This document shows, piece by piece, positions 1 through 64,000 of a stretch of DNA of 64,000 bases. The DNA is from Halopiger djelfimassiliensis. GTDB lineage: Archaea; Halobacteriota; Halobacteria; Halobacteriales; Natrialbaceae. The stretch covers positions 197,789 through 261,788 of the forward strand of contig NZ_HG315684.1 of the NCBI RefSeq assembly GCF_000455365.1, written 5' to 3'. The position numbers and the translations under genes were made by a program. Under the pieces are notes generated by a model. It saw only the letters and a program-made list of their open reading frames with translations. It did no database searches and had not been told where the DNA came from. How positions within the stretch are numbered: the stretch's first letter is position 1; each line of letters begins with the position of its first letter.

Positions 1-324
1 CTCGAAGGTCATGTACTCGAAGGTGACCTCCGGCTCGATCTCGGCGGTCACCCGCTCGGTCCGGATCGTCACCTCGTGTTCGCGGGGCCGGTCCCGGTCG
101 ACCGGCGGCGGGAGGTCGGTCGGATCCCGGGCGATCCGGTCGACGTCGACAGCCGTCGCCGCCGGCAGTCCCTCCGCCGCCTCGTCGGTCCGTTCGGTCC
201 GCGTGTCCCCGTCCGCCGATTCACTCAGTTCCGGCGCGCCGTCGAAACAACCGGCGATACCCGCCACACCGGCACCGCCGACCGTCTGCAAGAACCGCCG
301 TCGGGTCTCCGTGCTCGGGTTCAT
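1..324 (-). CDS. nirK: Copper-containing nitrite reductase NirK, N-terminal part (cut by window edge)
   Basis: The first 108 codons of a minus-strand gene are present; the rest lies beyond base 1. The product begins with a Tat motif (TRRRFLQ, residues 7-13) and a lipobox ending at Cys26 (GIAGC), so it is probably exported and lipid-anchored. A block then reads DVDRIARDPTDLPPPVDRD and is followed by a segment ending FEYMTF, the pattern I know from the start of the first cupredoxin domain of haloarchaeal NirK, which reduces nitrite to nitric oxide in denitrification. The copper ligands lie outside the window, so the call rests on the N-terminal pattern alone; another multicopper oxidase is the alternative. 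Confidence 0.75.
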   Translation of the reverse strand, partial: MNPSTETRRRFLQTVGGAGVAGIAGCFDGAPELSESADGDTRTERTDEAAEGLPAATAVDVDRIARDPTDLPPPVDRDRPREHEVTIRTERVTAEIEPEVTFEYMTFE

Positions 325-550
325 GGCGTAACATAACCAACTCGATGTGTATGACTATTGAATAACGAGGCGCGTTTCTCCCCCGTGAGAAGCGGTCTGC
401 AGCCGTTCAGCCGAATTATTCCGTGGTGGGAACGACACCAAAGATGTTCATCGATCCACTATAACAGGATACGGCCCCAGCAGCGCCGTTTCGACGGCTG
501 GCTCTGAGACGCGACGCGGGATTCAAGCGTCTCGTTCCCGTATCCCGAAT

Positions 551-1549
551 ATGTCACGTGCGGCCGATCTCGCGTCCGTCCTCGAGACGACCGAGTCGCT
601 TGCGATCGTCTGTCACGACAACCCGGACCCGGACTGTCTCGCAAGCGCGATCGCGCTCGAGGCGATCGCACTGGCGCGTGAGGTCGACGACGTCACGATC
701 GCCTACGGTGGTGAGATCTCCCACCAGCAAAACCGGGCGTTCGTCAACATGCTCGATATCGGCCTCCGACCGATCGACGACACCGATGTCGAGGCCCACG
801 AGCGGATCGGGTTCGTCGATCACAGCCAGCCCGGCGGCAACACCGAACTGCCGGCGCGTATCGAACCGGACATCGTCGTCGACCACCATCCCGGGTCGTC
901 GGTCGAAGCCCGTTTCGAGGACGTCCGGACGAAATACGGCGCGACGGCGACGATCTTCGTCGAGTACTTGCAGGAACTCGAGGTCGAACTGACCGCCCGG
1001 CTCGCGTCGGCGCTTTTGTTCGCGCTCCATCGCGAGCGACTGGATTTCGTCCGGGAGCCGACCAGACGGGAGTACGAGGCCGCCCTGACGGTCTATCCCG
1101 ACGCGGAACTGGACGTGCTCGAGCAACTCTACGGGAGCGCGTTCTCCCCGGGCACCCTCGATGCGATCGGGAAGGCGATCGCGAGCCGCGAACGCCGCGG
1201 GTCGTCGCTGGTCGCAAGCGCCGGCAAGACGGCCGAAACGGATGCGCTCCCGCAGGCGGCGGACTATCTGCTCAACCTCGAGGGGGTTGATACGGTGTTG
1301 GTCTACGGGATCGTCGGCGAGGCGATCAGACTGAGCGCCCGCTCGATCGATCCACGAGTACACATCGGCGAGACCCTCGCCAGCGGCTTCGGCGAGCTCG
1401 GAACGGTCGGGGGCCACCACGACATGGCCGGCGGCCGGATCGAACTCGGCCTGTTCGCGGACGACGCCGACGACGTCGACGAACTCCTCGAGTTCGTCGG
1501 CAGCCGACTTTCGCGGCGGTTTTTCGACGCGTTGAACCTCGACGAGTGA
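551..1549 (+). CDS. DHH family phosphoesterase (NrnA/RecJ-like)
   Basis: The 332-residue protein has the N-terminal metal-binding motif CHDNPDPDCLASA (about residues 20-32), the signature DHHPG near residue 111 and a C-terminal DHHA1-type motif GGHHDMAGG near residue 287. This is the layout of Mn-dependent phosphoesterases that cleave short oligonucleotides (nanoRNA), cyclic dinucleotides or 3'-phosphoadenosine 5'-phosphate. It is cytoplasmic, with no signal or membrane segment. It stands alone between the divergent nirK and the convergent hsp20. The exact substrate cannot be read from the sequence; many haloarchaea carry several paralogues of this family. Confidence 0.9.
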   Translation: MSRAADLASVLETTESLAIVCHDNPDPDCLASAIALEAIALAREVDDVTIAYGGEISHQQNRAFVNMLDIGLRPIDDTDVEAHERIGFVDHSQPGGNTELPARIEPDIVVDHHPGSSVEARFEDVRTKYGATATIFVEYLQELEVELTARLASALLFALHRERLDFVREPTRREYEAALTVYPDAELDVLEQLYGSAFSPGTLDAIGKAIASRERRGSSLVASAGKTAETDALPQAADYLLNLEGVDTVLVYGIVGEAIRLSARSIDPRVHIGETLASGFGELGTVGGHHDMAGGRIELGLFADDADDVDELLEFVGSRLSRRFFDALNLDE

Positions 1550-1570
1550 GTTCCAGCGACGCGACCGCGA

Positions 1571-2032
1571 TCACTCGATCTGGATCGATCTGGATTCGTC
1601 CGTCGGTTCCCGTTTCGGTAGCCGGACCGTCAGGATACCGTTATTGACGGTCGCATCGACCCCGTCGGCGTCGACGGAAGCGGGGAGCGTTACGTGGCGG
1701 CTGAACGACTGAACCGTTCGCTCGCGGCGAATGAAGGTCCCGTCGTCCGCTTCGTGTTCCGTCCGCCGTTCGCGTTCGCCCCTGATCGACAGCGTCTCCC
1801 CCGAGAGTCGAATCTCGATGTCGTCGGTCTCGTAGCCGGGAACGTCGACAGTAACGACGAACGCGTCGCCTTCGTCGGCGAGATCGAGGCTCGTCGACCG
1901 GCCCATCGATTCCTCGAGGCGGCTTCGAGTATCCGCCTCGAGATCCCACGAGCGAGCCGCTTGCTCGAGTTGGCTGTTCAGTCGCTCGACCAGTTGTCTG
2001 ATGCCGTCGAACGGCCCGGATCGTTCTGCCAT
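1571..2032 (-). CDS. Hsp20/alpha-crystallin small heat shock protein
   Basis: The product (153 residues) contains an alpha-crystallin domain over about residues 50-140, with VTVDVPGYETDDIEIRLSG, the beta-strand segment GERERRTE, and the closing motif ATVNNGILTVRLPK, the conserved GxLxV-type element of the family. It is an ATP-independent holdase that binds unfolding proteins. The start at 2032 is preferred because a purine-rich GGAAGAGAG lies a few bases upstream; ATG at 2047 would add five residues. dnaK and dnaJ lie 3-8 kb downstream on the other strand, so the area is rich in chaperones, though these are separate transcription units. Confidence 0.92.
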   Translation of the reverse strand: MAERSGPFDGIRQLVERLNSQLEQAARSWDLEADTRSRLEESMGRSTSLDLADEGDAFVVTVDVPGYETDDIEIRLSGETLSIRGERERRTEHEADDGTFIRRERTVQSFSRHVTLPASVDADGVDATVNNGILTVRLPKREPTDESRSIQIE

Positions 2033-2184
2033 GGTCTCTCTTCCCATAGGTAGGACGGCAGCGGCGAAAAAGACCACTCCCCGCCCGGGTGACGGTCAGT
2101 GTTTCCAACGAATTACTCCGTTGAATTGCAGCAGAACCTATGGGTTGGCTGGGGGTTTTAACGCTGGTTCACCTAGGAGCGGAT

Positions 2185-2865
2185 ATGACGAAAGCACTGT
2201 TCGTCGTCAGCGAGGAAGGTTACTGGGGAGAGGAGTGTGTCGAACCGCTCGAGAGCCTCTCGAACGCGGGAGTCGAGATCACGGTCGCGACCCCGTCGGG
2301 GAACCCGCCGAAGATCGACGAGCGATCGATCGACCCCGAGGAGGTCGGCGAGGACACTGCCGAGCACGTCCAGGAAGTCCACGAGACCGACGAGCGGTTG
2401 AACGACCCGATCCCGACCGCACGGGCCGACGCCGACGACTACGACGTCGTCGTTTTCCCCGGCGGCCACGGCACCGAGTGGGACGTCAACCAGGACCGCG
2501 ACGCCCGGCGGCTGCTCCGCGATGCCGTCGAAGGGGACGACGGCAAAGCGCTCGTCGTCTGTCATGCGGTGGGAATTCTCGGGTTCGCGCGCGATAGCCA
2601 CGGCGCGTTCATCGTCAACGGGCGCGACGTGACCGGCTTCCCGAACGCGTGGGAAGAGACCATCGTCGACGAGGACGACCGCATGCCCAGCGGTCGTAAA
2701 CTCCCCTACTGGGTCGAGGACGAAGTGAAAGCGGCCGGCGGGAACTGGGACGCCGAACTCGAGCAGGAGACAAGCGTCACCGTCGACGGCGATCTCATCA
2801 CCGCCCGCGGCCCCGAATCCTCGAGTGCGGCGGCCGAGACGCTGCTCGAGGAGCTGGACGTGTAG
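2185..2865 (+). CDS. DJ-1/PfpI family protein (class I glutamine amidotransferase-like)
   Basis: The 226-residue protein starts MTKALFVVSEEGYWGEE and carries VVFPGGHGTEWD (about residues 90-101) and LVVCHAVGILGFA (about 123-135), with the nucleophile-elbow cysteine in VCHA. The closing IVNGRDVTGFPNAWEE block is typical of the Hsp31/YajL-like branch with glyoxalase III or deglycase activity. ATG at 2185 is preceded by GGAG at the right spacing; an upstream in-frame start at 2140 would add an unlikely leader. It is monocistronic. Protein-damage repair or methylglyoxal handling is the likely role; this is inferred from family only. Confidence 0.88.
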   Translation: MTKALFVVSEEGYWGEECVEPLESLSNAGVEITVATPSGNPPKIDERSIDPEEVGEDTAEHVQEVHETDERLNDPIPTARADADDYDVVVFPGGHGTEWDVNQDRDARRLLRDAVEGDDGKALVVCHAVGILGFARDSHGAFIVNGRDVTGFPNAWEETIVDEDDRMPSGRKLPYWVEDEVKAAGGNWDAELEQETSVTVDGDLITARGPESSSAAAETLLEELDV

Positions 2866-2927
2866 GTCGACAACCGCCGTGACGGCCGGACCGAGGCCGT
2901 TATACGCACGGCTTGCCGAGGGCGTGT

Positions 2928-3104
2928 GTGGCCCCCGCTGAATCGAACACATCCGAACGGGCCGATCCGTTGCGGAGTCGCAGTTACCGCATCACCGTCG
3001 ACGACGGCCGCGAATCGTTTTTCGCACTGAGCATCGAAGACGTCACGAGCGAACACGCGTGGCTGATGTCGGATACCGTCGTCGCCCTCGAGAACATCCG
3101 CTGA
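2928..3104 (+). CDS. Small conserved haloarchaeal protein (DUF7331-like)
   Basis: A 58-residue acidic protein starting at GTG. It contains YRITVDDGRESFFALS and ends with AWLMSDTVVALENIR. The pattern of a short beta-rich body followed by AW-x-SD-x-V-x-L resembles small haloarchaeal proteins grouped as DUF7331, whose function is unknown. No cysteine pairs or membrane segment are present. The GTG start is chosen because the in-frame codons before it (from 2913) lack coding character; the spacing to the neighbouring genes suggests a separate unit. The family match is from memory of the pattern and is not firm. Confidence 0.55.
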   Translation: MAPAESNTSERADPLRSRSYRITVDDGRESFFALSIEDVTSEHAWLMSDTVVALENIR

Positions 3105-3293
3105 GCCGCCCGACGAGACGGTCGCGGACTCGCCGCCGACGGGCGAGAAGCATACACCGTCCTCGAGCGGCGGGACTGTCGCCTCCGCCCACGCTCTTTC
3201 CCCTGACCCGCCACGGTCGCAGCCGCGACGTTCCCGACCGCCACCGATTGCCGGTCACGGCAGGGTTTTGGGGCTTGCAGCAGTGGCTCCAGT

Positions 3294-4325
3294 ATGGAGT
3301 ACACCACGCTCGGCAGGACGGGGACGACGGTCTCGCAACTGTGTTTCGGGACGTGGCGGTTCGGCCGCGAAACCGGCGGCGTCGTCGAAACCGACCGCGA
3401 ACAAGCCCACGCGTTGCTCGACGCCGCGTGGGACCACGGCATCAACTTCATCGATACCGCAAACGTTTACGGAACGCCGAACGGCACGTCAGAGCGGTTC
3501 ATCGGCGAGTGGCTCGACGACCACGACCGGGAGGACGTCGTGATCGCCTCGAAGGTCTACTTTCCCTTCGACGGCCGGGGCGAGCCGGGGCCGAACGACT
3601 CCGGACTCGGCCGCAAGCACGTCCGCGCCCAGATCGAGGGGACCCTCGAGCGGCTGGGAACGGACTACCTCGATCTCTACTACATCCACCGCTGGGACGA
3701 GGAGACGCCCATCGAGGAAACGCTGCGGACGCTCACCGACCTCGTTCGAGAGGGGAAAGTCCATCACCTCGGCGCGAGTACGATGGCCGCCTGGCAACTG
3801 ACCAAGGCACTGTGGAAAAGCGACGCTAACGGCCTCGAGCGGTTCGACGTGACCCAACCGCTGTTTCACGCCGGCTACCGCGACGATATCACGGACTACC
3901 TCGACGTCTGTGCCGATCAGGACCTCGCTGTCTGTCCGTACTCGCCGCTTGCGGGCGGTTTTCTCACCGGCAAGTACGAGCGAGCCGACGAGGACGACCC
4001 GACTGCTTTCGAGGGACCCCACGGGGCGCGTGGCTCGCTCGACGATCGTTTCGAGGACTACTACCTCTCCGAACGCGGCTGGCGCGTGCTCGACGAGATC
4101 CGATCGGTCGCCGACGAACTCGATGCGACGCCTGCACAGGTCTCGCTGCGGTGGCTCATCGAACAGCAGTCGGTTACCTGCGTGCCGATCGTCGGCGCAC
4201 GGACCGTCGACCAACTCCAGGAGAACGTCGGTGCCGTCGACCTGTCGCTTTCGGACGAGCAGTTCGATCGGATCGTCGACGCCCGCTACGACGAGTCGGG
4301 AGCGCGCTGGGGCCACCGGTCCTGA
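3294..4325 (+). CDS. Aldo/keto reductase
   Basis: The 343-residue protein is a TIM-barrel NAD(P)H-dependent oxidoreductase. The catalytic tetrad can be followed: Asp and Tyr in DTANVYG (about residues 46-52), Lys in IASKVYF (about 84-90) and His in YYIHRWD (about 126-132). The C-terminal cofactor site is represented by CVPIVGARTVDQLQEN. It belongs to the branch related to YajO and the voltage-channel beta subunit, which uses diverse aldehydes and ketones; no specific substrate is evident. It starts at ATG with no close upstream neighbour and is followed by a convergent small membrane-protein gene. Confidence 0.92.
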   Translation: MEYTTLGRTGTTVSQLCFGTWRFGRETGGVVETDREQAHALLDAAWDHGINFIDTANVYGTPNGTSERFIGEWLDDHDREDVVIASKVYFPFDGRGEPGPNDSGLGRKHVRAQIEGTLERLGTDYLDLYYIHRWDEETPIEETLRTLTDLVREGKVHHLGASTMAAWQLTKALWKSDANGLERFDVTQPLFHAGYRDDITDYLDVCADQDLAVCPYSPLAGGFLTGKYERADEDDPTAFEGPHGARGSLDDRFEDYYLSERGWRVLDEIRSVADELDATPAQVSLRWLIEQQSVTCVPIVGARTVDQLQENVGAVDLSLSDEQFDRIVDARYDESGARWGHRS

Positions 4326-4365
4326 TTCAGCCTCGCCGGCCGCCGAAGGGTGGCCGCGGTGACAG

Positions 4366-4590
4366 TCAGATACCGACGCCGGGCCGGCCGGACTGCCACA
4401 CTCCCTCGAGCCAGTGCAACACCAGGTACAAAGCGAGGTACAGTCCCATCAGCACGGGACTGACCAGGTAACCGATCGCCGCGGTACAGACCGCCCAGCC
4501 GATCGGATGGGCGATGTCGCGATTCGTGCCGTCGACGTAGACGGCGTACGCCCCGATGGCGGGGAGGATCAGGGCAAACAATCCGAGCAT
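4366..4590 (-). CDS. Small two-helix membrane protein, unknown function
   Basis: A 74-residue hydrophobic protein beginning MLGLFALILPAIGAYAVYVDG. It has one N-terminal transmembrane segment (about residues 2-20) and a hydrophobic stretch at about 35-60 that could cross once or twice. ATG at 4590 is preferred, because GAGGACAGGAA lies just upstream; an in-frame start at 4623 exists. I do not recognise a family. It converges on the aldo/keto reductase gene. Hydrophobicity and an uninterrupted frame with haloarchaeal codon use support a real gene. Confidence 0.6.
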   Translation of the reverse strand: MLGLFALILPAIGAYAVYVDGTNRDIAHPIGWAVCTAAIGYLVSPVLMGLYLALYLVLHWLEGVWQSGRPGVGI

Positions 4591-4720
4591 ATTCGTTCCT
4601 GTCCTCTTTACTACCATAACCACTTCGACTATCCAACTAGTGTCGGTCGTCGTCTCGACTCGTAGCTGACGGTGCGCAGTGAATCAGTCCCTTTTTACGA
4701 ACCGGCGGGGAACTGCCACT

Positions 4721-4915
4721 ATGAGCTTCGAGGAAGACGATCGCGTCGTTCTGCACGACGAACACAGCGAATTCGACGGAGAGACCGGAACCATCACCCA
4801 GACGATGGAATCGATGTTCGGCGACGTCACCTATACCATCAGCTTCGACGACGGTCAGGAAGCCGGCGTCCCCGAGGACGCGCTCGAGGCGGCCGACGAC
4901 ACCGACGAGGAATAA
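4721..4915 (+). CDS. Small acidic conserved protein with SH3-like fold signature
   Basis: A 64-residue protein starting MSFEEDDRVVLHDEHSEFDG. The middle reads GTITQTMESMFGDVTYTISFDDGQEAGVPEDALEAAD in outline: a beta-barrel type repeat in which an opening DRVVL strand, a GT-x-T turn and a closing EAGVPEDxLE motif recall KOW or DUF1918-like small barrels. It probably binds nucleic acid or protein, but no function is established. ATG at 4721 is chosen over 4679 because the conserved block begins there. It lies 63 nt before the COG1325 gene on the same strand, so the two could be co-transcribed. Confidence 0.7.
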   Translation: MSFEEDDRVVLHDEHSEFDGETGTITQTMESMFGDVTYTISFDDGQEAGVPEDALEAADDTDEE

Positions 4916-4978
4916 CCGAGAGACCGGGCTCGAGTCGGCCCCGCCGCTCGAGCCGTTACCGTACCGGACAGACCGCAG

Positions 4979-5416
4979 ATGCCACAGATCCCGCTTCACT
5001 ACGTCGATTTACGGACGTTCTGCTACGCCACCGAGGACGAAAAGCGCGTCGAGGAGGCGCTTCGAACGTTCCTGCCCGAGGAGTTCGAGATCGACCGCGC
5101 CGAGAGCGAAGGCCACTACGGCGACCGCATTCTCGTCCTCTCTGCGCGCGTCGAGAACGCCGACGACGTTCGCCACGTGCTCTCGCGTCTCACGGCGCTC
5201 GAGAGCTTCGACCGGCTGATCGCGGAACTCGACGACCGCGTCACCGAAAACACCGAACTCTTCCTGCGACTGGACAAACAGGCCGCCTTCGAAGGGGACG
5301 TTCGTCTCGGCGACGGCATCACCTTTCGGGGCAAAGTCGAGGCCTACCCCGCGACCAAGTCGGCAGCCGTCGAGAACGCCGAGACGGTTCTCGAACGGCT
5401 GCGGGACGACGACTGA
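4979..5416 (+). CDS. RNA-binding protein, COG1325 (predicted exosome-associated)
   Basis: The 145-residue protein begins MPQIPLHYVDLRTFCYATEDE and contains LRTFLPEEFEIDRAESEGHYGD, then a long amphipathic stretch and FRGKVEAYPATKSAAVENAE. This matches the archaeal family (formerly DUF54, COG1325) predicted to be an RNA-binding exosome component because of its genomic association with exosome and RNase P genes. It is soluble. No exosome genes are adjacent here. The same-strand small gene upstream is a possible co-transcription partner; dnaK follows after about 195 nt with its own promoter. Confidence 0.85.
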   Translation: MPQIPLHYVDLRTFCYATEDEKRVEEALRTFLPEEFEIDRAESEGHYGDRILVLSARVENADDVRHVLSRLTALESFDRLIAELDDRVTENTELFLRLDKQAAFEGDVRLGDGITFRGKVEAYPATKSAAVENAETVLERLRDDD

Positions 5417-5580
5417 GTCCGGGACCGCTTTCGCGACGACTGGTCAGCGCCGGTTTCCGATCCGAACGGCTCGGGTCGCCCGCTGGCTTGCGTCGGCCTG
5501 GACGGCAGAAACCGACGGATAGCGGGCCGAAAGCGACGCGTGTGCGATTTTATTCGACCCGTGCCTCGGGCTAGTAACGC

Positions 5581-5587
5581 TTAAAAC
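5581..5587 (+). promoter_or_regulatory. Putative TATA box of dnaK
   Basis: TTAAAAC is centred about 28 nt before the dnaK ATG at 5612, which is the spacing expected for an archaeal TATA box driving a leaderless mRNA. A second AT-rich stretch (GATTTTATT, about 5546-5554) lies further upstream and could give a transcript with a leader. No bacterial CIRCE-type inverted repeat is visible between them. Confidence 0.4.
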
Positions 5588-5611
5588 AAAGTGCGCATAA
5601 TAGCCCCCATA

Positions 5612-7561
5612 ATGGCGAGCAACAAGATTCTCGGAATCGACCTCGGTACGACGAACAGTGCCTTCGCCGTGATGGAAGGCGGCGATCCGGAAATCATCGT
5701 CAACGCCGAAGGTGAACGGACGACGCCCTCCGTCGTCGCGTTTAACGACGACGAGCGACTCGTCGGGAAGCCGGCGAAGAACCAGGCCGTCCAGAACCCC
5801 GAGCGGACGATTCAGTCGATCAAGCGCCACATGGGTGAGGAGGACTACACCGTCGAGATCGATGGCGAGGAGTACACGCCCGAAGAGATCTCGGCGATGA
5901 TCCTCCAGAAGATCAAACACGACGCGGAGGACTACCTCGGTGACGAAGTCGAACGCGCCGTCATCACGGTCCCGGCGTACTTCTCGGACCGACAGCGCCA
6001 GGCGACCAAGGACGCCGGCGAGATCGCCGGCTTCGAGGTCGAGCGCATCATCAACGAGCCGACTGCCGCGTCGATGGCCTACGGCCTCGACGACGAATCC
6101 GACCAGACCGTCCTCGTCTACGACCTCGGCGGTGGCACGTTCGACGTCTCTATTCTCGATCTCGGCGGCGGCGTCTACGAGGTCGTCGCTACGAACGGTG
6201 ACAACGACCTCGGTGGGGACGACTGGGACGAGGCGATCATCGACTGGCTCGCTGACAACTTCGAGGAGGAGCACGGGATCGACCTCCGCGAGGACCGGCA
6301 GGCCCTCCAGCGGCTGAAAGACGCCGCCGAGGAGGCCAAGATCGAACTCTCATCGCGCAAGGAAACCGAGATCAACCTGCCCTTTATCACGGCGACCGAC
6401 GACGGCCCGATCCACCTCGAGGAGGCCCTGACGCGGGCCAAGTTCGAGTCGCTGACCGAGGATCTCATCGAGCGCACGGTCGAACCGACCGAACAGGCCC
6501 TCGAGGACGCCGGCTACGACAAAGACGACATCGACGAGGTGTTGCTCGTCGGCGGTTCGACCCGGATGCCCCAGGTCGCCGAGAAGGTCGAGGAACTGAC
6601 CGGCAAGGAACCACAGAAGAACGTCAATCCCGACGAGGCCGTCGCGCTGGGTGCGGCCATTCAGGGCGGGGTCCTCGGCGGCGAGGTCGACGACATCGTC
6701 CTGCTCGACGTCACGCCGCTCTCGCTGGGGATCGAGGTCAAGGGTGGCCTCTTCGAACGTCTCATCGAGAAGAACACGACGATTCCGACCGAGGAGTCGA
6801 AAATCTTCACCACGGCGGCGGACAACCAGACCTCCGTCCAGGTGCGGGTCTTCCAGGGTGAACGCGAAATCGCCGAGGAGAACGAACTGCTCGGCGAGTT
6901 CCACCTGACCGGCATCCCGCCGGCCCCCGCTGGAACCCCACAGATCGAAGTGACCTTCTCCATCGACGAGAACGGTATCGTCAACGTCTCTGCGGAGGAC
7001 AAAGGCTCCGGCAACCAGGAGGAGATCACCATCGAAGGCGGTGCCGGGCTCTCCGACGCAGAGATCGAGGAGATGCAACGCGAGGCCGAGAAACACGCCG
7101 AAGAAGACGAGAAAAAGCGCCAGCGGATCGAGGCCCGCAACACCGCCGAAGCGACGATCCAGCGCGCCGAAAAGCTGCTCGAGGAGAACGACGAAGAGGT
7201 CGACGACGACCTCCGGGAACAGATCGAGGCCGCCGTCGAGGAGCTCGAGGCGACGATCGACGACGACGAGGCCGACGCCGAGGAGATCGAAGCGGCGACC
7301 GAGGAACTGAGCACGGAACTTCAGGAGATCGGCAAACAGATGTACCAAGAAGCCGGTGCCGAGGGCGCTGCCGGTGCAGGTCCGGGCGGCGCGGCCGGCG
7401 CAGGTGCAGGCCCCGGCGGTGCGGCCGGTGCTGGTGCCGGTCCCGGCGGCATGGGCGGCGGCCCGAATCCCGGTCCGGGCGGCGCTGCCGGTGGTGAGGA
7501 CGAGGAGTTCGTCGACGCCGACTTCGAAGACGTCGACTTCGAGGAAGACGACGAGGACTGA
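5612..7561 (+). CDS. dnaK: Molecular chaperone DnaK (Hsp70)
   Basis: The 649-residue protein has the Hsp70 phosphate-1 motif [13 protein letters not shown] near the N-terminus, the phosphate-2 motif [12 protein letters not shown] (about residues 175-186) and the adenosine motif [12 protein letters not shown] (about 310-321). A substrate-binding domain with NEDAxxx-like [11 protein letters not shown] precedes it, followed by a helical lid and a Gly/Ala/Pro-rich tail (about 580-625) ending in an acidic [19 protein letters not shown]-type terminus. It refolds proteins with DnaJ and GrpE. ATG at 5612 begins the conserved [12 protein letters not shown]; the GTG at 5591 is rejected. dnaJ is 1.7 kb downstream; grpE is not in the window. 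Confidence 0.98.
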
Positions 7562-8045
7562 ACCGACGACCGCGGCGGATCGCCGACCGATTCCCTTCTG
7601 GCTGCGGTGGCGTCTCACTCGTTCACTGCGTTCCGTCAGCGGAGAGCCTGTCGCTGGAACCGGCCGCCGGTAGTCCGTCGGTGGGGTCGTTCCGGCCGTT
7701 CACGGCTCCGGGAAGCTTTCGATGACCGCCACACCGAGTTCCCCGGTAAATAGGGAGAAATTTATGATATCGAATACTGAAAATTAACTGATGGGTGTGT
7801 CCTGTACTCGCAGATAACTCTTCGGGAGTGGGAGATCCGTCCACGACACGACCTCTGCTGATTATCTGTGTGGCAAGAATTGGGCGGGAGGACATCTTTC
7901 CCAGCTATATTGTGAGTTGCCGATTGGTATGTCGATAATACACGGCGTCTTCGATTCGGATGAGTAGTTATATCACTGTGTTACCAATTCCCTATTCAAT
8001 AAAGTAAAAAGACATATCAGCGTCAAATATAAACCTTGTTTCGAG
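7562..8045. other. Intergenic region between dnaK and the glycerophosphodiesterase gene
   Basis: About 480 nt without a convincing gene. The first 170 nt are GC-rich; from about 7740 the composition becomes AT-rich, as in haloarchaeal promoter regions. AT-rich elements near 7995-8010 and 8025-8034 could serve the downstream lipoprotein gene. A minus-strand open frame at 7623-7895 lacks family resemblance and acidic character and is not counted as a gene. Confidence 0.6.
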
Positions 8046-9107
8046 ATGGAAAACACATCGAGTATGCTCAATCGCCGACGGTTCGTTGCAGGAACGGGAG
8101 CGGTAGTCGCTGGAAGCACACTCGCCGGGTGTGCGGACTCGGACGACGACTCCGACGAGAACCCGGCGGACGACGGTTCCAGCGAAGAACCGACTGACGA
8201 TCCCGAGGACGACTCCACGGACGACGCCGACGAGGAGACGGAGTACGACGACCGGGCGACGGTCATCGCCCACCGCGGGTTCGCCGGCATGTATCCCGAA
8301 AACACCATCGGGGCCTTCGAACAGGCCGCCATGGGCGACCCGAACGACGAGGCGGAACGGCGCAGGGCCGACTGGATCGAACTCGACGTTCATCCGACCG
8401 CCGACGGCGATATCGCGGTCTACCACCACCGCGATCTGGAGGAGGCGACCGACGCCGAGGGGCAGGTCTACGATCTGCCCTCCGAGGAGGTCTTCTCGGC
8501 GGAGGTCCTCGAGAGCGGGGAGACGGTGCCGTCCCTCGAGGAAGCACTGGAGACGATCCCGGACGATGTGGGCGTCAACATCGAGATCAAGGTCGGAGCC
8601 GAGGAACTCAACTGGGCGTGGGGCGCGACGGATCCGAAACACTACGACCGCGACGATCCACACGACTACGACCATCCCGAGGACGAACTCGAGCAGTGGC
8701 AGTGGCTCCAGACGATGGTCGACATCGCGGCCGACTACGACAACGAGATCCTGCTGTCGACGTTCTGGGAAGGAGCTATCTGGGCGCTCGAGAACGACAT
8801 CGACCACGACTTCCCCGTGGCGTTTCTCATGTGGTACTCCGTTCAGGAGGGCCTCGATATGGCCGACAAGTACGATCTCGCCGCGCTCAATCCCCCGATG
8901 GGGATGATTCAGGACACGACGATGTTCGACGCGGAGACGTACGCCGACGAAACCGACATCGACATCGTCGCCGAAGCCCACGATCGCGATCTCCCCGTCA
9001 ACGTCTATACGGTCGAAACCTGGCGCGAAGTCGAACAGCTCATCGATGCCGGGGCCGACGGGCTCTTCCTCGACTACAGCGAGATCGTCCGCTGGGGTGC
9101 CCTGTAA
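8046..9107 (+). CDS. Glycerophosphodiester phosphodiesterase, Tat lipoprotein
   Basis: The 353-residue protein begins with a Tat motif (NRRRFVAG) and a lipobox ending at Cys29 (STLAGC), followed by a long Asp/Glu/Ser linker typical of surface haloarchaeal proteins. The catalytic domain starts with VIAHRGFAGMYPENT (about residues 75-89) and continues with ELDVHPTADGDIAVYHH, the His/Glu/Asp/His metal-binding set of GDPD enzymes, which split glycerophosphodiesters into glycerol 3-phosphate and an alcohol. It ends ADGLFLDYSEI-like, also typical. ATG at 8064 is an equally good start six codons later. It sits outside the membrane, so it may salvage phospholipid head groups or phosphate. Confidence 0.93.
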   Translation: MENTSSMLNRRRFVAGTGAVVAGSTLAGCADSDDDSDENPADDGSSEEPTDDPEDDSTDDADEETEYDDRATVIAHRGFAGMYPENTIGAFEQAAMGDPNDEAERRRADWIELDVHPTADGDIAVYHHRDLEEATDAEGQVYDLPSEEVFSAEVLESGETVPSLEEALETIPDDVGVNIEIKVGAEELNWAWGATDPKHYDRDDPHDYDHPEDELEQWQWLQTMVDIAADYDNEILLSTFWEGAIWALENDIDHDFPVAFLMWYSVQEGLDMADKYDLAALNPPMGMIQDTTMFDAETYADETDIDIVAEAHDRDLPVNVYTVETWREVEQLIDAGADGLFLDYSEIVRWGAL

Positions 9108-9268
9108 GCTCGATCGCCGACTTTCGATCCGATTGCTCGGCTGCGCAGTGGCTGTCCGTCCCGGACGGCGGTTCGTGACATCGGCCCGGGTGGGCCGTGA
9201 CGTTCTCGACGGTCCGACCGTCGAACGTTCGTTTCAAGTGGCTCAACCGAGTATCGGTTGGACAACGA

Positions 9269-10414
9269 ATGAGCGAGGACTTTTACGACGTGCTCGGTGT
9301 GAGTTCCGACGCCTCCACCGAGGAGATCAAACAGGCTTATCGAGAGAAAGCCACGGAGTACCATCCGGACGTCAGCGACGACCCCAACGCCGAGGAGAAG
9401 TTCAAGAAGATCCAGAAGGCAAAGCAGGTCCTGACCGACGAGGAGAAACGGCAGGCCTACGACCGGATGGGCCACGACCGCTACGAGCAGGCCGAGAAAC
9501 ACGGCTTCGACGCCGGCGAAAGCGGTGCCGGTGACCCCTTCGGCGGCATGGGCGGTGGCGGCATGGGCGGCGGCCTCGGCGACATCTTCGAGCAGGTCTT
9601 CGGCGGCGGTGGCGGCCGCGGTCGGCGTCGCCCCCGCAAGGGTCGTGACCTCCGGACCGAACTCGAGATCGATCTCGAGGAGGCCTACGAGGGCGTCGAA
9701 AAGCAGTTCTCGGTCGAACGACCCGAGGAGTGTGATAACTGCGGCGGCGCGGGACACCCGCCGGACGCGGACGCCCGAACCTGTCCCGAGTGTCAGGGCC
9801 GCGGGCAGGTGACGCAGGTCCAGCAGACGCCGCTTGGCCGCGTCCAGCAGACGACGCCGTGTCGCCGCTGTGAGGGCGAGGGGACGCTGTACTCCGAGCG
9901 CTGCAGCGAGTGTCGCGGCGAGGGGTACGTCCGCAACGAGGCGACGCTGACGGTCGAAGTGCCGGCCGGCATTCAGGACGGCCAGACCCTCCGGATGGAG
10001 GGCGAGGGCGCGCCAAGCCCCGAAGGCGGTCGGCACGGCGACCTCCTGATCGATATCGCCGTCCGCGAACACGAGGAGTTCGAACGCGAAGGCGACGACC
10101 TCCGCTATCGGCTGCCGATCTCGTTCCCGCAGGCGACCTTCGGCGACACCGTCGAAGTCCCGACGCTGGACGGCGCTGCCGAGTTCGAAATCCCCAAGGG
10201 CACCCAAAGCGGCGAGACGTTCCGCCTCGAGGGCAAGGGGATGCCCCGCCTGCGCGGGCGCGGCTCCGGCGACCTCTACGTCCAGGTGCAGGTCGTCACG
10301 CCCGAAAGTTTGAACGAGGAACAGCGCGAGGCCCTCGAGGCCTTCGCCGAGGCCGGCGGCGACGAGATCGAAGTGACGGAAGGGTTCTTCGAAAAGATCA
10401 AACGGGCGTTCTGA
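9269..10414 (+). CDS. dnaJ: Molecular chaperone DnaJ (Hsp40)
   Basis: The 381-residue protein has a J domain with HPD in EYHPDVSDD (about residue 32-34), a Gly-rich linker (about 85-120) and four zinc-binding repeats CDNCGGAG, CPECQGRG, CRRCEGEG and CSECRGEG (about 152-220), then the two C-terminal beta-barrel domains. This is the full type I DnaJ layout. It stimulates DnaK ATP hydrolysis and delivers substrates. The start at 9269 begins MSEDFYDVLGV; the earlier in-frame start at 9197 is rejected because the J domain begins here. The GDPD gene separates it from dnaK, unlike the tight dnaK-dnaJ pairs of many bacteria. Confidence 0.97.
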   Translation: MSEDFYDVLGVSSDASTEEIKQAYREKATEYHPDVSDDPNAEEKFKKIQKAKQVLTDEEKRQAYDRMGHDRYEQAEKHGFDAGESGAGDPFGGMGGGGMGGGLGDIFEQVFGGGGGRGRRRPRKGRDLRTELEIDLEEAYEGVEKQFSVERPEECDNCGGAGHPPDADARTCPECQGRGQVTQVQQTPLGRVQQTTPCRRCEGEGTLYSERCSECRGEGYVRNEATLTVEVPAGIQDGQTLRMEGEGAPSPEGGRHGDLLIDIAVREHEEFEREGDDLRYRLPISFPQATFGDTVEVPTLDGAAEFEIPKGTQSGETFRLEGKGMPRLRGRGSGDLYVQVQVVTPESLNEEQREALEAFAEAGGDEIEVTEGFFEKIKRAF

Positions 10415-10526
10415 GACGCGGACGGCCCGCAGTCGTTTCCTCGCTCCCGTTTTGCGTCGCTCACACGGACGTCGATCAGCGTCCGGTGGGTGTATTTTAT
10501 CTGCCATCCCTCTGAACCGATTGGCC

Positions 10527-11150
10527 ATGGTCGACAAGGATGTCGTTCGTCGGGGATACGACGATGTCGCACCGGTGTATGCGGCCGAACGGGCGACCGA
10601 CGGCCGAAGCACGGCGATACTCGAGCGCTTTCTCGAGTCGCTGCCCGAAGCGGCGTCCGTCCTCGATGCCGGCTGTGGCCAGGGGACGCCGGTCCTCCGG
10701 AACGCGAGCGCGGTCGGACTCGACTTCTCGGGCGAACAACTCGCGTTGGCCGCGGCGAACGCTCCCGGCGCGGCGCTCGTTCGGGGTGATCTGGCAGCGC
10801 CGCCGTTTGCCGCCGATTCGTTCGACGCCGTCGTCGCCTACTGGTCGTTGATTCACGTTCCCCGCGAGGACAGGCAGGCGACCATCGACGAGTTCGCGCG
10901 GCTCCTGTGTTCCGGCGGGCGGGCGCTCCTGTGTGTTGGCAAAGACGACTGGCGCGGAACGAATCCCGACTGGCTCGAGAGCGGTGCCGAGATGCAGTGG
11001 GATCTCGCCGGCGCGGCGGCGACGCGCGATCACCTGCGAAACGCCGGGTTCGCCGTCGTCGACGAGTGGACCATCGTCGACCCGCTCGAGGAGGATTCCG
11101 ACGATGCCGAGCCGGCATGGGTTATCATTGACGCACGGCTCGACCGGTAA
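10527..11150 (+). CDS. Class I SAM-dependent methyltransferase
   Basis: The 207-residue protein starts MVDKDVVRRGYDDVAPVYAAER, a common entry segment of small-molecule methyltransferases, and has the SAM-binding motif I VLDAGCGQGTP (about residues 48-58), an acidic motif II region and FDAVVAYWSLIHVPREDR (about 100-117), where the substrate loop lies. A Gly-rich GGRALLCVG strand follows. The substrate is not evident. ATG at 10527 is chosen because it directly precedes the conserved opening; the frame is open upstream. It is followed 84 nt downstream by the AMP-binding-like gene on the same strand. Confidence 0.88.
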   Translation: MVDKDVVRRGYDDVAPVYAAERATDGRSTAILERFLESLPEAASVLDAGCGQGTPVLRNASAVGLDFSGEQLALAAANAPGAALVRGDLAAPPFAADSFDAVVAYWSLIHVPREDRQATIDEFARLLCSGGRALLCVGKDDWRGTNPDWLESGAEMQWDLAGAAATRDHLRNAGFAVVDEWTIVDPLEEDSDDAEPAWVIIDARLDR

Positions 11151-11234
11151 CGGACCGCCATATTACGGGGATTGACGCCGACCGGGTTCGATCGAGTCGG
11201 CGCGCTTTTTTCGGCTCGGACTCGAGAAAGGAGT

Positions 11235-12014
11235 ATGACCGCCGCGACAGTCGACGAGTTGCTCACGCGTGAACTCCGCGACGATCGGACGGCGCTCGTC
11301 GATGCGACGGGCCGGGAGTTCGATCACCACTGGCTGTGTACGACCTCGTGGAAGGCCGGGAACTTCCTGCGACACGCCGGGGTTCGAAGGGACGTCACCG
11401 TCGGTGTCGTCGGCGACGGTCCGCTCGCGTTGCTTGCGTTCTTCGGGACGACGCTGCTCGAGGGTACCACGCGGTTCGATCCGCCGGCGGCCCTCGCCGA
11501 CGAGGAGGCGTTCCGGGCGCTCGTTGCCCCGGTCGAGGACCTCGAGTCCGGCGAGTACGACCTGCCCCGTGGCGCACAGCGGGTCGGCTACGGGGGGAAA
11601 CCCGACGAACCCGACGTTCACCACTTCGATGCCGGCATCTGGAGCGAGAACCCCGCGTTCCCGCCGCTCGAGATCGATCCGGACACGTCGATCCTGACCG
11701 ACGGCGACCGGACCGTCAGCCACGACGCGCTCCTCGAGGCCGCCGCCGCGGTCGCCGACGACTACGACCTCGAGACGGGTGATCGCGTCGTCGTTCGAGC
11801 CCCGCTTTCCGATCCCCGAACCGTGGCCGCCGGAGTCCTCGCGCCGCTGCTCGCCGACGGAATCGTCGTTCTCACCGACGACGAGAACGACGAGAAAGCG
11901 GAGGGAGCGGCCGAACGAGGGACCGACGCCGTCACGGATTCGGACGGGACGGTCCCCGAACCCAACCGGATCGCGCTGGACGCGGTCTCGCTCCCGGACC
12001 GGACGCGCGAGTAG
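11235..12014 (+). CDS. Short AMP-binding-like (acyl-CoA synthetase-related) protein
   Basis: The 259-residue protein resembles only the N-terminal portion of acyl-CoA or acetyl-CoA synthetases: TALVDATGREFDHHWL, then TSWKAGNFLRHAGVRRDVTVGVV and a large-domain segment ending in LADGIVVLTDD. The adenylation signature (TSGTTGxPK) and the C-terminal catalytic lysine domain are absent, so it is unlikely to activate acids by itself. Proteins of this length are known from other haloarchaea, which argues against recent truncation. An AAAGGAG ribosome-binding site precedes ATG 11235. It converges on the Rieske oxidoreductase gene with a gap of 10 nt. Function unknown. Confidence 0.7.
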   Translation: MTAATVDELLTRELRDDRTALVDATGREFDHHWLCTTSWKAGNFLRHAGVRRDVTVGVVGDGPLALLAFFGTTLLEGTTRFDPPAALADEEAFRALVAPVEDLESGEYDLPRGAQRVGYGGKPDEPDVHHFDAGIWSENPAFPPLEIDPDTSILTDGDRTVSHDALLEAAAAVADDYDLETGDRVVVRAPLSDPRTVAAGVLAPLLADGIVVLTDDENDEKAEGAAERGTDAVTDSDGTVPEPNRIALDAVSLPDRTRE

Positions 12015-12024
12015 CACCGGCCGG

Positions 12025-13602
12025 TCATAGCGTCCGGTAGGGCAGTCCCTCGAGCGCCGGTCCCGAGAGGACGTCGCCCTCGTGGGTAAACCGCGAGCCG
12101 TGGCAGGGGCAGTCCCAGGTCCGTTCGGCGTCGTTCCACCGGACGAGACAGCCCATGTGCGGACAGACCGCGGAAACGGCGTGGATCGTTCCGTCCTCGT
12201 CGCGGTAGACTCCCATCGGACGGCCGGTCCGCCGGACGATCCGGGCGTCGCCGGGGTCGGGGGCCTCATCGCCGGCAGCACCCAGCGAGGCGAGCAGCGT
12301 CCTGATCCGGTCGCCGACGAAGCTCCCGCCGACCGTCACGTTCTCCTCGAGAAAACTCTTGGCGGACGCCTTCGGGGTAACCCGCTGTGGATCGAACACG
12401 TCCGCCCAGGGGTTCGATCCGTCGACGATCAGATCCGCGAGGATCATCCCCGCGGCGGTGCCGCCGGTCATTCCCCAGCCCTTGAACCCGGTGCCGACGT
12501 AGACGTGCTCGGCCAGCGGATCGATCTGTCCGACGAAGGGGACCCGGTCGACCGGTGAGTAATCCATGGTCGACCAGCGGTACTCGATCGACTCGACGGC
12601 GAAGTGCTCCCGGGCGAACGCTTCGCAGCGACGATACCGTTCGGAGGTCGGCGGTCCATCGAGCCCGGGTTTGTGGCTCTGCCCGCCGACGAGAAGGAGT
12701 TCCTCGTCGCCGTTCGCGTCGCCGTCTTCGATCGCGTCCCGCGCGGGGTGTGTTCGAATCGTGTGTGGCGGCGACGCGGTGCTGTAGTACATCCCCTTCG
12801 GCGGCGTCCCCTCGATACGGACGGCGAGCAGATACGCGCGGTGAGGGTGCATCCGCGCGAAGTAGCCGGCCCGGTCGAAGAAGGGAAAGTGCGTGGCGAC
12901 GACGACGTCGTCGGCGACGACCTCGCCGCGATCGGTCTCGAGACGACAGGGCGAACCGGGATCGACGTCGAGCGCGCGCGTCTCCTCGAAGACGTAGCTC
13001 CCGTCGCCGTGAATCCCCTCGGCGATCGCGAGCAGGTACTTGCGGGGATGAAACTCCGCCTGTTCGTCGAACCGCACCGCGCCGGCGACCGCGAACGGCA
13101 GCGGCGTCTCCTTGACGTACGAGGCCGGCAATCCGAGCCGCTTTGCCGTCTCGGCCTCGGTCCGAATCTCGTCCCTGTCGTCCGGCGACGCCGCGTACGT
13201 GTACGCTTCCGTCCGCCGGAAGTCGCAGTCGATGTCCTCGGCCTCGACGCGCCGTTCGACCGCGTCGATCGCCGCTTCGTTGGCTTCGGCGTACTGTCTC
13301 GCTCGCTCCGGCCCGAACTGGGAGACGAGCGCGTCGTAGACGAGTCCGTGCTGGGAGGTGAGTTTGGCCGTCGTGTGGCCGGTCGTGCTCTCGACGATGC
13401 GATCCGACTCGAGGACGGCGACGGTTCGGCCGGCTTCTTTCAGTTCGATCGCGGCGGTCAGGCCGGTGATGCCGCCGCCGACGACGGCGACGTCGACATC
13501 CAGCCCGTCCTCGAACGGGTCGTACTCGGTTTCCGGCGTCGTGGCCAGCCACAGCGATTGCGTTCGGGGGGACCCGGACAGGGGTTCAGTAGCGTCCGAC
13601 AT
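12025..13602 (-). CDS. FAD-dependent oxidoreductase with C-terminal Rieske [2Fe-2S] domain
   Basis: The 525-residue protein begins with a dinucleotide fold, VDVAVVGGGITGLTAAIEL (about residues 34-52), of the glycine oxidase/DadA group, with TGWGMTGGTAAGM-type FAD contact near residue 385. The last 46 residues form a Rieske domain: C480-P-H482 and, after 15 residues, C498-P-C-H501, giving the Cys2His2 ligands of a [2Fe-2S] cluster. Electrons from a flavin-oxidised amine or hydroxyl substrate could pass through this cluster to an unknown acceptor. No signal peptide is visible. It is the second half of a convergent pair with the AMP-binding-like gene. Confidence 0.92.
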   Translation of the reverse strand: MSDATEPLSGSPRTQSLWLATTPETEYDPFEDGLDVDVAVVGGGITGLTAAIELKEAGRTVAVLESDRIVESTTGHTTAKLTSQHGLVYDALVSQFGPERARQYAEANEAAIDAVERRVEAEDIDCDFRRTEAYTYAASPDDRDEIRTEAETAKRLGLPASYVKETPLPFAVAGAVRFDEQAEFHPRKYLLAIAEGIHGDGSYVFEETRALDVDPGSPCRLETDRGEVVADDVVVATHFPFFDRAGYFARMHPHRAYLLAVRIEGTPPKGMYYSTASPPHTIRTHPARDAIEDGDANGDEELLLVGGQSHKPGLDGPPTSERYRRCEAFAREHFAVESIEYRWSTMDYSPVDRVPFVGQIDPLAEHVYVGTGFKGWGMTGGTAAGMILADLIVDGSNPWADVFDPQRVTPKASAKSFLEENVTVGGSFVGDRIRTLLASLGAAGDEAPDPGDARIVRRTGRPMGVYRDEDGTIHAVSAVCPHMGCLVRWNDAERTWDCPCHGSRFTHEGDVLSGPALEGLPYRTL

Positions 13603-13795
13603 TGGGGATCAGCGGCTCTTGCTATCCACACTCACGACAAAAGGAAGCGGGGGTGTCATCGGTCGGGCGCTACAGGAACCGCCCGCACGTATCGGTTCCG
13701 GTCGTGTGCCTCGAGGCGGAGAACTGCCCGCAGCATCGGTCCGTACCGACCGGTTCGGACACCCCGTTTCGCGGTCCGTCGTCGACGGGGGACGC

Positions 13796-16288
13796 TCACG
13801 ATTCGAGGATCGGGGCCACCTCGCTGAACGCGTACCGAACGTCCTCCGTCGTGCTTCCGCCGCCCGTGTACACGCCGTGTTTGACCGTCAGCGTGTCGTT
13901 TCCGTAAGGGTAGCTCGGGGATTCGAACCGCCCGCGCGTCCAACTTCCGTCGGCATCCAGCGTGACGTAGTAGCTGTCCGCCTCGAGCCCGCCGTCGGGG
14001 GCCACGGTGAACGCGTCGCCGGCCTCCAGCGACGAGACGTCCCTCTCGGCGACGACGCTCGTGCTGGACGCATCGTAAAGCCGACAGGTTCGAACGCCCG
14101 CGCTGTTTCCGGACAGGCGCAGGCGGATGCCGGCGAGGTCCTCCTCGGCGTGGAAGTGGATCCCGTTCTCGTTGGTGGTGGAATCGGCGGCGTCGTCGGT
14201 GCCGAGGTCGATCCAGCCGTCCCCAGCTCCGCCGCCGAAGGTGCCCTCCTCGAAGTCCTCGAGCGAAACGTCGTGGCCGGTGTCGTTCCGGAGTTCGACG
14301 TTCGAAAACGCGTTCCCCGCCGCGGTCGTCGTGTCGGGATCGAAGCCGTCCTCGAGTCGCAACCCGGCGGGGGCCCCGTCGCCGTGGCCGTCGACGGTCG
14401 TTCCCGTGAGTTCGACGTTTCCGGAGTCGATCCCGATGGCGTCGCCGCCGTTCGTCGCCGTGATGTCGACGTTTTCGAGGGTGGTGCCGTCGTCGCCGAT
14501 CGAGACTCCCGTGTAGCTCGAGCCGTGGAACTCGAAGCTCCCGTTCCGGAAGGTCACGAGGTCGCGATCGATGTCAACGGCGTCCGTCCCGCCCGTGCCG
14601 TGGACCTCGACGTCGAAGTTCTCGACGACGATGTCGCCGTGATCGGTGTACGATCTCTCGGTACACTTGAAGACCTCGTGTTCGTGATTCGGGCCGACGT
14701 ACAGGTCGAGTCCGTCGATAGTCGCGGCGTCGGTCTTGGAGTTGAACCGGACGAGGTGGAAGTTCGTCTCGGTCGCGTGGATCGTCACGTCCTCGACGGA
14801 GGCCCCGGCGTCGTGGAGCCACAGCGCCGTCCCCGGGATCCGTCCCGCCATGTCGTCGAGGACGATCTCGCAGCCGTGCGCCTCGTCGTTCTCGCCGAGT
14901 CGGAGGTCGCAGCCGGAACAGTTCTCGGAGCGCGAATCGTAGATGTACGCGTCGCCGATAGTGCCGTTGTCCGCCTGGTCCCGATCGCGATAGAAGTAGT
15001 ACCCGTTGTCGATCCAGTTGGCTATGTGACAGTCCTCGTAAATGACAGTACCGTTGTTCCCGGGGTCGACGGCGACGCCGATCGAGTACTCCTGGTTCTC
15101 GTCGGGTCCGGCGGCGGTGTCGAGTTCGCCGTCGAGCATCCGCAGGCGTCGGACGAGCGCCTCCCCCGACGTATCGGCGACGTGAATCCGGAACGCGAAT
15201 CGGTTCCCTCGACCGCTCTCCTGTCCCTCGTGGTACCACCGCTGGCGTTTCCCGACCAACTCGAGGTCCTCGAAGCGCCCCCGAGAGCCGATCGTACCCA
15301 CGATAAAGCCCGCGTCGTTCGTCTCGCCGGCGTCGGCCGGATGGGCATCGAGGTCGCCGACGAAATCCCGACAGTCGACTTCGTCGGGAACTCCGCCGAC
15401 GCCGAGTGTGAGCAACGCGTTCATCGATCGAGTGATCCCGAAAACCGGTCTGTCGTCCGGATCCGCCCCCACGAGGCCGAAGTAGTCGGCGTCGCCGACG
15501 GTCAACGGCTGGCCCCAATCGTACGATCCGCCCGGGACGACGAAGGCGTGATTGACCGTCGTCCGGGCCTCGAGATACGATGCGATCTCCGCCGAGAGGT
15601 CACCGTCGGCATCGATAGACGGCTCCTCGTCCACCCACACGACGTGTGCGTCGTCCGGAAGATATTCGGGCGCTTCCCGGTCGTCGCGGGAGCCGAGTAT
15701 CGGTCTGAGCTCGGAGACGTTGTACCGGTAGTTCGACGTGTCCGATCCGCCGCCGGTATAGACGCCGGCGGTCACCTCCAGTTCGTCGCCCGCGTAGGGG
15801 TAATCGGCACTCGAGCGACCGCGGACGTACTCGCCGCCGCCGGCGTCGGCCGTCACCTCGTAGGTTCGGCCCGCGCGAACGTCGTACTCGAAGGTCACCG
15901 TATCCCCCGCGCCCCGATTCGACAGATCGACCTCGTCGACAGGCTCGCCGCCGGCTCCCGCCTTGAGAAACGCCGCGGTGAGCCCGTCGACCTCGCTCGA
16001 GAGCGTCACCTCCAGCCCGACCATATCCGCCGTCGCGGTGAAGCGAACCCCCGACTCGTTGGATTGGCCGGTCTGGGCCTGCTCATCCTCGGGCAGCGTG
16101 ACCGGATCACCGTACGTCGGTCCAGCACTCGCCGCCGAAGACGCAGCCGGGGTGTTCGCGCTGGGGCTCCCGCGAACGCTGGTCGCTGCGGGGCCACTCA
16201 GGAAGAGTCCCCCTGCGATACCCGCGGCCCCGCGAAGCAGTCCCCGCCGAGTCGACGCGTCGAGTCGGTCGTCCGTATTCTCTCTCAT
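13796..16288 (-). CDS. Secreted right-handed parallel beta-helix protein with duplicated terminal domains
   Basis: The 830-residue protein has a Tat signal (STRRGLLRGAAGIAGG). After a Ser/Ala linker comes a beta-sandwich-like domain (about residues 75-200) ending YTGGGSDTSNYRYNVSE. A central region (about 210-650) follows with short repeats of the kind seen in pectate-lyase-like beta-helices. The C-terminal domain (about 690-830) ends YTGGGSTTEDVRYAFSE and repeats the first one. It is probably a surface or secreted polysaccharide-active or binding protein. The ATG at 16288 has AGGGG five bases upstream, so it is preferred over ATG 16300. No sugar-enzyme neighbours are present. Confidence 0.82.
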   Translation of the reverse strand: MRENTDDRLDASTRRGLLRGAAGIAGGLFLSGPAATSVRGSPSANTPAASSAASAGPTYGDPVTLPEDEQAQTGQSNESGVRFTATADMVGLEVTLSSEVDGLTAAFLKAGAGGEPVDEVDLSNRGAGDTVTFEYDVRAGRTYEVTADAGGGEYVRGRSSADYPYAGDELEVTAGVYTGGGSDTSNYRYNVSELRPILGSRDDREAPEYLPDDAHVVWVDEEPSIDADGDLSAEIASYLEARTTVNHAFVVPGGSYDWGQPLTVGDADYFGLVGADPDDRPVFGITRSMNALLTLGVGGVPDEVDCRDFVGDLDAHPADAGETNDAGFIVGTIGSRGRFEDLELVGKRQRWYHEGQESGRGNRFAFRIHVADTSGEALVRRLRMLDGELDTAAGPDENQEYSIGVAVDPGNNGTVIYEDCHIANWIDNGYYFYRDRDQADNGTIGDAYIYDSRSENCSGCDLRLGENDEAHGCEIVLDDMAGRIPGTALWLHDAGASVEDVTIHATETNFHLVRFNSKTDAATIDGLDLYVGPNHEHEVFKCTERSYTDHGDIVVENFDVEVHGTGGTDAVDIDRDLVTFRNGSFEFHGSSYTGVSIGDDGTTLENVDITATNGGDAIGIDSGNVELTGTTVDGHGDGAPAGLRLEDGFDPDTTTAAGNAFSNVELRNDTGHDVSLEDFEEGTFGGGAGDGWIDLGTDDAADSTTNENGIHFHAEEDLAGIRLRLSGNSAGVRTCRLYDASSTSVVAERDVSSLEAGDAFTVAPDGGLEADSYYVTLDADGSWTRGRFESPSYPYGNDTLTVKHGVYTGGGSTTEDVRYAFSEVAPILES

Positions 16289-16489
16289 TTCCCCTAGCAT
16301 CCAATAGTAGCATCATTAATCTAATCCAGTGATATTTGATATTTTCCCATGACGGCTTCGCCGGGATCGACGACACCACGTGTCGATCCCGGCCGAATTC
16401 CCTTCGCAGGGGGATCGAACGGGCCGGCTTTCGAAACGCTCCCCGTCTCCGGCGAAACCGTTTACTCCGTTGTCGTGGTCGCTCGGGGT

Positions 16490-17061
16490 ATGCTGGACGT
16501 CGCCATCGTCGGCGGGGGCCCCGCCGGCCTGAGCGCAGCGCTGTTTACCGCGAAGAACGGCCTCGAAACCGTCGTCTTCGACACAGACGAGACGTGGATG
16601 CACAAGGCCCACCTGTTCAACTACCCCGGGATCCGGAGCATCAGCGGCAACGAATTCATGGAACTCACGCGCGGGCAGGTACGCGATCGCGGCGCGGACG
16701 TGCGCGAGAGCGAGGCGGTGACCGACGTCGACCCGACCGGCGACGGATTCGAGGTCGAAACCGAGAACGACACTTACGAGGCCGACTACGTGGTCCTCGC
16801 GACGGGCGCTGATCGGTCGATCGCCGAAGCCCTCGAGGTGGAGTTCGACGACGACGGAACCGTCGACGTCGACCTCGATACCGAGACGAGCATCGACGAC
16901 CTGTACGCGACGGGCGCGATGGTCCGAGACGAGGAGTGGCAGGCCGTCATCGCCGCGGGCGACGGCGCGTCGGCCGCGCTGGACATCCTCAGCAAGGAGA
17001 AAGGGGAGCACTCCACGACTTCGACGTGCCCGACGACGTGCCGATCCTCGAGTCCGAGTGA
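16490..17061 (+). pseudogene. Thioredoxin-reductase-like FAD oxidoreductase, frameshifted near 17012
   Basis: The frame starting at 16490 begins MLDVAIVGGGPAGLSAALFTAKNG, a Rossmann FAD-binding motif, and has VVLATGADRS and a C-terminal DDLYATGAMV...AVIAAGDGASAALDILSKEKG block, the short (about 190-residue) haloarchaeal relative of thioredoxin reductase. After KGEH the reading frame loses sense. Moving to the next frame at 17014 restores HDFDVPDDVPILESE and a stop at 17061. The span of 572 nt is one short of a multiple of three, consistent with one missing base around 17012. Read without correction, the frame runs to 17749 through the next gene. It may be a real null mutation or a sequencing error. 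Confidence 0.85.
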
Positions 17062-17183
17062 CGGCCACGACCGGCTTCGGTGGCTCCCCGCCGAGACGGC
17101 GGTCGATCGGCGAGCGACGGGCGGGGGCCGCCTGCGTGTTCGGGGTCGACGACTAAGCAACTGGTCGGTGGCGGATACTACGT

Positions 17184-17693
17184 ATGCCCATGAACGACCT
17201 GCAGGAGCTGTTCGTCCACAAGCTCGCCCAACAGTACTACATCGAACAGGAACTCGTCGAGACGCTCGACGAGATGGCCCGCAACACGACCAACGACCGG
17301 ATGAGTCAGGGCTTTGCCGACCACCGCGACGAAACCAGAACGCAGGTCCAGCGACTCGAGGACGTTTTCGCGGCGCTGGACCGCTCCGCGGAAACCCGCG
17401 ACTGTGCCATCCTCGACGGGCTCGAGGAGGACCGACGCGACCTCGAGTCCCGGATCGAGGACGAGGAGTTGCTGAACATGGTCTACCTGAACGCGGGGAT
17501 GATGACCGAACGCGTCGAGATGACGGCCTACGAGGGGCTGACGACCCTCGCCGAGCAACTCGAACTCGGCAACGACGTGCAACGCCCGCTCGAGTCGAAC
17601 TACGACGAGGAGAAGTCCGCCTTCCGCGAGCTCGAGACGCTGGCGACGGCGAAGGACATGAAGTCGCTGTGGGACCGGCTGACCCCGTCGTAA
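17184..17693 (+). CDS. Ferritin-like DUF892 protein (YciE/YciF family)
   Basis: The 169-residue all-helical protein starts MPMNDLQELFVHKLAQQYYIEQELVE, the usual opening of DUF892 proteins, with further conserved helices HRDETRTQVQRLEDVFAAL and MTERVEMTAYEGLTTLAEQL. Glu and His residues in these helices (EQEL, HRDET, ERVE, YEEK-like YDEEKSAF) suit a di-iron ferritin-like four-helix bundle. Bacterial members are stress-induced, but their function is unresolved. The alpha/beta hydrolase gene starts 6 nt downstream, which implies one transcript. Confidence 0.9.
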   Translation: MPMNDLQELFVHKLAQQYYIEQELVETLDEMARNTTNDRMSQGFADHRDETRTQVQRLEDVFAALDRSAETRDCAILDGLEEDRRDLESRIEDEELLNMVYLNAGMMTERVEMTAYEGLTTLAEQLELGNDVQRPLESNYDEEKSAFRELETLATAKDMKSLWDRLTPS

Positions 17694-17699
17694 TCGGCC

Positions 17700-18542
17700 G
17701 TGATCCGCAGCGATACCGGGGATCTCCCCGGTGGCCATCCCTACGTTAGCGTCGGGAACGGCTCCCGATCGCTCGTCGTCATGCCGGGGTTCGGTGACGC
17801 AATGTTTTCCGGACGCTATCCGCCCGGCACCGGCTGGATGCTCGCGCCGTACTTCGCGCGGTACCTCGACGAGTATACGGTCTACGTCCTCAGTCGTCCC
17901 CGCGGGCTCCCGCCGGGGTACGACGCCGACGACTCGGTTTCGACCCACGCTCGCGCGTTCGAATCGATCGCCGACTCGAGCGACGGAGTCGACGCGATCG
18001 GCATCTCCATGGGCGGGTTGATCGGCTTAGAGCTTGCCCGCCGGAACCCGACGCCCATCGATCGACTCGTGGTCGCGAACAGCGCCTGTCGTCTCGACGA
18101 CGACGCTCGCCCGATCGTCCGGCGGTTCGAGCGCTACGCCCACGACGGCGACTGGGCGTCGATCCGGTCCGAACTCGCCGGTGCCATGTTCGCCGATTGC
18201 CGCGCGATGGGCTACCCCATGCTGGTGCAGACGATGGGGCGTTTCGTCCAGCCACGACCCGCCGAGCCTGCGGACGTCCGGCGCTCGCTCGAGTTCATTC
18301 TCGAGTTCGACGGCTGTGGCCGACTCGAGGAAATCGACCGGCCGACGCTCGTCTTCGGCGGCGAGCGCGATCCGTTTTTCACGGCGGCCCGAGCCCGTGA
18401 GACCGCTGCAGGGCTCCCACACGGGGAACTCGAACTCGTCTCGGGCGCGAAACACGGGGCCTTCCACGAACGAAAGCTCACGTTCGACTCGCGGGTTCGC
18501 TCGTTTCTGGATCGGGCCGTGCCGCCGTCGCTCGAGGCCTGA
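17700..18542 (+). CDS. Alpha/beta hydrolase
   Basis: The 280-residue protein starts at GTG 17700, 6 nt after the DUF892 stop. It has the nucleophile elbow GISMGG (about residues 101-106, catalytic Ser), an acid residue in GGERDPFFTAA (about 219-229) and a terminal His in SGAKHGAFHERK (about 249-260), completing the Ser-Asp-His triad. An oxyanion region is seen in VVMPGFGDAMF. The substrate is unknown. Tight coupling to DUF892 suggests co-expression under stress. The gene converges on a short minus-strand coding remnant that abuts the insertion element. Confidence 0.88.
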   Translation: MIRSDTGDLPGGHPYVSVGNGSRSLVVMPGFGDAMFSGRYPPGTGWMLAPYFARYLDEYTVYVLSRPRGLPPGYDADDSVSTHARAFESIADSSDGVDAIGISMGGLIGLELARRNPTPIDRLVVANSACRLDDDARPIVRRFERYAHDGDWASIRSELAGAMFADCRAMGYPMLVQTMGRFVQPRPAEPADVRRSLEFILEFDGCGRLEEIDRPTLVFGGERDPFFTAARARETAAGLPHGELELVSGAKHGAFHERKLTFDSRVRSFLDRAVPPSLEA

Positions 18543-18546
18543 TCCG

Positions 18547-18636
18547 TCAGCGTACCGGGCTCGCCTCGCTGCGAGCCTCGAGCCAGTCACAGACGCGGGG
18601 CCAGCCCTCCTCGTGAGCGTCGTCCGCTATCTTGAT
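18547..18636 (-). pseudogene. C-terminal remnant of a minus-strand gene cut by the insertion element
   Basis: Read on the minus strand, 18636 to 18547 gives IKIADDAHEEGWPRVCDW, then LEARSEASPVR and a TGA stop. The segment has haloarchaeal coding character, but its 5' part is missing because the left end of the IS begins at about 18637. On the far side of the IS, the minus strand from 20401 reads MVGVTTRGAFTSRTVQADD. If the element ended at 20344 the two pieces would join in frame as a protein of about 48 residues; if it ended at 20341 a stop would intervene. I do not recognise the protein, so the disrupted-gene interpretation is tentative. Confidence 0.4.
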
Positions 18637-18649
18637 TCAGCGAGAGAAT

Positions 18650-18715
18650 CCCGCCCTTCCCGCGAAGGACGAGCGTTCCGACGCTCAGTCGGAACCGAGA
18701 ACTGAGCAGGGCGGG
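18650..18715 (+). repeat. Left-end stem-loop of the insertion element
   Basis: An 8-bp outer stem (18650-18657 with 18708-18715) encloses a perfect 8-bp inner hairpin with the 5-nt loop GCTCA (18675-18695). Subterminal imperfect palindromes of this kind are bound as single strands by Y1 transposases of the IS200/IS605 group. Confidence 0.75.
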
Positions 18716-18751
18716 AGTGAATCGCGTAAGCTCTGGTGAGAAGCTGCCGAG

Positions 18752-18895
18752 TTACTGCTGGTCTTGAGTCTCCAACGTATCGAGTCCGGCTTCTAATAAC
18801 TCTGTATAGGCTTCTGATAGCGTCAGGTCGCGTTCCTCTGCGAAGTCTTTGATACGTCCCTGTAGCGTGTGGGTTATTTCTACGTTTGGTCGCAT
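18752..18895 (-). CDS. Small ribbon-helix-helix-like protein of the IS element
   Basis: A 47-residue protein starting MRPNVEITHTLQGRIKDFAEERDLT and ending EAYTELLEAGLDTLETQDQQ. One beta-strand-like segment followed by two helices, the second with LSEAYTELLEAG, resembles a CopG/ribbon-helix-helix DNA-binding protein. It lies inside the IS, divergent from tnpB with a 44-nt intergenic stretch, in the place where tnpA sits in complete IS605 elements. A role in repressing the shared promoter region is inferred. ATG 18895 is chosen over an upstream in-frame start at 18973, which would run into tnpB. Confidence 0.65.
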   Translation of the reverse strand: MRPNVEITHTLQGRIKDFAEERDLTLSEAYTELLEAGLDTLETQDQQ

Positions 18896-18907
18896 AGTCC
18901 AACAGTC

Positions 18908-18916
18908 TTTTATGCA
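18908..18916 (+). promoter_or_regulatory. Putative TATA box of tnpB
   Basis: CTTTTATGC is centred about 28 nt before the GTG start of tnpB at 18940, the spacing expected for leaderless transcription in haloarchaea. It lies in the 44-nt gap between the divergent RHH-like gene and tnpB, so a DNA-binding RHH protein could cover it. Confidence 0.45.
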
Positions 18917-18939
18917 TGACAACCTAACAATCTGTCGTC

Positions 18940-20286
18940 GTGAAGCGTACCAACACGTTTGCCGTGCGACCACTCACCGACGACGATGAGCAGGTGCTAC
19001 GGGACCTGTTGGACGCTTCCGCCGCTCTCTGGAACGAGATAAACTACCAGCGCCTCATGCGCTACAACGACGAAGACGGCTTCGAGGGCGAAGATGTGTG
19101 GGACGCCGATACCGGCAAACTCGAAGGCAAATACAAAGGCGTTCTCGGCGCGTCCACCGCCCAGACTGTCCGGCGAGCAAACACCGAAGCGTGGTGGTCG
19201 TTCTTCGAGAACAAGAAGGCGTATCACGACGAATCGAACACGTCGGTCACGGAACACCCGGAACCGCCGGGCTTCCGTGGCAACGAGGACGACGGACGTG
19301 TTCTCAAAGGCGTCGTCCGAAAGGACGCATACACCGTCGAATGGGGCGACCGCTCTCGGCTTGAGATGGTTATCGGAAAAGAACTCCGTGATAGGCACAA
19401 CAGCCCGAAAAGCCGTCTCCGGCTCGAAATCGTTGGCGACCCGAACTGGCCTGACTACGAGGACCAGAGCCGGTTAGAATTGTGGTACGACGAGACTGAT
19501 AGCACCTTCCGAGCTTCGCAACCCGTGACTGTTTCTGACGATGCACGGGATACTCCACTGGCCGACGAGAAGGCCGCTCTGGACATTGGTGCAAACAATC
19601 TCGTCGCCTGTACCACCACAACCGGCGAGCAATACCTGTACGAAGGCCGCGAGTTGTTCCAGCGATTCCGTGAGACGACACGAGAAATTGCCCGGTTACA
19701 GTCGAAACTACGGGAAAGCCGATACAGTAGCGAGCGCATCCGGCGACTGTACCGCAAGCGAACCCGTCGCCGGGACCACGCCCAAGAAGCACTGTGTCGT
19801 GACCTGCTGGACCGACTGTACGCCGAAGATGTCGATACCGTGTATATCGGCGGGTTGACCGACGTACTCGAAACGCACTGGTCGGTCGAAACCAACGCCA
19901 AGACCCACAACTTCTGGGCGTTCAAGCAATTCACCGAGCGACTGGCGTGTACCGCCGAGGAATACGGCATCTCGGTCGAAGTCCGGTCGGAAGTATGGAC
20001 CAGTCAAGAGTGCCCGCAGTGCGGCTCGACAGACCGAACGACACGGCATCAGGACACGCTCACCTGTCGGTGTGGGTTCGAGGGGCACGCCGACCTCACG
20101 GCGTCAGAGACGTTCCTGAGACGGCACACAGAACAGGCAGTCAGGCCGATGGCACGGCCCGTGCGGTTCGAGTGGGACGACCACAACTGGTCGGAGCCAC
20201 CACACTCTCACGAAAGTCCCAAAGAACAGCGCACAGACCCGATTACCGTCCACCGTGACGGGAATGTTGCTTCCGGGGAATCTTAG
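18940..20286 (+). CDS. tnpB: TnpB family protein (RNA-guided nuclease relative; OrfB of IS1341 type)
   Basis: The 448-residue protein starts at GTG with [25 protein letters not shown] RuvC-I aspartate is visible in [15 protein letters not shown] (D214), a zinc ribbon in CPQCGSTD...CRCG (about residues 358-378) and the RuvC-III aspartate in GHADLTAS (about 384). The RuvC-II position, usually E in a V-x-x-EDL motif, here reads [11 protein letters not shown] (about 300-310), so the canonical Glu is replaced by Gly; the Glu seven residues on might or might not substitute. Family members use an omega-RNA from the element's 3' end to cut DNA beside the TAM. The right-end hairpin follows within 30 nt of the stop. 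Confidence 0.92.
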
Positions 20287-20312
20287 ACCGGCTGAGACTC
20301 CCACGGAGGAAA

Positions 20313-20332
20313 CCCCGCCGTTCACGGCGGGG
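20313..20332 (+). repeat. Right-end hairpin of the IS element (omega-RNA scaffold candidate)
   Basis: A perfect 8-bp stem CCCCGCCG/CGGCGGGG with loop TTCA, 26 nt after the tnpB stop. In IS200/IS605 elements the 3' end of tnpB and the right end encode the omega-RNA, and the guide is taken from the DNA just beyond the element. Here the guide would begin at about 20342-20345. Transcription is not shown by the sequence. Confidence 0.7.
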
Positions 20333-20444
20333 AGGATGTCATCAGTCGTCGGCCTGCACTGTCCGCGACGTGAACGCTCCTCGCGTCGTCACGCCGACCA
20401 TCGGAACCGTCGGCTACAAGGGATATCACCCCCAATTCCGGAGT

Positions 20445-20726
20445 GTGAAACTCGAGTGCGTCTTCTTCGGTCCGTTTCGGGACGCCGTCGGCGAGAAGAC
20501 CGTCCGGTACGAGACGGAGGCCGAAACCGTCGGCGAACTCCTGGCCGACCTCGAGTCGAGCTATCCGGCCCTCAAGGGACGGCTCGTGGCCGACGACGAG
20601 GCCGGACTCGCCGGCGATACCGTCGTCACGAAGAACAAACGGAACGTCACGCACCTCGAGGGACTCGGGACGGAACTCGAGGCGGACGACGTACTCCGAC
20701 TTGTTCCGTCGGTCTACGGCGGGTAA
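20445..20726 (+). CDS. MoaD/ThiS family sulfur-carrier protein
   Basis: The 93-residue protein starts (GTG) KLECVFFGPFRDAVGEK and ends DDVLRLVPSVYGG with the C-terminal Gly-Gly needed for thiocarboxylation. It has the ubiquitin-like MoaD fold and would carry sulfur for the dithiolene of molybdo- or tungstopterin. An in-frame start at 20370 would add 25 residues without family similarity, so GTG 20445 is preferred. It converges on the aldehyde:ferredoxin oxidoreductase gene with a gap of 14 nt, and the frequent pairing of aor with a moaD-like gene suggests that it serves the tungsten cofactor of that enzyme. The IS ends about 100 nt upstream. Confidence 0.87.
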   Translation: MKLECVFFGPFRDAVGEKTVRYETEAETVGELLADLESSYPALKGRLVADDEAGLAGDTVVTKNKRNVTHLEGLGTELEADDVLRLVPSVYGG

Positions 20727-20740
20727 CTGCACGCTGGCGG

Positions 20741-22411
20741 TTAGTCCCGCGTCGCTTCCGTCATCGACTCGAGACGCGAGTCGGGAACGGTGCCGTCAGC
20801 GGACCAGCCGCGTGCGTCGTAGTAGTCATCGATCGCGTCCTCGAGTCCCGGGATCTCGTAGGGAAGGTCGTCGTCCTCCCGATCGAAGCCGCGCTGATTG
20901 TTGAAGTGACGCTCGCGGGTAACCGTCCGTGCGCCGACGGCCAGCAGATCGGCGTACTCGGCGTCGAACAGCGTCTCGAGGCGGTCGGGAGTGACGTAGT
21001 CGTCCCCGAACGCGCAGACGATCCCCGTATCGCGGAACGCGTTGTAATTCTCCCGTTCGACGAGCGTGTCGGCCTTTCCGGCGGTCCCCTGTGGATCGAG
21101 GTCGCCGCCGTACTCGAGGCTCAACATGCTGGCATAGAGGTGGTCCGCGCCGCGGTTCGCGACGGCGTAGGAAAGCCCCTGCCCGTGGAGCACGCGGCCG
21201 TCGTGGGCGGCGAACTCCATCCCCTTGACGGTCCAGTTCTCGACGCCGAGGTCGCCGTGGATGCGATCGACGCCTTCCGCGAGCGTGTCGCCGATCCCCT
21301 CGCGGGACGCGATCTTCTCGGTGATCTCCTGAGCGAGGTCGGCGTCGCCGAACGCGTCCTCGCTTTCGAGGTACGCCGCGACGGTGACGCCGGCCGAGAT
21401 CGTATCCATTCCGAGCGTATCACACAGTTCGTTTGCCCGCATAACGTCAACGACGTCGTCGACGCCTTGCAGCGAGCCGAAGGAGTAGACCGTCTCGAAC
21501 TCCGGCCCTTCGGTCTCGAGGCCGGTTTCCTCGTCCCGCGTCGGGAGTTTACAGGCGTACGCACAGGCCGAACAAGCTCCCTTCTTGTACTTTTTCTCCT
21601 CGATCGCGTTGCCGCCGATGGCTGCAACGCCCTCGAACTCGTACTCCCGGAAGTAGCGCGTCGGCAGCGAGAAGTTGTCGTTGATGAACTCGGTGCTGCC
21701 GGTCGTCCCCTGTCGGCGCATCCGGTCGTCGGACTGGGCGGCCTCCCGGTGGACGTCCATCTCCGGCGGATTCGGGATCTCGACCGGCGGCCGTGTGTCG
21801 CCGTCGAACGTGACGCATTTGACGTTTTTCGCGCCGAGGACGGCACCGAGGCCGCCGCGGCCGAACGCCCGCGAGTCGAAGGTCATCACCGAGGCAAACC
21901 GCACCAGGTTCTCGCCCGCGGGGCCGATCGCGATGCAGTGTTCGGGTCCCAGATCGTGGCGCTCGGTCATCGCGGCGCTCGTCTCGGGGACCGTCGCCCC
22001 CGCGAGGTCGGGAACCGCCTCGAACTCGACGCCCGAATCGGTGACGTGGACGGCGAGCAACTCCTCGCTCTCGCCGGTGATCTCGAGCACGCTGTACCCC
22101 GTTCCGACGAAGTTCCGCGAGAGATAGCCGCCCGCGTTCGCCGACACCAGCCCATCGGTCAGCGGCGAGAGGCCGGTCATGTTCATCCGGCCGGTAAACG
22201 ACATCCGGGACTGCTGGAGCGGTCCGGTCGAGAGGGACGCCCGGTTCTCGGGACCGAGCGGGTCCGCGTCGAACGGGATCCGCTCGTGGGCAAGCGCCGT
22301 CGCCGCCGCTCGCCCGCCGACACACGTCTCGAGTACGTCGTCGATCACCGTCTCCGTCGCGGCTCGCTCACCGACGTCGACGGTGAGCAGTGGCCCTTGG
22401 GCGTGAAGCAT
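20741..22411 (-). CDS. aor: Aldehyde:ferredoxin oxidoreductase (tungstopterin enzyme, AOR family)
   Basis: The 556-residue protein opens MLHAQGPLLTVDVGERA and has the AOR N-terminal block GPLQQSRMSFTGRMNMTGLSPL... and FGRGGLGAVLGAKNVK. The [4Fe-4S] ligands appear as CSACAYAC (about residues 280-287) with a distant Cys in IVCAFGDD (about 465), and DTISAGVTVAAYLES matches the tungstopterin-binding region. It oxidises aldehydes to acids with ferredoxin as acceptor. ATG 22411 begins the conserved part; the frame is open for 119 codons upstream without similarity. Although slightly short for the family, all expected blocks are present. The convergent moaD is a likely functional partner. Confidence 0.92.
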   Translation of the reverse strand: MLHAQGPLLTVDVGERAATETVIDDVLETCVGGRAAATALAHERIPFDADPLGPENRASLSTGPLQQSRMSFTGRMNMTGLSPLTDGLVSANAGGYLSRNFVGTGYSVLEITGESEELLAVHVTDSGVEFEAVPDLAGATVPETSAAMTERHDLGPEHCIAIGPAGENLVRFASVMTFDSRAFGRGGLGAVLGAKNVKCVTFDGDTRPPVEIPNPPEMDVHREAAQSDDRMRRQGTTGSTEFINDNFSLPTRYFREYEFEGVAAIGGNAIEEKKYKKGACSACAYACKLPTRDEETGLETEGPEFETVYSFGSLQGVDDVVDVMRANELCDTLGMDTISAGVTVAAYLESEDAFGDADLAQEITEKIASREGIGDTLAEGVDRIHGDLGVENWTVKGMEFAAHDGRVLHGQGLSYAVANRGADHLYASMLSLEYGGDLDPQGTAGKADTLVERENYNAFRDTGIVCAFGDDYVTPDRLETLFDAEYADLLAVGARTVTRERHFNNQRGFDREDDDLPYEIPGLEDAIDDYYDARGWSADGTVPDSRLESMTEATRD

Positions 22412-22527
22412 TCGGTACGTACTCCCCGCTCGAGCGACCTTAGTGTTGACCTCCGTCTTTGCCGATCGGTGTGAACGCTCGACACTAGGTACAGTTATTA
22501 TCCCTGACCAATGAGTTCGTGACATCG

Positions 22528-23181
22528 ATGCATTACGACGCGGTCCTGTTCGACTTCGATGGGGTCGTGGTCGAGACGCCCTCGTCACAGCGGTTATACG
22601 AGGCGTTCGGGCGAGCCGCCGATCGGATCGGCCGGTCGGGGTCGGCGACGGAGCTGTTTCAGGGACTCGTACAGGGAGACTTCGAGTCGATCGCAACGCG
22701 GTGTCGTCGCCTCGAGATCGACACCGACACGTTCTGTACCGCGGCCGCCACGGAACTCGTCCGGGCACAGGTCGCGGACGTCGAACAGGGGCTGCGGTCG
22801 GCCTACGACGATGTCACCGCCGTGCGATCGCTCGAGCGGCCGCTTGGAATCGTCAGCGACAACCATCCGACGGTCGTCTCGCGGCTGCTCGATCGGTTCG
22901 GCTTCCGATCGCTTTTCGAGACGATCTATGGCTGTCCGCTGACCCCCGACGGGCTGGCCAGACGAAAGCCGGACCCGCGGAACATCGAAGACGCGATGGC
23001 GACGCTCGAGGCTGACTCGGCCCTGTACGTCGGCGACCGAGCGGTCGACGTGCAAGCGGCCCACAACGCGGGCATCGACGCGGCGTTGCTTTCCCGAGCG
23101 GACGCCGACTCGCCGACGCTCGAGTCGGAACCGGAGTACCGACTCTCGTCGCTCACTCGCCTTCCGGCGCTTCTCGAGTAG
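22528..23181 (+). CDS. HAD family hydrolase
   Basis: The 217-residue protein begins MHYDAVLFDFDGVVVETP, HAD motif I with nucleophile Asp and acid/base Asp. LGIVSDN (about residues 109-115) gives motif II, RKPDPRNIEDAM (about 152-163) contains the motif III Lys, and LYVGDRAVDVQAAHNAG (about 172-188) is motif IV. This is the phosphoglycolate phosphatase-like subfamily with a helical cap at residues 20-90. The physiological phosphate ester is not evident. ATG 22528 directly precedes motif I; GTG 22519 is also possible. It is divergent from the AOR gene with a 116-nt gap. Confidence 0.9.
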   Translation: MHYDAVLFDFDGVVVETPSSQRLYEAFGRAADRIGRSGSATELFQGLVQGDFESIATRCRRLEIDTDTFCTAAATELVRAQVADVEQGLRSAYDDVTAVRSLERPLGIVSDNHPTVVSRLLDRFGFRSLFETIYGCPLTPDGLARRKPDPRNIEDAMATLEADSALYVGDRAVDVQAAHNAGIDAALLSRADADSPTLESEPEYRLSSLTRLPALLE

Positions 23182-23258
23182 CGTCGCCGCCCGACCGCCC
23201 GTCTGCGACCGCAGATTCCGGCCCCCGCTTTTTGTCATCCTCCGTGGGAGACTACGGC

Positions 23259-24188
23259 ATGGACGACGACACCTGGGACGACCTTCGAGCCGAATGCGAC
23301 GCGCTCGAGCCCGGTACCGAACTGGTAACGCCCGTCTCCGAGCGCCACTTCGGCATCGTCGACACCGCAAGCGATCGGATCGTGATCCGGTTTGCGGACA
23401 GCGGGACGGAGCGATCGCTCTGGCGCGAGCAGTTTGCGGTGTTCGACGCCCAGCTCTCGGGGGACGGCCGAGCGATGGCCATCACGGATCTCCAACCCGG
23501 GATCGAGCCGTACGCGACCGTCGTAACGCTCTCCGGGCGCTATACGGTCGCCGACGACGCGATCGTCCGCGATCCCGACGCGGCCGCGGCCGGATCGAGC
23601 CCGTCTCTCGTCGCCGCGGCCGAGGCGCGAACGAATCCCGAACGCGTTCACGACGATTCCCTGCTTCTCGCAGCACTGCTAGACCGTCTCGAAGGCGACG
23701 TCGGCGATCTCCCGTCGCTCGAGACCGACCCGGTGACCGACCTCTACGTCCTCGCCTCCGACGTCCAGCGCGGCGCCGATCGACTGCGGCGGTCGGCTCG
23801 AGACGCGTTGCTCGAACGGCTGGGTCCGGACCAACAACTCCACGGTCGGTACGGCACGGTTCGACGGACGACCCGCATGCGCCGCCGGCCGCTGGATGAG
23901 GAGACAGTCCTCGCCGCCCTCGACGAGCACGGCATTCCCCGCGAGTGGGTGCTGGGTATCGATCGGGAGAAACTGGACGTGGTGCTCTCGGTGACCGACC
24001 TCACCGAAGACGAAGTCTACGACGTCAGCGAAGACGTCTACGTCCAGAAGACCGGCGTCGACGAGGACGAGAAGTACTCGCGCCTCCAAGGTATCGCAGA
24101 TCGGCTCGACGACCTCGAAGACGAAGCGCTTCGCGAGGACCTGGCCGAGATCGAAGCCCGACTCGAGGAGGCACTGGCCGGCAGTTGA
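23259..24188 (+). CDS. Conserved hypothetical protein with phage-like C-terminal segment
   Basis: A 309-residue acidic soluble protein. The N-terminal third (about 1-110) looks beta-rich, with GTELVTPVSERHFGIVD and RIVIRFADSGTERSLWREQF. The middle (about 120-205) is helical, ending ADRLRRSARDALLERLG. The C-terminal part has GRYGTVRRTTRMRRRPLDEETVLAALDEHGIPREWVLGIDREKLD in outline, which recalls short conserved proteins of haloarchaeal proviruses, then an Asp/Glu-rich coiled-coil tail. I do not recognise a characterised family. No other viral genes flank it, so if the segment has viral ancestry it has been domesticated. Confidence 0.65.
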   Translation: MDDDTWDDLRAECDALEPGTELVTPVSERHFGIVDTASDRIVIRFADSGTERSLWREQFAVFDAQLSGDGRAMAITDLQPGIEPYATVVTLSGRYTVADDAIVRDPDAAAAGSSPSLVAAAEARTNPERVHDDSLLLAALLDRLEGDVGDLPSLETDPVTDLYVLASDVQRGADRLRRSARDALLERLGPDQQLHGRYGTVRRTTRMRRRPLDEETVLAALDEHGIPREWVLGIDREKLDVVLSVTDLTEDEVYDVSEDVYVQKTGVDEDEKYSRLQGIADRLDDLEDEALREDLAEIEARLEEALAGS

Positions 24189-24267
24189 GGGGACGGTTCC
24201 GGCCGCCGCGTGACCGTCGCGGCCGACAGACGAAACGCGTTTGCGACAGCCGTCTGTAGGCTCTCCT

Positions 24268-25224
24268 ATGGCACCGTCCCGAACCGGAACCCGTGTCCTG
24301 CTGGTGCTGGTCGGCTGTTCGGTGTTGCTGTGTTACGTCGGACTGGCGGCGCTTGGGTATCTGGGCCTTACGCTGCTCTGGCACTCGGTTCCGGGACCGG
24401 CGACCGCGGTTGTGCTCGTCGTCGGCACCGCCGTCGTCGTCGGCACCCTGAGCTACCGGTTCGGCACGACTCAGTTGCTCGCGGGTCTCGAGGCCGTCGA
24501 CCTGCCGCGGTCGCGGGCCCCGGCGTTCTACCGGCGGATCGACCGGCTGACCGATCGAATGGCCGTCGACGAGCCGACGGTGCTGGTCGCAGCGCTTCCG
24601 ACACCGAACGCGTTCGCCATCGGTAGCGCGCGAAACGGCACCGTCGTGCTCGATCGCTCGCTGTTGCGGTTGTTGACCGTCGACGAACTCGAGGGGCTGG
24701 TCGCCCACGAACTCGCTCACCTCGAGAGTCACGATGCCTTCGTCCAGACGCTTGCATACAGCGTCTTCAGGACGATCGTCGGAGTGGTCTTTCTCGTGTC
24801 GGTGCCGCCGGTGCTCGTCGTCGTCGGCGTCGCTCGAGCGCTCGCGTGGGCCCGGGGTCGGCCGTGGTCGTGGCGGGCTACCCCCTTCGGCCGGGTGCTT
24901 CGCTGGATCGAGCACGGCGTCCTGCTGTGTTTCCTGCTCGTAACGGTCGTCGTCCGCGCCCACTCACGACACCGGGAGTACGCGGCCGACGACCGAGCGG
25001 CCACGGTCACCGGCGACCCGCTCGCGCTGGCGCGTGCACTGCGGAAAATCGACCGGGCCGGGAACCCGCGTCGCGGGCTCCTGTCCCCGCTGTACGTCTC
25101 CCCGGACGACGAGGACGCGTTGTCACGGCTGCTCTCGACGCACCCGTCGACGGCGGAACGGATCGAACGACTGGCCGACCGGGCGCGGAACGCGACCGCC
25201 GCAGTTCGGGCAGCGGATCGCTGA
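24268..25224 (+). CDS. M48 family membrane metalloprotease (HtpX-like)
   Basis: The 318-residue protein has two N-terminal transmembrane segments (about residues 8-28 and 36-62), the zinc-binding motif HELAH in LVAHELAHLESHD (about 147-151), two further membrane segments (about 160-185 and 215-235) and the third zinc ligand Glu in HREYAADDRAA (about 240-250). This is the HtpX/M48B layout of membrane proteases that degrade misfolded membrane proteins facing the cytoplasm. ATG 24268 begins just before the first helix. It converges on the transducer gene, whose stop is 91 nt away. Confidence 0.9.
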   Translation: MAPSRTGTRVLLVLVGCSVLLCYVGLAALGYLGLTLLWHSVPGPATAVVLVVGTAVVVGTLSYRFGTTQLLAGLEAVDLPRSRAPAFYRRIDRLTDRMAVDEPTVLVAALPTPNAFAIGSARNGTVVLDRSLLRLLTVDELEGLVAHELAHLESHDAFVQTLAYSVFRTIVGVVFLVSVPPVLVVVGVARALAWARGRPWSWRATPFGRVLRWIEHGVLLCFLLVTVVVRAHSRHREYAADDRAATVTGDPLALARALRKIDRAGNPRRGLLSPLYVSPDDEDALSRLLSTHPSTAERIERLADRARNATAAVRAADR

Positions 25225-25315
25225 CCTGCCGACGCCGGGCGATCGAACCGGACCGACCGAAAAACGGGGGGACAGTATCGAACACGCCACCGCGAAAAAA
25301 CGGACTCGAACCGGG

Positions 25316-27757
25316 TCAGGAATCGGCTTCGCCGGTGGTCTCGAGCCGATCGAGTTTCTCCGACAGTTCGGCGGCCTGCTGGGAGAGATCGCTCGCGCTT
25401 TGGGTCATCTCCGCGATCGAACTCGTCTGCTCTTCGGCGTCGGCCGCGACGCTTTCGGCCTCGTCGGTCGTTCGTTCGCTGATCGTCGCGGTCTCGTCGA
25501 CGGTCGAGGAGATCTCCTCGAGCGACGTGGCCTGTTCGTCGGTCGCTTCGGAGATGTCCTGCACACCGACGTTCGTTTCGTCGGCGTACTGGGCGATCTG
25601 GTCGAGCTCCTCGACGGCAGCCTCGACCTGATCGATCGCCTCGTCGATCTGTTCGCTCGTCTCCTCGACGGACTGGACCGACGTCTCGGTCTGGTCCCGG
25701 ATCCGCTCGAGTCGCTCTTCGATCTCGTCGGCGGCGTCTTTGGCCTCGCTCGAGAGCGCTTTGACCTCCTGTGCGACGACGCCGAACCCTCTGCCGCCGC
25801 CGCTTTCGCTCGCTCGCGCCGCCTGTACGTTGGCGTTGAGCGCGAGCAGACTCGTATCGTCGGCGATCTTCGAGATCCGCTTGATCAGTTCGTCGATGTG
25901 TCCGACTTCGGTTTCTAGCTCCCGGATCTCGTCGACGGCCAGTTCGGAACTCTCGTCGATCTTGTCCATCGCGTCTGCGGCTTTCGACGCCGCCTGTTGC
26001 CCGGATTCGCCGGCAGCCGAGGTCTGTGCCGCGATGTCAGCGACCTCGTTCGACGAGGCGGCGATCTCCTCGGTCGTCGCCGACAGGTTGCTCAGTTCGT
26101 CGGCGGCCGTTCGCAAGGATTCGTGCTGGCGGGTTGCCCCGTCGGCGATCTCCTGAATCGAGTCGGCGACCCGTTCGCTCGCCGAACGAACCTCTTCGCT
26201 GCCCGCGGTCACTTCCTCGCTCTCGGCGGCGACCTGACCCGCGAACGCGCTCACTCCGTCGATGATGCGGTCGATCTCGGCGATCATCTCGTTGTAAGCG
26301 GTGCCGATCTCCTCCATCGCCTCGTTCTGGCTGTTCGCATCGACGCGCTGGGTCAGATCGCCGTTCGCGGCCGCTTCCATCGCATCGCGGTACTGCTCGG
26401 CTTTCAACTGCAGATGCTCGAGCAGTTCTTCGGCGGACTGTCTGGCCCGTTCGGCCTCTTCCTGGGCCTCCTGTGCGGTTTCTTTCGCCCGCTGGGCCTC
26501 CTCGGTCTTTCGTTCGGCTTCCTTTCGAGCCTCTTCGGACTCCTCGAGCCGTTCGACCAGTGTCGTCCGCATGTCGTCGATGGAACGATAGAGCGTGCCG
26601 AGTTCGTCCTGTCTGTTCGAGTCGACGACGACGTCGTACTCTCCGGCTCTGATCTTTTCGGCCTTTTGCGACAGCGTAGTGATCGATTTCGCCGTGTTCC
26701 GACCGATCGTCCCACCGACCATGACGACGCCGACCAGCGCGAGACCGATGAACAACAACAGTCCCCGCTGAATGTCGGTGCTCAGCTGGTATGCCTGCTC
26801 GCTCGGTGCGTGGGTCACGACGACCCAGTCGCTGCCGTCGATGGGGGCATACGCGACGACGTGTTCGGCCGAAAGCTCCGACTGTTTCGTCGGATTCTCG
26901 AGGAAGCCGCTGTTGCCCGCTACCCCGTCGCGCAGTTCGGGCACGTCACGCTGTGTCGCATCGGGAACGTACGGAGTCAACTCGGAGTTGTCTGCCTCGG
27001 GATGGTTCGAGAACAGCACCTGCGTCGATCCGCTCGTCGGCCTGATCACTTCGGTGAACGTCCCTTCGATCGAACTGTCGAAGTTTTCGGCGATCATCGA
27101 CGAATCGACGGTTACGACGACGACCCAGCCCGGTTCCTGTGGAACCGGACTCATAAACGCGACGACGGGGGTGCCCTGATCGTTCGTGTACGGCTCGGAC
27201 GTAACGACGTCGTCGTACCCGCTGAACGCGGTCTGGGTGATCCACGGCGCATCGCTTACGCTCTCGCCGACTCGGGTCTCATCGGAACTCGCCACGGTCG
27301 TTTCCTCGATGGTGTTGACGAGATGGACCGATTCGACGCGCTCGGGGAGATGTGATTCCGTTTCAGCTTCGAGATACGCCTGTGCGGCGTCCTCGCCGTC
27401 GTCGAACGCCGGGTGATCCGAAATCAATCGGGCTGGGAGTTCGTTGCTTTCGATCCACTCGCTTAGTTGTGCGGCGTCAGCCTCGGCTTCGAGCGTCAAC
27501 CCCTCTTCGACGTCGCGATCGAGCGTAGTTGTCGCACCGTGGTGGACGTATACCCCTGCAACGCTGATGATAACGATGATGAGCAGGAGTGCGATCGAGA
27601 ACTTCGCCAGATAGGAGGATCGGATCCGATCCACGACGCCACCCCCTGACGATTCGGAAGCAGCCTGCTCGCGGTCGACCAATCGATCACGGATGCCGTC
27701 GGTGAAGGTTGCAATACGCGTTCTGAGATCGTCGGATGGAGACTCGTCGTCAGTCAT
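25316..27757 (-). CDS. Methyl-accepting chemotaxis transducer (CosT-like halobacterial transducer)
   Basis: The 813-residue protein has a cytoplasmic N-terminus of about 50 residues, TM1 (about 52-72), an extracellular dCache-like domain (about 73-325, containing WVVVVTVDSSMIAEN and WVVVTHAPSEQAY), TM2 (about 331-350), a HAMP domain (about 351-405), a coiled coil, a second HAMP-like block (about 450-500) and a methyl-accepting signalling domain whose hairpin tip reads LLALNANVQAARA and GFGVVAQEVKALS (about 635-665). It would regulate CheA. It starts 8 nt after the stop of the solute-binding lipoprotein gene, so the pair is one operon. This matches CosT of Halobacterium, which receives signals from CosB. 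Confidence 0.9.
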   Translation of the reverse strand: MTDDESPSDDLRTRIATFTDGIRDRLVDREQAASESSGGGVVDRIRSSYLAKFSIALLLIIVIISVAGVYVHHGATTTLDRDVEEGLTLEAEADAAQLSEWIESNELPARLISDHPAFDDGEDAAQAYLEAETESHLPERVESVHLVNTIEETTVASSDETRVGESVSDAPWITQTAFSGYDDVVTSEPYTNDQGTPVVAFMSPVPQEPGWVVVVTVDSSMIAENFDSSIEGTFTEVIRPTSGSTQVLFSNHPEADNSELTPYVPDATQRDVPELRDGVAGNSGFLENPTKQSELSAEHVVAYAPIDGSDWVVVTHAPSEQAYQLSTDIQRGLLLFIGLALVGVVMVGGTIGRNTAKSITTLSQKAEKIRAGEYDVVVDSNRQDELGTLYRSIDDMRTTLVERLEESEEARKEAERKTEEAQRAKETAQEAQEEAERARQSAEELLEHLQLKAEQYRDAMEAAANGDLTQRVDANSQNEAMEEIGTAYNEMIAEIDRIIDGVSAFAGQVAAESEEVTAGSEEVRSASERVADSIQEIADGATRQHESLRTAADELSNLSATTEEIAASSNEVADIAAQTSAAGESGQQAASKAADAMDKIDESSELAVDEIRELETEVGHIDELIKRISKIADDTSLLALNANVQAARASESGGGRGFGVVAQEVKALSSEAKDAADEIEERLERIRDQTETSVQSVEETSEQIDEAIDQVEAAVEELDQIAQYADETNVGVQDISEATDEQATSLEEISSTVDETATISERTTDEAESVAADAEEQTSSIAEMTQSASDLSQQAAELSEKLDRLETTGEADS

Positions 27758-27765
27758 ACGTTCGC

Positions 27766-28752
27766 TTAGATCACTCCGTTTTCAGAGAGGAACGAGTGGG
27801 CGACGTCCTGTGGGTCCTCACCGTCGACGTCGACCCGTGCGTTTAACTCCTGCATCGTCTCCGGACCTCCGATCGCCGGGCCGATCTCGTTCAGCTCCGA
27901 CTGCACCGCCGACGAACTCTTCTCCGATGCGATCACCGGAACCGGGTTGTATGCCGGCCAGAAGTTCTGATCGTCCTCGATCAGCGCGAGTCCGTAGGTG
28001 TCCAGTTGTGCGTTCGTACTGTAGGCCAGTCCGATATCTGCGGTTCCGATGTGGACTTCGTCGTAGGTCAGGCCGACGTTGACGACGACCACACCGTCGC
28101 TGGCTTCCCACTCCTCGACGGCATCGTCCTCGAACTCGTAGTGATCGATCAGTCCCGGCCAGCCGTCGTTTCGCTCGTAGAAGTCGTCCTCGACCGCGAT
28201 CGACAGGTCGTAGTCACCGTCGTTGACGGCTGCCGCGATATCGCTGATCGTTTCGACACCCGTCTCCTCGAGCGTTTCCGGACTTGCCATCAGCGACCAC
28301 GTGTCTTCGAACGGGGCCATCTCGAGGACTTCGAGGTCGTGTTCGGATTCCATCTCCTCTTTGACCGCCTCGTACTGTGCTTCCTGCCCGACGACGGGGT
28401 CGTCGTTTTGTGGCGGATTGGTCAGCCACAGCGTTCCGGTATAATCCCAGTAGAAGTCGATCTCGCGGTTCGTAAAGCCCTCCCACGTTTCCGCGTTGTT
28501 GCCGTAGTTCGTCTCGTCGACGACGCTTACGTCGGTGTTCGAGTCGAGCACCTCGTAAGCCATGTAACTCAACACGATCGATTCGGTGAAGTTCTTCGAT
28601 CCGACGACGATCTCGGAGTCGCTACCGCCCCCACCGCCGTCTTCCGACTCGTCGTCGCCGAGACAACCGGCCAGTACGCCCACCCCAGCAACCGTTCCCC
28701 CGGTTGCAAGGAGTGTTCGCCGTGAAACCCTCTCGTTTACCTCGTTGTTCAT
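27766..28752 (-). CDS. Glycine betaine/osmolyte-binding lipoprotein (OpuAC family, CosB-like)
   Basis: The 328-residue protein has a Tat motif (SRRTLLATGG) and a lipobox with Cys30 (VLAGC), a Gly/Ser/Asp linker, and an OpuAC domain with EIVVGSKNFTESIVLSYM, TNYGNNAETWEGF, DFYWDYTGTLW and YNPVPVIASE. Members bind betaine, choline or related compatible solutes through aromatic boxes; the Trp and Tyr residues in DFYWDYTGTLW fit. There are no ABC permease or ATPase genes beside it; instead the transducer follows 8 nt later. This is the arrangement of CosB-CosT, which mediates chemotaxis to osmoprotectants. Ligand identity is inferred. Confidence 0.9.
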   Translation of the reverse strand: MNNEVNERVSRRTLLATGGTVAGVGVLAGCLGDDESEDGGGGGSDSEIVVGSKNFTESIVLSYMAYEVLDSNTDVSVVDETNYGNNAETWEGFTNREIDFYWDYTGTLWLTNPPQNDDPVVGQEAQYEAVKEEMESEHDLEVLEMAPFEDTWSLMASPETLEETGVETISDIAAAVNDGDYDLSIAVEDDFYERNDGWPGLIDHYEFEDDAVEEWEASDGVVVVNVGLTYDEVHIGTADIGLAYSTNAQLDTYGLALIEDDQNFWPAYNPVPVIASEKSSSAVQSELNEIGPAIGGPETMQELNARVDVDGEDPQDVAHSFLSENGVI

Positions 28753-29071
28753 AATCCCGACCTATAATCTCCGATCTGCTATTATATCATTGGTGGCCGG
28801 TATTACCCCGAAAAACCCTTGTTTCGACGGTTTTCGAAGCTGTTCTGAGTGTTAATGGAGTTGATACATACAGCATAGTACAAAAAACTAGTCGCTCGTC
28901 TGCCCCACGAGTTCGACGCGAGGACGGGGAGGGCGACATCGCCGCGTTCCTCTCGGTCCGGGGCCGGCCTCGAGACGATTGGGTCCGACGGACCGGTCGA
29001 CTATCGGCGGGATACCCGCGCTCCGTGTCGGCCCGTAAACCCTTTTGACCGAAGCCAGCGTACGGCAATAC
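28753..29071. other. Divergent intergenic region between the CosB-like gene and a GNAT gene
   Basis: About 320 nt. The half next to the CosB-like gene is AT-rich and holds its probable promoter; the half next to the GNAT gene is GC-rich (from about 28900), with no acidic open frame or structured element that I can support. Confidence 0.5.
28781..28787 (-). promoter_or_regulatory. Putative TATA box of the CosB-like/CosT-like operon
   Basis: ATTATAT on the plus strand (TATA-like on both strands) lies about 30-33 nt before the ATG at 28752, consistent with a short-leader or leaderless transcript covering both genes. The 300-nt region up to 29071 otherwise shows no gene. Confidence 0.4.
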
Positions 29072-29656
29072 ATGTACGTGCGGGACGCGAAAAACAGAGA
29101 GGAGGTCTGGCTGCTCGATCACATCGAAGCGATGGGCCTCGACGATACGGCGTTCCGCTCGCGCGATTACGTCGTCGCCGTCGACGAGGAATCCGGCGAG
29201 AAAGCCGGATTCGGACGCATCCGCGTCCACAAACCCGACGACGGCGAGGCCGTCTGCGAGCTCACGAGCATCGGCGTCCTCGAGGGCTGGCGCGAACAGG
29301 GCGTCGGTGCCCACGTCATCGAACGTCTCGTCGAGTACGCCACGGATCAGGGGTTCGATACCGTCTACGCGCTGACGGGCGAGAGCGCGTACCTCGCCCA
29401 GTTCGGCTTTCGCCGGATCGAGGAGTCCCAACTGCCGACCGTGCTCGAGGAACGGCTCGCCGAGAAACGCGAGCGAACCGATCCGGACGCGGTCCCGCTC
29501 GCGATCGACGTCGACCGGTTTCGGATGCCAGAACGGTTACGAGAGGCGTTCAAACGGGCCCCCGAGGGGCGAAACGAGGCGTCGACCGACGAGTCGGCCG
29601 AGGACTTCGGGATCGATCCCGATTCGGCGACGTACAAGTACGATACGGGCGGCTAG
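29072..29656 (+). CDS. GNAT family N-acetyltransferase
   Basis: The 194-residue protein begins MYVRDAKNREEVWLLDHIEAMG and has the GNAT core: substrate strand GFGRIRVH, the acetyl-CoA motif A VCELTSIGVLEGWREQGVGAHVIERLVEYA (about residues 60-90; the Q/R-x-x-G-x-G/A loop is REQGVGA), and AYLAQFGFRRIEE as motif B. The last 50 residues form a disordered acidic tail ending in ATYKYDTGG. The substrate is not evident. ATG 29072 is preferred over an upstream GTG/TTG because the conserved fold begins here. Its stop overlaps the convergent membrane gene by 4 nt. Confidence 0.88.
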   Translation: MYVRDAKNREEVWLLDHIEAMGLDDTAFRSRDYVVAVDEESGEKAGFGRIRVHKPDDGEAVCELTSIGVLEGWREQGVGAHVIERLVEYATDQGFDTVYALTGESAYLAQFGFRRIEESQLPTVLEERLAEKRERTDPDAVPLAIDVDRFRMPERLREAFKRAPEGRNEASTDESAEDFGIDPDSATYKYDTGG

Positions 29657-29913
29657 TCCGGGCGGTTTCGGCTAGTCTCCCGCGGGCGTCGGTCGAACCC
29701 GTGTCGAAACGCGACCCAGGCGATCGCGGTGACCGCAAGGATCGGCGGCAGGATTGCGAAGGCCCACAGCGGATCTACCCCCCAGAAAAACAGCGTTACG
29801 AGATGTCCCAGACCGAGCGCGAGAAACGGGGCAATGGACACCGCGGCCCGTCGACGACCGGATCCTCGACGCTCGGGATCGTCATCGTCGACGGACGGAG
29901 TCGACGGCTCCAT
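29653..29913 (-). CDS. Small two-helix membrane protein, unknown function
   Basis: An 86-residue protein starting MEPSTPSVDDDDPERRGSGRR, with two transmembrane segments (about residues 25-45 and 50-70) containing LGLGHLVTLFFWGVDPLW and a basic C-terminal tail. ATG 29913 is chosen; ATG 29940 would add nine residues. Small membrane proteins of this type are common in haloarchaea but uncharacterised. Its end overlaps the GNAT stop by 4 nt on the opposite strand. Confidence 0.65.
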   Translation of the reverse strand: MEPSTPSVDDDDPERRGSGRRRAAVSIAPFLALGLGHLVTLFFWGVDPLWAFAILPPILAVTAIAWVAFRHGFDRRPRETSRNRPD

Positions 29914-30334
29914 ATCCGGGGACTCGACGGCCCGGGACAAAAACGGCCGTGACGATCCGACCGAGAGTCACGCGTTCCGACTCGAGTCGGGTTTCACCCG
30001 GTCACAATCCCGTGTCGATACGGGAGAGAATGGTGGATCTTCCTATTTCAGGGTATATATCGACCATTCATTTAGTATATATCCGAGTAGAGTAGTATTT
30101 GGAGAAGTGAACAGACTTATTGTTAAACACTCCGTCGGATAGGCTGTCGGCGAAACTGCCGACCGCGACGTACTGGTACTCGAACGATCCCCTGCGAGTA
30201 TCGGTGGCTCACCGTTTCGGTCCGGTTACTCGTGGCTGTGTAACCGACCGATCGAGTTTGGCCGCTCGACTTCCGGCCTGTTTTTCGCTGTCCCGCCGCG
30301 GCGCGGTTCCATCACGAAAGGAGCGGAGTGCCTG
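29914..30334. other. Intergenic region with AT-rich core and GTATATATC repeats
   Basis: About 420 nt without a supported gene. An AT-rich core at 30030-30130 contains GTATATATC twice, at 30053-30061 and 30075-30083, 22 nt apart (about two helical turns). They could be promoter elements or paired operator sites, but no start codon of a recognised gene lies at a promoter-like distance on either side. Confidence 0.45.
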
Positions 30335-30787
30335 TCAGTCGGCGCGTGACGGCGAAACGCCCGTCGAGGCGTCAGCCGCCGTCTCGAGAACGCGGTGGGC
30401 GTAGAAGACGACCGAGAAGTCCTGCGGGCTGGGAATCGCACAGGCGAGCCAGCCGATCGCAAGCGCCAGGACGACAGGGGACTCGGTCGACAGCACACCG
30501 GCGAGTTCGAGTCCGACAACGGGGAGGGCAAGGAGCAATGGCGCGAGGGCCGCAACCCGGAGGACCCAGGGCGGCTCGTGTCCGTCCGGGCGGGGGTGGA
30601 CGACGGCCCACGGACAACTCGTCACGATTCCGGCAATCCCACCGGTACGGTCCGGGGCGTACGAGACCGCGTAGTCGATTCGGGCGAGGCGAAGGACGAA
30701 GGCGTGTGTCCACTCGTGGGCAACCAGTCCAGTGGCTACGGCCAGGGCGAGCACACAGCCGGCGACCGCCAGATCCGTTCCGATCAT
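30335..30787 (-). CDS. Predicted membrane zinc metalloprotease-like protein (HEWTH motif)
   Basis: The 150-residue protein has a transmembrane segment MIGTDLAVAGCVLALAVATG and immediately after it VAHEWTHAFVLRLA, an HExxH zinc motif (about residues 24-28) at the membrane. Two more hydrophobic segments (about 80-100 and 105-130) follow, and SPQDFSVVFYA near the C-terminus could supply the third ligand (Asp), as in M50-type and DUF3267-like proteins. It is shorter than most site-2 proteases. ATG 30787 is used; a longer frame to 30877 adds a basic segment unlikely to be coding. No substrate or partner is visible nearby. Confidence 0.68.
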   Translation of the reverse strand: MIGTDLAVAGCVLALAVATGLVAHEWTHAFVLRLARIDYAVSYAPDRTGGIAGIVTSCPWAVVHPRPDGHEPPWVLRVAALAPLLLALPVVGLELAGVLSTESPVVLALAIGWLACAIPSPQDFSVVFYAHRVLETAADASTGVSPSRAD

Positions 30788-30966
30788 CGCTCGCGTGGGA
30801 CGGCGACTGCCGACCGAACTGCCATCCGTCGATGTTCGACCATCCCACGCAGTACAGCCGAACGGACGGACCCGCAAGGGTGCCCGGATTCACGTGTGAG
30901 TGTATTAAGTTACGGATAGTTCTCACTCAGCCAAGGGTTAAGTGGTGTGGGCAGGTAACTCATGGC

Positions 30967-31698
30967 ATGGTATTCAGCGAGACGCTCGAGTTCGGGCACG
31001 CGGACCGCAGACGGATCTACGAGTACGTCGAACGACACGGCACGGTCGAACCGGACGAGGCTCGATCGCAACTCGATATCGATCCGTCCGGCTTCCGCCA
31101 CCACGTCGCGATCCTCAAACGCGACGGCCGTCTCGAGGAGACGGACGGAAAACTCCGGGTCACGATCGACGCGGGAACCGAAGAGGAGTACGTCACCGAG
31201 GACCTCGAGTTCCACATCCGGCCGGCGCGACAGGAGGACCTCACCGGGATCGTCGGCGCGATCCGGCAGGTCGCCGAGGAGAAAACCTACATCGAGGCCG
31301 AGAGCGTCGCCGACGAGATCGACCACGAGGAGACCCTCCTCCGGCACAACGAACTCGAGTCGCGGATGTTCTTCGTCGCGACCGTCGACGACGAGGTCGT
31401 CGGCTGGGTCCACCTCCACGCCCCGGAACTCGAGAAACTGAGCCACACCGCCGAACTCACCGTCGGCGTGCTCGAGGGCTACCGCGGCCACGGGATCGGC
31501 TCACACCTCCTCTCACGAGGCCTCGAGTGGGCCGGCTCCAACGGCTACGAGAAAGTCTACCAGAGCGTCCCCTCGACCAACGAGGAGGCGATCGCGTTCC
31601 TCGAGGAACACGACTGGGAGACCGAAGCCGTCCGCGAGGATCACTACAAACTCAACGGCCGGGACGTCGACGAGGTAATGATGGCGGTCGAGTTATAA
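30967..31698 (+). CDS. GNAT acetyltransferase with N-terminal winged-helix domain
   Basis: The 243-residue protein joins two parts. Residues 1-75, from MVFSETLEFGHADRRRIYEYVERHG to SGFRHHVAILKRDGRLEETDGKLRV, form a winged helix of the ArsR/IclR-like type. Residues 80-243 form a GNAT domain with HIRPARQEDLTGIV, motif A ELTVGVLEGYRGHGIGSHLLSRGLEWA and YQSVPSTNEEAIAFLEEHDWE. A DNA-binding domain on an acetyltransferase may tie acetylation to transcription, or the winged helix may serve as a protein-binding module. ATG 30967 is preferred; ATG 30962 is in another frame. Similar fusions occur in other haloarchaea. Confidence 0.85.
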   Translation: MVFSETLEFGHADRRRIYEYVERHGTVEPDEARSQLDIDPSGFRHHVAILKRDGRLEETDGKLRVTIDAGTEEEYVTEDLEFHIRPARQEDLTGIVGAIRQVAEEKTYIEAESVADEIDHEETLLRHNELESRMFFVATVDDEVVGWVHLHAPELEKLSHTAELTVGVLEGYRGHGIGSHLLSRGLEWAGSNGYEKVYQSVPSTNEEAIAFLEEHDWETEAVREDHYKLNGRDVDEVMMAVEL

Positions 31699-31894
31699 GC
31701 TCTCGGCCCTCGTTTCGGTCAGCAACACTACGGAATACCATCGGCATAGGTCGTCTATCCTCGTCGCTTCTGCACTGACGAGAGACTGGATCGGTTCTTC
31801 GTAGATGCCATGGTATTACCGTTATCAGTTAGCTTACGCGGTAACTCTAATTTGATATCTCATCCTATTCTTTACATCTATGACGATAATATTA

Positions 31895-33103
31895 TTATTG
31901 TTCTGTTATTTTATCTACTGACATTAAATTACCATTACGAGAATGGAATCCGTATCCACCACTTGTATACGTTGTATCTGTAGTTGTCAATTGTTCCTGT
32001 TTGTTCCCTGAATCATCGTAGATCGTTACAGTATGATCGCCAGATGATACTAGGACATCAACTTTGTACCATTCAGCAGTTTGAACCCACGTTGTACTAG
32101 ATATAGTCTCAAGTTGTGAATTACCTCCACTTTCCTCAAGAAGTAGGCGAACTTCGTCATTACCAAATGAGAAATCTAGCAGATAGGAGGATTCACCTCC
32201 CGATTGGGTAAAGTATTCAATTCCTCCTGCACCCTGCTTGTTGTTGAACTGGATCCAAAATGAATATATTATTTCTTCTTCAAGGATTGTGTCCGTTTTC
32301 TCAATTTCGTAATACTCATCACCACCATCATTCTCTAGAGCATAGGAACCTTCGAAGACAGTCGTTTGCTGTCGATTGAAATGAGTTAAGTCACCGCTGT
32401 AATAGTCCGCCAGTCCCTTATTCTGATCCTCGTACAATGATTCCTCAAAGTGATCAATCACGTTGTCGGGAACAGCATTATTCCATTCTTCCATAGTCCA
32501 GACGCCGCCGTCAGCGGGCCACGTTTTGACCAGCCATCGTGAGTCCTGATAGATGAGTTCGGTAAACCCTCTATCGGCGTCGATCTCCGTGACGAGTTCG
32601 CCCGCACTGTTCTCGATCGCGATCGAGTTCGTCCCGGCGACCTCGCCGACGTCGTAGATCTCGAGCGAGCGGCCCGAAACTTCGTCGGCGCTGTCGATCG
32701 TGAGCGTGACCGGTTCGGCGGTACCCGTACTCGAGGTGTCGACGTAGACGATCGAACTGCCGGCCGTCGTGTAGGACTGGCTGCTATCATCGATTGTCGT
32801 CGGGTCCGGGCCGGTCGTCTCACCGCCGATCTCGAGATCCGACCAGCCGCTCCCGTCGTCGTAGAAAACTCGCCCCGTATCCGTCTCGAAGTACAGCCAG
32901 CCGCGACCGCCGATCTGGTCGTCGCGGTTGGCGCTGTCGCCGATGTAGGCGTCCCGCATGTACATGTTGTTCTGCGCTGCCCCTGCGGACCCGGTGAGTG
33001 CGGCGAGGCCGGCACCACCGGTCACCGCGAGGCCTAGACCGAGCACGTTGCGACGACTGACAAGCGATCCGTCCGAATCGGACAAGTTAGTGTCTCTGGA
33101 CAC
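31895..33103 (-). CDS. Tat-secreted surface protein with compositionally distinct C-terminal half
   Basis: The 402-residue protein (GTG start) has a Tat signal with VSRRNVLGLGLAVTGGAGLAALTG. The N-terminal part (to about residue 200) includes NNMYMRDAYIGDSANRDDQIGG and FYDDGSGWSDLEIGG, reminiscent of fibre or appendage proteins. The C-terminal part (about 205-402) has a concanavalin/LamG-like pattern (IIYSFWIQFNNKQGAGGIEYF, WYKVDVLVSSGDHTVTIYDDSG). The DNA for the first part is GC-rich, but from about 32490 down to the stop it is markedly AT-rich, so the gene looks chimeric. GTG 33103 fits a TATA-like stretch about 30 nt upstream; ATG 33154 would lie within that AT-rich promoter. Confidence 0.75.
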   Translation of the reverse strand: MSRDTNLSDSDGSLVSRRNVLGLGLAVTGGAGLAALTGSAGAAQNNMYMRDAYIGDSANRDDQIGGRGWLYFETDTGRVFYDDGSGWSDLEIGGETTGPDPTTIDDSSQSYTTAGSSIVYVDTSSTGTAEPVTLTIDSADEVSGRSLEIYDVGEVAGTNSIAIENSAGELVTEIDADRGFTELIYQDSRWLVKTWPADGGVWTMEEWNNAVPDNVIDHFEESLYEDQNKGLADYYSGDLTHFNRQQTTVFEGSYALENDGGDEYYEIEKTDTILEEEIIYSFWIQFNNKQGAGGIEYFTQSGGESSYLLDFSFGNDEVRLLLEESGGNSQLETISSTTWVQTAEWYKVDVLVSSGDHTVTIYDDSGNKQEQLTTTDTTYTSGGYGFHSRNGNLMSVDKITEQ

Positions 33104-33126
33104 CCATGGTGCTGGCCCGTACCAGT

Positions 33127-33146
33127 AATTAAGTTTTAATATAATA
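33127..33146 (-). promoter_or_regulatory. Putative AT-rich promoter of the chimeric secreted-protein gene
   Basis: The stretch AATTAAGTTTTAATATAATA (plus strand) is centred about 30 nt before GTG 33103 and would be the TATA region of a leaderless transcript on the minus strand. Its position supports 33103 rather than 33154 as the start. Confidence 0.45.
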
Positions 33147-33512
33147 TCATACATAAATGCGTTATTGCCGTTACGAGAACGGCCTCGTCAGAGGGGACCC
33201 CGTCCCGGCGAGTTTCGCCGTGGCCGGCCTTCCCGACGAGACCGCTGGTCGATCAGGCACATCGCTCGAGACACCGCTTCGAATCGATCCTCGGTGGCGG
33301 GTCAGCGGCGATCGACGCCGTTCGGGAGCCGTGTTAGTGACGCCGGTCGAAAAACCGCTCCGAGTAGTTCGTCGTGCAACCGGTGTGTACGTTCGGAGTC
33401 ACCCGGAAGCTACGGAAGCGCATCGAATTCGAGACGCGACAGGGAGGATCTGCCTCCGTATCCGTCTCCCCTCGAGCGGCGGAGTTTTCCCATAGCCCCG
33501 TCATCTCCCGCC
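33147..33512. other. Intergenic region upstream of the DUF2391 gene
   Basis: About 365 nt, mostly GC-rich. A plus-strand open frame at 33157-33495 is Arg-rich with no recognisable fold and is probably non-coding. No hairpins or repeats stand out. Confidence 0.5.
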
Positions 33513-33959
33513 ATGAAGATTCGACGACCGCGTCGGCCGCGTCAGTTCCGGCTGGCAGATACAGCACAGCAGATCGTGGGCGGGTTTCTACTCGCAGGTC
33601 CGTTCGTCGTCACCGAGGAAGTGTGGGATCTCGCGGGAAATATGAACGTTTTGCAGGGGATCGGAACGGTAGTGTTAGTGTTCGGAATCGGATACGCTGC
33701 GCTGTACAAAGCGGATACGAGCCGTGACGCCGACGTCGAACAGGAGGTCGGCGGGGTCCCGCTGCGGTTTATCTCCCTGATGGGCGTCTCGTTCGGTTCG
33801 GTGACGCTGCTTGCGCTGTTGTTGGGTGCACCCGAGACCTTCCTCGGCTCCGATAAATCGGCGACCGGAATCCTCTTGACCACGTTCAAGGCTGTGAGCG
33901 TGGGCTCGGTATTTAGCGTCGTCGGGGCGGCGACGGCCGATAGTATCTTCTCGAAATAA
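33513..33959 (+). CDS. DUF2391 family integral membrane protein
   Basis: A 148-residue protein beginning MKIRRPRRPRQFRLADTAQQIVGGFLLAGPFVVTEEVW. It has four hydrophobic segments (about residues 20-38, 45-62, 82-102 and 118-140) and the motif IVGGFLLAGPFVVTEEVWDLA, which I associate with DUF2391 membrane proteins. The basic N-terminus should face the cytoplasm. Function is unknown. ATG 33513 is chosen because the frame upstream (to 33165) is Arg-rich shadow coding. The convergent DUF2267 gene follows. Confidence 0.75.
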   Translation: MKIRRPRRPRQFRLADTAQQIVGGFLLAGPFVVTEEVWDLAGNMNVLQGIGTVVLVFGIGYAALYKADTSRDADVEQEVGGVPLRFISLMGVSFGSVTLLALLLGAPETFLGSDKSATGILLTTFKAVSVGSVFSVVGAATADSIFSK

Positions 33960-34017
33960 GCCACCTCTCGTCGATATCGGTTCACTTCACGACGGCATCC
34001 GAGCTACCCGAGCGGGG

Positions 34018-34434
34018 TCACGCATCGGGCGGACTCCCCTCCTGTTCGGCGATCTCGAACAGGGTTTCGTAGCCCTCGTTTTCGGGGAGTTGCGTTTTGA
34101 GGTCCTCGAGTGCCCCCTCGGTCACCGCCTCCGCGAGGACGTCGAGGACGACCTGTGCGTGGAATGCGGCGTCGGCGGGGTCTTCTTCGCCGATCTCCTC
34201 GCGCTCGGCGACGCGGTCGACGAACTCCTCGAATCCGAACCGTTCGACCTCGTCGACCTCCTCGAGAAACCGGCCGAGTTCCTCGGGCAATTGTGCGCCG
34301 ATGTTCTCGGCTTCCCCGGGTTCGATGCGCTCCGAGAGGGTCGTCAGCGTCGCCCGGGAGATACTCAAGGCGGCCTCTCGGGAGTCCAGTTGTGCCCGGT
34401 GTTGTACCTCGCCGATGAAGGCATCGTACTGCAT
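34018..34434 (-). CDS. DUF2267 domain protein
   Basis: A 138-residue acidic helical protein starting MQYDAFIGEVQHRAQLDSREAALSISRATLTTLSERI. It shows the two-helix-repeat pattern of DUF2267: a first half with LGxRIxxxEAxxIxAQLP (here LSERIEPGEAENIGAQLPEELGRFL) and a second half ADAAFHAQVVLDVLAEAVTEGALEDLKTQLP that repeats the theme. Many such proteins occur near stress genes, but no activity is known. ATG 34434 precedes the conserved opening. It is divergent from ychF with a 120-nt gap. Confidence 0.88.
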   Translation of the reverse strand: MQYDAFIGEVQHRAQLDSREAALSISRATLTTLSERIEPGEAENIGAQLPEELGRFLEEVDEVERFGFEEFVDRVAEREEIGEEDPADAAFHAQVVLDVLAEAVTEGALEDLKTQLPENEGYETLFEIAEQEGSPPDA

Positions 34435-34554
34435 GGGTGTTCGTTCACGCGCGGTGGAAGTGAGCGTAAACCCTTCAGTCGAAAGCCGGCACGAAGGTCG
34501 GTCCGCCCCGCGGAGACCGAAAGACAATTTGAGACGACGGCGCTACGGGGAGGC

Positions 34555-35733
34555 ATGCTTTCGATCGCGCTTGCCGGAAAGCCAAACGCCGGCAAGTCCA
34601 CGTTTTACACGGCGGCGACGATGGCCGACGTGGACGTCGCCAACTACCCGTTCACGACGATCGATGCCAACCGCGGGGTAAGCTACGTCCGGACCGAGTG
34701 TCCCTGTCTCGAGCGCGACCAGCGGTGTAACGCCGACAACTGCGAGGACGGCAAACGATACGTTCCGATCGAACTGCTCGACGTCGCGGGACTGGTCCCG
34801 GGTGCCCACGAGGGGAAGGGGCTTGGCAACCAGTTCCTCGACGAACTCACGAACGCGGACGCCATCGTCAACGTCGTCGACGCCTCCGGAGGGACCAACG
34901 AGAAGGGCGAACCGGTCGACATCGGCGAGCACGACCCGCTCGAGGACATCGACTTCGTCGAGGAGGAGATGGACCTCTGGCTCGCCGGCATCGTCGAGCG
35001 CAACTGGGAGTCGGTCGAGCGCAAGTCCCGCTCGCCCGACTTCGACATCGACGACGCGCTGGCGGAGATGCTCTCGGGGTTCGGTGCCTCGCCGAAACAG
35101 ATCGCGACCGTCCTGCGGGAACTGGATTACCCGGAGGACCCGATCCAGTGGGAAGACGACCACCGCGAGGAACTCGCCAGACTGGTCCGCGAGCGAACCA
35201 AACCGATCGTCGTCGCGGCGAACAAGATCGACGTCGCTCCTCAGGAGAACGTCGAGCGCCTGCTCGACCTCGACAAGCCCGTGATCCCGACGACTGCGGA
35301 GGGGGAACTCGCGCTGCGGCGGGCCGCCGACAACGATCTCGTCGCCTACGATCCCGGCGACGAGACGATCGAGATCGGCGACGGCGCAAGCGACGCCCAA
35401 CGTGACGCCCTCGAGGAACTGGCCGAGACGATGGCCGAGTGGGACGGAACGGGCGTCCAGCGGGCGCTCGATCACGCGGTTTACGAACTGCTCGAGCATA
35501 TCACGGCCTACCCCGTCGAAGACGCCTCGAAGTGGTCCGACGGCAGCGGGAACGTTCTGCCCGACGCCCACCTGCTGCCCGACGGCTCGACGCCCGTCGA
35601 TCTCGCCTACGCCGTCCACTCCGACATCGGGGACGGCTATCTGCATGCGGTCAACGCCAAGTCGAATCGGGAAGTGGGGGAGGACTACGAACTCGAGGAG
35701 GGCGACGTGATCAAGATCGTGAGTACTAATTGA
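34555..35733 (+). CDS. ychF: Obg-family GTPase/ATPase YchF (archaeal type)
   Basis: The 392-residue protein begins MLSIALAGKPNAGKSTFYTA with the P-loop GKPNAGKST, has switch II DVAGLVPGAHEGKGLGNQFLDE (about residues 75-96), the G4-like VVAANKIDVA (about 218-227) and a C-terminal TGS domain (about 325-392) with DAHLLPDGSTPVDLAYAVHSDIGDGYLHA. The insert with CPCLERDQRCNADNCEDG (about 45-62) is the cysteine-bearing loop of archaeal members. YchF proteins bind ribosomes and hydrolyse ATP or GTP; their exact task in archaea is unclear. GGGGAGG lies just before ATG 34555. Confidence 0.95.
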   Translation: MLSIALAGKPNAGKSTFYTAATMADVDVANYPFTTIDANRGVSYVRTECPCLERDQRCNADNCEDGKRYVPIELLDVAGLVPGAHEGKGLGNQFLDELTNADAIVNVVDASGGTNEKGEPVDIGEHDPLEDIDFVEEEMDLWLAGIVERNWESVERKSRSPDFDIDDALAEMLSGFGASPKQIATVLRELDYPEDPIQWEDDHREELARLVRERTKPIVVAANKIDVAPQENVERLLDLDKPVIPTTAEGELALRRAADNDLVAYDPGDETIEIGDGASDAQRDALEELAETMAEWDGTGVQRALDHAVYELLEHITAYPVEDASKWSDGSGNVLPDAHLLPDGSTPVDLAYAVHSDIGDGYLHAVNAKSNREVGEDYELEEGDVIKIVSTN

Positions 35734-35812
35734 CGATAGCGGAAAGTATATGGATACAGTTACGTTTCTCCCGTGCCCTCGGTGACGACGCGATGGTGGA
35801 GTGGGACCGAAC

Positions 35813-36277
35813 TTATAACGGCTGTGCATAGTCGACCTGTTTCGGCCGGAAATCCGTGTCGCGGTAGAACCGACGTGCGTCCTCGTTGTGCCACTCACAG
35901 GAGACCGTGAGATGGTCACAGCCTCGCTCCCGGGCCAGTTCTTTCACGCGCTCGACGACCGCTGTACCGTGACCTCGACTCCGGTGGGCCTCGTCGATAG
36001 CGAGGTTTACGATGCGGAGGTACTGCGAGTACTGTCGGGACGGGTGACGGCCCTCACGGAGTGTGACGAAGCCGATACGCTCGTCTTCGTGGACGACGAG
36101 GTAGTCGGTGACGGCGTCGTCCTCGAGATGGGAACGGAAGCCGTCTTCGGCGGCCTCGTGGATCGCGTCCGTGTCGAGTACGTTCAGTTCGTCGTACGCT
36201 TCCATCGCTTTCGCGAGGGAATACCAGCGGTCGACGAGCGCGTCGAGGTCTTCCGCACCGACTTCGATGAGTTCCAT
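35813..36277 (-). CDS. GNAT family N-acetyltransferase
   Basis: The 154-residue protein starts MELIEVGAEDLDALVDRWYSLAKAM and has acceptor strands DYLVVHEDERIGFVTLREG, motif A RIVNLAIDEAHRSRGHGTAVVERVKELARERGCDHL (about residues 90-125; the R-x-x-G-x-G loop is RSRGHGT) and motif B NEDARRFYRDTDF. The substrate is unknown. ATG 36277 is preferred; ATG 36295 would add six residues. It converges on ychF, with about 80 nt between the stops. Confidence 0.88.
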   Translation of the reverse strand: MELIEVGAEDLDALVDRWYSLAKAMEAYDELNVLDTDAIHEAAEDGFRSHLEDDAVTDYLVVHEDERIGFVTLREGRHPSRQYSQYLRIVNLAIDEAHRSRGHGTAVVERVKELARERGCDHLTVSCEWHNEDARRFYRDTDFRPKQVDYAQPL

Positions 36278-36698
36278 ACGACGAATCTCCGCCACTCGCT
36301 TGTTAATTTACACACGGTGTGTCATAGTCAGACAAACTTCCGTCGCAGGTGCTGAAACGTGAGCCGATCGATAGTATCCACGACCGGGAGACGAGCGCGG
36401 ATTGTCCCGTATCAGTGACCACGCGTGTCCGCGGTAGCCGGAATCGAAACCGTCTCCACGACGTGAAGACCGGGTTCGGTCCGGAATCCCACGCCCTTGT
36501 GCTGGTCCATATCAGGGCTCGAGTCCGTCGTCGGTGGCTGACGTTGCCGTCTCATGCACAAGCAAGAATCGGGCACCGCACGTAGCCGCGGACAATGGTA
36601 CCAGTGATCGACAGTCGCCGCGTTGAGAGCGCGTTCACGACCGACGGAGACGTTCGGATGTGTATGCCGGGACCGATCGTCGTGTTCGGCCATGGATA
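36278..36698. other. Intergenic region between a GNAT gene and a small hypothetical gene
   Basis: About 420 nt. The stretch next to the GNAT start (36300-36350) is AT-rich and probably holds its promoter. The remainder is of mixed composition with no acidic frame, repeat or structured element that I can support. Confidence 0.5.
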
Positions 36699-36974
36699 AT
36701 GACCGAGCTGGTATTCATCGACGAGACCGGAACGTACGGCGTGATTACACACCAGCTGACGATCGAAAGCAGGGGTGACGTCACCGAGGACGTCACGAGA
36801 TTCGTCGAGCGTGCGGAGACGACCTACGAGCCGGAGCCGCCGGTGACGCTCGATGACCTCCTCCCGAGATTCGCTGTCGACCTCTATACGCAAACCGAAC
36901 TCAAACTCGTCGAAGTCTATCCGCACTCGCTGTCGACTATCGACCACCATATTCCCGTTCGGCAGAAACAGTAG
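36699..36974 (+). CDS. Small hypothetical acidic protein
   Basis: A 91-residue frame beginning MTELVFIDETGTYGVITHQLTIESRG and ending in IDHHIPVRQKQ. The composition is acidic and third codon positions are GC-rich, as in real haloarchaeal genes, while the opposite-strand frame is basic. It has no cysteine, signal or membrane segment, and I do not recognise a family. It could be a genuine orphan or a shadow; the convergent UbiA gene ends 57 nt downstream. Confidence 0.45.
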   Translation: MTELVFIDETGTYGVITHQLTIESRGDVTEDVTRFVERAETTYEPEPPVTLDDLLPRFAVDLYTQTELKLVEVYPHSLSTIDHHIPVRQKQ

Positions 36975-37030
36975 TTCCCGCGTCGATTCCGTCGCATCGA
37001 GTCTCGAGCGGGTAGTATCGGCTTCATGGC

Positions 37031-37891
37031 TCAGAGGAGGATTTGGAGCGGTTCGAATCGAACGGCGGCCACGAGCACGGCCAGAAAGACGTACGACCCG
37101 CGGATGAGTAACATCGTCGCGATGGACGGCGTCGCCCGGCGTGCGACGGCGGCGACGGCGGCGAACGCGAGAGCCGCGACGGCGGCCGTCGGCGGAAAGA
37201 CGTGAGCGACCGCAAGGCCGACGACGAGCGTCAGTGCCGTTCCCATCAACCCGTACGCGATCGTGTACGCCCGCGCCGGTCCGACGGCCACCGCAACGGT
37301 TCGTTTTCGGATCGAGCGGTCGTACGCGTAGTCCTGTGTATCGTCGATAACCTTGATGCCGGACAGCAATACGAGAAAGACGAGCGCGAATCCGAGCGGT
37401 ACGGCCGCAACCGTCGCCGTCTGGACGTAGAAGCCGCCCAGAACGCACAGCGCGATCCCCAGCGGATACCCGGTCGTCGCCGTCACGGGGTTCGTATCGA
37501 GCTGTGGCGCGTGGTGGTATGCGATCAGCCACGTCGGCACGGTCAGTGCGACTGCGACCCAGTCGACGAGGACGAACAACAGGCCACAGCAGACGGCGAC
37601 GGTACCGGTCGAAAGCGCGAGTGCGACGCGACAGCCGCGTTCGGTCAACGGGTGGTCGTCGTCCTCGCCGCGGACGTGAAAGTCGACGTAGCCGTCCTTG
37701 ACGTGTGCGGTATAGACGGCCGCGAACATCGCTGCGACGTGGACGATCGCGAGGACGGGATCGATCTCACCGCCGAGAATCGCGCCGAACAGCGACGCGG
37801 CAAGCGGCGGCGTCATGAACACGGGGTGGACCTGCGACCAGAACGCTCGCGCCGTCGCCTCGAGACCGGTCCCGGTTCTCGCCAGGGACAT
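37031..37891 (-). CDS. UbiA family prenyltransferase
   Basis: The 286-residue polytopic membrane protein has about eight to nine transmembrane helices and the two acidic prenyl-diphosphate sites: KDGYVDFHVRGEDD (about residues 67-80) and KVIDDTQDYAYDRS (about 187-200), the latter a typical DDxxDxxxD motif. UbiA members attach prenyl chains to aromatic rings or, in archaea, geranylgeranyl groups to glycerol lipids. This one lacks the strongest signature of the lipid enzyme DGGGP synthase; a quinone-type or uncharacterised role is possible. ATG 37891 is chosen since the first helix begins shortly after; the frame is open upstream. It is divergent from the ThDP enzyme gene, 103 nt away. Confidence 0.85.
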   Translation of the reverse strand: MSLARTGTGLEATARAFWSQVHPVFMTPPLAASLFGAILGGEIDPVLAIVHVAAMFAAVYTAHVKDGYVDFHVRGEDDDHPLTERGCRVALALSTGTVAVCCGLLFVLVDWVAVALTVPTWLIAYHHAPQLDTNPVTATTGYPLGIALCVLGGFYVQTATVAAVPLGFALVFLVLLSGIKVIDDTQDYAYDRSIRKRTVAVAVGPARAYTIAYGLMGTALTLVVGLAVAHVFPPTAAVAALAFAAVAAVARRATPSIATMLLIRGSYVFLAVLVAAVRFEPLQILL

Positions 37892-37994
37892 GTCCCGGGC
37901 GACAACGAACTGAAATATAATACCACGGGGCGACCGTCGAACGCGGTCGTCGGTGACACACAGTTTGATGTGTCGAGCCGTGTCACGAGCGACC

Positions 37995-39683
37995 ATGTCG
38001 GACGAGTACACAGGTGCCGAACTGTTCACCGACGCGCTGGCGGCCTACGGCGTCGACTACGTCTTCGGCAACCCGGGAACGACGGAGTTACCGGTGCTCG
38101 AGGCGATCAGCGACAGCGACCTCGAGTACCGGCTCGGACTCCACGAGGACATCGCGGTGGGGATGGCGGCGGGCTACGCTCAAACCCGGCGCTATCACGC
38201 CTCCCACGACGAGTCGATCACGCCGGTCGGCGTCGTCAACCTCCATATCGGACCCGGAACGGCCCACGGACTCGGGAACCTCTATGCGGCGAGCGTCGCC
38301 GGTGCGCCGGTGGTCGTGACGGCGGGCAACCACAGCACCGACTTTCGTCACGAGGAACCGGTCCTGAGCGGCGATCTCGTCGAGATGACACGGCAGTTCT
38401 GCAAGTGGTCCGACGAGGTGCTCGACGTCGAGGCGCTGCCGACGATGCTCCGACGGGCGTTCCGGGTGGCGATGACGCCGCCGACCGGTCCCGTCTTTCT
38501 CGGACTGCCACTCGACGTCATGCTGGCCGAAACGGACGCCGAACCCGAGCGTCTCGGTGCGATTCCAAACGCCGGAAGCGGCGATCCGGCACAGCTCGAC
38601 CGGATCGCCGACCTGCTGGTCGAGGCCGACAGTCCGGCGGTGGTCGTCGGCGATCACGTTGCCCGGGCCGGCGAGGAAGCCGTCGCTGCGGCGGTCGAAC
38701 TCGCCGAAGCCACCGGGGCGCGGGTCCACGGCGAAATTCTCTCGTCCGAAGTCAACTTCCCGACCGACCACGAGCAGTGGCTGTCGTATCTCCCGCCGGA
38801 CGAGGACCTCGCGTCGACGCTGATGGACACCGACACCATCGCGTTCGTGGGCTGTTCGACGAACACGACGCTGACACGCCACGAGAGCGCGCTTGTCGAT
38901 CCCGACACGACCTGTATCCACGTCGGTCCCGACGCCTGGCAGGTCGGCAAGAACCAGCCCGCCGACGCGGCCGCCGTCGGCGACCCCGGATTGATCCTTC
39001 AGGCGATCACCGAACGGGTCCGGCCGCGTCTTTCCGACGCCGTCGTGGCCGATCGACTCGAGACCGTCGGCGCGGTCGCCGAGATGGTCGAGGCAAAACT
39101 CGCTGGTCTGGGCGAAGGGGACGAGACCGATTCGCGCGCGTCGAAGGCGCAGCTGGTCGACGCCATGGAATCAGTGGCGGGTGACGCGTACGTCGTCGAC
39201 GAGAGCGTCACCTCGAAGTACGCCATGCTGACCCGGTGGGATCTCGCCCCACAGCAGTACGTCTCGAACAAGGGTGGCGGACTCGGCTACGGGCTGCCCG
39301 CCGCGGTCGGCGCGGCGGTCGCCGAAGCCCAGCGGGACGCTCACCGGGACGTGATCGGGTTCATCGGGGACGGGTCGTACCTGTACTACCCACACTCGAT
39401 CTACAGCGCCGCCCGGTACGGGCTGGATCTGACGGTCGTCATCCCGGACAACCGCAACTACCGGATCCTGAAGGACAACACCCTCGAATTGCTCGGCGGC
39501 GACGAACGCGACCACGAGTTCGTCGGGATGGACTTCGAGCCGCCGGTCGATATCGTCCAAAACGCCGAGAGCCACGGCGCACGCGCCGAACTCGTCGAGA
39601 CGCCGGACGGGATCGAGCCGGCGCTTCGAACGGCACTGGATCGCGATGGGGTCGACGTCCTCGACGTGCTCGTCCACGATTGA
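37995..39683 (+). CDS. Thiamine diphosphate-binding enzyme (acetolactate synthase/decarboxylase-like)
   Basis: The 562-residue protein has the three-domain ThDP fold. The N-terminal PYR domain starts MSDEYTGAELFTDALAAYGVDYVFGNPGTTELP and carries the catalytic Glu in GLHEDIAVGMAAGYAQ (about residue 51). The central domain spans about 195-330. The C-terminal PP domain has GFIGDGSYLYYP...PDNRNYRIL (about 458-495), the GDG...N cofactor-binding motif. It resembles acetolactate synthase-like, benzoylformate decarboxylase and related enzymes, but its substrate cannot be set. It is transcribed away from UbiA. ATG 37995 precedes the conserved block. Confidence 0.9.
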   Translation: MSDEYTGAELFTDALAAYGVDYVFGNPGTTELPVLEAISDSDLEYRLGLHEDIAVGMAAGYAQTRRYHASHDESITPVGVVNLHIGPGTAHGLGNLYAASVAGAPVVVTAGNHSTDFRHEEPVLSGDLVEMTRQFCKWSDEVLDVEALPTMLRRAFRVAMTPPTGPVFLGLPLDVMLAETDAEPERLGAIPNAGSGDPAQLDRIADLLVEADSPAVVVGDHVARAGEEAVAAAVELAEATGARVHGEILSSEVNFPTDHEQWLSYLPPDEDLASTLMDTDTIAFVGCSTNTTLTRHESALVDPDTTCIHVGPDAWQVGKNQPADAAAVGDPGLILQAITERVRPRLSDAVVADRLETVGAVAEMVEAKLAGLGEGDETDSRASKAQLVDAMESVAGDAYVVDESVTSKYAMLTRWDLAPQQYVSNKGGGLGYGLPAAVGAAVAEAQRDAHRDVIGFIGDGSYLYYPHSIYSAARYGLDLTVVIPDNRNYRILKDNTLELLGGDERDHEFVGMDFEPPVDIVQNAESHGARAELVETPDGIEPALRTALDRDGVDVLDVLVHD

Positions 39684-39691
39684 CCGTCGGG

Positions 39692-40363
39692 TCAGTCCGC
39701 GACGAACTCGAGTCGTAGTATCCGCCTGACGGTTTCGGACGCCAGATCGACCGTAACGCGGTATTTCGCGCTCTCGGTCACGGGATCGACGATGACGATC
39801 GCTCGATCCTCGAGGACCGTCGGTTCGTCCCGATGCAACACGACCGAGCCGGCCGGGTCGTTCGCGGAGAGTTCGAATCCGTCGCCGGTACCGTTGCCCC
39901 GCGGGGAGTCCCGGTTCACGCCGGTTGCCGCGCCGTCCCGGGTCAGCCCGTCCCAGCGCTCGGGGACCTCGGCTCCGACGACCGGCACGACGGTCAGTTC
40001 GGCCCCGCCGGCCGCCTCGAGGCGATCCGCGAGGGTGTCGTTCGTCAGCGCGGTCCGTTTGGCGATGTCACGTTGTGCGTCGGTCAGCCGAGCGGAGTCA
40101 CGGAGTTCCGTGGCGGTCGTGAACCGACCGTCGTCGGCCGTGATCTCGATGCGACCGACGGGCTCCGTCTCTTCGACGATCGCCGTTTCTGACCCCCCGG
40201 CCGAGAACGTGAACGTTCCGTCCTCGATGCTGAACGTCCCTGCGGGACCGGTCGCCGAAGCCGGGACCAATCCGGTTACGCTCACGAACGCGGCGAGGCT
40301 GAGCCCGAGCAGGGCAAGCGACAGCACCAGCGACAACCGGGCCGGATCGACCTCGTCCATCAC
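39692..40363 (-). CDS. Membrane-anchored hypothetical protein
   Basis: A 223-residue protein starting MMDEVDPARLSLVLSLALLGLSLAAFVSV, with one N-terminal transmembrane helix (about residues 10-32) and the rest outside the cell. The extracellular part is beta-rich, with GTFSIEDGTFTFSAGGSETAIVEE, a helical RLTDAQRDIAKRTALTNDTLADRLEAA block and VLHRDEPTVLEDRAIVIVD near the end. I do not recognise a family. ATG 40363 and 40360 are adjacent candidates. Its neighbour on the plus strand is another exported protein of unknown function, and the two may share a regulatory region. Confidence 0.7.
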   Translation of the reverse strand: MMDEVDPARLSLVLSLALLGLSLAAFVSVTGLVPASATGPAGTFSIEDGTFTFSAGGSETAIVEETEPVGRIEITADDGRFTTATELRDSARLTDAQRDIAKRTALTNDTLADRLEAAGGAELTVVPVVGAEVPERWDGLTRDGAATGVNRDSPRGNGTGDGFELSANDPAGSVVLHRDEPTVLEDRAIVIVDPVTESAKYRVTVDLASETVRRILRLEFVAD

Positions 40364-40591
40364 GTCGCGTTTCTTCTGGGAAAGGGTAATGTGTATTTCG
40401 ATGAAACGTCGGGAGGAACGCCTGAAACGCGACTGAAACGCGTTCCGAAGGCGTTACACGTCCGTTTCTAACGGAGTTCTAAGGGGGCTTTCACACAACC
40501 GTCGAGCGGAGCGATCCGGTATCCCTCGCGACGAGGCGTCTCGATCACCGCTCCGCGAGGCGTACCGGATCTCGCTCACGACGTGGTCCCC

Positions 40592-41881
40592 ATGAAACGC
40601 GAATACAGGTACACGATCTATGTGCTCGCGCTCGCAGCGGCGATAACCGTCGCAACCGGCGTCATCGTCGCTACCGGCGACGCGAGCACACACGACACGA
40701 CCGAGGCATCGCTCGAGAACGTAACCATCGAACTCGCCGACGAAGACGACGCACTGACCGACGACCAGGCGGAGCGACTCCCGGAACTCGTCTGGGAGAA
40801 CGACGACGTCCGTCGGTACTTCGACGATCCCGACGCGCTCGCGTTCGAGGTTTCCCAGCGGATGACCTACGACGAGAGCGCCGATGCGGTCGTTCCTCGC
40901 GAGGATACGGTGAAGGTTCACGTTTCGCCCGCCGGCGAACGCCTGCCGTACCTGTTCGCCACCGTCGATCTGGACGCCGGGACGGTGTCCGTCCAGAACG
41001 GCATTCGCACGCCCGGCGATATCGACGTCGAAGTCAGCGATGAAAACGACCTGCTGACCGCCGCCGAGCGCGAACGAGTCGCGAAGTTGCTGCTCGATGA
41101 CCCGGACGTCGAATGGGAGAGTCAGACCCTGCTCGGTGGCCCCGAGACGCTTGCCGTCGAGATAACCGACAGAACCGACGAGAACGTAACCGTGTCGGTC
41201 ACCGCACCGGACGAGGATCGGCCGGCGATCCGAGCGACGGTTGCCCTCCAGAACGGGGCCGTCGAAATCGAGGAGTACGACACCCCCGGTACCGCCATCG
41301 AACTCGACGCGGTAAACGTGACCGAGACGAATACGGACTCCACGACGATCGGCGGCGGACAGAACAACACCATCGTGTACGGGTCGGACGACGCCGAAAC
41401 CCTCCAGCTTAACGTGACCGATGGGAACGGTTCGGCCGCCGATGACGAGAGCGGCTCCGAAACCGGGACCGGAACGACGACGAACGCCGAGACGGAACCG
41501 AAACTCGATCTCGACGACGTCGACCTCGAGATCACTGACGAGAACGACCTGCTGACCGACGACGAGCGCGATCTGCTCGAGAATCTCGTGGTCGACGACC
41601 CCGGCGTTCGGAGTTCCCTCCAGCGCCAGTTCGACGACCCCGACGAGTTGGGCGGAACCGTCTCCCGAGCCGAGACGTTCGACGCGGAGACCGGCGAGTT
41701 CGTCGAACGCGACGATATCGTCAAGGTGGCGCTCGCACCGCCGACCGTCGATGATGAGGCCGTCGTCTCGCGCATCGATCTCGAGAACGAAACTGTCACT
41801 CAGACCCACACCAAAGTAACGCTCGATTCGGTCGAAAACGACTACGAGATAACGATCGAGGAACTCGACGGCCACAGCTGA
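40592..41881 (+). CDS. Exported protein with three tandem PepSY-like repeats
   Basis: The 429-residue protein has one N-terminal membrane segment (MKREYRYTIYVLALAAAITVATGV) and three related repeats of about 100 residues: one beginning IELADEDDALTDDQAERL (about residue 47), one VEVSDENDLLTAAERERV (about 150) and one LEITDENDLLTDDERDLL (about 312). Each reads ALT/LLT, then a helical stretch, then a beta segment with a Thr- or Val-rich strand. A Thr/Asn/Gly-rich linker (about 260-305) separates repeats two and three. No catalytic motif is visible. ATG 40592 precedes the basic segment and membrane helix; GTG/ATG at 40583 is also in frame. It may bind ligands or inhibit a protease outside the cell. 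Confidence 0.72.
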   Translation: MKREYRYTIYVLALAAAITVATGVIVATGDASTHDTTEASLENVTIELADEDDALTDDQAERLPELVWENDDVRRYFDDPDALAFEVSQRMTYDESADAVVPREDTVKVHVSPAGERLPYLFATVDLDAGTVSVQNGIRTPGDIDVEVSDENDLLTAAERERVAKLLLDDPDVEWESQTLLGGPETLAVEITDRTDENVTVSVTAPDEDRPAIRATVALQNGAVEIEEYDTPGTAIELDAVNVTETNTDSTTIGGGQNNTIVYGSDDAETLQLNVTDGNGSAADDESGSETGTGTTTNAETEPKLDLDDVDLEITDENDLLTDDERDLLENLVVDDPGVRSSLQRQFDDPDELGGTVSRAETFDAETGEFVERDDIVKVALAPPTVDDEAVVSRIDLENETVTQTHTKVTLDSVENDYEITIEELDGHS

Positions 41882-42265
41882 CGGCGAAGACGAGTAAGTC
41901 GGACCGCGCCCGGGTCCCATCTCCCACATTCACGCCCGCCCCGCTGACCAACCGCGCCCTCCCCCGTTCGCTCGAGAACGCTCTCCTCGGATCGTCGCCG
42001 GCCGACCGTGAGCGTCGACACGCTACGGTATCTCCACCGGCCTGCAATGGTTCGATTCGGGAGCTACCGACAACGGGTTCGGAACGGGTTTTTTCGAACT
42101 CTCCTCGCCGTTTCGGCTCGTCGAGGAACGAACGAGCGGGTAGCGTGTTCGAACGACGGCTGCCGAACCACGGAAGCTACGTTGCAACGCGGTTCGGGGC
42201 CTTTCACGGGTGTTTCTCGGATCGAGACCGATACCGATTAAAGGGACAAATCGGAGCGTTGAAAC
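41882..42265. other. Intergenic region upstream of the membrane winged-helix gene
   Basis: About 385 nt. Most of it is GC-rich with no supported frame. Near the downstream gene, GATTAAAG (42236-42243) is a good TATA candidate. No inverted repeats stand out. Confidence 0.5.
42236..42243 (+). promoter_or_regulatory. Putative TATA box of the membrane winged-helix gene
   Basis: GATTAAAG is centred 27 nt before ATG 42266, the spacing of a leaderless archaeal promoter. Confidence 0.45.
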
Positions 42266-42808
42266 ATGAACGCGCGCGCCCTCCAGCGACCGGCGGCTCT
42301 GGCGGCGGCGGTCTTCGTCGGTTCGACGGTCATCCTTGCGGTACAGTTGACCAACCCCTCCCCCGTGACGGTGACCGCCGGTGGCGGCACCGAGGTCGTC
42401 GAACTGGTCGAGTACTTCACCTACCGTGACGTCGGTGTCGCCACGCTCGCGGCGTGCCTGTTCGGCGCGAGCGGGACGTATCTGCTGCTCGCCGAGTGGT
42501 CGGTACCCGATCCCGGCTCGACGGGGCCGGCGGCGACGACCGAACGGAACGCGGACATCGACCGGGGAACACCGTCGCTCGAAGCACGCCGACACGAGTG
42601 GGAGCGAACTGCCGAGGAACTCGTGAACAACGAACGCGTGATCTACGAAACCGTTCTCGAGGCCGACGGCGTGATAGCCCAGACCGAGATCGTCGACCGG
42701 ACGGACCTGTCGAAAGCGACGGTCAGCCGAACGCTGGATACCCTCGAGGCCAAAGGACTCGTCGAACGGGAGCGCAGCGGGATGGGAAACGAAGTCAAAT
42801 TGCTGTGA
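42266..42808 (+). CDS. Membrane-anchored winged-helix transcriptional regulator
   Basis: The 180-residue protein has two N-terminal transmembrane segments (about residues 9-30 and 52-75; the loop between them includes TVTAGGGTEVVELVEYFTYRDVG), then a linker and a C-terminal winged helix (about 110-180) with NNERVIYETVLEADGVIAQTEIVDRTDLSKATVSRTLDTLEAKGLVERERSG. The MarR/DUF7343-like recognition helix is DLSKATVSRTLDTLEAKG. Such tethered regulators of haloarchaea may sense envelope state; the loop lies outside the cell. It follows the triple-repeat exported protein on the same strand, so a sensory link is possible but inferred. Confidence 0.85.
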   Translation: MNARALQRPAALAAAVFVGSTVILAVQLTNPSPVTVTAGGGTEVVELVEYFTYRDVGVATLAACLFGASGTYLLLAEWSVPDPGSTGPAATTERNADIDRGTPSLEARRHEWERTAEELVNNERVIYETVLEADGVIAQTEIVDRTDLSKATVSRTLDTLEAKGLVERERSGMGNEVKLL

Positions 42809-42821
42809 GCCGACGGTTCAG

Positions 42822-43061
42822 TCCGTCGGCGAACCGTCCGATCTTATCGAGCACGTCTTCCGGGTGTACGATACGCCCGCCGTCGGTGCGGCGGCGTACG
42901 ACTTCAACGACGCCTCTCGTGGTCTGCTTGCGTCGCTCGGGTTCACGGAGGAGGGACGGACCCGGAAGGATCGCTTTATCGACGGCGGGTACGTCGATAC
43001 GATCCAGTACGGGTTACTCCGCGAGGAATGGCGATCGGAGCCCGACAGCCCCGACGCGTAA
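42822..43061 (+). pseudogene. C-terminal fragment of a GNAT acetyltransferase
   Basis: The frame around LIEHVFRVYDTPAVGAAAYDFNDASRGLLASLGFTEEGR...FIDGGYVDTIQYGLLREEW is the second half (motif A end, motif B and C-terminal strand) of a RimI/RimJ-type acetyltransferase. There is no N-terminal half, acetyl-CoA pyrophosphate loop or proper start; a GTG at 42864 would yield only 65 residues. It begins immediately after the winged-helix gene stop at 42808, so the upstream part was probably lost by deletion. Since the remaining residues keep coding character, the loss may be recent. Confidence 0.75.
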
Positions 43062-43167
43062 TCGGCCCGAGACATCGATGAAACGCTGCAGCTTTATGTG
43101 ACCGGACGTCCCAGTGTGTAATTATGACATCCCGACAGATGCCGAAGCCGACGCGGAGGGACGACCC

Positions 43168-44175
43168 GTGACCGCCGAACTGGACCTGCTGGTGCGGCTC
43201 AACGATTACGATCGGCCACAGGACGTCGCCGATCGGGCCGTACAGGCCGAGCGGCTCGGATTCGATCGAATTACGGTCGGCGAGACGACGGGGTGGAACA
43301 TCGTCCCGCCGCTGACGCTGGCGGCCGACCGGACGGACGACCTCGGCATCTCGAACGACGTCGTCTCGCCGTACGGACGGTCGCCGGCGATGCTCGCTCA
43401 GACCGCACTGACGATACACGACGCCTCGGACGGCCGGTTCCGGCTCGGTCTCGGTCCGAGTTCGCCGGCGATCACCGAACGCTGGCACGGGCAGTCCTTC
43501 GAGCGGCCGCTACGGCGAACCCGCGAGACGATCGAGATCGTCCGTTCGGTCTACGAGAACGGCACGCCCGCGTACGACGGCGAAATATTCGATATCCCCG
43601 GGCTCAACTACGAACGCGACACGCCCGAAAACCCGCCGCCGATCGATCTCGGGACCCTCGGACCGACGGCGACCGAGATGGCCGGCCGCTTCGGCGACGG
43701 CTGGACGCCCCAACTGTTCACGAAAGACGGCCTCGAGAACCGTCTCGTGGATCTCGAGCGCGGGGCCGACCTCGCCGACAGGAGCCTCGACGAACTGCGG
43801 GTGGCCCCGATCGTCCGCGGGATCGCCGCGGAAGACCGCGAAACGGCCCGCGAAAAGGCGCGCTCGACGATCGCGTTCATGCTCGGAGCGTACGGTCCCT
43901 ACTACGGCGACTCGGTCGCCCAACAGGGGTATCCGGACGTCGTCGCGGAGGTCCGTGCCGCGTGGGACGACCGCGATACCGACGCGATGGCCGCCGCACT
44001 GCCGGACGACGTGCTCGACGAACTGGCTCCCGCAGGAACGCCCGAGGAGGTCCGTGACTGGATCGAGTCGTACGCGGCCCTCGAGGGCGTCGACGCCGTC
44101 CGCGTCGGGTTCGTCGACGGCATGACCGAAGCCGAAAAGGAGACGACGATGGAAGCGGTCGTCGACGCGGTGTAA
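43168..44175 (+). CDS. F420-dependent LLM-class oxidoreductase (Mer-like)
   Basis: The 335-residue protein starts at GTG (TAELDLLVRLNDYDRPQDVADRAVQAERLGFDRITVGE) and has the luciferase-like TIM barrel: SPYGRSPAMLAQTALTIHDASDGRFRLGLGPSSP (about residues 70-105) and LGTLGPTATEMAGRFGDGWTPQLF (about 165-190). This is the haloarchaeal branch related to methylenetetrahydromethanopterin reductase, which in haloarchaea probably uses F420 with other or folate substrates. An upstream in-frame start at 43114 adds only 18 residues with no similarity. It lies after the GNAT fragment and before the AAA gene; no operon is evident. Confidence 0.85.
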   Translation: MTAELDLLVRLNDYDRPQDVADRAVQAERLGFDRITVGETTGWNIVPPLTLAADRTDDLGISNDVVSPYGRSPAMLAQTALTIHDASDGRFRLGLGPSSPAITERWHGQSFERPLRRTRETIEIVRSVYENGTPAYDGEIFDIPGLNYERDTPENPPPIDLGTLGPTATEMAGRFGDGWTPQLFTKDGLENRLVDLERGADLADRSLDELRVAPIVRGIAAEDRETAREKARSTIAFMLGAYGPYYGDSVAQQGYPDVVAEVRAAWDDRDTDAMAAALPDDVLDELAPAGTPEEVRDWIESYAALEGVDAVRVGFVDGMTEAEKETTMEAVVDAV

Positions 44176-44237
44176 GACGGGGACGTCGCGGAACCGGTAT
44201 CAGAACTGTTTTGTAACGATACCATCACGTAGTGTGC

Positions 44238-46232
44238 ATGATTGCGTTGTTCCCGTTCGCACAACTCGGGGCGTTCGACGCGGTGGTCCCCGGTTCGAAC
44301 GTGTTTCTCGCGACGGTCCTTACGTTCGGCACGATCGCGATCGCGTTCCGAACGGTTTCGTGGTTGGCGGCGACCCAGTTCGACCGGCTGTTGCTCGGCG
44401 TCGCGTACGTGTTCGGCGTCGTTGGCTTCGTCGCCACCGGCGACCCCGCCCTCGCGTTCGCCCCGCCAGCGGTGACGCTGGCCTGGCTGGTCGTCGGCCG
44501 CTACACGGAGACAGCCGGTGGCACGGCAGTTCGACGTCAAGCTCCGGGCGGCGATCGAACCGATCAGTCTCGGGGAGGCGACGAGGACGATACCGCACTC
44601 GACGCCGACGAACTCAATACGGACCCCCCCGGACACGACTTCTCGGACGTGGGTGGGATGGCGGACCTCAAGGAGACGCTGACCGATCGGGTGATCGACC
44701 CGCTGACGCGCCGGGACGTGTACGACCACTACGGGATCGGGGCCGTCAACGGCGTCCTCTTTCACGGGCCACCCGGCTGCGGGAAGACCTTCGTCGCAAG
44801 CGCCGTCGCGGCCGAGACCGACTACAACTACGTCGAGGTCACGCCGAGCGACATCACGAGCAAGTACATCGGGGAGGCCGCCGACAACGTCGCCGCGGTG
44901 TTCGAGGCCGCCCGGGAAAACGAGCCCTGCCTCGTGTTCATCGACGAGATCGACGCGATCGCCGGCGACCGATCGGGGCGGATGGCGACGAGCGAACAGC
45001 AGATGGTCAACCAGCTCCTGACCGAACTGGAGAGCCAACACGATTCGGAGATCGTCGTCTTCGCCGCGACGAACTACCTCGAGGACGTCGACGACGCGAT
45101 TTTGCGCTCCGGGCGGTTCGACGAACGCATCGAGGTGCCGCCACCGGACCGGCAAGCGCGACTGGAGATCCTTCGGCTCGAACTGGCCGAGGCCCCGGTC
45201 GGGGACAACGTCAGCCTCGAGGCCGTCGCGGAGTCGACGGCCGGCTACGCCTCGAGCGACGTGACGCTGGTCGCCGACGTTGCGATTCGCCACGCTATCG
45301 CGGACGAATCGCCCGTCGAGCAGTCACACCTCCGGCAGGCCATCGCCGAGATCGACACCAGTATCCCCGACTGGCTGGATCGGTACGAGGACCACTTCGA
45401 CGAGGACCTCGGCCGATCGTCGTCGGACCAGCCCCGCCAGTTCGACGACCTGCCGGGGATGGACGAGTTGACCGCCGCGATCGATCGCCGCGTCCTCGAG
45501 CCGGTTCGCAACGCCGACGGGTACGAGCGCTACGGCGTCGCCCCCGTCGACGGGACGCTCCTGTACGGGCCTCCGGACGCCGGGAAAACGTCGCTCGCGC
45601 GGTCGATCGCCGCCGAACTCGACCGTCCGGTCGTCGAGATCAGTCCGGATCGGTTCCGCCGGGAGTCCGTCGACGAACCGGCCGAGCGAACCGCCGAAAT
45701 CGTCGAAGACGCGCGCGAGATCGCCCCCAGCGTGCTGGTGCTCGACGACGTCGACGAACTCGCCCCCGCGTCCGGCGGCTCGAGGGCGACAAAGCGAGTC
45801 GCGACGCAGCTGGAGACGCTCCTGCCGACGCTCGAGGACGACGTGCTCGTCGTCGGGACTGCCCGGTCAGTCGAGGGGGTAAACGTCGACGTCCTCCACG
45901 CCGGGGCCTTCGACGAGCGGATCGAGGTCCCACCGCCGGACGCCGCGACGCGCGCGGCGATTCTGAGCGATGCACTCCCGGCGGGCTTTCTGGCGGACAC
46001 GGTGGACTTCGATGCCGTGGCCGACGCGACGGCGGGCTTTAGCCTCCGCGACGTTCGACACCTCGCCGGGCGGGTCGCCCGCGAGGCCGTCCGCCGCGAG
46101 GAGCCGATTACCACGGACCGACTCGTCGCCGAGGCCGAGGCGGTCGAGCCGACCCTTGCTGGGTGGGACGGGCCGCGGATGGACCACTTGCGATCGAGCG
46201 CGGTTCCGGACGGGATCGGTCGACGACGGTAA
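44238..46232 (+). CDS. Membrane-anchored double AAA ATPase with degenerate second domain
   Basis: The 664-residue protein has N-terminal hydrophobic segments (about residues 1-92, three to four helices), a Gly/Asp linker, and two AAA domains of the CDC48/VAT type. D1 (about 135-375) has Walker A GPPGCGKT (about 177), Walker B LVFIDEIDAI (about 232) and the arginine finger in LRSGRFDER. D2 (about 405-640) keeps Walker A GPPDAGKT (about 444) but its Walker B is VLVLDDVDEL, where Asp replaces the catalytic Glu, and the finger segment reads LHAGAFDER without the Arg-Ser-Gly-Arg. D2 is therefore probably structural. ATG 44238 is chosen over GTG 44232. Membrane protein extraction or remodelling is a plausible but inferred role. 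Confidence 0.88.
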   Translation: MIALFPFAQLGAFDAVVPGSNVFLATVLTFGTIAIAFRTVSWLAATQFDRLLLGVAYVFGVVGFVATGDPALAFAPPAVTLAWLVVGRYTETAGGTAVRRQAPGGDRTDQSRGGDEDDTALDADELNTDPPGHDFSDVGGMADLKETLTDRVIDPLTRRDVYDHYGIGAVNGVLFHGPPGCGKTFVASAVAAETDYNYVEVTPSDITSKYIGEAADNVAAVFEAARENEPCLVFIDEIDAIAGDRSGRMATSEQQMVNQLLTELESQHDSEIVVFAATNYLEDVDDAILRSGRFDERIEVPPPDRQARLEILRLELAEAPVGDNVSLEAVAESTAGYASSDVTLVADVAIRHAIADESPVEQSHLRQAIAEIDTSIPDWLDRYEDHFDEDLGRSSSDQPRQFDDLPGMDELTAAIDRRVLEPVRNADGYERYGVAPVDGTLLYGPPDAGKTSLARSIAAELDRPVVEISPDRFRRESVDEPAERTAEIVEDAREIAPSVLVLDDVDELAPASGGSRATKRVATQLETLLPTLEDDVLVVGTARSVEGVNVDVLHAGAFDERIEVPPPDAATRAAILSDALPAGFLADTVDFDAVADATAGFSLRDVRHLAGRVAREAVRREEPITTDRLVAEAEAVEPTLAGWDGPRMDHLRSSAVPDGIGRRR

Positions 46233-46350
46233 CGCGGCGTTCGCTATCGGCCCGCCCGCGTCGCCCAAAACAGCCGTGTGGTTCGCGGCCAGTTCGACGT
46301 CTCGACCCAAACAGCTACGGTCTCGGTACCTGATACTCCTTGCAGACAGC

Positions 46351-46983
46351 ATGACCCTTCCGAAACGAGAATATTCCACTGGATTGGACGTTCTCGATCG
46401 ATTCATCGGCGGTGGACTCAAGGCGGGGGTACTCACTGCGCTACGGGCACCGGCAGGATCGCAAAGCGAGCGACTCCTTGCCGAGATCATGGCCGAACAC
46501 CGAACGGTATTCGTCTCGACGACCCGTCCCGAATGGGAAGTTCGTGACTGGATAGAGCGGACGGTCCCCGTCCGTCGGAACCTGACGGTTCATGCCCCTG
46601 CAGTCGATTCCCTGCTGGCGGAGCCGCTCGACGTGCTCGATTCGATCCCACGGGAGTCGTTGCTCGTCATCGACCCGATAAACGCTCTCGAGGACGGCTC
46701 GCGGGAGCGGTACCTCTCGTTCCTGAATACGATCAAAGAACGGCTCCGCGAAACTACCAGCGTCGGTATCGTCCACTGCCTCGAGTCGGAACATCCCCCG
46801 TCGAATCGGGAACTGACGCTGAAGCGGGCGGATCAGGTCTGGGAACTCGAGGTCCTCGCCCGCTCCCGCGAAATCAAGACGCGACTGCTCATCACGAAGG
46901 CCCGCCGAGGGCTGGTGTTCGACAGACCCATCCCGCTGGTGTTGTCCGATACGGTTCGCATCGACCATAGTCGGAACATTTAG
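46351..46983 (+). CDS. RAD55/KaiC-like protein lacking a P-loop lysine
   Basis: The 210-residue protein opens MTLPKREYSTGLDVLDRFIGGGLKAGVLTALRAPAGSQSERLL, the opening of RecA-superfamily RAD55/KaiC-like proteins of haloarchaea. The Walker A site, normally GxxGxGKT/S, here reads APAGSQSE, so the lysine is absent. A Walker B-type strand LLVIDPIN follows (about residues 105-113) and the last strands read VWELEVLARSREIKTRLLITKARRG. The domain may bind nucleotide weakly or serve as a signalling partner. It begins 118 nt after the AAA gene on the same strand. YbjQ converges on it. Confidence 0.82.
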   Translation: MTLPKREYSTGLDVLDRFIGGGLKAGVLTALRAPAGSQSERLLAEIMAEHRTVFVSTTRPEWEVRDWIERTVPVRRNLTVHAPAVDSLLAEPLDVLDSIPRESLLVIDPINALEDGSRERYLSFLNTIKERLRETTSVGIVHCLESEHPPSNRELTLKRADQVWELEVLARSREIKTRLLITKARRGLVFDRPIPLVLSDTVRIDHSRNI

Positions 46984-47015
46984 TGGCGGTTCATCGGTCC
47001 GTTCCGATCTATCGC

Positions 47016-47345
47016 CTACTCGCGGCGCGTCTTCACCGCGGTTCCCGAGAGATTGACCCAGAGCATACCTTCGCCCATCTCTTCGTAGTCGAACGTCGCA
47101 CCGACGACGGCGTCGGCATCGAGTTCCGTCGCTTCCGCTCGAATGTCGGCGATCGCCTCTTCGCGACCGGTCTCGATTTTCTTCTCGTAGGAGCCGCTTC
47201 GCCCGCCAACGATGTCGCGGATGCCGGCGGCGATGTCGCTGACGACGTTCGCGCCGATGACCGCTTCGCCCGATACGACGCCGCAGTACTCAGTTATCTC
47301 TCGGCCGTCTATCCCATCCGTCGTCGTAACGATTACGTCCGTCAT
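47016..47345 (-). CDS. YbjQ family protein (UPF0145)
   Basis: The 109-residue protein starts MTDVIVTTTDGIDGREITEYCGVVSGEAV and ends MLWVNLSGTAVKTRRE, with IGANVVSDIAAGIRDIVGGRSGSYEKKIETGREEAIADI (about 30-70) in the middle: the YbjQ signature, including a conserved GGRSxxYE segment. These proteins form beta-barrel pentamers; metal or ligand binding is presumed but unproven. It is a full-length member. It converges on the RAD55-like gene, the stops 33 nt apart. Confidence 0.93.
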   Translation of the reverse strand: MTDVIVTTTDGIDGREITEYCGVVSGEAVIGANVVSDIAAGIRDIVGGRSGSYEKKIETGREEAIADIRAEATELDADAVVGATFDYEEMGEGMLWVNLSGTAVKTRRE

Positions 47346-47524
47346 ACACGTCAGCGTGCGGCTGGTCTCTGCATAAACGTAGCGTCGCGGTTACAGAGTC
47401 AGTACATCGTGGCGAAAGTACATATACGGCCTCGGCTCGAGTACGGTGGACTTGCGAACGGATATCCGGCTTGGTTTCACAACCTAGTGTAAAAATATAT
47501 CTCACACTGAATGACAGATGAGGT

Positions 47525-47740
47525 ATGATCAATCTGATACTGGGTGGTTTGCTGCTCGTGATCGGGATCGCCAATATCGTCAGGCCGTACAAAATCGCCC
47601 GGCTCGAGGAGCGCGTGGACGCGATCGGCAGTAGGCGGTCGTGGTACGATGTCGAGCCTGCCAAATGGAAGGTAACGCTCACTCGGCTTTCCGGAATCGC
47701 GATAACGCTGTTCGGACTTCTCGTCTTCGCCAACATTTGA
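47525..47740 (+). CDS. Small two-helix membrane protein (DUF6199-like)
   Basis: A 71-residue protein MINLILGGLLLVIGIANIVRPYKIARLEERVDAIG...WKVTLTRLSGIAITLFGLLVFANI. Two transmembrane segments (about residues 1-20 and 52-70) flank a basic-acidic cytoplasmic or external loop with RLEERVDAIGSRRSWYDVEP. The pattern of PYK/W-x-R near the first helix resembles DUF6199. No partner is apparent. AT-rich sequence (47485-47524) upstream of ATG 47525 can hold its promoter. Confidence 0.7.
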   Translation: MINLILGGLLLVIGIANIVRPYKIARLEERVDAIGSRRSWYDVEPAKWKVTLTRLSGIAITLFGLLVFANI

Positions 47741-47850
47741 CCGTCTCGAAAGCCGCCCGAGAAAAGTCATGCTCGCCACTGAACCGTTCCTTACACCGTC
47801 TCACCGCTTCCGAGAGATCCTCCGAAACGAAAACGGTCGCCTCTCGAACG

Positions 47851-48972
47851 CTATCGGACCGCCCGCGTCGCGTCGTCGATGATCTCGAGCGCCGTCTTGA
47901 GATCCTCCATCCCCGTCGCGTAGGAGAGGCGCGCGTATCCCGCTCCGTGAGCGCCGAAGGCCTCTCCCGGCACCACGATCACGTCGCGCTCGAGCACCGC
48001 GTCGCACCATCCGTCCGGAACGTTCGGCATTGCGTAGAAAGCCCCCTGTGGCGTCGGCACTTCGAGACCGGCGTCCTCGAGGCCGTCGAGGACGACGTCG
48101 CGCCGGGTTTCGAAGGCTTCGACCATCTCCGCGACCGGCTCCTGTGGACCGGTCAGTGCGGCTTCGGCGGCGAACTGCGCGGGTGCGGAGGCACAGGCCT
48201 GCCCGTACTGGTGGACCCGGAGCATGCGTTCGATGCGGCGGTTCGAGGCGACGACCCAGCCGAGCCGCCAGCCGGTCATCGAGTAGGTCTTCGAACAGGC
48301 GCTGACGACGACCACGTTGTCGGTCTCGGCGAACTCCATCGGCGAGCGGTGCTCGCCCTCGAAGACGATGTGTTCGTACACCTCGTCCGAGAGACAGAGG
48401 ACGTCGTGCTCGTCGGCGATGCGGGCGAACTCGCGCATGTCGGCCTCGCTCTGGACGGCCCCCGTCGGGTTGGCCGGGCTGTTGACTACGAACGCCGCCG
48501 TCTCGTCGGTGATCGCGTCCTCGACGGCGGCCGGGTCGAGCGTGAGATCGTCCCGGAGCGACACGGGCGTTGGCGTGCCGCCGGCGATCCGGGTCAGTGC
48601 GTCGTAGGAGACAAAGCCCGGATCGGGGAAGATCACTTCCTCGCCCGGATCGACGTGTGCCTCCAGCGCCAGATGCAGCGCCTCGCTCCCGCCGGCGGTG
48701 GCGATCACGTCCGCGGGATCGATCTCGAGCCCGTACTCCCGGTCGTACTTCGCGGCGATGGCCTCCCGGAGCTGGGGCGTGCCCTTGTTCGACGTGTACG
48801 CGTCGGTCCGGCCGGCCTCGATGGCTTCGATTGCCGCCCGCCGGGCGTGAGCGGGCGTCGGAAAGTCCGGCTGGCCGATACCGAGATTGATCGCGTCCTC
48901 GCTTGCGGCCTCGAACACTTCGCGGATGCCGCTTATCGACACCTCCTCGACCCGGGTTGCGAACTCCGTCAT
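47851..48972 (-). CDS. Pyridoxal phosphate-dependent aminotransferase, class I/II
   Basis: The 373-residue protein starts MTEFATRVEEVSISGIREVFEAA and has the fold-type I features: INLGIGQPDFPTP, YTSNKGTPQLREAIAAKY, SPANPTGAV with the PLP-contacting Asn, LSDEVYEHIVF with the Asp, and the Schiff-base lysine in SACSKTYSMTGWRLGW (about residues 227-241). The C-terminal Arg for carboxylate binding is in YARLSYATG. It is in the subgroup of aspartate/aromatic aminotransferases (AspB/AAT-like); the amino donor is not decided by sequence. ATG 48972 precedes the conserved start; the upstream frame is AT-rich and non-coding. Confidence 0.93.
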   Translation of the reverse strand: MTEFATRVEEVSISGIREVFEAASEDAINLGIGQPDFPTPAHARRAAIEAIEAGRTDAYTSNKGTPQLREAIAAKYDREYGLEIDPADVIATAGGSEALHLALEAHVDPGEEVIFPDPGFVSYDALTRIAGGTPTPVSLRDDLTLDPAAVEDAITDETAAFVVNSPANPTGAVQSEADMREFARIADEHDVLCLSDEVYEHIVFEGEHRSPMEFAETDNVVVVSACSKTYSMTGWRLGWVVASNRRIERMLRVHQYGQACASAPAQFAAEAALTGPQEPVAEMVEAFETRRDVVLDGLEDAGLEVPTPQGAFYAMPNVPDGWCDAVLERDVIVVPGEAFGAHGAGYARLSYATGMEDLKTALEIIDDATRAVR

Positions 48973-49144
48973 TGGTACATTAAACGGCTGACGCCGACCC
49001 CGATAACTCTTGATGTGATCGATGCTGTCACATGTCATAACAGGTAGAAACTGGCGGTAATAGCGCTGTTACGCCCCGTTTTCGTGTTTCTCAGTCGAGA
49101 AGTGGCCACAACGAATATGCGCCTCGTTTCGCACTACAGTGGTG

Positions 49145-49804
49145 ATGGCGACTCCCTCTCGACGTACACTCCTTGCCGCGGGAGCGACCGGAACGCTCGC
49201 ATTGACCGCCGGCTGTCTCGATTTCGTTCTCGGGAAAGGCCCGCTCGAGTTCGACTCCAGTCGCGTGGCTCCGACCGAAACTGCTCTGACCGAGACCGAA
49301 TACGAGAACCAGACCGTCGAGGAAGAGACGATCGAGGAAACGATCGATGTCGGCGTCGAACGCGAGATCCGGGCTTCGCTGTGGCGCTCTCACTACTCGA
49401 AGGAAATCGAATATCAGGGACGGACGCACGAGGGAGCTCTCTTCGCTGCCGTTTCGGTTCCGGCGATGGAGGTCCTCGGGCGGTCGTTCAACCCGCTCGA
49501 CGACATGTCCAACGAGGAACTCCTCGAGCGACTCCTGAGCGAAGTCGACGGGGAGCAGGGCAACGTCGAAAACATCCGTCACGACGAGTCGTTCGGACTC
49601 GAGATCCTCGGGGAGGGTCGTGAAGTCGACCGCTTTGTGGGGCAATCCGAGTTCGATGGCGAACCGATCGACGTCGAACTCACGCTTACGGCCGTTTCCC
49701 ACGCCGACGACTTGCTCGTGTTACTGGGCAGCTATCCGCGGAACTTCGCCGAGGAGGCGGTGAACGTGGAACTGTTGATGGAATCCGTCGAACACCCGGT
49801 CTGA
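49145..49804 (+). CDS. DUF6517 family Tat lipoprotein
   Basis: The 219-residue protein starts MATPSRRTLLAAGATGTLALTAGC with a Tat motif and a lipobox cysteine at residue 24. The mature part has EFDSSRVAPTETALTETEYENQ and two beta-rich halves ending HADDLLVLLGSYP...LMESVEHPV, the outline of DUF6517 proteins common in haloarchaea. Function is unknown. The starts GTG 49139, GTG 49142 and ATG 49145 are in frame; ATG 49145 is preferred. It is monocistronic and convergent with korB. Confidence 0.85.
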   Translation: MATPSRRTLLAAGATGTLALTAGCLDFVLGKGPLEFDSSRVAPTETALTETEYENQTVEEETIEETIDVGVEREIRASLWRSHYSKEIEYQGRTHEGALFAAVSVPAMEVLGRSFNPLDDMSNEELLERLLSEVDGEQGNVENIRHDESFGLEILGEGREVDRFVGQSEFDGEPIDVELTLTAVSHADDLLVLLGSYPRNFAEEAVNVELLMESVEHPV

Positions 49805-49908
49805 CGGCGTGACGTTCCCGTCGGCCGCCGGTGGCTCGGTCGGGCCGCGTTGTCGCACTCGTTCTGGGCGGGCCGACGGACGGCGAGAAAACGAGACGAA
49901 ACGGCGGT

Positions 49909-50772
49909 TCAGTAGAACTCGCGGACGAGATCCATCGCGTCCTCGGGCGCACCCTCGGGAATGTCGGACATGTCCTCGGTGACGCCGTGCTGTTCGTGGT
50001 ACGGCACGGAGTTTTCGTCCTTGTACATCACGCCCTGATACTCCTTCTCGCCGTCGAGGATGACCTTCTTGGCGGACTCGTAGTCGGTTGGATCGTGATC
50101 CTGTTCCTGAAGGTCGACGAGACTGTCACGGAAGTAATCGTAGGTGTCGACGTCGTTGAACGTAACACAGGGGCTGAAGACGTTGACGAAGCCGAATCCG
50201 TCGTGCTCGATCGCCTTCTGGACGATCTCCTGATGGCGCAGGGCGTCGGAGGCGAACGACTGGGCGATGAAGGTCGCGCCGGAAGCCAGTGCGAGCGCGA
50301 GCGGGTTGACCGGCGGCTGTTTGGGACCTTCGGGCGTCGTACTGGTCTCGAAGTCCGACCGCGAGGTCGGCGAGGCCTGTCCTTTGGTCAGCCCGTAGAT
50401 GCGGTTGTCCATGACGACGTAGGACATATCGACGTTGCGACGGACCGCGTGGACGAAGTGGCCGGCACCGATCGAGTAGCCGTCGCCGTCGCCGCCGGCG
50501 ACCATGACCTCGATGTCGGGGCGGGCCATCTTGACGCCCGTTCCGACCGGGAGCGCACGGCCGTGAACCCCGTGGAGGGCGTAGCTGTGCATGTAGGTCC
50601 CGATCTTACCGGAACAGCCGATTCCGGCGACGACGAACGTGTTGTCGGGATCGTTGCCGGTCTCGGCGAGGGCTTTCATCATGCCGTTCATCGTCCCGAA
50701 GTCGCCGCATCCGGGACACCACGTCGGCTGCTTGTCGGATTTGAAGTCGGTGAATCGTACGTCGGAGCTCAT
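49909..50772 (-). CDS. korB: 2-oxoacid:ferredoxin oxidoreductase beta subunit (KorB)
   Basis: The 287-residue protein has the cluster and ThDP motifs of the beta subunit: WCPGCGDFGTMNGMMKA (about residues 18-34), GIGCSGKIGTYMH (about 50-62), and VAGGDGDGYSIGAGHFVHAVRRNVDMSYVVMDNRIYGLTKGQ (about 90-132), which is the GDG...N ThDP signature. It decarboxylates a 2-oxoacid, with 2-oxoglutarate most likely by similarity to haloarchaeal KorB, transferring electrons through a [4Fe-4S] cluster to ferredoxin. Its start codon overlaps the korA stop by one nt (TAATG), so the subunits are translated as a coupled pair. Confidence 0.93.
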   Translation of the reverse strand: MSSDVRFTDFKSDKQPTWCPGCGDFGTMNGMMKALAETGNDPDNTFVVAGIGCSGKIGTYMHSYALHGVHGRALPVGTGVKMARPDIEVMVAGGDGDGYSIGAGHFVHAVRRNVDMSYVVMDNRIYGLTKGQASPTSRSDFETSTTPEGPKQPPVNPLALALASGATFIAQSFASDALRHQEIVQKAIEHDGFGFVNVFSPCVTFNDVDTYDYFRDSLVDLQEQDHDPTDYESAKKVILDGEKEYQGVMYKDENSVPYHEQHGVTEDMSDIPEGAPEDAMDLVREFY

Positions 50773-52526
50773 TATGCTGGCACCTCCTCGGAGAGTCGTT
50801 CGGTGATCTGTTCGGCGAGTTCGTCCGCCTTGAAGCGGACGCCGGTGTACTTGTTGATGCGCTTGAGGCGGGTAAGTGCGTCGTGTTCGAGCAGGTCCGC
50901 GAACTGGCCGGTCGCGTTACACTCGACGACGATGACTTCCTCGGCCGCCTCGATCTCGTCGGAGAGGTCGGGCCGCGGGAAGATGTAGGGCACCGAGATC
51001 ACGCGGACGTCGATGCCGTCTTCCTCGAGGTAGTCCAGCGCCTCGACGAGCGCGCCCTCGTTCGATCCCCACGAGATGATGAGGTTGTCCGAATCCGAAT
51101 CGCCGAACTCGCGGTAGTCCCAGTCTTCCCGCTCCTGTGCGGTCTCGACCTTGCGGTAGCGCTTGTCGACCTGTTGGACGCGCTCGTCCTGATCCTCGGT
51201 CCGGCGACCGAGTTCGTCGTGCTCGAGCCCCGTGCTCATGTGTGCACCGTCGGTCGTACCGGGAATCGCCCGCGGGCTGACGCCGTCGTCGGTGACGGCG
51301 TGGGCGCGGAACCGACCCTGGGCGTCGAGCCACTCGTCGACGTCGTCCTCGTCGACGAGTTTGCCCCGGTCGATCTCGACGGCGTCCATGTCGAAGGTTT
51401 CGGGTTCGAAGGTCTGTTCGGTGACCGACATCGCCAGATCGGAGACGAGGAAGACCGGCGTCTGGTACTTCTCGGCGAGGTTGAACGCCTCGACCGTCTT
51501 CCAGAAACACTCGGAGATCGACGTCGGTGTGACGACGAACCGCGGGACTTCGCCGTGGCCGCCGTACAGCGCCATGTTGAGGTCGCCCTGTTCCTGCTTG
51601 GTCGGCATCCCCGTCGAGGGACCCGAGCGCTGGACGTCGGCGATGACAAGCGGCGTCTCGCTGGTCGCGACCAGACCGAACGTCTCGGTCATGAGGTCGA
51701 TCCCGGCACCCGAGGTTGCGGTCATCGCTCGCGCACCGGATCGGGCGGCACCGAGTGCCATGTTGATCGCCGAGAGTTCGTCCTCGGCCTGAACGACGTG
51801 CCCGCCGTAGTCCTCGATACGGCCCGTCAGGTACTCCATAATCGACGTCGCGGGCGTGATGGGATACCCGGAGTAGAACCGACAGCCTGCGGCGATCGCA
51901 CCCATACCGACCGCCTCGTTGCCGTTGAGCAGGACGTAATCGCTGTCGGTCGTCTCGAGGTCGTACCCGAGGTGATCCAGGTCGTAGTTCTCCTGTACGT
52001 ACTCCTGTCCCAGACGGGCGGCTTCCTTGTTGTTCTCGACGATCTTCGAACCCTTGCCGCCGAAGCGCTTCTCGAGGGCCTCGTCGAGGTACTCGACGTC
52101 GAACCCGGTGATCTCACACGCGGCACCGAGCGCGACGATGTTGCGCATGATCGCCCCGCCGGCGTCTTCCGCAAGCGACTTCAGCGGGACGTCGACGGCC
52201 GTCATCTCGTCGGGAATTTCGGCCTCCCAGGATCGTTCGCCGTCGTAAATAATGGCGCTGCCCTCGTGGAGTTCGTCCAGGTTCTCGTCGATGGTACGCT
52301 GGGTCAGTGCGACCAGAATGTCCAGTCGGTCGACGACGCTCTGGACGCGATCGACGGAGGTCCGGATCTTGTAGGCCGTGTAGCCACCCCGGATTCGCGA
52401 CGCGAAGTCTTTCGACGTGAATACGTGCCGTCCGGCTCGGGAAAGTGCCTGAGCGAAGATTTTACCGGTGGAGTCGATACCGTCTCCGGCTTCGCCTCCG
52501 ACCGCCCAGTTGAGATCCTCAGCCAT
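50772..52526 (-). CDS. korA: 2-oxoacid:ferredoxin oxidoreductase alpha subunit (KorA, gamma-alpha fusion)
   Basis: The 584-residue protein has an N-terminal gamma-like domain (about 1-190) with NWAVGGEAGDGIDSTGKIFAQALSRAGRH and SRIRGGYTAYKIRTS, joined to an alpha domain (about 200-584) with NGNEAVGMGAIAAGCRFYSGYPITPATSIMEYL and ATSGAGIDLMTETFGL. This is the fused form used by haloarchaeal KorA, which binds CoA and the 2-oxoacid. ATG 52526 opens the conserved MAEDLNWAVGG; the longer frame to 52625 runs through AT-rich promoter sequence. korB follows with a one-nt overlap. Together they form the oxidative 2-oxoglutarate or pyruvate step that replaces NAD-linked dehydrogenases in these archaea. 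Confidence 0.93.
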   Translation of the reverse strand: MAEDLNWAVGGEAGDGIDSTGKIFAQALSRAGRHVFTSKDFASRIRGGYTAYKIRTSVDRVQSVVDRLDILVALTQRTIDENLDELHEGSAIIYDGERSWEAEIPDEMTAVDVPLKSLAEDAGGAIMRNIVALGAACEITGFDVEYLDEALEKRFGGKGSKIVENNKEAARLGQEYVQENYDLDHLGYDLETTDSDYVLLNGNEAVGMGAIAAGCRFYSGYPITPATSIMEYLTGRIEDYGGHVVQAEDELSAINMALGAARSGARAMTATSGAGIDLMTETFGLVATSETPLVIADVQRSGPSTGMPTKQEQGDLNMALYGGHGEVPRFVVTPTSISECFWKTVEAFNLAEKYQTPVFLVSDLAMSVTEQTFEPETFDMDAVEIDRGKLVDEDDVDEWLDAQGRFRAHAVTDDGVSPRAIPGTTDGAHMSTGLEHDELGRRTEDQDERVQQVDKRYRKVETAQEREDWDYREFGDSDSDNLIISWGSNEGALVEALDYLEEDGIDVRVISVPYIFPRPDLSDEIEAAEEVIVVECNATGQFADLLEHDALTRLKRINKYTGVRFKADELAEQITERLSEEVPA

Positions 52527-52862
52527 GTTATGCTGCACCTTGCTCCCAGTAAATGAAAAGGCTTCTGAAACCCCAACCGATTCACCATCCCGAGAGCTGA
52601 TATGTCCGGCTCTCAGAGAAAACAATTATTAATAGTTATGAATTTTTTCGGATAAGTGTGGTACCATCAGTTCTCGCGCTGGAAGTAGAATTTGTACAGA
52701 ATATACGCAAAGTATACCACTGATTTGTAATCTCCTCGGGAGTGGTTATCTGCATCACAATAGCCCGTCCCGATAATGCAACGTATGTGAAATGCATTCC
52801 TCGTTCGATACCTCGATCGGGGAACGAAACGGCTTTTCAATGTGACGGCGAACGCGTTCGAC
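52527..52862. other. Divergent promoter region of korA and the flavoprotein gene
   Basis: About 335 nt, notably AT-rich at 52620-52740. On the minus strand ATTAATAATTG (about 52624-52636) is a TATA-like stretch for korA with a leader of about 70-80 nt. On the plus side no strong TATA is seen 25-30 nt before ATG 52863. No gene is supported here. Confidence 0.55.
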
Positions 52863-53501
52863 ATGGAGGGCACGCCAGTCACCGTCGAATCGGTACGCGA
52901 AGTCGGCCCGGACACCGTTGCACTCGAACTCGAGACGCCCGCGAAGTTCGACGCGTTGCCCGGTCAGTTCGTCCTGCTCCGGGCCGCCCCGGAGGGCGAG
53001 GAGATCGCTCGCCACTACACGCTCTCCTCGTCGTCGGTCGGGGACACCTTCGAGATTACGGTGGGGATCGACCCCGACGGCGACCTCTCGCCGTGGCTCG
53101 CGGGACTCGACGGTGGCGAAACCGTTCATATCGACGGCCCCTTCGGAACGATCACCTACGAAGGCGACAGGGACGTCGTCCCCATCGCGGGCGGCCCGGG
53201 CATCGGTCCCGCGGTTTCGATCGCCGAGGCCGCCCACGAGGCGGGCCACGAGGCCGTCGTCATCTATCAGGACGACGATCCGGCTCACCGCGAGCGACTC
53301 GAGGCCCTCGAGACCGCGGGCGCGACGGTCCGCGTCGTTGACGAAGACGCCGACGCGGAACTCGCGGACGCGATCGCCTCTCACCACGAGGAGGGACAGC
53401 TGTACGCGTTCGGGTTCGACGACTTCGTCACGTTCGTCGCGGACGCGATCGACGACGCCGGCGGCGATGCCGACGACGCGCTGATCGAGAACTTCGGGTG
53501 A
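52863..53501 (+). CDS. FAD-dependent ferredoxin-NAD(P) reductase-like flavoprotein
   Basis: The 212-residue protein starts MEGTPVTVESVREVGPDTVALELETPAKFDALPGQFVLL and has the FAD-binding RHYTLSSSS (about residues 47-55) and the nucleotide-binding GGPGIGPAVSIAEAAHEAGHE (about 106-126). It lacks a [2Fe-2S] domain and is shorter than plant-type ferredoxin reductases, with a reduced C-terminal subdomain. It may pass electrons between ferredoxin and NAD(P). It is divergent from korAB, which reduces ferredoxin, across a 336-nt gap, so a shared electron pool is plausible (inference). ATG 52863 directly precedes the fold. Confidence 0.86.
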   Translation: MEGTPVTVESVREVGPDTVALELETPAKFDALPGQFVLLRAAPEGEEIARHYTLSSSSVGDTFEITVGIDPDGDLSPWLAGLDGGETVHIDGPFGTITYEGDRDVVPIAGGPGIGPAVSIAEAAHEAGHEAVVIYQDDDPAHRERLEALETAGATVRVVDEDADAELADAIASHHEEGQLYAFGFDDFVTFVADAIDDAGGDADDALIENFG

Positions 53502-53551
53502 GCGTCGATCCACGCGCAGTACGGACGACCGTCGCGCTCGCTCGAGAGCCG

Positions 53552-53722
53552 TCAGGATTCGATCTCGACGACGTCGCCGTCACACTCCGGGCACGTATCT
53601 CGATCCCTGTAAAACCGTTTTTCGCACTCGCGGCAGCGATACGTCGCCGCGTCGTCCCGCGCCGCCTCGGCCTCTTGTTTGAACTCCTCGACTCTCTCAC
53701 CGAGGCGTTCGAACAGGCTCAT
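53552..53722 (-). CDS. Small zinc-ribbon protein
   Basis: A 56-residue protein: MSLFERLGERVEEFKQEAEA, then a short helix and a zinc ribbon with CRECEKRFYRDRDTCPECDGD (two CxxC pairs, residues about 32-35 and 45-48) and the tail VVEIES. The N-terminal helix plus C-terminal ribbon suggests a protein- or nucleic-acid-binding adaptor. The reading frame and stop are clear on the minus strand from ATG 53722. It converges on the flavoprotein gene, the stops 50 nt apart. Function unknown. Confidence 0.82.
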   Translation of the reverse strand: MSLFERLGERVEEFKQEAEAARDDAATYRCRECEKRFYRDRDTCPECDGDVVEIES

Positions 53723-53850
53723 GCGTCAAGACACGTGACATACCCGCATAAGTTTTCTTACTGAAGTAACATATCCGGCGGGAGAGTCACGTCTACGGGT
53801 GAAACTCGGCCACCAGTGCAGGCAGGGCCGCGTGCACTCGTCTCACGGAA

Positions 53851-53860
53851 CCCTTATCCG
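53851..53860 (+). promoter_or_regulatory. Putative TATA box of the cold-shock gene
   Basis: CCCTTATCCG is centred about 30 nt before ATG 53886, consistent with leaderless transcription of the cold-shock gene. Confidence 0.4.
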
Positions 53861-53885
53861 TGTGTCGCTGCTCTCTATAGAAGCA

Positions 53886-54080
53886 ATGGCAAAAGGTAAC
53901 GTTGATTTCTTCAACGACACAGGCGGCTACGGTTTCATTTCGACGGACGATGCGGACGACGACGTGTTCTTCCACATGGAAGACGTTGGCGGCCCGGACC
54001 TCGAAGAAGGGACGGAGATCGAATTCAGTATCGAACAGGCCCCCAAGGGTCCCCGGGCGACCAACGTCACTCGAGTCTAG
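53886..54080 (+). CDS. Cold-shock domain protein (CspA family)
   Basis: The 64-residue protein MAKGNVDFFNDTGGYGFISTDDADDDVFFHMEDVGG... has the two RNA-binding motifs of the cold-shock fold: RNP1-like GGYGFIST (about 13-20) and RNP2-like DVFFHMED (about 26-33). It is highly acidic for the family, as expected in a halophile. It acts as an RNA/DNA chaperone. The start is set by MAKGNVDFF; the upstream frame is untranslated. It is monocistronic. Confidence 0.95.
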   Translation: MAKGNVDFFNDTGGYGFISTDDADDDVFFHMEDVGGPDLEEGTEIEFSIEQAPKGPRATNVTRV

Positions 54081-54177
54081 CTCCGATACTTCGACCGACG
54101 TTTCTCGTTTCTTACCTGCGGGTCTCGTCCGACTGAGCGGCGGCTATCGTCGTTGACGGTCGGTTCGGCCCGAGCGC

Positions 54178-54561
54178 TCAGTGTTCGACGAGTTCGAGCA
54201 AAATCCCGCCCGTATCCTTCGGATGCAGGAACGCGACCGTATGTCCCCACGCACCGGATCGTGGCTCGTCGTCGATGAGTCGCACGTCGTTGGCTCGCAC
54301 CGTCTCGAGCGCGTCTTCGATGTCCGCGGTCGCAAGCGCCAGATGGTGAATTCCCGGGCCGTTGGCCTCGAGATACTGGGCAATCGTCCCCTCTTCGAGG
54401 GGTTCGAGCAGTTCGAAGTAGCCGCCGTCGCAGTCGAGAAAGACGACTCGCATCCCGTCGAATACCTCCTCGTGAACGGTTTCGAGGCCGAAGAGGTCGG
54501 CGTACAGATCGGCGAGTTCACCCGCGTCCTCGGTTGCGATTCCCGCGTGATCGAAGTGCAT
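54178..54561 (-). CDS. mce: Methylmalonyl-CoA epimerase (VOC family)
   Basis: The 127-residue protein starts MHFDHAGIATEDAGELADLYADLFG and has GGYFELLEPLEEGTIAQYLEANGPGIHHLALATADIE and GILLELVEH, the beta-alpha-beta-beta-beta repeats of a VOC metalloenzyme. The metal ligands are His in FDHAG, His in GIHHLA and Glu in LLELVEH. It interconverts (2R)- and (2S)-methylmalonyl-CoA. The mutase large subunit lies 3.4 kb downstream on the same strand but not adjacent; the intervening genes are unrelated. ATG 54561 begins the fold. Confidence 0.92.
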   Translation of the reverse strand: MHFDHAGIATEDAGELADLYADLFGLETVHEEVFDGMRVVFLDCDGGYFELLEPLEEGTIAQYLEANGPGIHHLALATADIEDALETVRANDVRLIDDEPRSGAWGHTVAFLHPKDTGGILLELVEH

Positions 54562-54709
54562 GATCGTCCGTTACTGACCAGCACCCAAATATCGACGGGG
54601 TCTCCGGCGGCCGGCGGGCTCGAATCGGTCCCCTCTCGAGGGTACGCGACGGGGCCGCTTCGGGAGAAAGACGATCCCGATCGACCGGGAGCTACCCCGC
54701 AAACCCCGG

Positions 54710-55567
54710 TCACTGCAGTCCGAGTCTGGCCGCCAGCGCGGCCCACCGACTCCCGCTGGCCTCGGCGACCGCCGCCATCTCGTCGTCGGTCAGCTCGAAA
54801 TCGAAAATATCGGCGTTCGCTTCGATGTGGTCGCGCCGCGAGGCTTTCGGAATCGCCGCCACCATCGGCTGCTGGAGCAGCCACCGCAACGCGACCTGTG
54901 TCGCCGACTTGCCGTACGGTTCGCCGATCTCTGCGAGCCGATCGTCCCCCGGAACGGCCCCCTCCGCGAGCGGGCTGTAGGCCGTCAGGCAGACCTCGTG
55001 CTCGAGGCAGTACTCGAGTAGTTCGTCCCGTCGGTGGAACGGGTGGTACTTCACCTGGTTCGCCACGATCGGCGTCTCGGAGCACTCGATCGCCCGCTCG
55101 AGTTGTGCGACCGAGAAGTTGCTGACGCCGACGTGGTCGACGCGCCCGTCGTCCTGCAGGTCGTTCATCGCGGCCACCGTCTCCTCGAGCGGGGCCTGAT
55201 CGCTCGGGGCGTGCAGCAAGAGCAGATCGACGGTCGTCAGTCGGAGCCGCTCGAGGCTCTCGCGGGTGGACTCGCGGACGTCGGCGGGTGCGGCGTTGCT
55301 CGGATGGACCTTGGTGACGACGAAGACGTCATCGCGGTCGACGGCGCTGTTCGCGATCGCCTCGCCGACCGCCGCCTCGTTGTCGTACAGCTGGGCGGTG
55401 TCGACGTGTCGGTAGCCGGCCGCGAGCGCAGTCTCGACGGCCCGCCGACAGTCGTCGCCGGTCATCCGCGCCGTCCCGAGACCGAGCGCCGGTATCTCGG
55501 CACCGTTCGCGGTGATCGTTTCGGTCGTCGCGTCGCTCACGGGCGGCCGTTCACCGCCGGTCGCCAT
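54710..55567 (-). CDS. Aldo/keto reductase
   Basis: The 285-residue protein begins MATGGERPPVSDATTETITANGAEIPALGLGTARM. Tetrad residues appear in DTAQLYDNEAAVG (Asp, Tyr, about residues 57-69), VVTKVHPSN (Lys, about 87-95) and LLLLHAPSD (His, about 119-127). IPKASRRDHIEANADIFDFEL is the C-terminal NADP-site loop. It is in the AKR5-like group (2,5-diketogluconate reductase-like). ATG 55567 is chosen; a later GTG would remove about ten residues. It starts about 80 nt from the stop of the blue-copper/PQQ gene, the same strand, so they could be co-transcribed. Confidence 0.9.
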   Translation of the reverse strand: MATGGERPPVSDATTETITANGAEIPALGLGTARMTGDDCRRAVETALAAGYRHVDTAQLYDNEAAVGEAIANSAVDRDDVFVVTKVHPSNAAPADVRESTRESLERLRLTTVDLLLLHAPSDQAPLEETVAAMNDLQDDGRVDHVGVSNFSVAQLERAIECSETPIVANQVKYHPFHRRDELLEYCLEHEVCLTAYSPLAEGAVPGDDRLAEIGEPYGKSATQVALRWLLQQPMVAAIPKASRRDHIEANADIFDFELTDDEMAAVAEASGSRWAALAARLGLQ

Positions 55568-55646
55568 CAATGGTCGGTCCGAAAAACACGTAGTCGGCCT
55601 CGAGTGCCGCAGTGATCCGTAGTCGTCCGGGCGGCGACGCGAGTCG

Positions 55647-57782
55647 CTACGCGCCGTTCCCGTCGGTTTCGTTGTTCTCGTCGATGGGTTCGTCCTGGAC
55701 GTCTTCGGTCGCGTTCTCCGCTTCTTCGGCATCGGCCTCGGCCGCGCCGTCGGGCGTCTCTATCGAATCGCCCTCGCCAGGCGGGACGATCCGCATGACC
55801 GCGCCGGTGTCCCCTTGGGGAACCCCCTCTCGGTTCGCGAGTACGTACACGTTCCCGTCGTCGTCGCGGCCGAACTGCCGGACGAAGTAGGGGAACGAGC
55901 CGTCCTCGGACCCCGCCACCTGCAGTTCTTCCATCTCCCAGAGGTCGTCCCGCGGGACGACCTCGTCCTCGAGGTCCGCGTCTGCGCCAGCGTCGGTCTC
56001 GTTGCCGGTTTCGTTGTTCTCGTCGATGGGTTCGTCCTGGACGTCTTCGGTCGCTTCCTCCTCGACGTCTTGTCCGTCGGCACCGACGTCACCCGTCTCG
56101 TTGTCCGCCATCCCGTCATCCGGTTGCTCGGCCGCGCCGCCGGGTTCCACGGCGGCGAAGAGACGACCCGCCGGTTCCTCCCGTGACGGATCGGCGGTCC
56201 AGTCGCCGAAGACGTACTTGCCGTCCAGGTCGCCGATCTCGCCGGCTTCGTACACGTGGCCGCCGACGATCACGATGCCCACGACGTTGCCCTCGTAGAC
56301 GTGGGGGTACTCGACGATCGGGTCCTGCAACTCCTGGCCATCGTAGGGCGGTTCGTCCGGGGCCGAGTCCGGACAGTCCTCGGGTGGATCGCTCGGACTG
56401 TCGGTGCTGAAACAGTGTGTCCCCTCCTTGACGTTCCAGCCGTAGTTGCCGCCCGCTTCGACGATGTTCGCCTCTTCGAAGAGGTCCTGTCCGGCGTCGG
56501 CGACGAACATGCGATCGTCGCTGTCGAACGTGATACCGAACGGGTTCCGGAACCCCCACGCGTAGTACTCGTCGAGGCCCTCATCTTGATCGACCAGCGG
56601 GTTGTCGTCCGGAATGGCGTACGGTCGCTCGTCATCGCCCTCGGCGTCGACGTCGATCCGGTGAACTCCCCCGAGCAAGTTCTCGGTGACGTCCTGTCCG
56701 TTCCCGCCGTCGTTCTCGTCGTACCAGTCGTCGACGTGACCCTCCATGTCGTCGTTCGCGCCCCCGCCGTCGCCCATCGGAACGTACAGGTAGCCGTCCG
56801 GTCCGAACGCCATCGGCCCGGAGACGTGGTTGTACTGTGGCGACTGAAACTCCATCAGGACGCGCTCCGATTCCGGATCGCCCTGACTCCGTTCCTCGTC
56901 GGCCATAAACTCCGAGACGACCTCGACGTGGCTCCACCCCTCGGGGGTCTCGTCGTTCGGCGGCGCGCTGTAGTGGACGAAAAACCGCCCGTTCTCCGCG
57001 AAGTCCGGGTGTGGCTCGACCCCCAACAGCCCCCGCTCGTCGTAGTCCTGTTCCGGATCCGCATAGTCGCCCTCGAACGTGCCGAGTTCGACCAACCGAT
57101 CGCTCACGTCGAGGAACGGTTCGTCCTGCAGGCCGTCCTCGCCGACGATCCAGAGTTCGCCGGTCTGATCGGCGACGAAGTACCGCCCCTCGCCTTCGTC
57201 GGCAACGGCGAAATCGGTCGGTGCCGTCATCCCCTCCGCGAGCGTCTGGACGCCGATCTCGGTGCCGGGTTCGAAGAACCTCGCCGCTTCGTCTCCCTCT
57301 TCGCCTCCGCCCCCGGCCGTGTCCCCGCCACCGACCGAAATATCCCCACGCATCGTCGCCGTGTGGGGCTCACAGTAGTACTCCGCCATTTCGGTCGTCG
57401 CCTCGAACTCGAGCGTCTGGGTTTCACCTTGCTCGGCCAGCAGTTCGGTCCGCTCGAGTTCCTCGCCGTCGTCGGTTTCGATGACGAAGTTATGCGGGAG
57501 GCCGTCGAGGTTCTCCCAAGTGAGTTCGTAGGTGGTACCGGCCTCGAGTTCGAGCGTCGGGTTTTCTTCGCCCGCGATAGCTTCGGGTGCGACCCCCTGC
57601 CAGCCGCTCGTCTCGCCACCGAGTTCGATCGTCTCGGGTTCCTGGGCCCGCCCGAGATCGCTCAGGCCGATGACTCCGCCTGTAACTACGGCAGCTTGCA
57701 GAACGCGACGCCGGGACGTCAAGCGGTGACCGTCGGTCGAGTCCGGTACGGAGATCGGTCGTCCGTCGGGATGATCGCTCAT
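55647..57782 (-). CDS. Cupredoxin fused to a PQQ-type sugar dehydrogenase domain
   Basis: The 711-residue protein carries a Tat motif (TSRRRVLQAA), then a blue-copper domain (about residues 50-150) with a probable ligand set His97 (LPHNF), Cys137, His140 (YYCEPH) and Met144. A Gly-rich linker precedes a glucose/sorbosone dehydrogenase-like beta-propeller (about 175-600) with DPEQDYDERGLLGVEPHPDF, YLYVPMGDGGGANDD and WGFRNPFGITFD. A low-complexity acidic insert and tail follow, in which the same 16-residue motif ATEDVQDEPIDENNET occurs twice. The likely role is oxidation of a sugar or alcohol outside the cell with electrons passing to copper. PQQ dependence is inferred from the family. Confidence 0.88.
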   Translation of the reverse strand: MSDHPDGRPISVPDSTDGHRLTSRRRVLQAAVVTGGVIGLSDLGRAQEPETIELGGETSGWQGVAPEAIAGEENPTLELEAGTTYELTWENLDGLPHNFVIETDDGEELERTELLAEQGETQTLEFEATTEMAEYYCEPHTATMRGDISVGGGDTAGGGGEEGDEAARFFEPGTEIGVQTLAEGMTAPTDFAVADEGEGRYFVADQTGELWIVGEDGLQDEPFLDVSDRLVELGTFEGDYADPEQDYDERGLLGVEPHPDFAENGRFFVHYSAPPNDETPEGWSHVEVVSEFMADEERSQGDPESERVLMEFQSPQYNHVSGPMAFGPDGYLYVPMGDGGGANDDMEGHVDDWYDENDGGNGQDVTENLLGGVHRIDVDAEGDDERPYAIPDDNPLVDQDEGLDEYYAWGFRNPFGITFDSDDRMFVADAGQDLFEEANIVEAGGNYGWNVKEGTHCFSTDSPSDPPEDCPDSAPDEPPYDGQELQDPIVEYPHVYEGNVVGIVIVGGHVYEAGEIGDLDGKYVFGDWTADPSREEPAGRLFAAVEPGGAAEQPDDGMADNETGDVGADGQDVEEEATEDVQDEPIDENNETGNETDAGADADLEDEVVPRDDLWEMEELQVAGSEDGSFPYFVRQFGRDDDGNVYVLANREGVPQGDTGAVMRIVPPGEGDSIETPDGAAEADAEEAENATEDVQDEPIDENNETDGNGA
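55664..55712. repeat. Direct repeat copy 1 (49 bp, inside the cupredoxin-PQQ gene)
   Basis: This 49-bp stretch is identical to 56006-56054. It encodes the C-terminal occurrence of the motif ATEDVQDEPIDENNET. The identity at the DNA level, including third positions, points to a recent internal duplication. Confidence 0.85.
56006..56054. repeat. Direct repeat copy 2 (49 bp, inside the cupredoxin-PQQ gene)
   Basis: This is the upstream (in gene order) copy of the repeat at 55664-55712. It encodes the occurrence of the same acidic motif in the insert of the PQQ-type domain. Copies are 342 nt apart, a multiple of three, so both are in frame. Confidence 0.85.
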
Positions 57783-57999
57783 TTTGACTCTCCGACAGCG
57801 CCGTCGGCCGAAACTCGGATAAACCACTCCCACCGTTCCTTCGAGTTCGTCGTTCAACCTCGTGTTATCCTCGGATCGCCCGACGAGAGCACGGATAACC
57901 CGGTATTACCCGAATCGAATCCGCGGTGTTACCGACGGTAGTACCCCGTTCTGTCGTCGGAGAACTCGTGGCTGGGACACAACGCGGCAGCGCCGTCTG

Positions 58000-59682
58000 T
58001 CAGACGGTGCCGCCGGGCTGGTACTCGCCGAACTCGTCGCGCATGACATTACAGATCTCGCCGACCGTCGCGTACGCCTTCACGGCCTCGATGATGGAGG
58101 GCATGAGGTTGTCGCCGTTCCGTGCCGCCTCGCGCAGCGCCTCGAGTTTCGCGTCGACGGCCTCGCCATCGCGTTTCTCGCGGACGGCCTCGAGGTGATC
58201 GATCTGGCGTTGCTGGTCCTCCTCGGTGACCTCCTGCACGTCGATTTCGGGGTCGTCGTCGACCTCGAACTCGTTGACGCCGACGATGATGCGCTCTTTC
58301 TCCTCGATCTCCCGCTGTCGGTCGAACGCGGTATCCTGGATCTGACGCTGGACCCACTGGGACTCGACGGCCTCGAGCATGCCGCCGCGTTGGTCGACGT
58401 CGTCCAGAATGCCGTAGGCCTCCGCCTCGACCTCGTCGGTCAGGGATTCGACGTAGTAACTACCCGCGAGCGGGTCGATGGTATCCGCCGCACCGGACTC
58501 GTGGGCGAGGATCTGCTGGGTTCGGAGGGCCGTCCGGACGGACTCCTCGGTCGGGAGCGCAAGCGCCTCGTCTTTGCCGTTCGTGTGGAGGCTCTGGGTA
58601 CCGCCGAGCACCGCCGCGAGCGCCTGATAGGCGACGCGGACGACGTTGTTTTCGATCTGCTGGGCGGTCAGCATCGACCCCGCGGTCTGGGTGTGGAACT
58701 TGAGCTGTTTGGACTTGGGGTTCTCGGCGTCGAACCGCTCGTCCATGATATCGTGCCACATCCGGCGCGCCGCGCGGAACTTCGCGACTTCCTCGAAGAT
58801 GTTGTTGTGTCCGTTGAAGAAAAACGACAGCTGGGGGGCGAACTCGTCGACGTCGAGTCCGGCGTCGATCGCCGCTTCGACGTACTCGATGCCGTTGCCG
58901 AGAGTGAAAGCCAGTTCCTGTGCGGCCGTCGAACCCGCCTCGCGGATGTGATAGCCGGAGATAGAGATCGTGTTGAACTTGGGCGTCTCGTCGGCGCAGA
59001 ACTCGAAGATGTCGGTGATGATCCGCATGGACGGCTCTGGCGGATAGATGTAGGTGTTGCGGGCGATGTACTCCTTCAGGAGGTCGTTCTGGATCGTTCC
59101 GCGCAACTCCTCGCGGTCGACACCCTGTTTGTCCCCAACCGCGATGTACATCGCCAACAGCACCGATGCCGGGGCATTGATCGTCATCGAGGTCGAGACT
59201 TCGTCGAGCGGAATCCCGTCGAAGACCGTCTCCATATCGTCGAGCGAGTCGATCGCGACGCCCGCTTTCCCGACCTCCCCGGCGGCCATCCCCGCGTCGG
59301 AATCGTACCCCATCTGGGTCGGCAAGTCGAACGCCATCGACAGCCCCGTCTGGCCCTGATCGAGCAAGTAATGATAGCGCTCGTTAGTATCCTCGGGCGT
59401 CGAGAAGCCGGCGTACTGGCGCATCGTCCACAGTCGCCCTCGATAGCCGGTCGAGTAGACGCCACGCGTATAGGGCGGCTCACCCGGATACCCCAGATCC
59501 TCCTGATAGTCGAAATCGGCGACGTCCTCGGGCGTGTAGAGACGGTCGACCTCCTGCCCTCCCGTATCCGTCGTGAATGTCTCTTTCCGCTCGCCGAACC
59601 GTTCGAGCACCGGCTCGACTTCCTCCTCGTGCCACTCCTCTTTCCCGGCACGAATCTCCTCGAGTTCGTCGGAATCGAACAT
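58000..59682 (-). CDS. mcmA1: Methylmalonyl-CoA mutase large (catalytic) subunit
   Basis: The 560-residue protein starts [24 protein letters not shown] and has the mutase TIM-barrel blocks [52 protein letters not shown] and [29 protein letters not shown]. It binds methylmalonyl-CoA and adenosylcobalamin-bound radical chemistry, but the cobalamin-binding C-terminal domain is absent, so a separate small subunit elsewhere must supply it, the usual archaeal arrangement. With the epimerase it converts methylmalonyl-CoA to succinyl-CoA. ATG 59682 is the conserved start; the open frame to 60063 is a shadow of the HTH gene. Confidence 0.95.
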
Positions 59683-59771
59683 TATAGTTACCGAGGATCG
59701 GAGAGGGCTTGAAGGTTGATGACTTCGCCGTGTTCGGCTTTCACTCCGCTCCCGAACGTCCGAGAGCGCAC

Positions 59772-60461
59772 TCAGGGATCGATCGCCGCCGGCGACAATC
59801 CGTCGGTCAGTTCCGCACTGATGAGTGCAGCGTGGCCCCGCCGCAGCCGTTCCGACAGCGCCTGATGGGACACGCCCAGTTCCGCGGCGAGTTCCTCGAG
59901 CGTGATCCCCCGTGGAACGTCGAAATAACCCAGTTCGTGGGCCGTACAGATCGTCTCGTACTGTGTCTCCGTCAGCGGCGTTCGTGACCGATCGAGGCCG
60001 TCGATGCCGGTCACGCGTCGCACTTCCACGCCGAAGTCGTACGTCTCGAGCAGTTCGTGACACGTCGAGACGGCTTCCCGGTCGTGAAACAGCAATTGCA
60101 TCGTCCAGGTCCCGTCCCGACCGCGGGCCGTCAGAACGGCCCCGCCGGGTTCCGAAACCAGCTGTTCGAACAGTTTGATGCCGTCATCGAACGCGAGTCG
60201 GAACAGGTAGTGTTCGGCGTCGGTCTCGTCTCCGGGACCCGATCGCAGCTTTCCCCGCAGGTTTGCGACGACTTCGACCGACGGATCCGCCTCGAGTGCC
60301 TGCGCGACGGTGTGGCGGTCCGGGCCCGTCGTACTGACAATCGGCGGACTGTCCCCGATCACGCCGCCGATCCGGAACTCGAACGCCGGCACCCGATCGA
60401 ACGTCCGAGCAAGTCCGAGCCGATCAGCCGGAATCTCGAGTTCGACGACCGTCGTCATCAT
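59772..60461 (-). CDS. Helix-turn-helix regulator, HTH_10 (bacterio-opsin activator-like)
   Basis: The 229-residue protein ([29 protein letters not shown]) has an N-terminal sensor-like domain (about 1-150) and a C-terminal HTH_10 domain (about 165-225) with [47 protein letters not shown], the pattern of Bat-type regulators. In Halobacterium such proteins control purple-membrane, redox and other genes; the regulon is unknown here. Starts at 60461 and 60458 are adjacent (MM). A TATA-like GTCTATAC (minus strand, near 60481-60488) lies about 25 nt upstream. It is next to the mutase gene on the same strand, but 89 nt separates them. Confidence 0.88.
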
Positions 60462-61170
60462 CGGAGTGCACCACGAAAGCGTATAGACGAATTGGGTTTC
60501 CGGAAGCCTTTCCCGCCATCCAATCGACGTGAGTCTCACTCGAGCGTGAGGCTCACGACCGCTGACGCTATAATAACAGCTGAAACGATTCACACACCGA
60601 TCGCACAGCCCTCGTGCGATCGGGTGTGCATTGAGGCTACTATAGTTTCGGATCGGCTCCGCTTGACACCCGTGACGACCCGCGCCGTCTCCGGACCCAA
60701 CCGTCATCCGTCCGTTTCCTAATACCGGTATCCAATGCAAATTATGGATTGGATGAGTAAGTATAAAGTTGGGAGGTGAGAAAACACTGATGGCCAGCGC
60801 CGGGCGTCTGGCCGACAGGGAATACAGGGCACGACCGGTTACCGCCTCGTACTGGCTGGGGAACCGGAGTGCCGAACGCACGGTTTCGACTTTTCCGAGA
60901 CTCTCCCTCCGTCGCGCGTCCCGACTGTCGACGGGACGTCCTCCGGTTGTTCGTCGCGCCATCGACACCGACCCGACGGCGTCCGTCCGCTCGAGCCAGA
61001 ATCCAGCCGCTACCGCGAGCAGCCCAAGGACGCTGGTCTCCAGCCTGCAATCGCCCGCTTCGAGGAGTGTGCCAGTCCAGCATCACTGACAGTCCGATCG
61101 CCGCCACGAGCACTGCTTGTCCCACCGGTCCCCGGTTCGGCCTCGGTAAACTGTCCTGCGCAAACGCCGC
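60462..61170. other. Large intergenic region with possible gene remnant
   Basis: About 710 nt. AT-rich parts near 60480-60620 and 60720-60790 can hold promoters. From about 61130 to 60900 on the minus strand, a hydrophobic frame QAVLVAAIGLSVMLDWH switches to another frame with TSVLGLLAVAAGFWLERTD, as a frameshifted small membrane protein would. No full-length gene is supported. Confidence 0.45.
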
Positions 61171-61416
61171 CTACATTGACCATGTGTACCCACACAGCGG
61201 GCAGGAGAGCGCTCCGCCTTTCACGAGCAGGTAGCTTCGGTCACACCGGGAGCATGGGCAGCCGATCGAGACGCCCGCTTCACGTGCGACACCGTCGAGC
61301 GTGTTCTGGACCTGCACGAGCCGCTGTTCGGCCGTTTCGAGTCGGGCGACGATTCGCTCGAGGTCCGGCTGGCTAGTACGGCGAGCGTGACGTCTCGTTG
61401 GGATTCGTCGGGCCAT
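61171..61416 (-). CDS. Small zinc-finger protein
   Basis: The 81-residue protein starts MARRIPTRRHARRTSQPDLERIVARLETAEQRL and ends IGCPCSRCDRSYLLVKGGALSCPLCGYTWSM. The N-terminal half is basic and helical (coiled-coil-like ARLETAEQRLVQVQNTLDG); the C-terminal half has a zinc ribbon, with CSRC (or CPC) and CPLC pairs. It could bind nucleic acid. ATG 61416 is chosen; the frame to 61443 adds a Cys-containing but unlikely leader. The SPW-repeat gene on the same strand ends 73 nt upstream of it. Confidence 0.7.
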   Translation of the reverse strand: MARRIPTRRHARRTSQPDLERIVARLETAEQRLVQVQNTLDGVAREAGVSIGCPCSRCDRSYLLVKGGALSCPLCGYTWSM

Positions 61417-61489
61417 ACGGTACTCTATGCGGTTCGAGCACAAAACATCGCCCCCCGCTATCCGGCTCGACGGACCGCTTGAGCGAGGC

Positions 61490-61885
61490 TTACGTTCCTG
61501 TCGCCGTCACGTTCGACAGTTTCCAACTCCCGTACGTACTCGCCCCGGCCAGAACCGCGACGAGGATGCCCGCCACGACGTTGCTCCAGAACAGCGGTTG
61601 GTTGGTCACTCCGAGGACGAACGGGGCTGCAACCGTCCACAGCCCGAGCAGAAGAACGACAAGCGGTGCTGCGATGCTGGGAAGCGGGCCGCCGGACGGA
61701 ACGGCTGCGACGGATGCGGCGCCGGCGGCGATCGCGGCTCCGACGAGCGCGTTGTTTACGATGATCCACCCTGCGCCGGTAAAGAGGACGCCCGACAACA
61801 GGACCCAGGCACCGAGCCCGGCTGCCAGTCCAGCCGTTCGCTGTGCCATCGGCGATGCGGCCGCGACCGATCGTGAGTCGCTCAT
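61490..61885 (-). CDS. SPW repeat membrane protein
   Basis: The 131-residue protein (MSDSRSVAAASPMAQRTAGLAAGLGAWVLLSGVLF) has four hydrophobic segments, and two of them show the SPW-repeat pattern of G-x-W-x-x-x-x-P with W-N: LGAWVLLSGVLFTGAGWIIVNNALVG and LLLGLWTVAAPFVLGVTNQPLFWSNVVAG. Function is unknown; such proteins are common in haloarchaea. ATG 61885 is preferred, since the upstream segment (to 61936) has no membrane character. It is on the same strand as the adjacent zinc-finger gene. Confidence 0.83.
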   Translation of the reverse strand: MSDSRSVAAASPMAQRTAGLAAGLGAWVLLSGVLFTGAGWIIVNNALVGAAIAAGAASVAAVPSGGPLPSIAAPLVVLLLGLWTVAAPFVLGVTNQPLFWSNVVAGILVAVLAGASTYGSWKLSNVTATGT

Positions 61886-62049
61886 GGATGTGTGTCCGTG
61901 CCCCAGGACGCTAAATGTACACCGCGCATCGTGCAACTCCCAGCCTGTCGTCCCACCTACGGACGACTGTCTTCGCCCGACGACCTACAGGAGCGGTATC
62001 AAAGGGGTTGAAGATGCTGGCCGCCGTGTTAAGGTGCGGGGTGATTCCC

Positions 62050-62193
62050 ATGGACGATCACAGCCGAATTGTGGCCGTCTGTAACCGCTGCGAATCGGTA
62101 TACGCAGCGAAAGTCCTCGCCGACGGAACGATTCGTCCCATCGGAACGACGTCGTGCTCCTGTGGGGCCGAAACGTTTCGACCGCTCGGGTAA
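62050..62193 (+). CDS. Small zinc-binding protein (47 residues)
   Basis: A 47-residue frame MDDHSRIVAVCNRCESVYAAKVLADG...TTSCSCGAETFRPLG with two CxxC-like pairs (CNRC near residue 11-14 and CSC/CGAE near 36-39), the layout of a zinc ribbon. GTG at 62041 is in frame and would add three residues. The haloarchaea have many such mini-proteins. The stretch downstream (62194-62670) holds a structured palindromic element. Function unknown. Confidence 0.65.
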   Translation: MDDHSRIVAVCNRCESVYAAKVLADGTIRPIGTTSCSCGAETFRPLG

Positions 62194-62670
62194 CCGGTTC
62201 CGTCCCGAACCGGTAGCACAATCCCGTTTCGTGGAGTCACGAAACGCCGTTCGCCAGCCCTCGCTCGAGCGATCAGAGCCGCTCGAGACGAATCGCTCTA
62301 TAGCGATCGGTCTCCTACCTCGGAAAAGGGACGGAGATAGCTCCGGTGAGAGGCAGAATAGATGATAGCAACGAAAGGGAAAGAATGGATGCTTGAACAG
62401 ATGGCCTGCTGTTCTTCGCCGTGTGTTTCGACACAGTAACCGAGTGAACCGCCTCGGGGTCAAGTCGTTCGAGAATCTTTGATTCTCGTGATCACGGAAA
62501 TCTCCGATTTCCGGACGACCCCGAGGCACTCGGCCTGTTCCGCCTGTAGATCACCGGCTACATGCCGCTCCTCCGCCCAGTCGGTCGAATAACTCAGTGA
62601 CTGGGTATAGCGGTGTTCGGGAGCAGAATCACTCACCAGTATGCGGGTGAGGAACCGATCGATGAGGAAA
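62194..62670. other. Intergenic region with three-arm palindromic element
   Basis: About 480 nt between the small zinc protein and tRNA-Trp. The main structure is the nested palindrome at 62451-62527. The stretch 62300-62400 is rather AT-rich, with no gene supported on either strand. Confidence 0.6.
62451..62527. repeat. Three-arm palindromic element (outer stem and two inner hairpins)
   Basis: The 77-nt element is almost fully self-complementary. The outer 11-bp stem GCCTCGGGGTC (62451-62461) pairs with GACCCCGAGGC (62517-62527). Inside are two perfect 8-bp hairpins: CGAGAATC-TTT-GATTCTCG (62470-62488) and CGGAAATC-TCC-GATTTCCG (62495-62513), separated by TGATCA. Three 3-nt loops or junctions and the TGATCA palindrome give a three-way junction. 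It could be a mini transposable element, a terminator, or an RNA structure. Similar arms are known to me as repeated palindromes in haloarchaeal genomes, but only one copy is in the window. Confidence 0.8.
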
Positions 62671-62845
62671 TGGGGTCGGAGGGATTTGAACCCCCGATCG
62701 ACTGATATCTCCGGTGCGCCTCGGAACTCCAGAGGGTCATCACACGGACACTGATCAGGTGCCCGATCAGTATATCAGTCTGGAGTGTCGTCCCGGGCGC
62801 GGTGCCTCTGGAGTCAGTCGCCATGCCTGGCTTGGCCACGACCCC
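62671..62845 (-). tRNA. tRNA-Trp (anticodon CCA) with intron
   Basis: Minus-strand gene. Exon 1 (62845-62808, 38 nt) is GGGGTCG with D-arm GCCA...TGGC and ACTGA-CTCCAG; exon 2 (62706-62671, 36 nt) is A-TCAGT-CGATC-GGGGG-TTCAAAT-CCCTC-CGACCCC-A. The acceptor stem pairs over 7 bp, the anticodon stem ACTGA/TCAGT over 5 bp, and the loop CTCCAGA carries the anticodon CCA. The intron (101 nt, 62807-62707) sits between positions 37 and 38, the usual archaeal site with a bulge-helix-bulge. A discriminator A follows the acceptor stem; CCA is not encoded. The halophile tRNA-Trp intron is known to be conserved in its class. Confidence 0.96.
62707..62807 (-). ncRNA. tRNA-Trp intron with box C/D guide elements for C34 and U39
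   Basis: In the 101-nt intron, box C (GTGATGA, 62743-62737), a guide CTCTGGAGTT and a box D-like CCGA (62724-62721) can be placed. The fifth guide base upstream of that box pairs with C34 of the anticodon. A second guide, GACTGATAT, lies upstream of box D' CTGA (62770-62767), and its fifth base from the box pairs with U39; it spans the intron-exon junction. This is the known Haloferax-type arrangement guiding 2'-O-methylation of C34 and U39. The first-half box C is degenerate here, so the reading of the second pair is stronger. Confidence 0.85.
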
Positions 62846-62898
62846 TCGTCACTCAGTTGGGGGATCCGCCCTAAAGTGGTTTCGATTCGGGATCCGGC

Positions 62899-63843
62899 TC
62901 ACAGCCACGGGGCCCGGCCATCGGTCTCGGTCGTGTCGTCGCCGGGATAGGTGCTGTCGTCGTCGGCACCCTCCTCGGGTTCTGAGGCGACCCAGCCACC
63001 GACGACGGGCCTCGAGCCGGTCTCTCCGCCGTCGGTCAGCGTTCCGGCCGGCGGTTCGCGGCCCTCCGTCGGCGCTCCATCGTCGGGGCTCGAGTCGCGT
63101 TCGTCGGTCGTCTGGGGACCGATCGGCGGATCGATCGCGAACACGCCGGCGACGATCAACGCGGCGAGGGGTGCCTGGCCGAACGCGTCGGTCAACAGCG
63201 AAAGCGGCAGGAGTCCGAGCGCGACGGCGCTCCCGAAGCGGAACCGATCGAGGTTCATGTACTCCCGCAGGTACGGGCCGCTGAGGGCGACGGCGAGCGC
63301 AAACGCGACGCCGACGACCGCGGCCAGCGTGGCGTTTGCGACCAGCCCCGGATCGTTCATGAGCACGAACGTGGCACCGCTTGGATCGATGCTCGCGATC
63401 AGTCCGAGGCTGATGATCACGCCCGGACTCGGCAGATACTCGCCGATCGTCGCGCTTGCGGTTTTGGCCGCGATCGCGAGGATGACGACCGCCGCGAACC
63501 GCTCGAAGATCTGCTCCTGGAGCAGACTGCCGATCGCCGGCGCTAACACCGCCTGGACGACCGCGAGCAGTATCAGCGGGACCCCGACGAGCAGGACGAC
63601 TTTCGCCTGCTCGCGGGGCGTTCCGCTCATTTCCGCGAGTATTACGGCAACGGTGGCGCTGCCGCCGAAGATCAGCAATCCGGTCTGGATCGCACTCAGG
63701 GGATCGTCGAGTCCGCCCGCGAGGATCAACACGGGGAAGATGCCATCGACCAGTGGCAGCATCATCACCAGCGCTAGGAGTCTGGTGTCACCACCGACGA
63801 GACGCTCGAGGCGGAAGGCAACCGGGTGTCGGGAGGTACTCAT
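62899..63843 (-). CDS. DUF5794 family integral membrane protein
   Basis: The 314-residue protein starts MSTSRHPVAFRLERLVGGDTRLLALVMMLPLVDGIFPVLILAGG and has about seven transmembrane helices (about residues 20-240), with conserved SGTPREQAKVVLLVGVPLILLAVVQAVLAPAIGSLL and ASIDPSGATFVLMNDPGLVANATLAAVVGVAFALAVALSGPYLREYM. The last 75 residues are a hydrophilic acidic tail ending in TDGRAPWL. It is the long form of DUF5794 proteins restricted to haloarchaea; function unknown. Its stop is about 55 nt from the 5' end of the tRNA-Trp gene on the same strand, so the two may be transcribed together or from adjacent promoters. Confidence 0.85.
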   Translation of the reverse strand: MSTSRHPVAFRLERLVGGDTRLLALVMMLPLVDGIFPVLILAGGLDDPLSAIQTGLLIFGGSATVAVILAEMSGTPREQAKVVLLVGVPLILLAVVQAVLAPAIGSLLQEQIFERFAAVVILAIAAKTASATIGEYLPSPGVIISLGLIASIDPSGATFVLMNDPGLVANATLAAVVGVAFALAVALSGPYLREYMNLDRFRFGSAVALGLLPLSLLTDAFGQAPLAALIVAGVFAIDPPIGPQTTDERDSSPDDGAPTEGREPPAGTLTDGGETGSRPVVGGWVASEPEEGADDDSTYPGDDTTETDGRAPWL

Positions 63844-64000
63844 CGCTTAGGGACGATGGCCGTAACCCGAGGCCAATGGGTGATAGGGAGAACGGTCCCG
63901 AACTGAGCGGTGGCTCCGACACCAGAGTACCCAGTTTCGGCCTCGTGCTGTGAGTTTTGATTTCCGTGTAAAATTCCCGAACGTATTCTCGGCGACGGAG
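63844..64000. other. Window end without gene
   Basis: The last 157 nt contain no convincing gene start or end in either direction. Sequence from about 63945 to 63985 is AT-rich and may include the promoter of the DUF5794 gene or of a gene beyond the edge. Confidence 0.4.

What the first reader, a model, noticed from the sequence alone, without database searches (positions are those of the whole stretch)
18632..20344. IS element whose TnpB has Gly in place of the RuvC-II catalytic Glu
The RuvC-I Asp (DIGANN) and RuvC-III Asp (HADLTAS) and the zinc ribbon are intact, but the motif that normally carries the catalytic Glu (V-x-x-EDL) reads [11 protein letters not shown]. If the later Glu of VLE does not substitute, the protein is a nuclease-dead RNA-guided DNA-binding protein, like the described TldR repressors; if it does, this is a variant active site. 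It also lacks a TnpA and has a small RHH-like gene in that position.
Basis: partly seen in the sequence, partly recalled or inferred. Interest (0 to 1): 0.6.

Follow-up and report, generated by a model that had tools for sequence, protein, structure and literature searches.

The report
Haloarchaeal TnpB with relocated catalytic glutamate
A small mobile DNA element of a salt-loving archaeon encodes an RNA-guided DNA-cutting protein whose key acidic residue is not lost but sits at a second, already known position in the protein, so it is probably an active enzyme and not a dead regulator.

Summary
In detail: where TnpB normally has its RuvC-II glutamate the window protein has Gly304. The nuclease-dead reading does not. 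All relatives keep Gly304, and all keep a glutamate 47 residues later, Glu351, six residues before the zinc ribbon (ExxxxxxCxxC). That is the published "alternative Glu" (Ealt, also called RuvC-II rearrangement) known from Fanzors and some TnpBs; one rearranged TnpB has been reported to cut DNA. Among 141 non-redundant TnpB homologues here, 101 have only the Glu at 351, 39 only the canonical Glu, one both, none neither. The gene is under purifying selection (dN/dS about 0.1). The element has ordinary parts: ends (18631-20342), a covarying omega-RNA scaffold, guides that differ from copy to copy, and a CTAY target motif (not TTGAT) supported by two uninterrupted sites. Missing TnpA is common in haloarchaea; nine of 80 relatives still carry it. 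The small divergent ORF accompanies 34 of 80 relatives; its ribbon-helix-helix assignment is weak. Verdict: a new member of a known kind; cleavage itself is untested.

The parts
18627..18630 (+). putative target/transposon-adjacent motif CTAT (family consensus CTAY)
   Evidence: conserved leftmost 4-mer before variable flanks: 44 of 54 pattern-detected left ends carry CTAY followed by C; two uninterrupted sites show CTAC or CTAT directly before the guide-matching sequence
18631..18725 (+). left end with subterminal inverted repeats (arms 18640-18657 / 18708-18725)
   Evidence: conserved start against variable flanks
18752..18895 (-). 47-aa divergent ORF, possible ribbon-helix-helix DNA-binding protein
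   Evidence: homologues in 34 of 80 relatives; only sub-threshold profile matches (Tra_M E 0.012; ORF56 E 0.15)
18940..20286 (+). tnpB, 448 aa, GTG start
   Evidence: dN/dS 0.082-0.145 against the ten closest foreign copies
19582..19584 (+). codon of RuvC-I Asp215
   Evidence: D in 80 of 80; 96 of 96 non-redundant rows with a letter, one row gapped
19849..19851 (+). codon of Gly304, at the canonical RuvC-II Glu position
   Evidence: G in 80 of 80, 97 of 97; alignment to Cas12f
   Evidence: E 55, D 37, K 3, G 1, S 1 of 97
19990..19992 (+). codon of Glu351, the alternative catalytic Glu (ExxxxxxCxxC)
   Evidence: E in 79 of 79, 97 of 97; codons GAA 76, GAG 25
20011..20073 (+). zinc ribbon C358xxC361 ... 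C376xC378
   Evidence: columns
20092..20094 (+). codon of RuvC-III Asp385
   Evidence: D in 79 of 79, 96 of 96 with one row gapped
20238..20342 (+). omega-RNA 3' scaffold: two hairpins, then AGGATGTCAT; overlaps the 3' end of tnpB
   Evidence: fold z -3.33; covariation in 51 rows; sub-threshold Rfam HgcC match 20257-20354, 28.4 bits, E 0.00049
20343..20358 (+). first 16 nt of the guide, taken from the flank
   Evidence: sequence after the right end differs: 69 distinct 16-mers in 73 loci

Best explanation
This is a TnpB-only element of the IS200/IS605 type (IS1341-like) whose TnpB is an RNA-guided nuclease of the RuvC-II-rearranged (Ealt) class. Gly304 occupies the canonical Glu position and Glu351, at the end of the last RuvC strand before the zinc ribbon, completes the metal site with Asp215 and Asp385. 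The 3' end of the element gives an omega-RNA scaffold ending in GGAGGATGTCAT, and the flanking DNA supplies the guide. The complex would cut the guide-matching site next to CTAY, typically an empty copy of the donor site, so that repair from the occupied copy keeps the element. Shown here: conservation, mutual exclusion of the two Glu positions, element ends, structured RNA, variable guides, target motif. Inferred: metal binding by Glu351, cleavage, and retention by break repair.
For: Glu351 is invariant: 79 of 79 and 97 of 97, with both Glu codons used, 76 GAA and 25 GAG. Gly304 is invariant. Of 141 non-redundant homologues, 101 have x304/E351, 39 E304/x351, 1 both, 0 neither. In the same genome the Gly304-type copies L082-L084 carry Glu at this column and the Glu304-type copies L085-L089 carry Pro or Ala (columns). 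The motif fits the published Ealt definition, Glu six residues before the first CxxC (PMC10711439). A rearranged-RuvC-II TnpB (RII-r5) was reported active (PMC10278001, passages). dN/dS is 0.082-0.145. The omega-RNA covaries: 102 both-side-changed cells against a shuffled mean of 34. 69 distinct guides in 73 loci. Two uninterrupted sites.
Against: No cleavage assay and no coordinates from the model, so the metal-site geometry was not measured; the model is only moderate (mean pLDDT 69.6, pTM 0.51; residues 309-324 under 50). In the tree the Ealt rows are one side of a single branch (95/90), so the mutual exclusion reflects few events and the Fisher values overstate it. The report of an active rearranged TnpB covers one RII-r5 member; I could not test whether this family is RII-r5. 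The second zinc knuckle is CxC. One copy in the same genome (L090) has Glu at both columns. Both uninterrupted sites differ by about 125-130 bp beside the insertion, so neither is a perfect empty site.
Confidence: 0.85

Rival explanations
1. The protein is a nuclease-dead RNA-guided DNA-binding repressor, like TldR.
For: The canonical RuvC-II Glu is Gly in every relative.
Against: An invariant alternative Glu at the published position; zinc ribbon and both Asp kept; complete element ends; guides differ between copies (69 distinct in 73 loci), whereas a repressor of one operon would keep its guide; no fixed non-transposon partner beyond a small ORF in 34 of 80.
Confidence: 0.07
2. The Glu of VLE (Glu311) replaces the canonical Glu.
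For: E or D in 92 of 97 non-redundant relatives.
Against: K, G or S in five of 97 that keep Glu351; E or D is also common at this column in homologues that have the canonical Glu (e.g. L085-L089), so it tracks the fold rather than the switch; the model is under pLDDT 50 there, so geometry is not informative.
Confidence: 0.04
3. The window copy is a decaying pseudo-element whose substitutions are neutral.
For: It carries some private residues, e.g. D297 where 80 of 80 relatives have G, and it is the only close copy in its genome.
Against: Open reading frame without stops; dN/dS about 0.1 against the ten closest foreign copies; all motifs and both ends intact.
Confidence: 0.05

Closest known systems
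TnpB proteins with the alternative RuvC-II glutamate (Ealt, D-Phi-G clade; RII-r clades)
   Same: Glu six residues before the first CxxC, no canonical Glu, D-Phi-G at RuvC-I, mobile element with 3' guide RNA
   Different: second zinc knuckle CxC, outside the regular expression in PMC10711439; haloarchaeal, CTAY motif, small divergent ORF instead of TnpA. Whether the census by Altae-Tran and others (2023) already lists this family could not be checked (paper not held).
Fanzor / pro-Fanzor
   Same: position of the alternative Glu
   Different: RuvC-I is DIG, not DPG; prokaryotic IS1341-like element
ISDra2 TnpB (IS200/IS605)
   Same: overall fold (8h1j Z 17.0, rmsd 6.5 over 343 residues), RuvC Asp residues, 3' guide RNA, target motif on the left side
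   Different: canonical Glu in ISDra2 (E278, as the finding states; recalled); TTGAT there (PMC10278001), CTAY here; no TnpA here
TldR RNA-guided repressors
   Same: canonical RuvC-II Glu absent, guide RNA at the 3' end
   Different: catalytic set is relocated rather than lost; variable guides; no fixed regulated partner gene seen
haloarchaeal IS1341-type elements (tnpB without tnpA)
   Same: lone tnpB, no target duplication, low copy number (PMC3119063)
   Different: many copies sampled here (e.g. L107-L136) carry the canonical Glu

Membership tests
TnpB (guided_TnpB, NF040570) | score above the curated cut-off over the full protein | tested here: met
   154.8 bits against 100, residues 13-394
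Ealt / RuvC-II-rearranged TnpB | Glu six residues before the first zinc CxxC and no canonical Glu | tested here: met
   E351-VWTSQE-C358PQC361; G304; 97 of 97 relatives; definition from PMC10711439
Ealt / RuvC-II-rearranged TnpB | D-Phi-G at RuvC-I (the non-Fanzor Ealt clade) | tested here: met
   D215-I-G217; D in 80 of 80, G217 in 78 of 80
Ealt / RuvC-II-rearranged TnpB | two CxxC zinc knuckles, as in the published search pattern | tested here: not met
   second knuckle is C376xC378 in 96 of 96 rows with letters; this is part of a search pattern, not of the Ealt definition
Ealt / RuvC-II-rearranged TnpB | guided DNA cleavage using the alternative Glu | not testable with these tools
   needs biochemistry
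Fanzor / pro-Fanzor | DPG at RuvC-I together with Ealt | tested here: not met
   DIG
TldR | loss of the RuvC catalytic set | tested here: not met
   D215, E351, D385 invariant
TldR | stable association with a non-transposon gene and a conserved guide | tested here: not met
   69 distinct guides in 73 loci; small ORF in 34 of 80
IS200/IS605-type element | subterminal hairpins, short left target motif, no target duplication | tested here: met
   the two comparison sites carry a further length difference
IS200/IS605-type element | own Y1 transposase TnpA | tested here: not met
   none in the window element; one Y1_Tnp in the genome, next to another tnpB; TnpA adjoins tnpB in 9 of 80 relatives

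The most novel reading that the evidence does not exclude
In haloarchaea this Ealt TnpB lineage has exchanged its transposase for a small divergent DNA-binding regulator that controls tnpB or omega-RNA output, and the element persists and spreads by guided breaks alone, including between related plasmids (one sub-lineage's guide matches an intact polymerase-like gene of a related locus next to CTAT).
Probability: 0.12. Interest if true: 0.55.

Novelty: new member of a known kind. Interest (0 to 1): 0.27.

Why it matters
It warns against calling a TnpB dead from the loss of the EDL glutamate alone: a check of the residue six before the zinc ribbon is needed. It also points to a large, halophilic family of relocated-Glu TnpBs (122 of 194 sampled haloarchaeal genomes at E 1e-60, the window's own included) with a defined target motif and guide scaffold, ready for a cleavage test.

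Tried and rejected
The Glu of VLE as substitute was rejected because residue 311 varies to K, G and S. TTGAT as target motif was rejected because conservation begins at CTAY and two uninterrupted sites show CTAC and CTAT. A perfect empty site for the window copy was not found: the genus sample held one genome, and the two family-level loci with the neighbouring hydrolase gene (L152, L163) are too diverged at the junction. The window guide has no obvious second target in its genome: 23 matches with up to two mismatches to a 16-mer against 8 for the reversed control; of the eight that became loci, six printed (one of them the element's own flank) and none of the other five is preceded by CTAY. 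The two known haloarchaeal sotRNA families named in PMC12558985 were not reported for 18400-20700 at E up to 1. A viral-contig scan with the alignment gave two loci, and one with L088 gave none. A search for the RNA family by a covariance model was not made. The first right-end pattern was too strict and found almost nothing.

Rows dropped: one search left out hits with more than 60 gaps in the 194 core columns and did not print how many; one search shows all 148 aligned hits of that stage, gaps included. One search used 31 representatives below 80% identity. Searches used 50 of 73 right ends after removing near-copies, plus the window. One search's left-end pattern gave 54 places, 44 with CTAY-C; of the other ten one (L196) reads CTAC without the C and two (L024 at 738, L072 at 5001) look like chance matches of the pattern.

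Full report
What is there. The window holds a TnpB gene at 18940-20286 (+), 448 aa, which scores 154.8 bits against the guided_TnpB cut-off of 100. The same alignment puts Cas12f's Pro, in its motif before TSQRC, on Glu351.

The relocated glutamate. Among the 80 best relatives kept from genome contigs (127 confirmed), position 304 is G in 80 of 80, D215 is D in 80 of 80, E351 is E in 79 of 79 and D385 is D in 79 of 79, while 311 is E 47, D 28, K 3, G 1, S 1. In 97 non-redundant family members 304 is G and 351 is E in all, and 311 is E 55, D 37, K 3, G 1, S 1. Both Glu codons occur at 351 (GAA 76, GAG 25) and all four Gly codons at 304, so these are selected residues, not recent copies of one sequence. 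Over the wider set of homologues the two Glu positions exclude each other: 141 non-redundant rows give 101 x304/E351, 39 E304/x351, 1 with both (L090) and 0 with neither; at 70% clustering 5, 17, 1 and 0 (Fisher p 1.8e-4 at 70%, 1.8e-16 at 90%, not corrected for relatedness). In a tree of 31 representatives the eight Ealt rows are one side of a branch with support 95/90, so the switch may have happened once in this sample.

What it is known as. Yoon and others (PMC10711439; passages and one section read) define Ealt as a Glu six residues before the zinc-finger motif, in Fanzors and in a D-Phi-G clade of TnpBs, and use the pattern ExxxxxxCxxC. The window protein has E351-VWTSQE-C358. Nety and others (PMC10278001; passages) call such proteins RuvC-II rearranged, say there is no prior expectation of inactivity, and report one active RII-r5 member. 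Xu and others (PMC11423790; passages and section 7 read) place the catalytic Glu on the loop between the fifth strand and the TNB domain. In the AlphaFold2 model here strand 345-350 is followed directly by Glu351, and Gly304 lies in strand 298-305; the model is moderate (pLDDT 69.6) and gives no coordinates, so distances were not measured. Structural neighbours are Cas12f (9i8y, Z 19.8, rmsd 6.4, 361 aligned), ISDra2 TnpB (8h1j, Z 17.0, rmsd 6.5, 343 aligned) and mimivirus Fanzor2 (9b0l, Z 15.3, rmsd 6.2, 359 aligned).

The element. Conservation on the left begins at CTAY and then C (44 of 54 pattern-detected left ends), and on the right it stops after GGAGGATGTCA plus T or A. In the window this gives CTAT at 18627-18630 and element ends 18631 and 20342. 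The last 105 nt fold as two hairpins (z -3.33; the third hairpin of the minimum-energy fold was not counted); on 51 sequences 89.9% of pair cells are standard pairs, with 102 cells changed on both sides against a shuffled mean of 34 (0 of 500 shuffles as high) and at most 24 when the partners are slid; the number of pairs with any such change, 10, is not above the shuffles (137 of 500 as high). Rfam's HgcC model matches this end below its threshold (28.4 bits, threshold 50; E 0.00049). The sequence after the right end, the guide, is different in nearly every copy: 69 distinct 16-mers in 73 loci; the shared ones are L031, L034, L035 and L042, which share at least 91% identity over 400 bp of flank, and L049 with L053.

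Uninterrupted sites. L042, L035 and L199 contain L044's right flank directly after CTAC, and L044 contains the sequence that follows the element in L031 and L035 directly after CTAT (14 of 16 guide positions by eye; L034 and L042 have the same 16-mer). In both cases a further stretch of about 125-130 bp differs beside the insertion, so these fix the target motif and the right boundary rather than give a perfect empty site.

Accessory genes. TnpA is absent from the window element; the genome has one Y1 transposase, beside another tnpB. Lone tnpB genes are usual in haloarchaea (PMC3119063, section 27). Nine of 80 relatives have a TnpA that adjoins or overlaps tnpB. A divergent 47-aa ORF occurs in 34 of 80 relatives (a few other contigs are too short upstream to tell); many of the rest keep sequence like the end of that ORF, which suggests loss. 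Its best profile matches include DNA-binding proteins, all below threshold, so its name is tentative.

Selection and distribution. dN/dS is 0.082-0.145 against the ten closest foreign copies. The family is present in 122 of 194 sampled haloarchaeal genomes at E 1e-60, 50 of 65 genera.

Conclusion. The likely mechanism is an omega-RNA-guided nuclease with a D215-E351-D385 site that cuts CTAY-flanked matches to the flank-derived guide. Conservation, RNA and boundaries are shown; metal binding, cutting and element retention are inferred. Nothing here requires a new kind of system. For publication status I searched the held library; none of the listings named this haloarchaeal family, but the 2023 TnpB/Cas12 census and the TldR discovery paper are not held, so I do not claim it is undescribed. 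TldR properties were taken from passages of PMC13418256.

Noticed in passing
L031, L034, L035, L042 (also L197, L199): right flank of the element: Six loci share at least 91% of 400 bp of flank and, where checked, the same guide; that guide matches an intact gene in L044 that looks like a family-B DNA polymerase (recalled from its start, not searched), next to CTAT. This could be guided competition between related plasmids.
   Followed up: partly
L044 about 5526-5653 and L042 about 1449-1578: Both uninterrupted sites carry an extra stretch of about 125-130 bp that is missing beside the insertion in the occupied allele; deletion with insertion is one explanation.
   Followed up: no
L057, L076, L078, L080 upstream of tnpB: The sequence upstream of tnpB reads as a different small divergent ORF, so the place of TnpA seems to have been taken by more than one kind of small gene.
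   Followed up: no
window 18540-18630 (-): Reads as the C-terminal end of a gene that is longer in the related locus L152; the element may have displaced the rest.
   Followed up: partly
L090 (same genome, contig C2 about 231829-232461): A divergent TnpB homologue with Glu at both the canonical and the alternative position.
   Followed up: no
residues 376-378 of the window TnpB (20065-20073): The second zinc knuckle is CxC in the whole family, so searches that demand CxxC miss it.
   Followed up: partly
tnpB residue 297 of the window (19828-19830): Asp where 80 of 80 relatives have Gly, a private substitution of this copy.
   Followed up: no

Follow-up and report, generated by a model that had tools for sequence, protein, structure and literature searches.

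The hairpin cluster found close to the tRNA-Trp gene of Halopiger djelfimassiliensis very probably consists of two nested non-autonomous mobile repeats, a PATE (palindrome-associated transposable element) and an SMR (Small Mobile Repeat) inserted into it. Both kinds of repeat were already described in 2011; the small one proves to occur in nearly all the haloarchaea tested. The window, as the whole 64-kb stretch of DNA analysed is called here, hosts the features listed below, with the evidence for each in brackets.

62444-62545, minus strand: composite element, 102 bp (alignment with copies of left-end, right-end and solo type; two congeners in which the site of an equivalent composite copy is unoccupied)
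62546-62550, minus strand: putative left target TCTAC, a presumed TnpA cleavage/insertion signal and candidate TnpB TAM (aligned copies; empty sites)
62519-62545, minus strand: left-end (LE) part of the PATE, ending in the palindrome arm CCTCGGGG (62519-62526) (same as the LE of L030 and L219)
62465-62518, minus strand: SMR, 54 bp, TCGTC-hairpin-TGATCA-hairpin-AACGA, between G and C (empty palindromes; match to the covariance model R1)
62495-62513, minus strand: SMR hairpin 1, CGGAAATC-GGA-GATTTCCG (covarying stem)
62470-62488, minus strand: SMR hairpin 2, CGAGAATC-AAA-GATTCTCG (covarying stem)
62444-62464, minus strand: right-end (RE) part of the PATE, with the loop CTTGA, the arm CCCCGAGG and the terminal CGGTTCAC (same as the RE of L030, L032 and L219)
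62671-62845, minus strand: tRNA-Trp with intron, given for context only (Rfam RF00005, 46.2 bits)

On the minus strand the composite is ordered 5'-AGGCGGAACAGGCCGAGTG-CCTCGGGG-(54-bp insert)-CTTGA-CCCCGAGG-CGGTTCAC-3'. The structural parts described in the first-pass annotation are found exactly where it placed them: an 11-bp outer stem without mismatches (GCCTCGGGGTC, 62451-62461, and GACCCCGAGGC, 62517-62527), two perfect hairpins with 8-bp stems and 3-nt loops at 62470-62488 and 62495-62513, and TGATCA between these at 62489-62494. The rarity of such an arrangement in random DNA is borne out by shuffle tests of RNA folding, DNA folding and hairpin pairs. The RNA fold of the region has an energy of -51.8 kcal/mol (z = -5.65), matched by none of 200 shuffles, and the DNA fold has z = -5.7; adjacent perfect 8-bp/3-nt hairpins occur as one pair in the 64-kb window, against none in 30 block-shuffled windows. 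What had been drawn as a three-arm structure is a two-hairpin inverted unit lying inside a separate palindrome. The related arms that had been noticed are the two halves of this inverted unit and not arms of one structure. Stem boundaries differ from the biological ones, which lie at 62444-62545 for the outer element and at 62465-62518 for the inner one. The annotation would have been abandoned for a unique element devoid of pairing conservation; the element is multi-copy and its pairing is strongly conserved. Among the three roles offered for it, that of a non-autonomous mobile repeat is the correct one, and the interpretation as a whole is partly supported.

The outer element is identified as what remains of an IS200/IS605 TnpB transposon reduced to its termini (PATE type), the two ends being fused at one palindrome. 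Deprived of its insert it measures 48 bp, and is too short to encode a transposase. Its ends (AGGCGG... and ...GGTTCAC) are not terminal inverted repeats; a near-terminal palindrome, CCTCGGGG/CCCCGAGG, is present. The ends match the LE and the RE of tnpB elements found at locus L030 and, in the same genome as the window, at L219. Some copies of the repeat occur as pairs flanking tnpB: at L030 a copy at 1102-1182 and a second one at 2531-2617 enclose the gene for an intact TnpB of 421 aa (1255-2520, Pfam PF07282). Aligned copies are of left-end, right-end or solo type, and in the solo copies, that of the window included, the left end of the first type is joined to the right end of the second. 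Aligned copies have TCTAC or TTCAC in front of their left ends.

The H. djelfimassiliensis genome hosts a tnpB-bearing relative at G000:C2:717300-719800, the left half of which is partly masked as N. It encodes an intact TnpB of 425 aa, and its palindromes are uninterrupted (LE CCTCGGGGCTTGACCCCGAGG, RE CCTCGGGGTCAATCCCCGAGG). An empty PATE of 52 bp is found in the same genome. At G000:C1:527792-527865 (L205), a PATE carries an SMR collapsed to a single hairpin, likely a deletion derivative.

Clean insertion of the PATE is documented by a homologous composite copy (L009, genome G035) rather than directly by the window copy: the corresponding site is unoccupied in two congeners (G062 and G207), and the empty sites keep TCTAC and show no duplication. 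For the insertions in the window itself no empty site was accepted among 60 relatives, because the region downstream of tRNA-Trp is not conserved. A match at L049 spans the insertion junction; no tRNA gene was found at this locus, and the match was taken as fortuitous and not as an empty site.

Uninterrupted palindromes read CCTCGGGG-CTTGA-CCCCGAGG, and 54 extra bases separate CCTCGGGG from CTTGA in the window. This inner element is recognised as a two-hairpin repeat of 54 bp, to all appearances cleanly inserted at G^C without target duplication. The unit has also been found in tnpA genes, in tnpB genes and at other sites, some of which are available in both filled and empty versions. After rejoining, 58 of 58 bases are identical at the left-end palindrome (L032 filled, L137 empty) and 60 of 60 at a tnpB site (L191 filled, L032 empty), and identity is 95% at a tnpA site (L119 and L135). 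Insertion at G^C is found in 105 of 109 distinct SMR copies, and the length is 54 bp in 90 of the 109. Targets are of about 24 kinds in this set, mostly IS605 ends, tnpA and tnpB, proportions that describe the sample and not the genomes, because the loci had been selected for resemblance to the window or for the best model scores. Once rejoined, 48 of the 109 targets have a stem of 7 bp or more around the insertion, against 2.3% of random G^C positions; this pattern reflects in part inheritance with the host element and not repeated targeting, because most of the palindrome sites are in a single transposon family. Stem-bearing targets include three unrelated palindromes (CCTCGGGG, TGGCTGTG and TGCGGGAG), and a palindrome is not obvious at roughly half of all target sites.

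Sequences lying outside the stems (TCGT, GTGAT, AACNA) are conserved across the class. The inverted ends of the SMR consist of TCGT/ACGA alone (4-6 bp), and are mismatched in the AACCA subtype. Forms of 105-107 bp, with four hairpins, have been identified at L029, L034, L019/L036 and L037, a second two-hairpin module being nested centrally at GTGA^TGACGAG. As these have the same ends and occupy the same palindrome site, the window unit is a short form. SMRs are also found in several genera at a cggatactg^cctc site (L059:285-338, L075:192-245, L127 and L029:1026-1079). At these four loci the target first resembled a conserved gene; it adjoins a GGTTCGGAATCCGCTCCGTTCCGACC-like repeat, and probably represents another, unnamed repeat family.

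A single ancient insertion of the SMR in an ancestral IS605 palindrome, followed by spread exclusively as a passenger of IS605 elements and PATEs, would account for the fact that most palindrome copies share one G^CTTGA site and one orientation, and that the tnpA site is common to six genomes. This history is unlikely, given the number of target kinds and the existence of empty versions of the same sites. It also fits poorly with genome G090, where two PATE hosts that have diverged carry an identical 54-mer, and unrelated targets carry near-identical units.

Repeats of this type are widely dispersed. A 101-nt query had matches at E <= 1 in all of the 41 genomes searched, many of them strong (down to 1e-28), and one genome has more than 20 copies among the matches listed. 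In the genome of the window one other copy is near-complete (84%), and several more are partial. Matches were found in 31 plasmid records, all from haloarchaea among the matches listed; phage records gave no match to the repeat. An exact 17-mer scan of GTDB genomes detected mainly haloarchaea, plus scattered single bacterial matches that we take to be chance. The R1 model, which matches the window SMR at E = 7.2e-18, identified SMRs in 95 of the 98 genomes sampled throughout the class, and in 44 of the 45 genera. A single genome has as many as 56 matches, palindromic units often being counted on both strands.

Base pairing is a constant trait of the repeat. In an alignment of 30 copies 94.4% of the stem cells pair, against 27-46% for slid structures, and 82 two-sided changes are observed versus 2 one-sided changes to a standard pair. 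There is almost no G-U, and this is not a selection artefact, because G-U counted as a valid pair when the aligned copies were selected. In the set of 109 copies, filtered for at most one mismatch per stem, 16 of 1757 stem pairs are non-Watson-Crick (2 G-T and 14 other mismatches). G-U pairs are tolerated by an RNA helix, and not by a DNA hairpin or by one kept perfect through intrastrand repair. Of the loops, 86 of 102 and 90 of 104 are triplets made entirely of purines or entirely of pyrimidines, and reverse-complement pairs occur; an orthologous tnpA insertion has the same stems in two genomes, with the loop GAA in one and TTC in the other. We infer that loops of this kind result from flipping of the hairpin tip. 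Covariation restricted to Watson-Crick pairs and strand-flipping loops together argue for a DNA hairpin rather than an RNA.

The structured-RNA role contemplated in the first-pass annotation is disfavoured by this exclusively Watson-Crick covariation. The SMR could extend the scaffold of an omegaRNA, or the PATE could give rise to a solo guide RNA serving TnpB in trans and taking its guide from the downstream flank. It is established that the omegaRNA includes the right end of TnpB elements, and 10 omegaRNAs have been reported in Halobacterium (PMC12558985). The PATE retains such a right end, and SMR-filled right ends are found on intact tnpB genes (L030 and L032). An RNA role is nonetheless quite improbable, since the stems change by double substitutions with almost no G-U intermediates, SMRs are inserted in both orientations inside tnpA and tnpB, and Rfam, at the gathering as at a relaxed threshold, matches the tRNA alone and has no family for the element. 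Perfect stems, and homopurine or homopyrimidine loops appearing as reverse complements, are also what local creation of hairpin pairs by replication template switching would leave, with no mobile element involved. Such an origin is hardly credible in view of the exact 54-bp insertions and of the conserved motifs outside the stems; template switching may maintain the stems of the SMR, and does not create its copies.

In six genomes SMRs are located in tnpA just 5' of the HUH motif. The IS200-type tnpA gene at L113 (genome G130) hosts one in frame: the reading frame is open, the product has 18 extra residues, and Pfam Y1_Tnp aligns full-length in spite of the insertion. At L028 (genome G015) two SMR units are found within an open tnpA frame of 176 codons. 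At another site, in tnpB, the SMR introduces a stop. The open frames thus indicate that the reading frame of a host gene is not always broken by the SMR, which fits poorly with the defensive role suggested for SMRs in 2011. Rickettsia palindromic elements are short palindromic repeats able to sit in frame in protein genes. By this general description the 18-codon SMR of tnpA resembles them, the lineages being unrelated. Two near-identical ISs of the H. djelfimassiliensis genome have a degenerate SMR beside or inside a 345-codon tnpB frame (G000:C1:895544-895597 and G000:C2:827465-827518).

The element had been placed upstream of tRNA-Trp. The gene is on the minus strand (62845-62671), and the element is therefore located downstream, at a distance of about 125 bp. 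A transcription terminator or processing element could be expected in this position, beyond the tRNA 3' end and on the same strand. Among 30 loci with a near-identical tRNA-Trp, however, the element is found downstream only in the window's own and in none of the other 29, copies elsewhere have no link to tRNA, and a terminator or processing role is extremely improbable. A tRNA-Trp copy on a Natrinema plasmid similarly has no element downstream. A conserved tRNA-Trp function is refuted by the 29 relatives, and the location is therefore incidental. The long intron of tRNA-Trp is nearly invariant with the gene (98-100% in the best-matching relatives); haloarchaeal tRNA-Trp introns are C/D-box guide RNAs (PMC12558985). 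The gene on the tRNA-Trp side (62899-63843, minus strand) encodes a DUF5794 protein (Pfam PF19107).

Composition, boundaries, filled and empty sites, dispersal across the class, the G^C rule and the preference for IS605 parts can be read directly from the sequences compared. As to movement, both layers most likely travel as single-stranded DNA by means of HUH transposases acting in trans, a mode extended to the SMR by reasoning. The PATE would depend for any movement on a Y1 (HUH) TnpA supplied in trans and acting at its hairpin end, and plausibly inserted adjoining TCTAC, about 125 bp downstream of tRNA-Trp. The SMR, two short-tagged hairpins in inverted orientation, would then have inserted without duplication at G^C, the stem-loop junction of the PATE palindrome. 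It may move as single-stranded DNA folded into hairpins, its preferred target plausibly being a palindrome loop exposed on the lagging-strand template. The enzyme would be an HUH transposase working in trans on the single-stranded hairpins, probably a resident TnpA of the IS200 type, a proposal to which we assign somewhat less than an even chance. The genome of the window encodes one intact Y1 TnpA (137 aa), and has 14 tnpB genes above cut-off. REPs are moved in bacteria by RAYTs. A RAYT was rejected as the SMR mover, because the NF047646 cut-off was reached in none of 41 haloarchaeal genomes. Sequence ties no enzyme to the SMR, and an autonomous version, combining its ends with a gene, was not seen. 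A broader scheme is possible, and put forward tentatively: the SMR would be a class-wide parasite of transposon ends, a minimal 54-bp single-stranded DNA element with insertion at G^C in exposed loops of extruded hairpins. It would borrow the IS200-type transposase at whose ends it resides, and grow from 54 to about 107 bp by nesting of a like module, its perfect stems being kept by intrastrand repair and hairpin flipping. In such a scheme the SMRs of intact tnpA and tnpB genes would be tolerated cargo rather than the inactivating defence suggested in 2011.

PATEs were defined in Haloquadratum (PMC3119063) as IS605 remnants that keep only the termini, have palindromes close to these and cause no target duplication. 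The outer element shares with them the lack of terminal inverted repeats, the near-terminal palindrome, the fused IS605 ends, a 52-bp terminal-only form and the absence of duplication; it differs in size, with 48 bp plus the 54 bp inserted, and belongs to a family whose palindromes are CCTCGGGG/CCCCGAGG. The inner repeat matches, at half length, the SMR-A elements of Haloquadratum walsbyi (HqIRS42/43/55), to which it is likened by their published description. These are about 110 bp long, target PATE/IS605 palindromes, and move by a mechanism termed 'enigmatic' (PMC3119063). Like the SMR described here, they are transposase-free, cause no target duplication and lie inside near-terminal PATE/IS605 palindromes; their prominent inverted ends may have a counterpart in the short TCGT/ACGA. 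SMR-A elements are nearly uniform per type, whereas copies of the window type, with 54 bp and two hairpins, diverge with compensatory changes. The Haloquadratum plasmid PL47 and half of PL100 gave no R1 match. REPINs and BIMEs, which are inverted REP doublets (PMC3116915), are similarly made of two short-tagged inverted hairpins, dispersed and non-coding, and CGTC-tagged REPs are without a dedicated transposase (PMC3733652), the CGTC tag being present also in the window SMR. The family described here differs from REPINs and BIMEs in being archaeal, in its strong preference for transposon palindromes, and in having no RAYT above cut-off in the 41 genomes.

The 2011 description left the movement of SMRs 'enigmatic' and tied them to one species. 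For a short form, boundaries are now exact, insertion follows a G^C rule, a structural signature is defined and presence across the class is near-universal, and the moving enzyme thereby becomes testable in a genetic model. A search model is also provided for annotating the SMR copies that break transposon ends and genes in haloarchaea.
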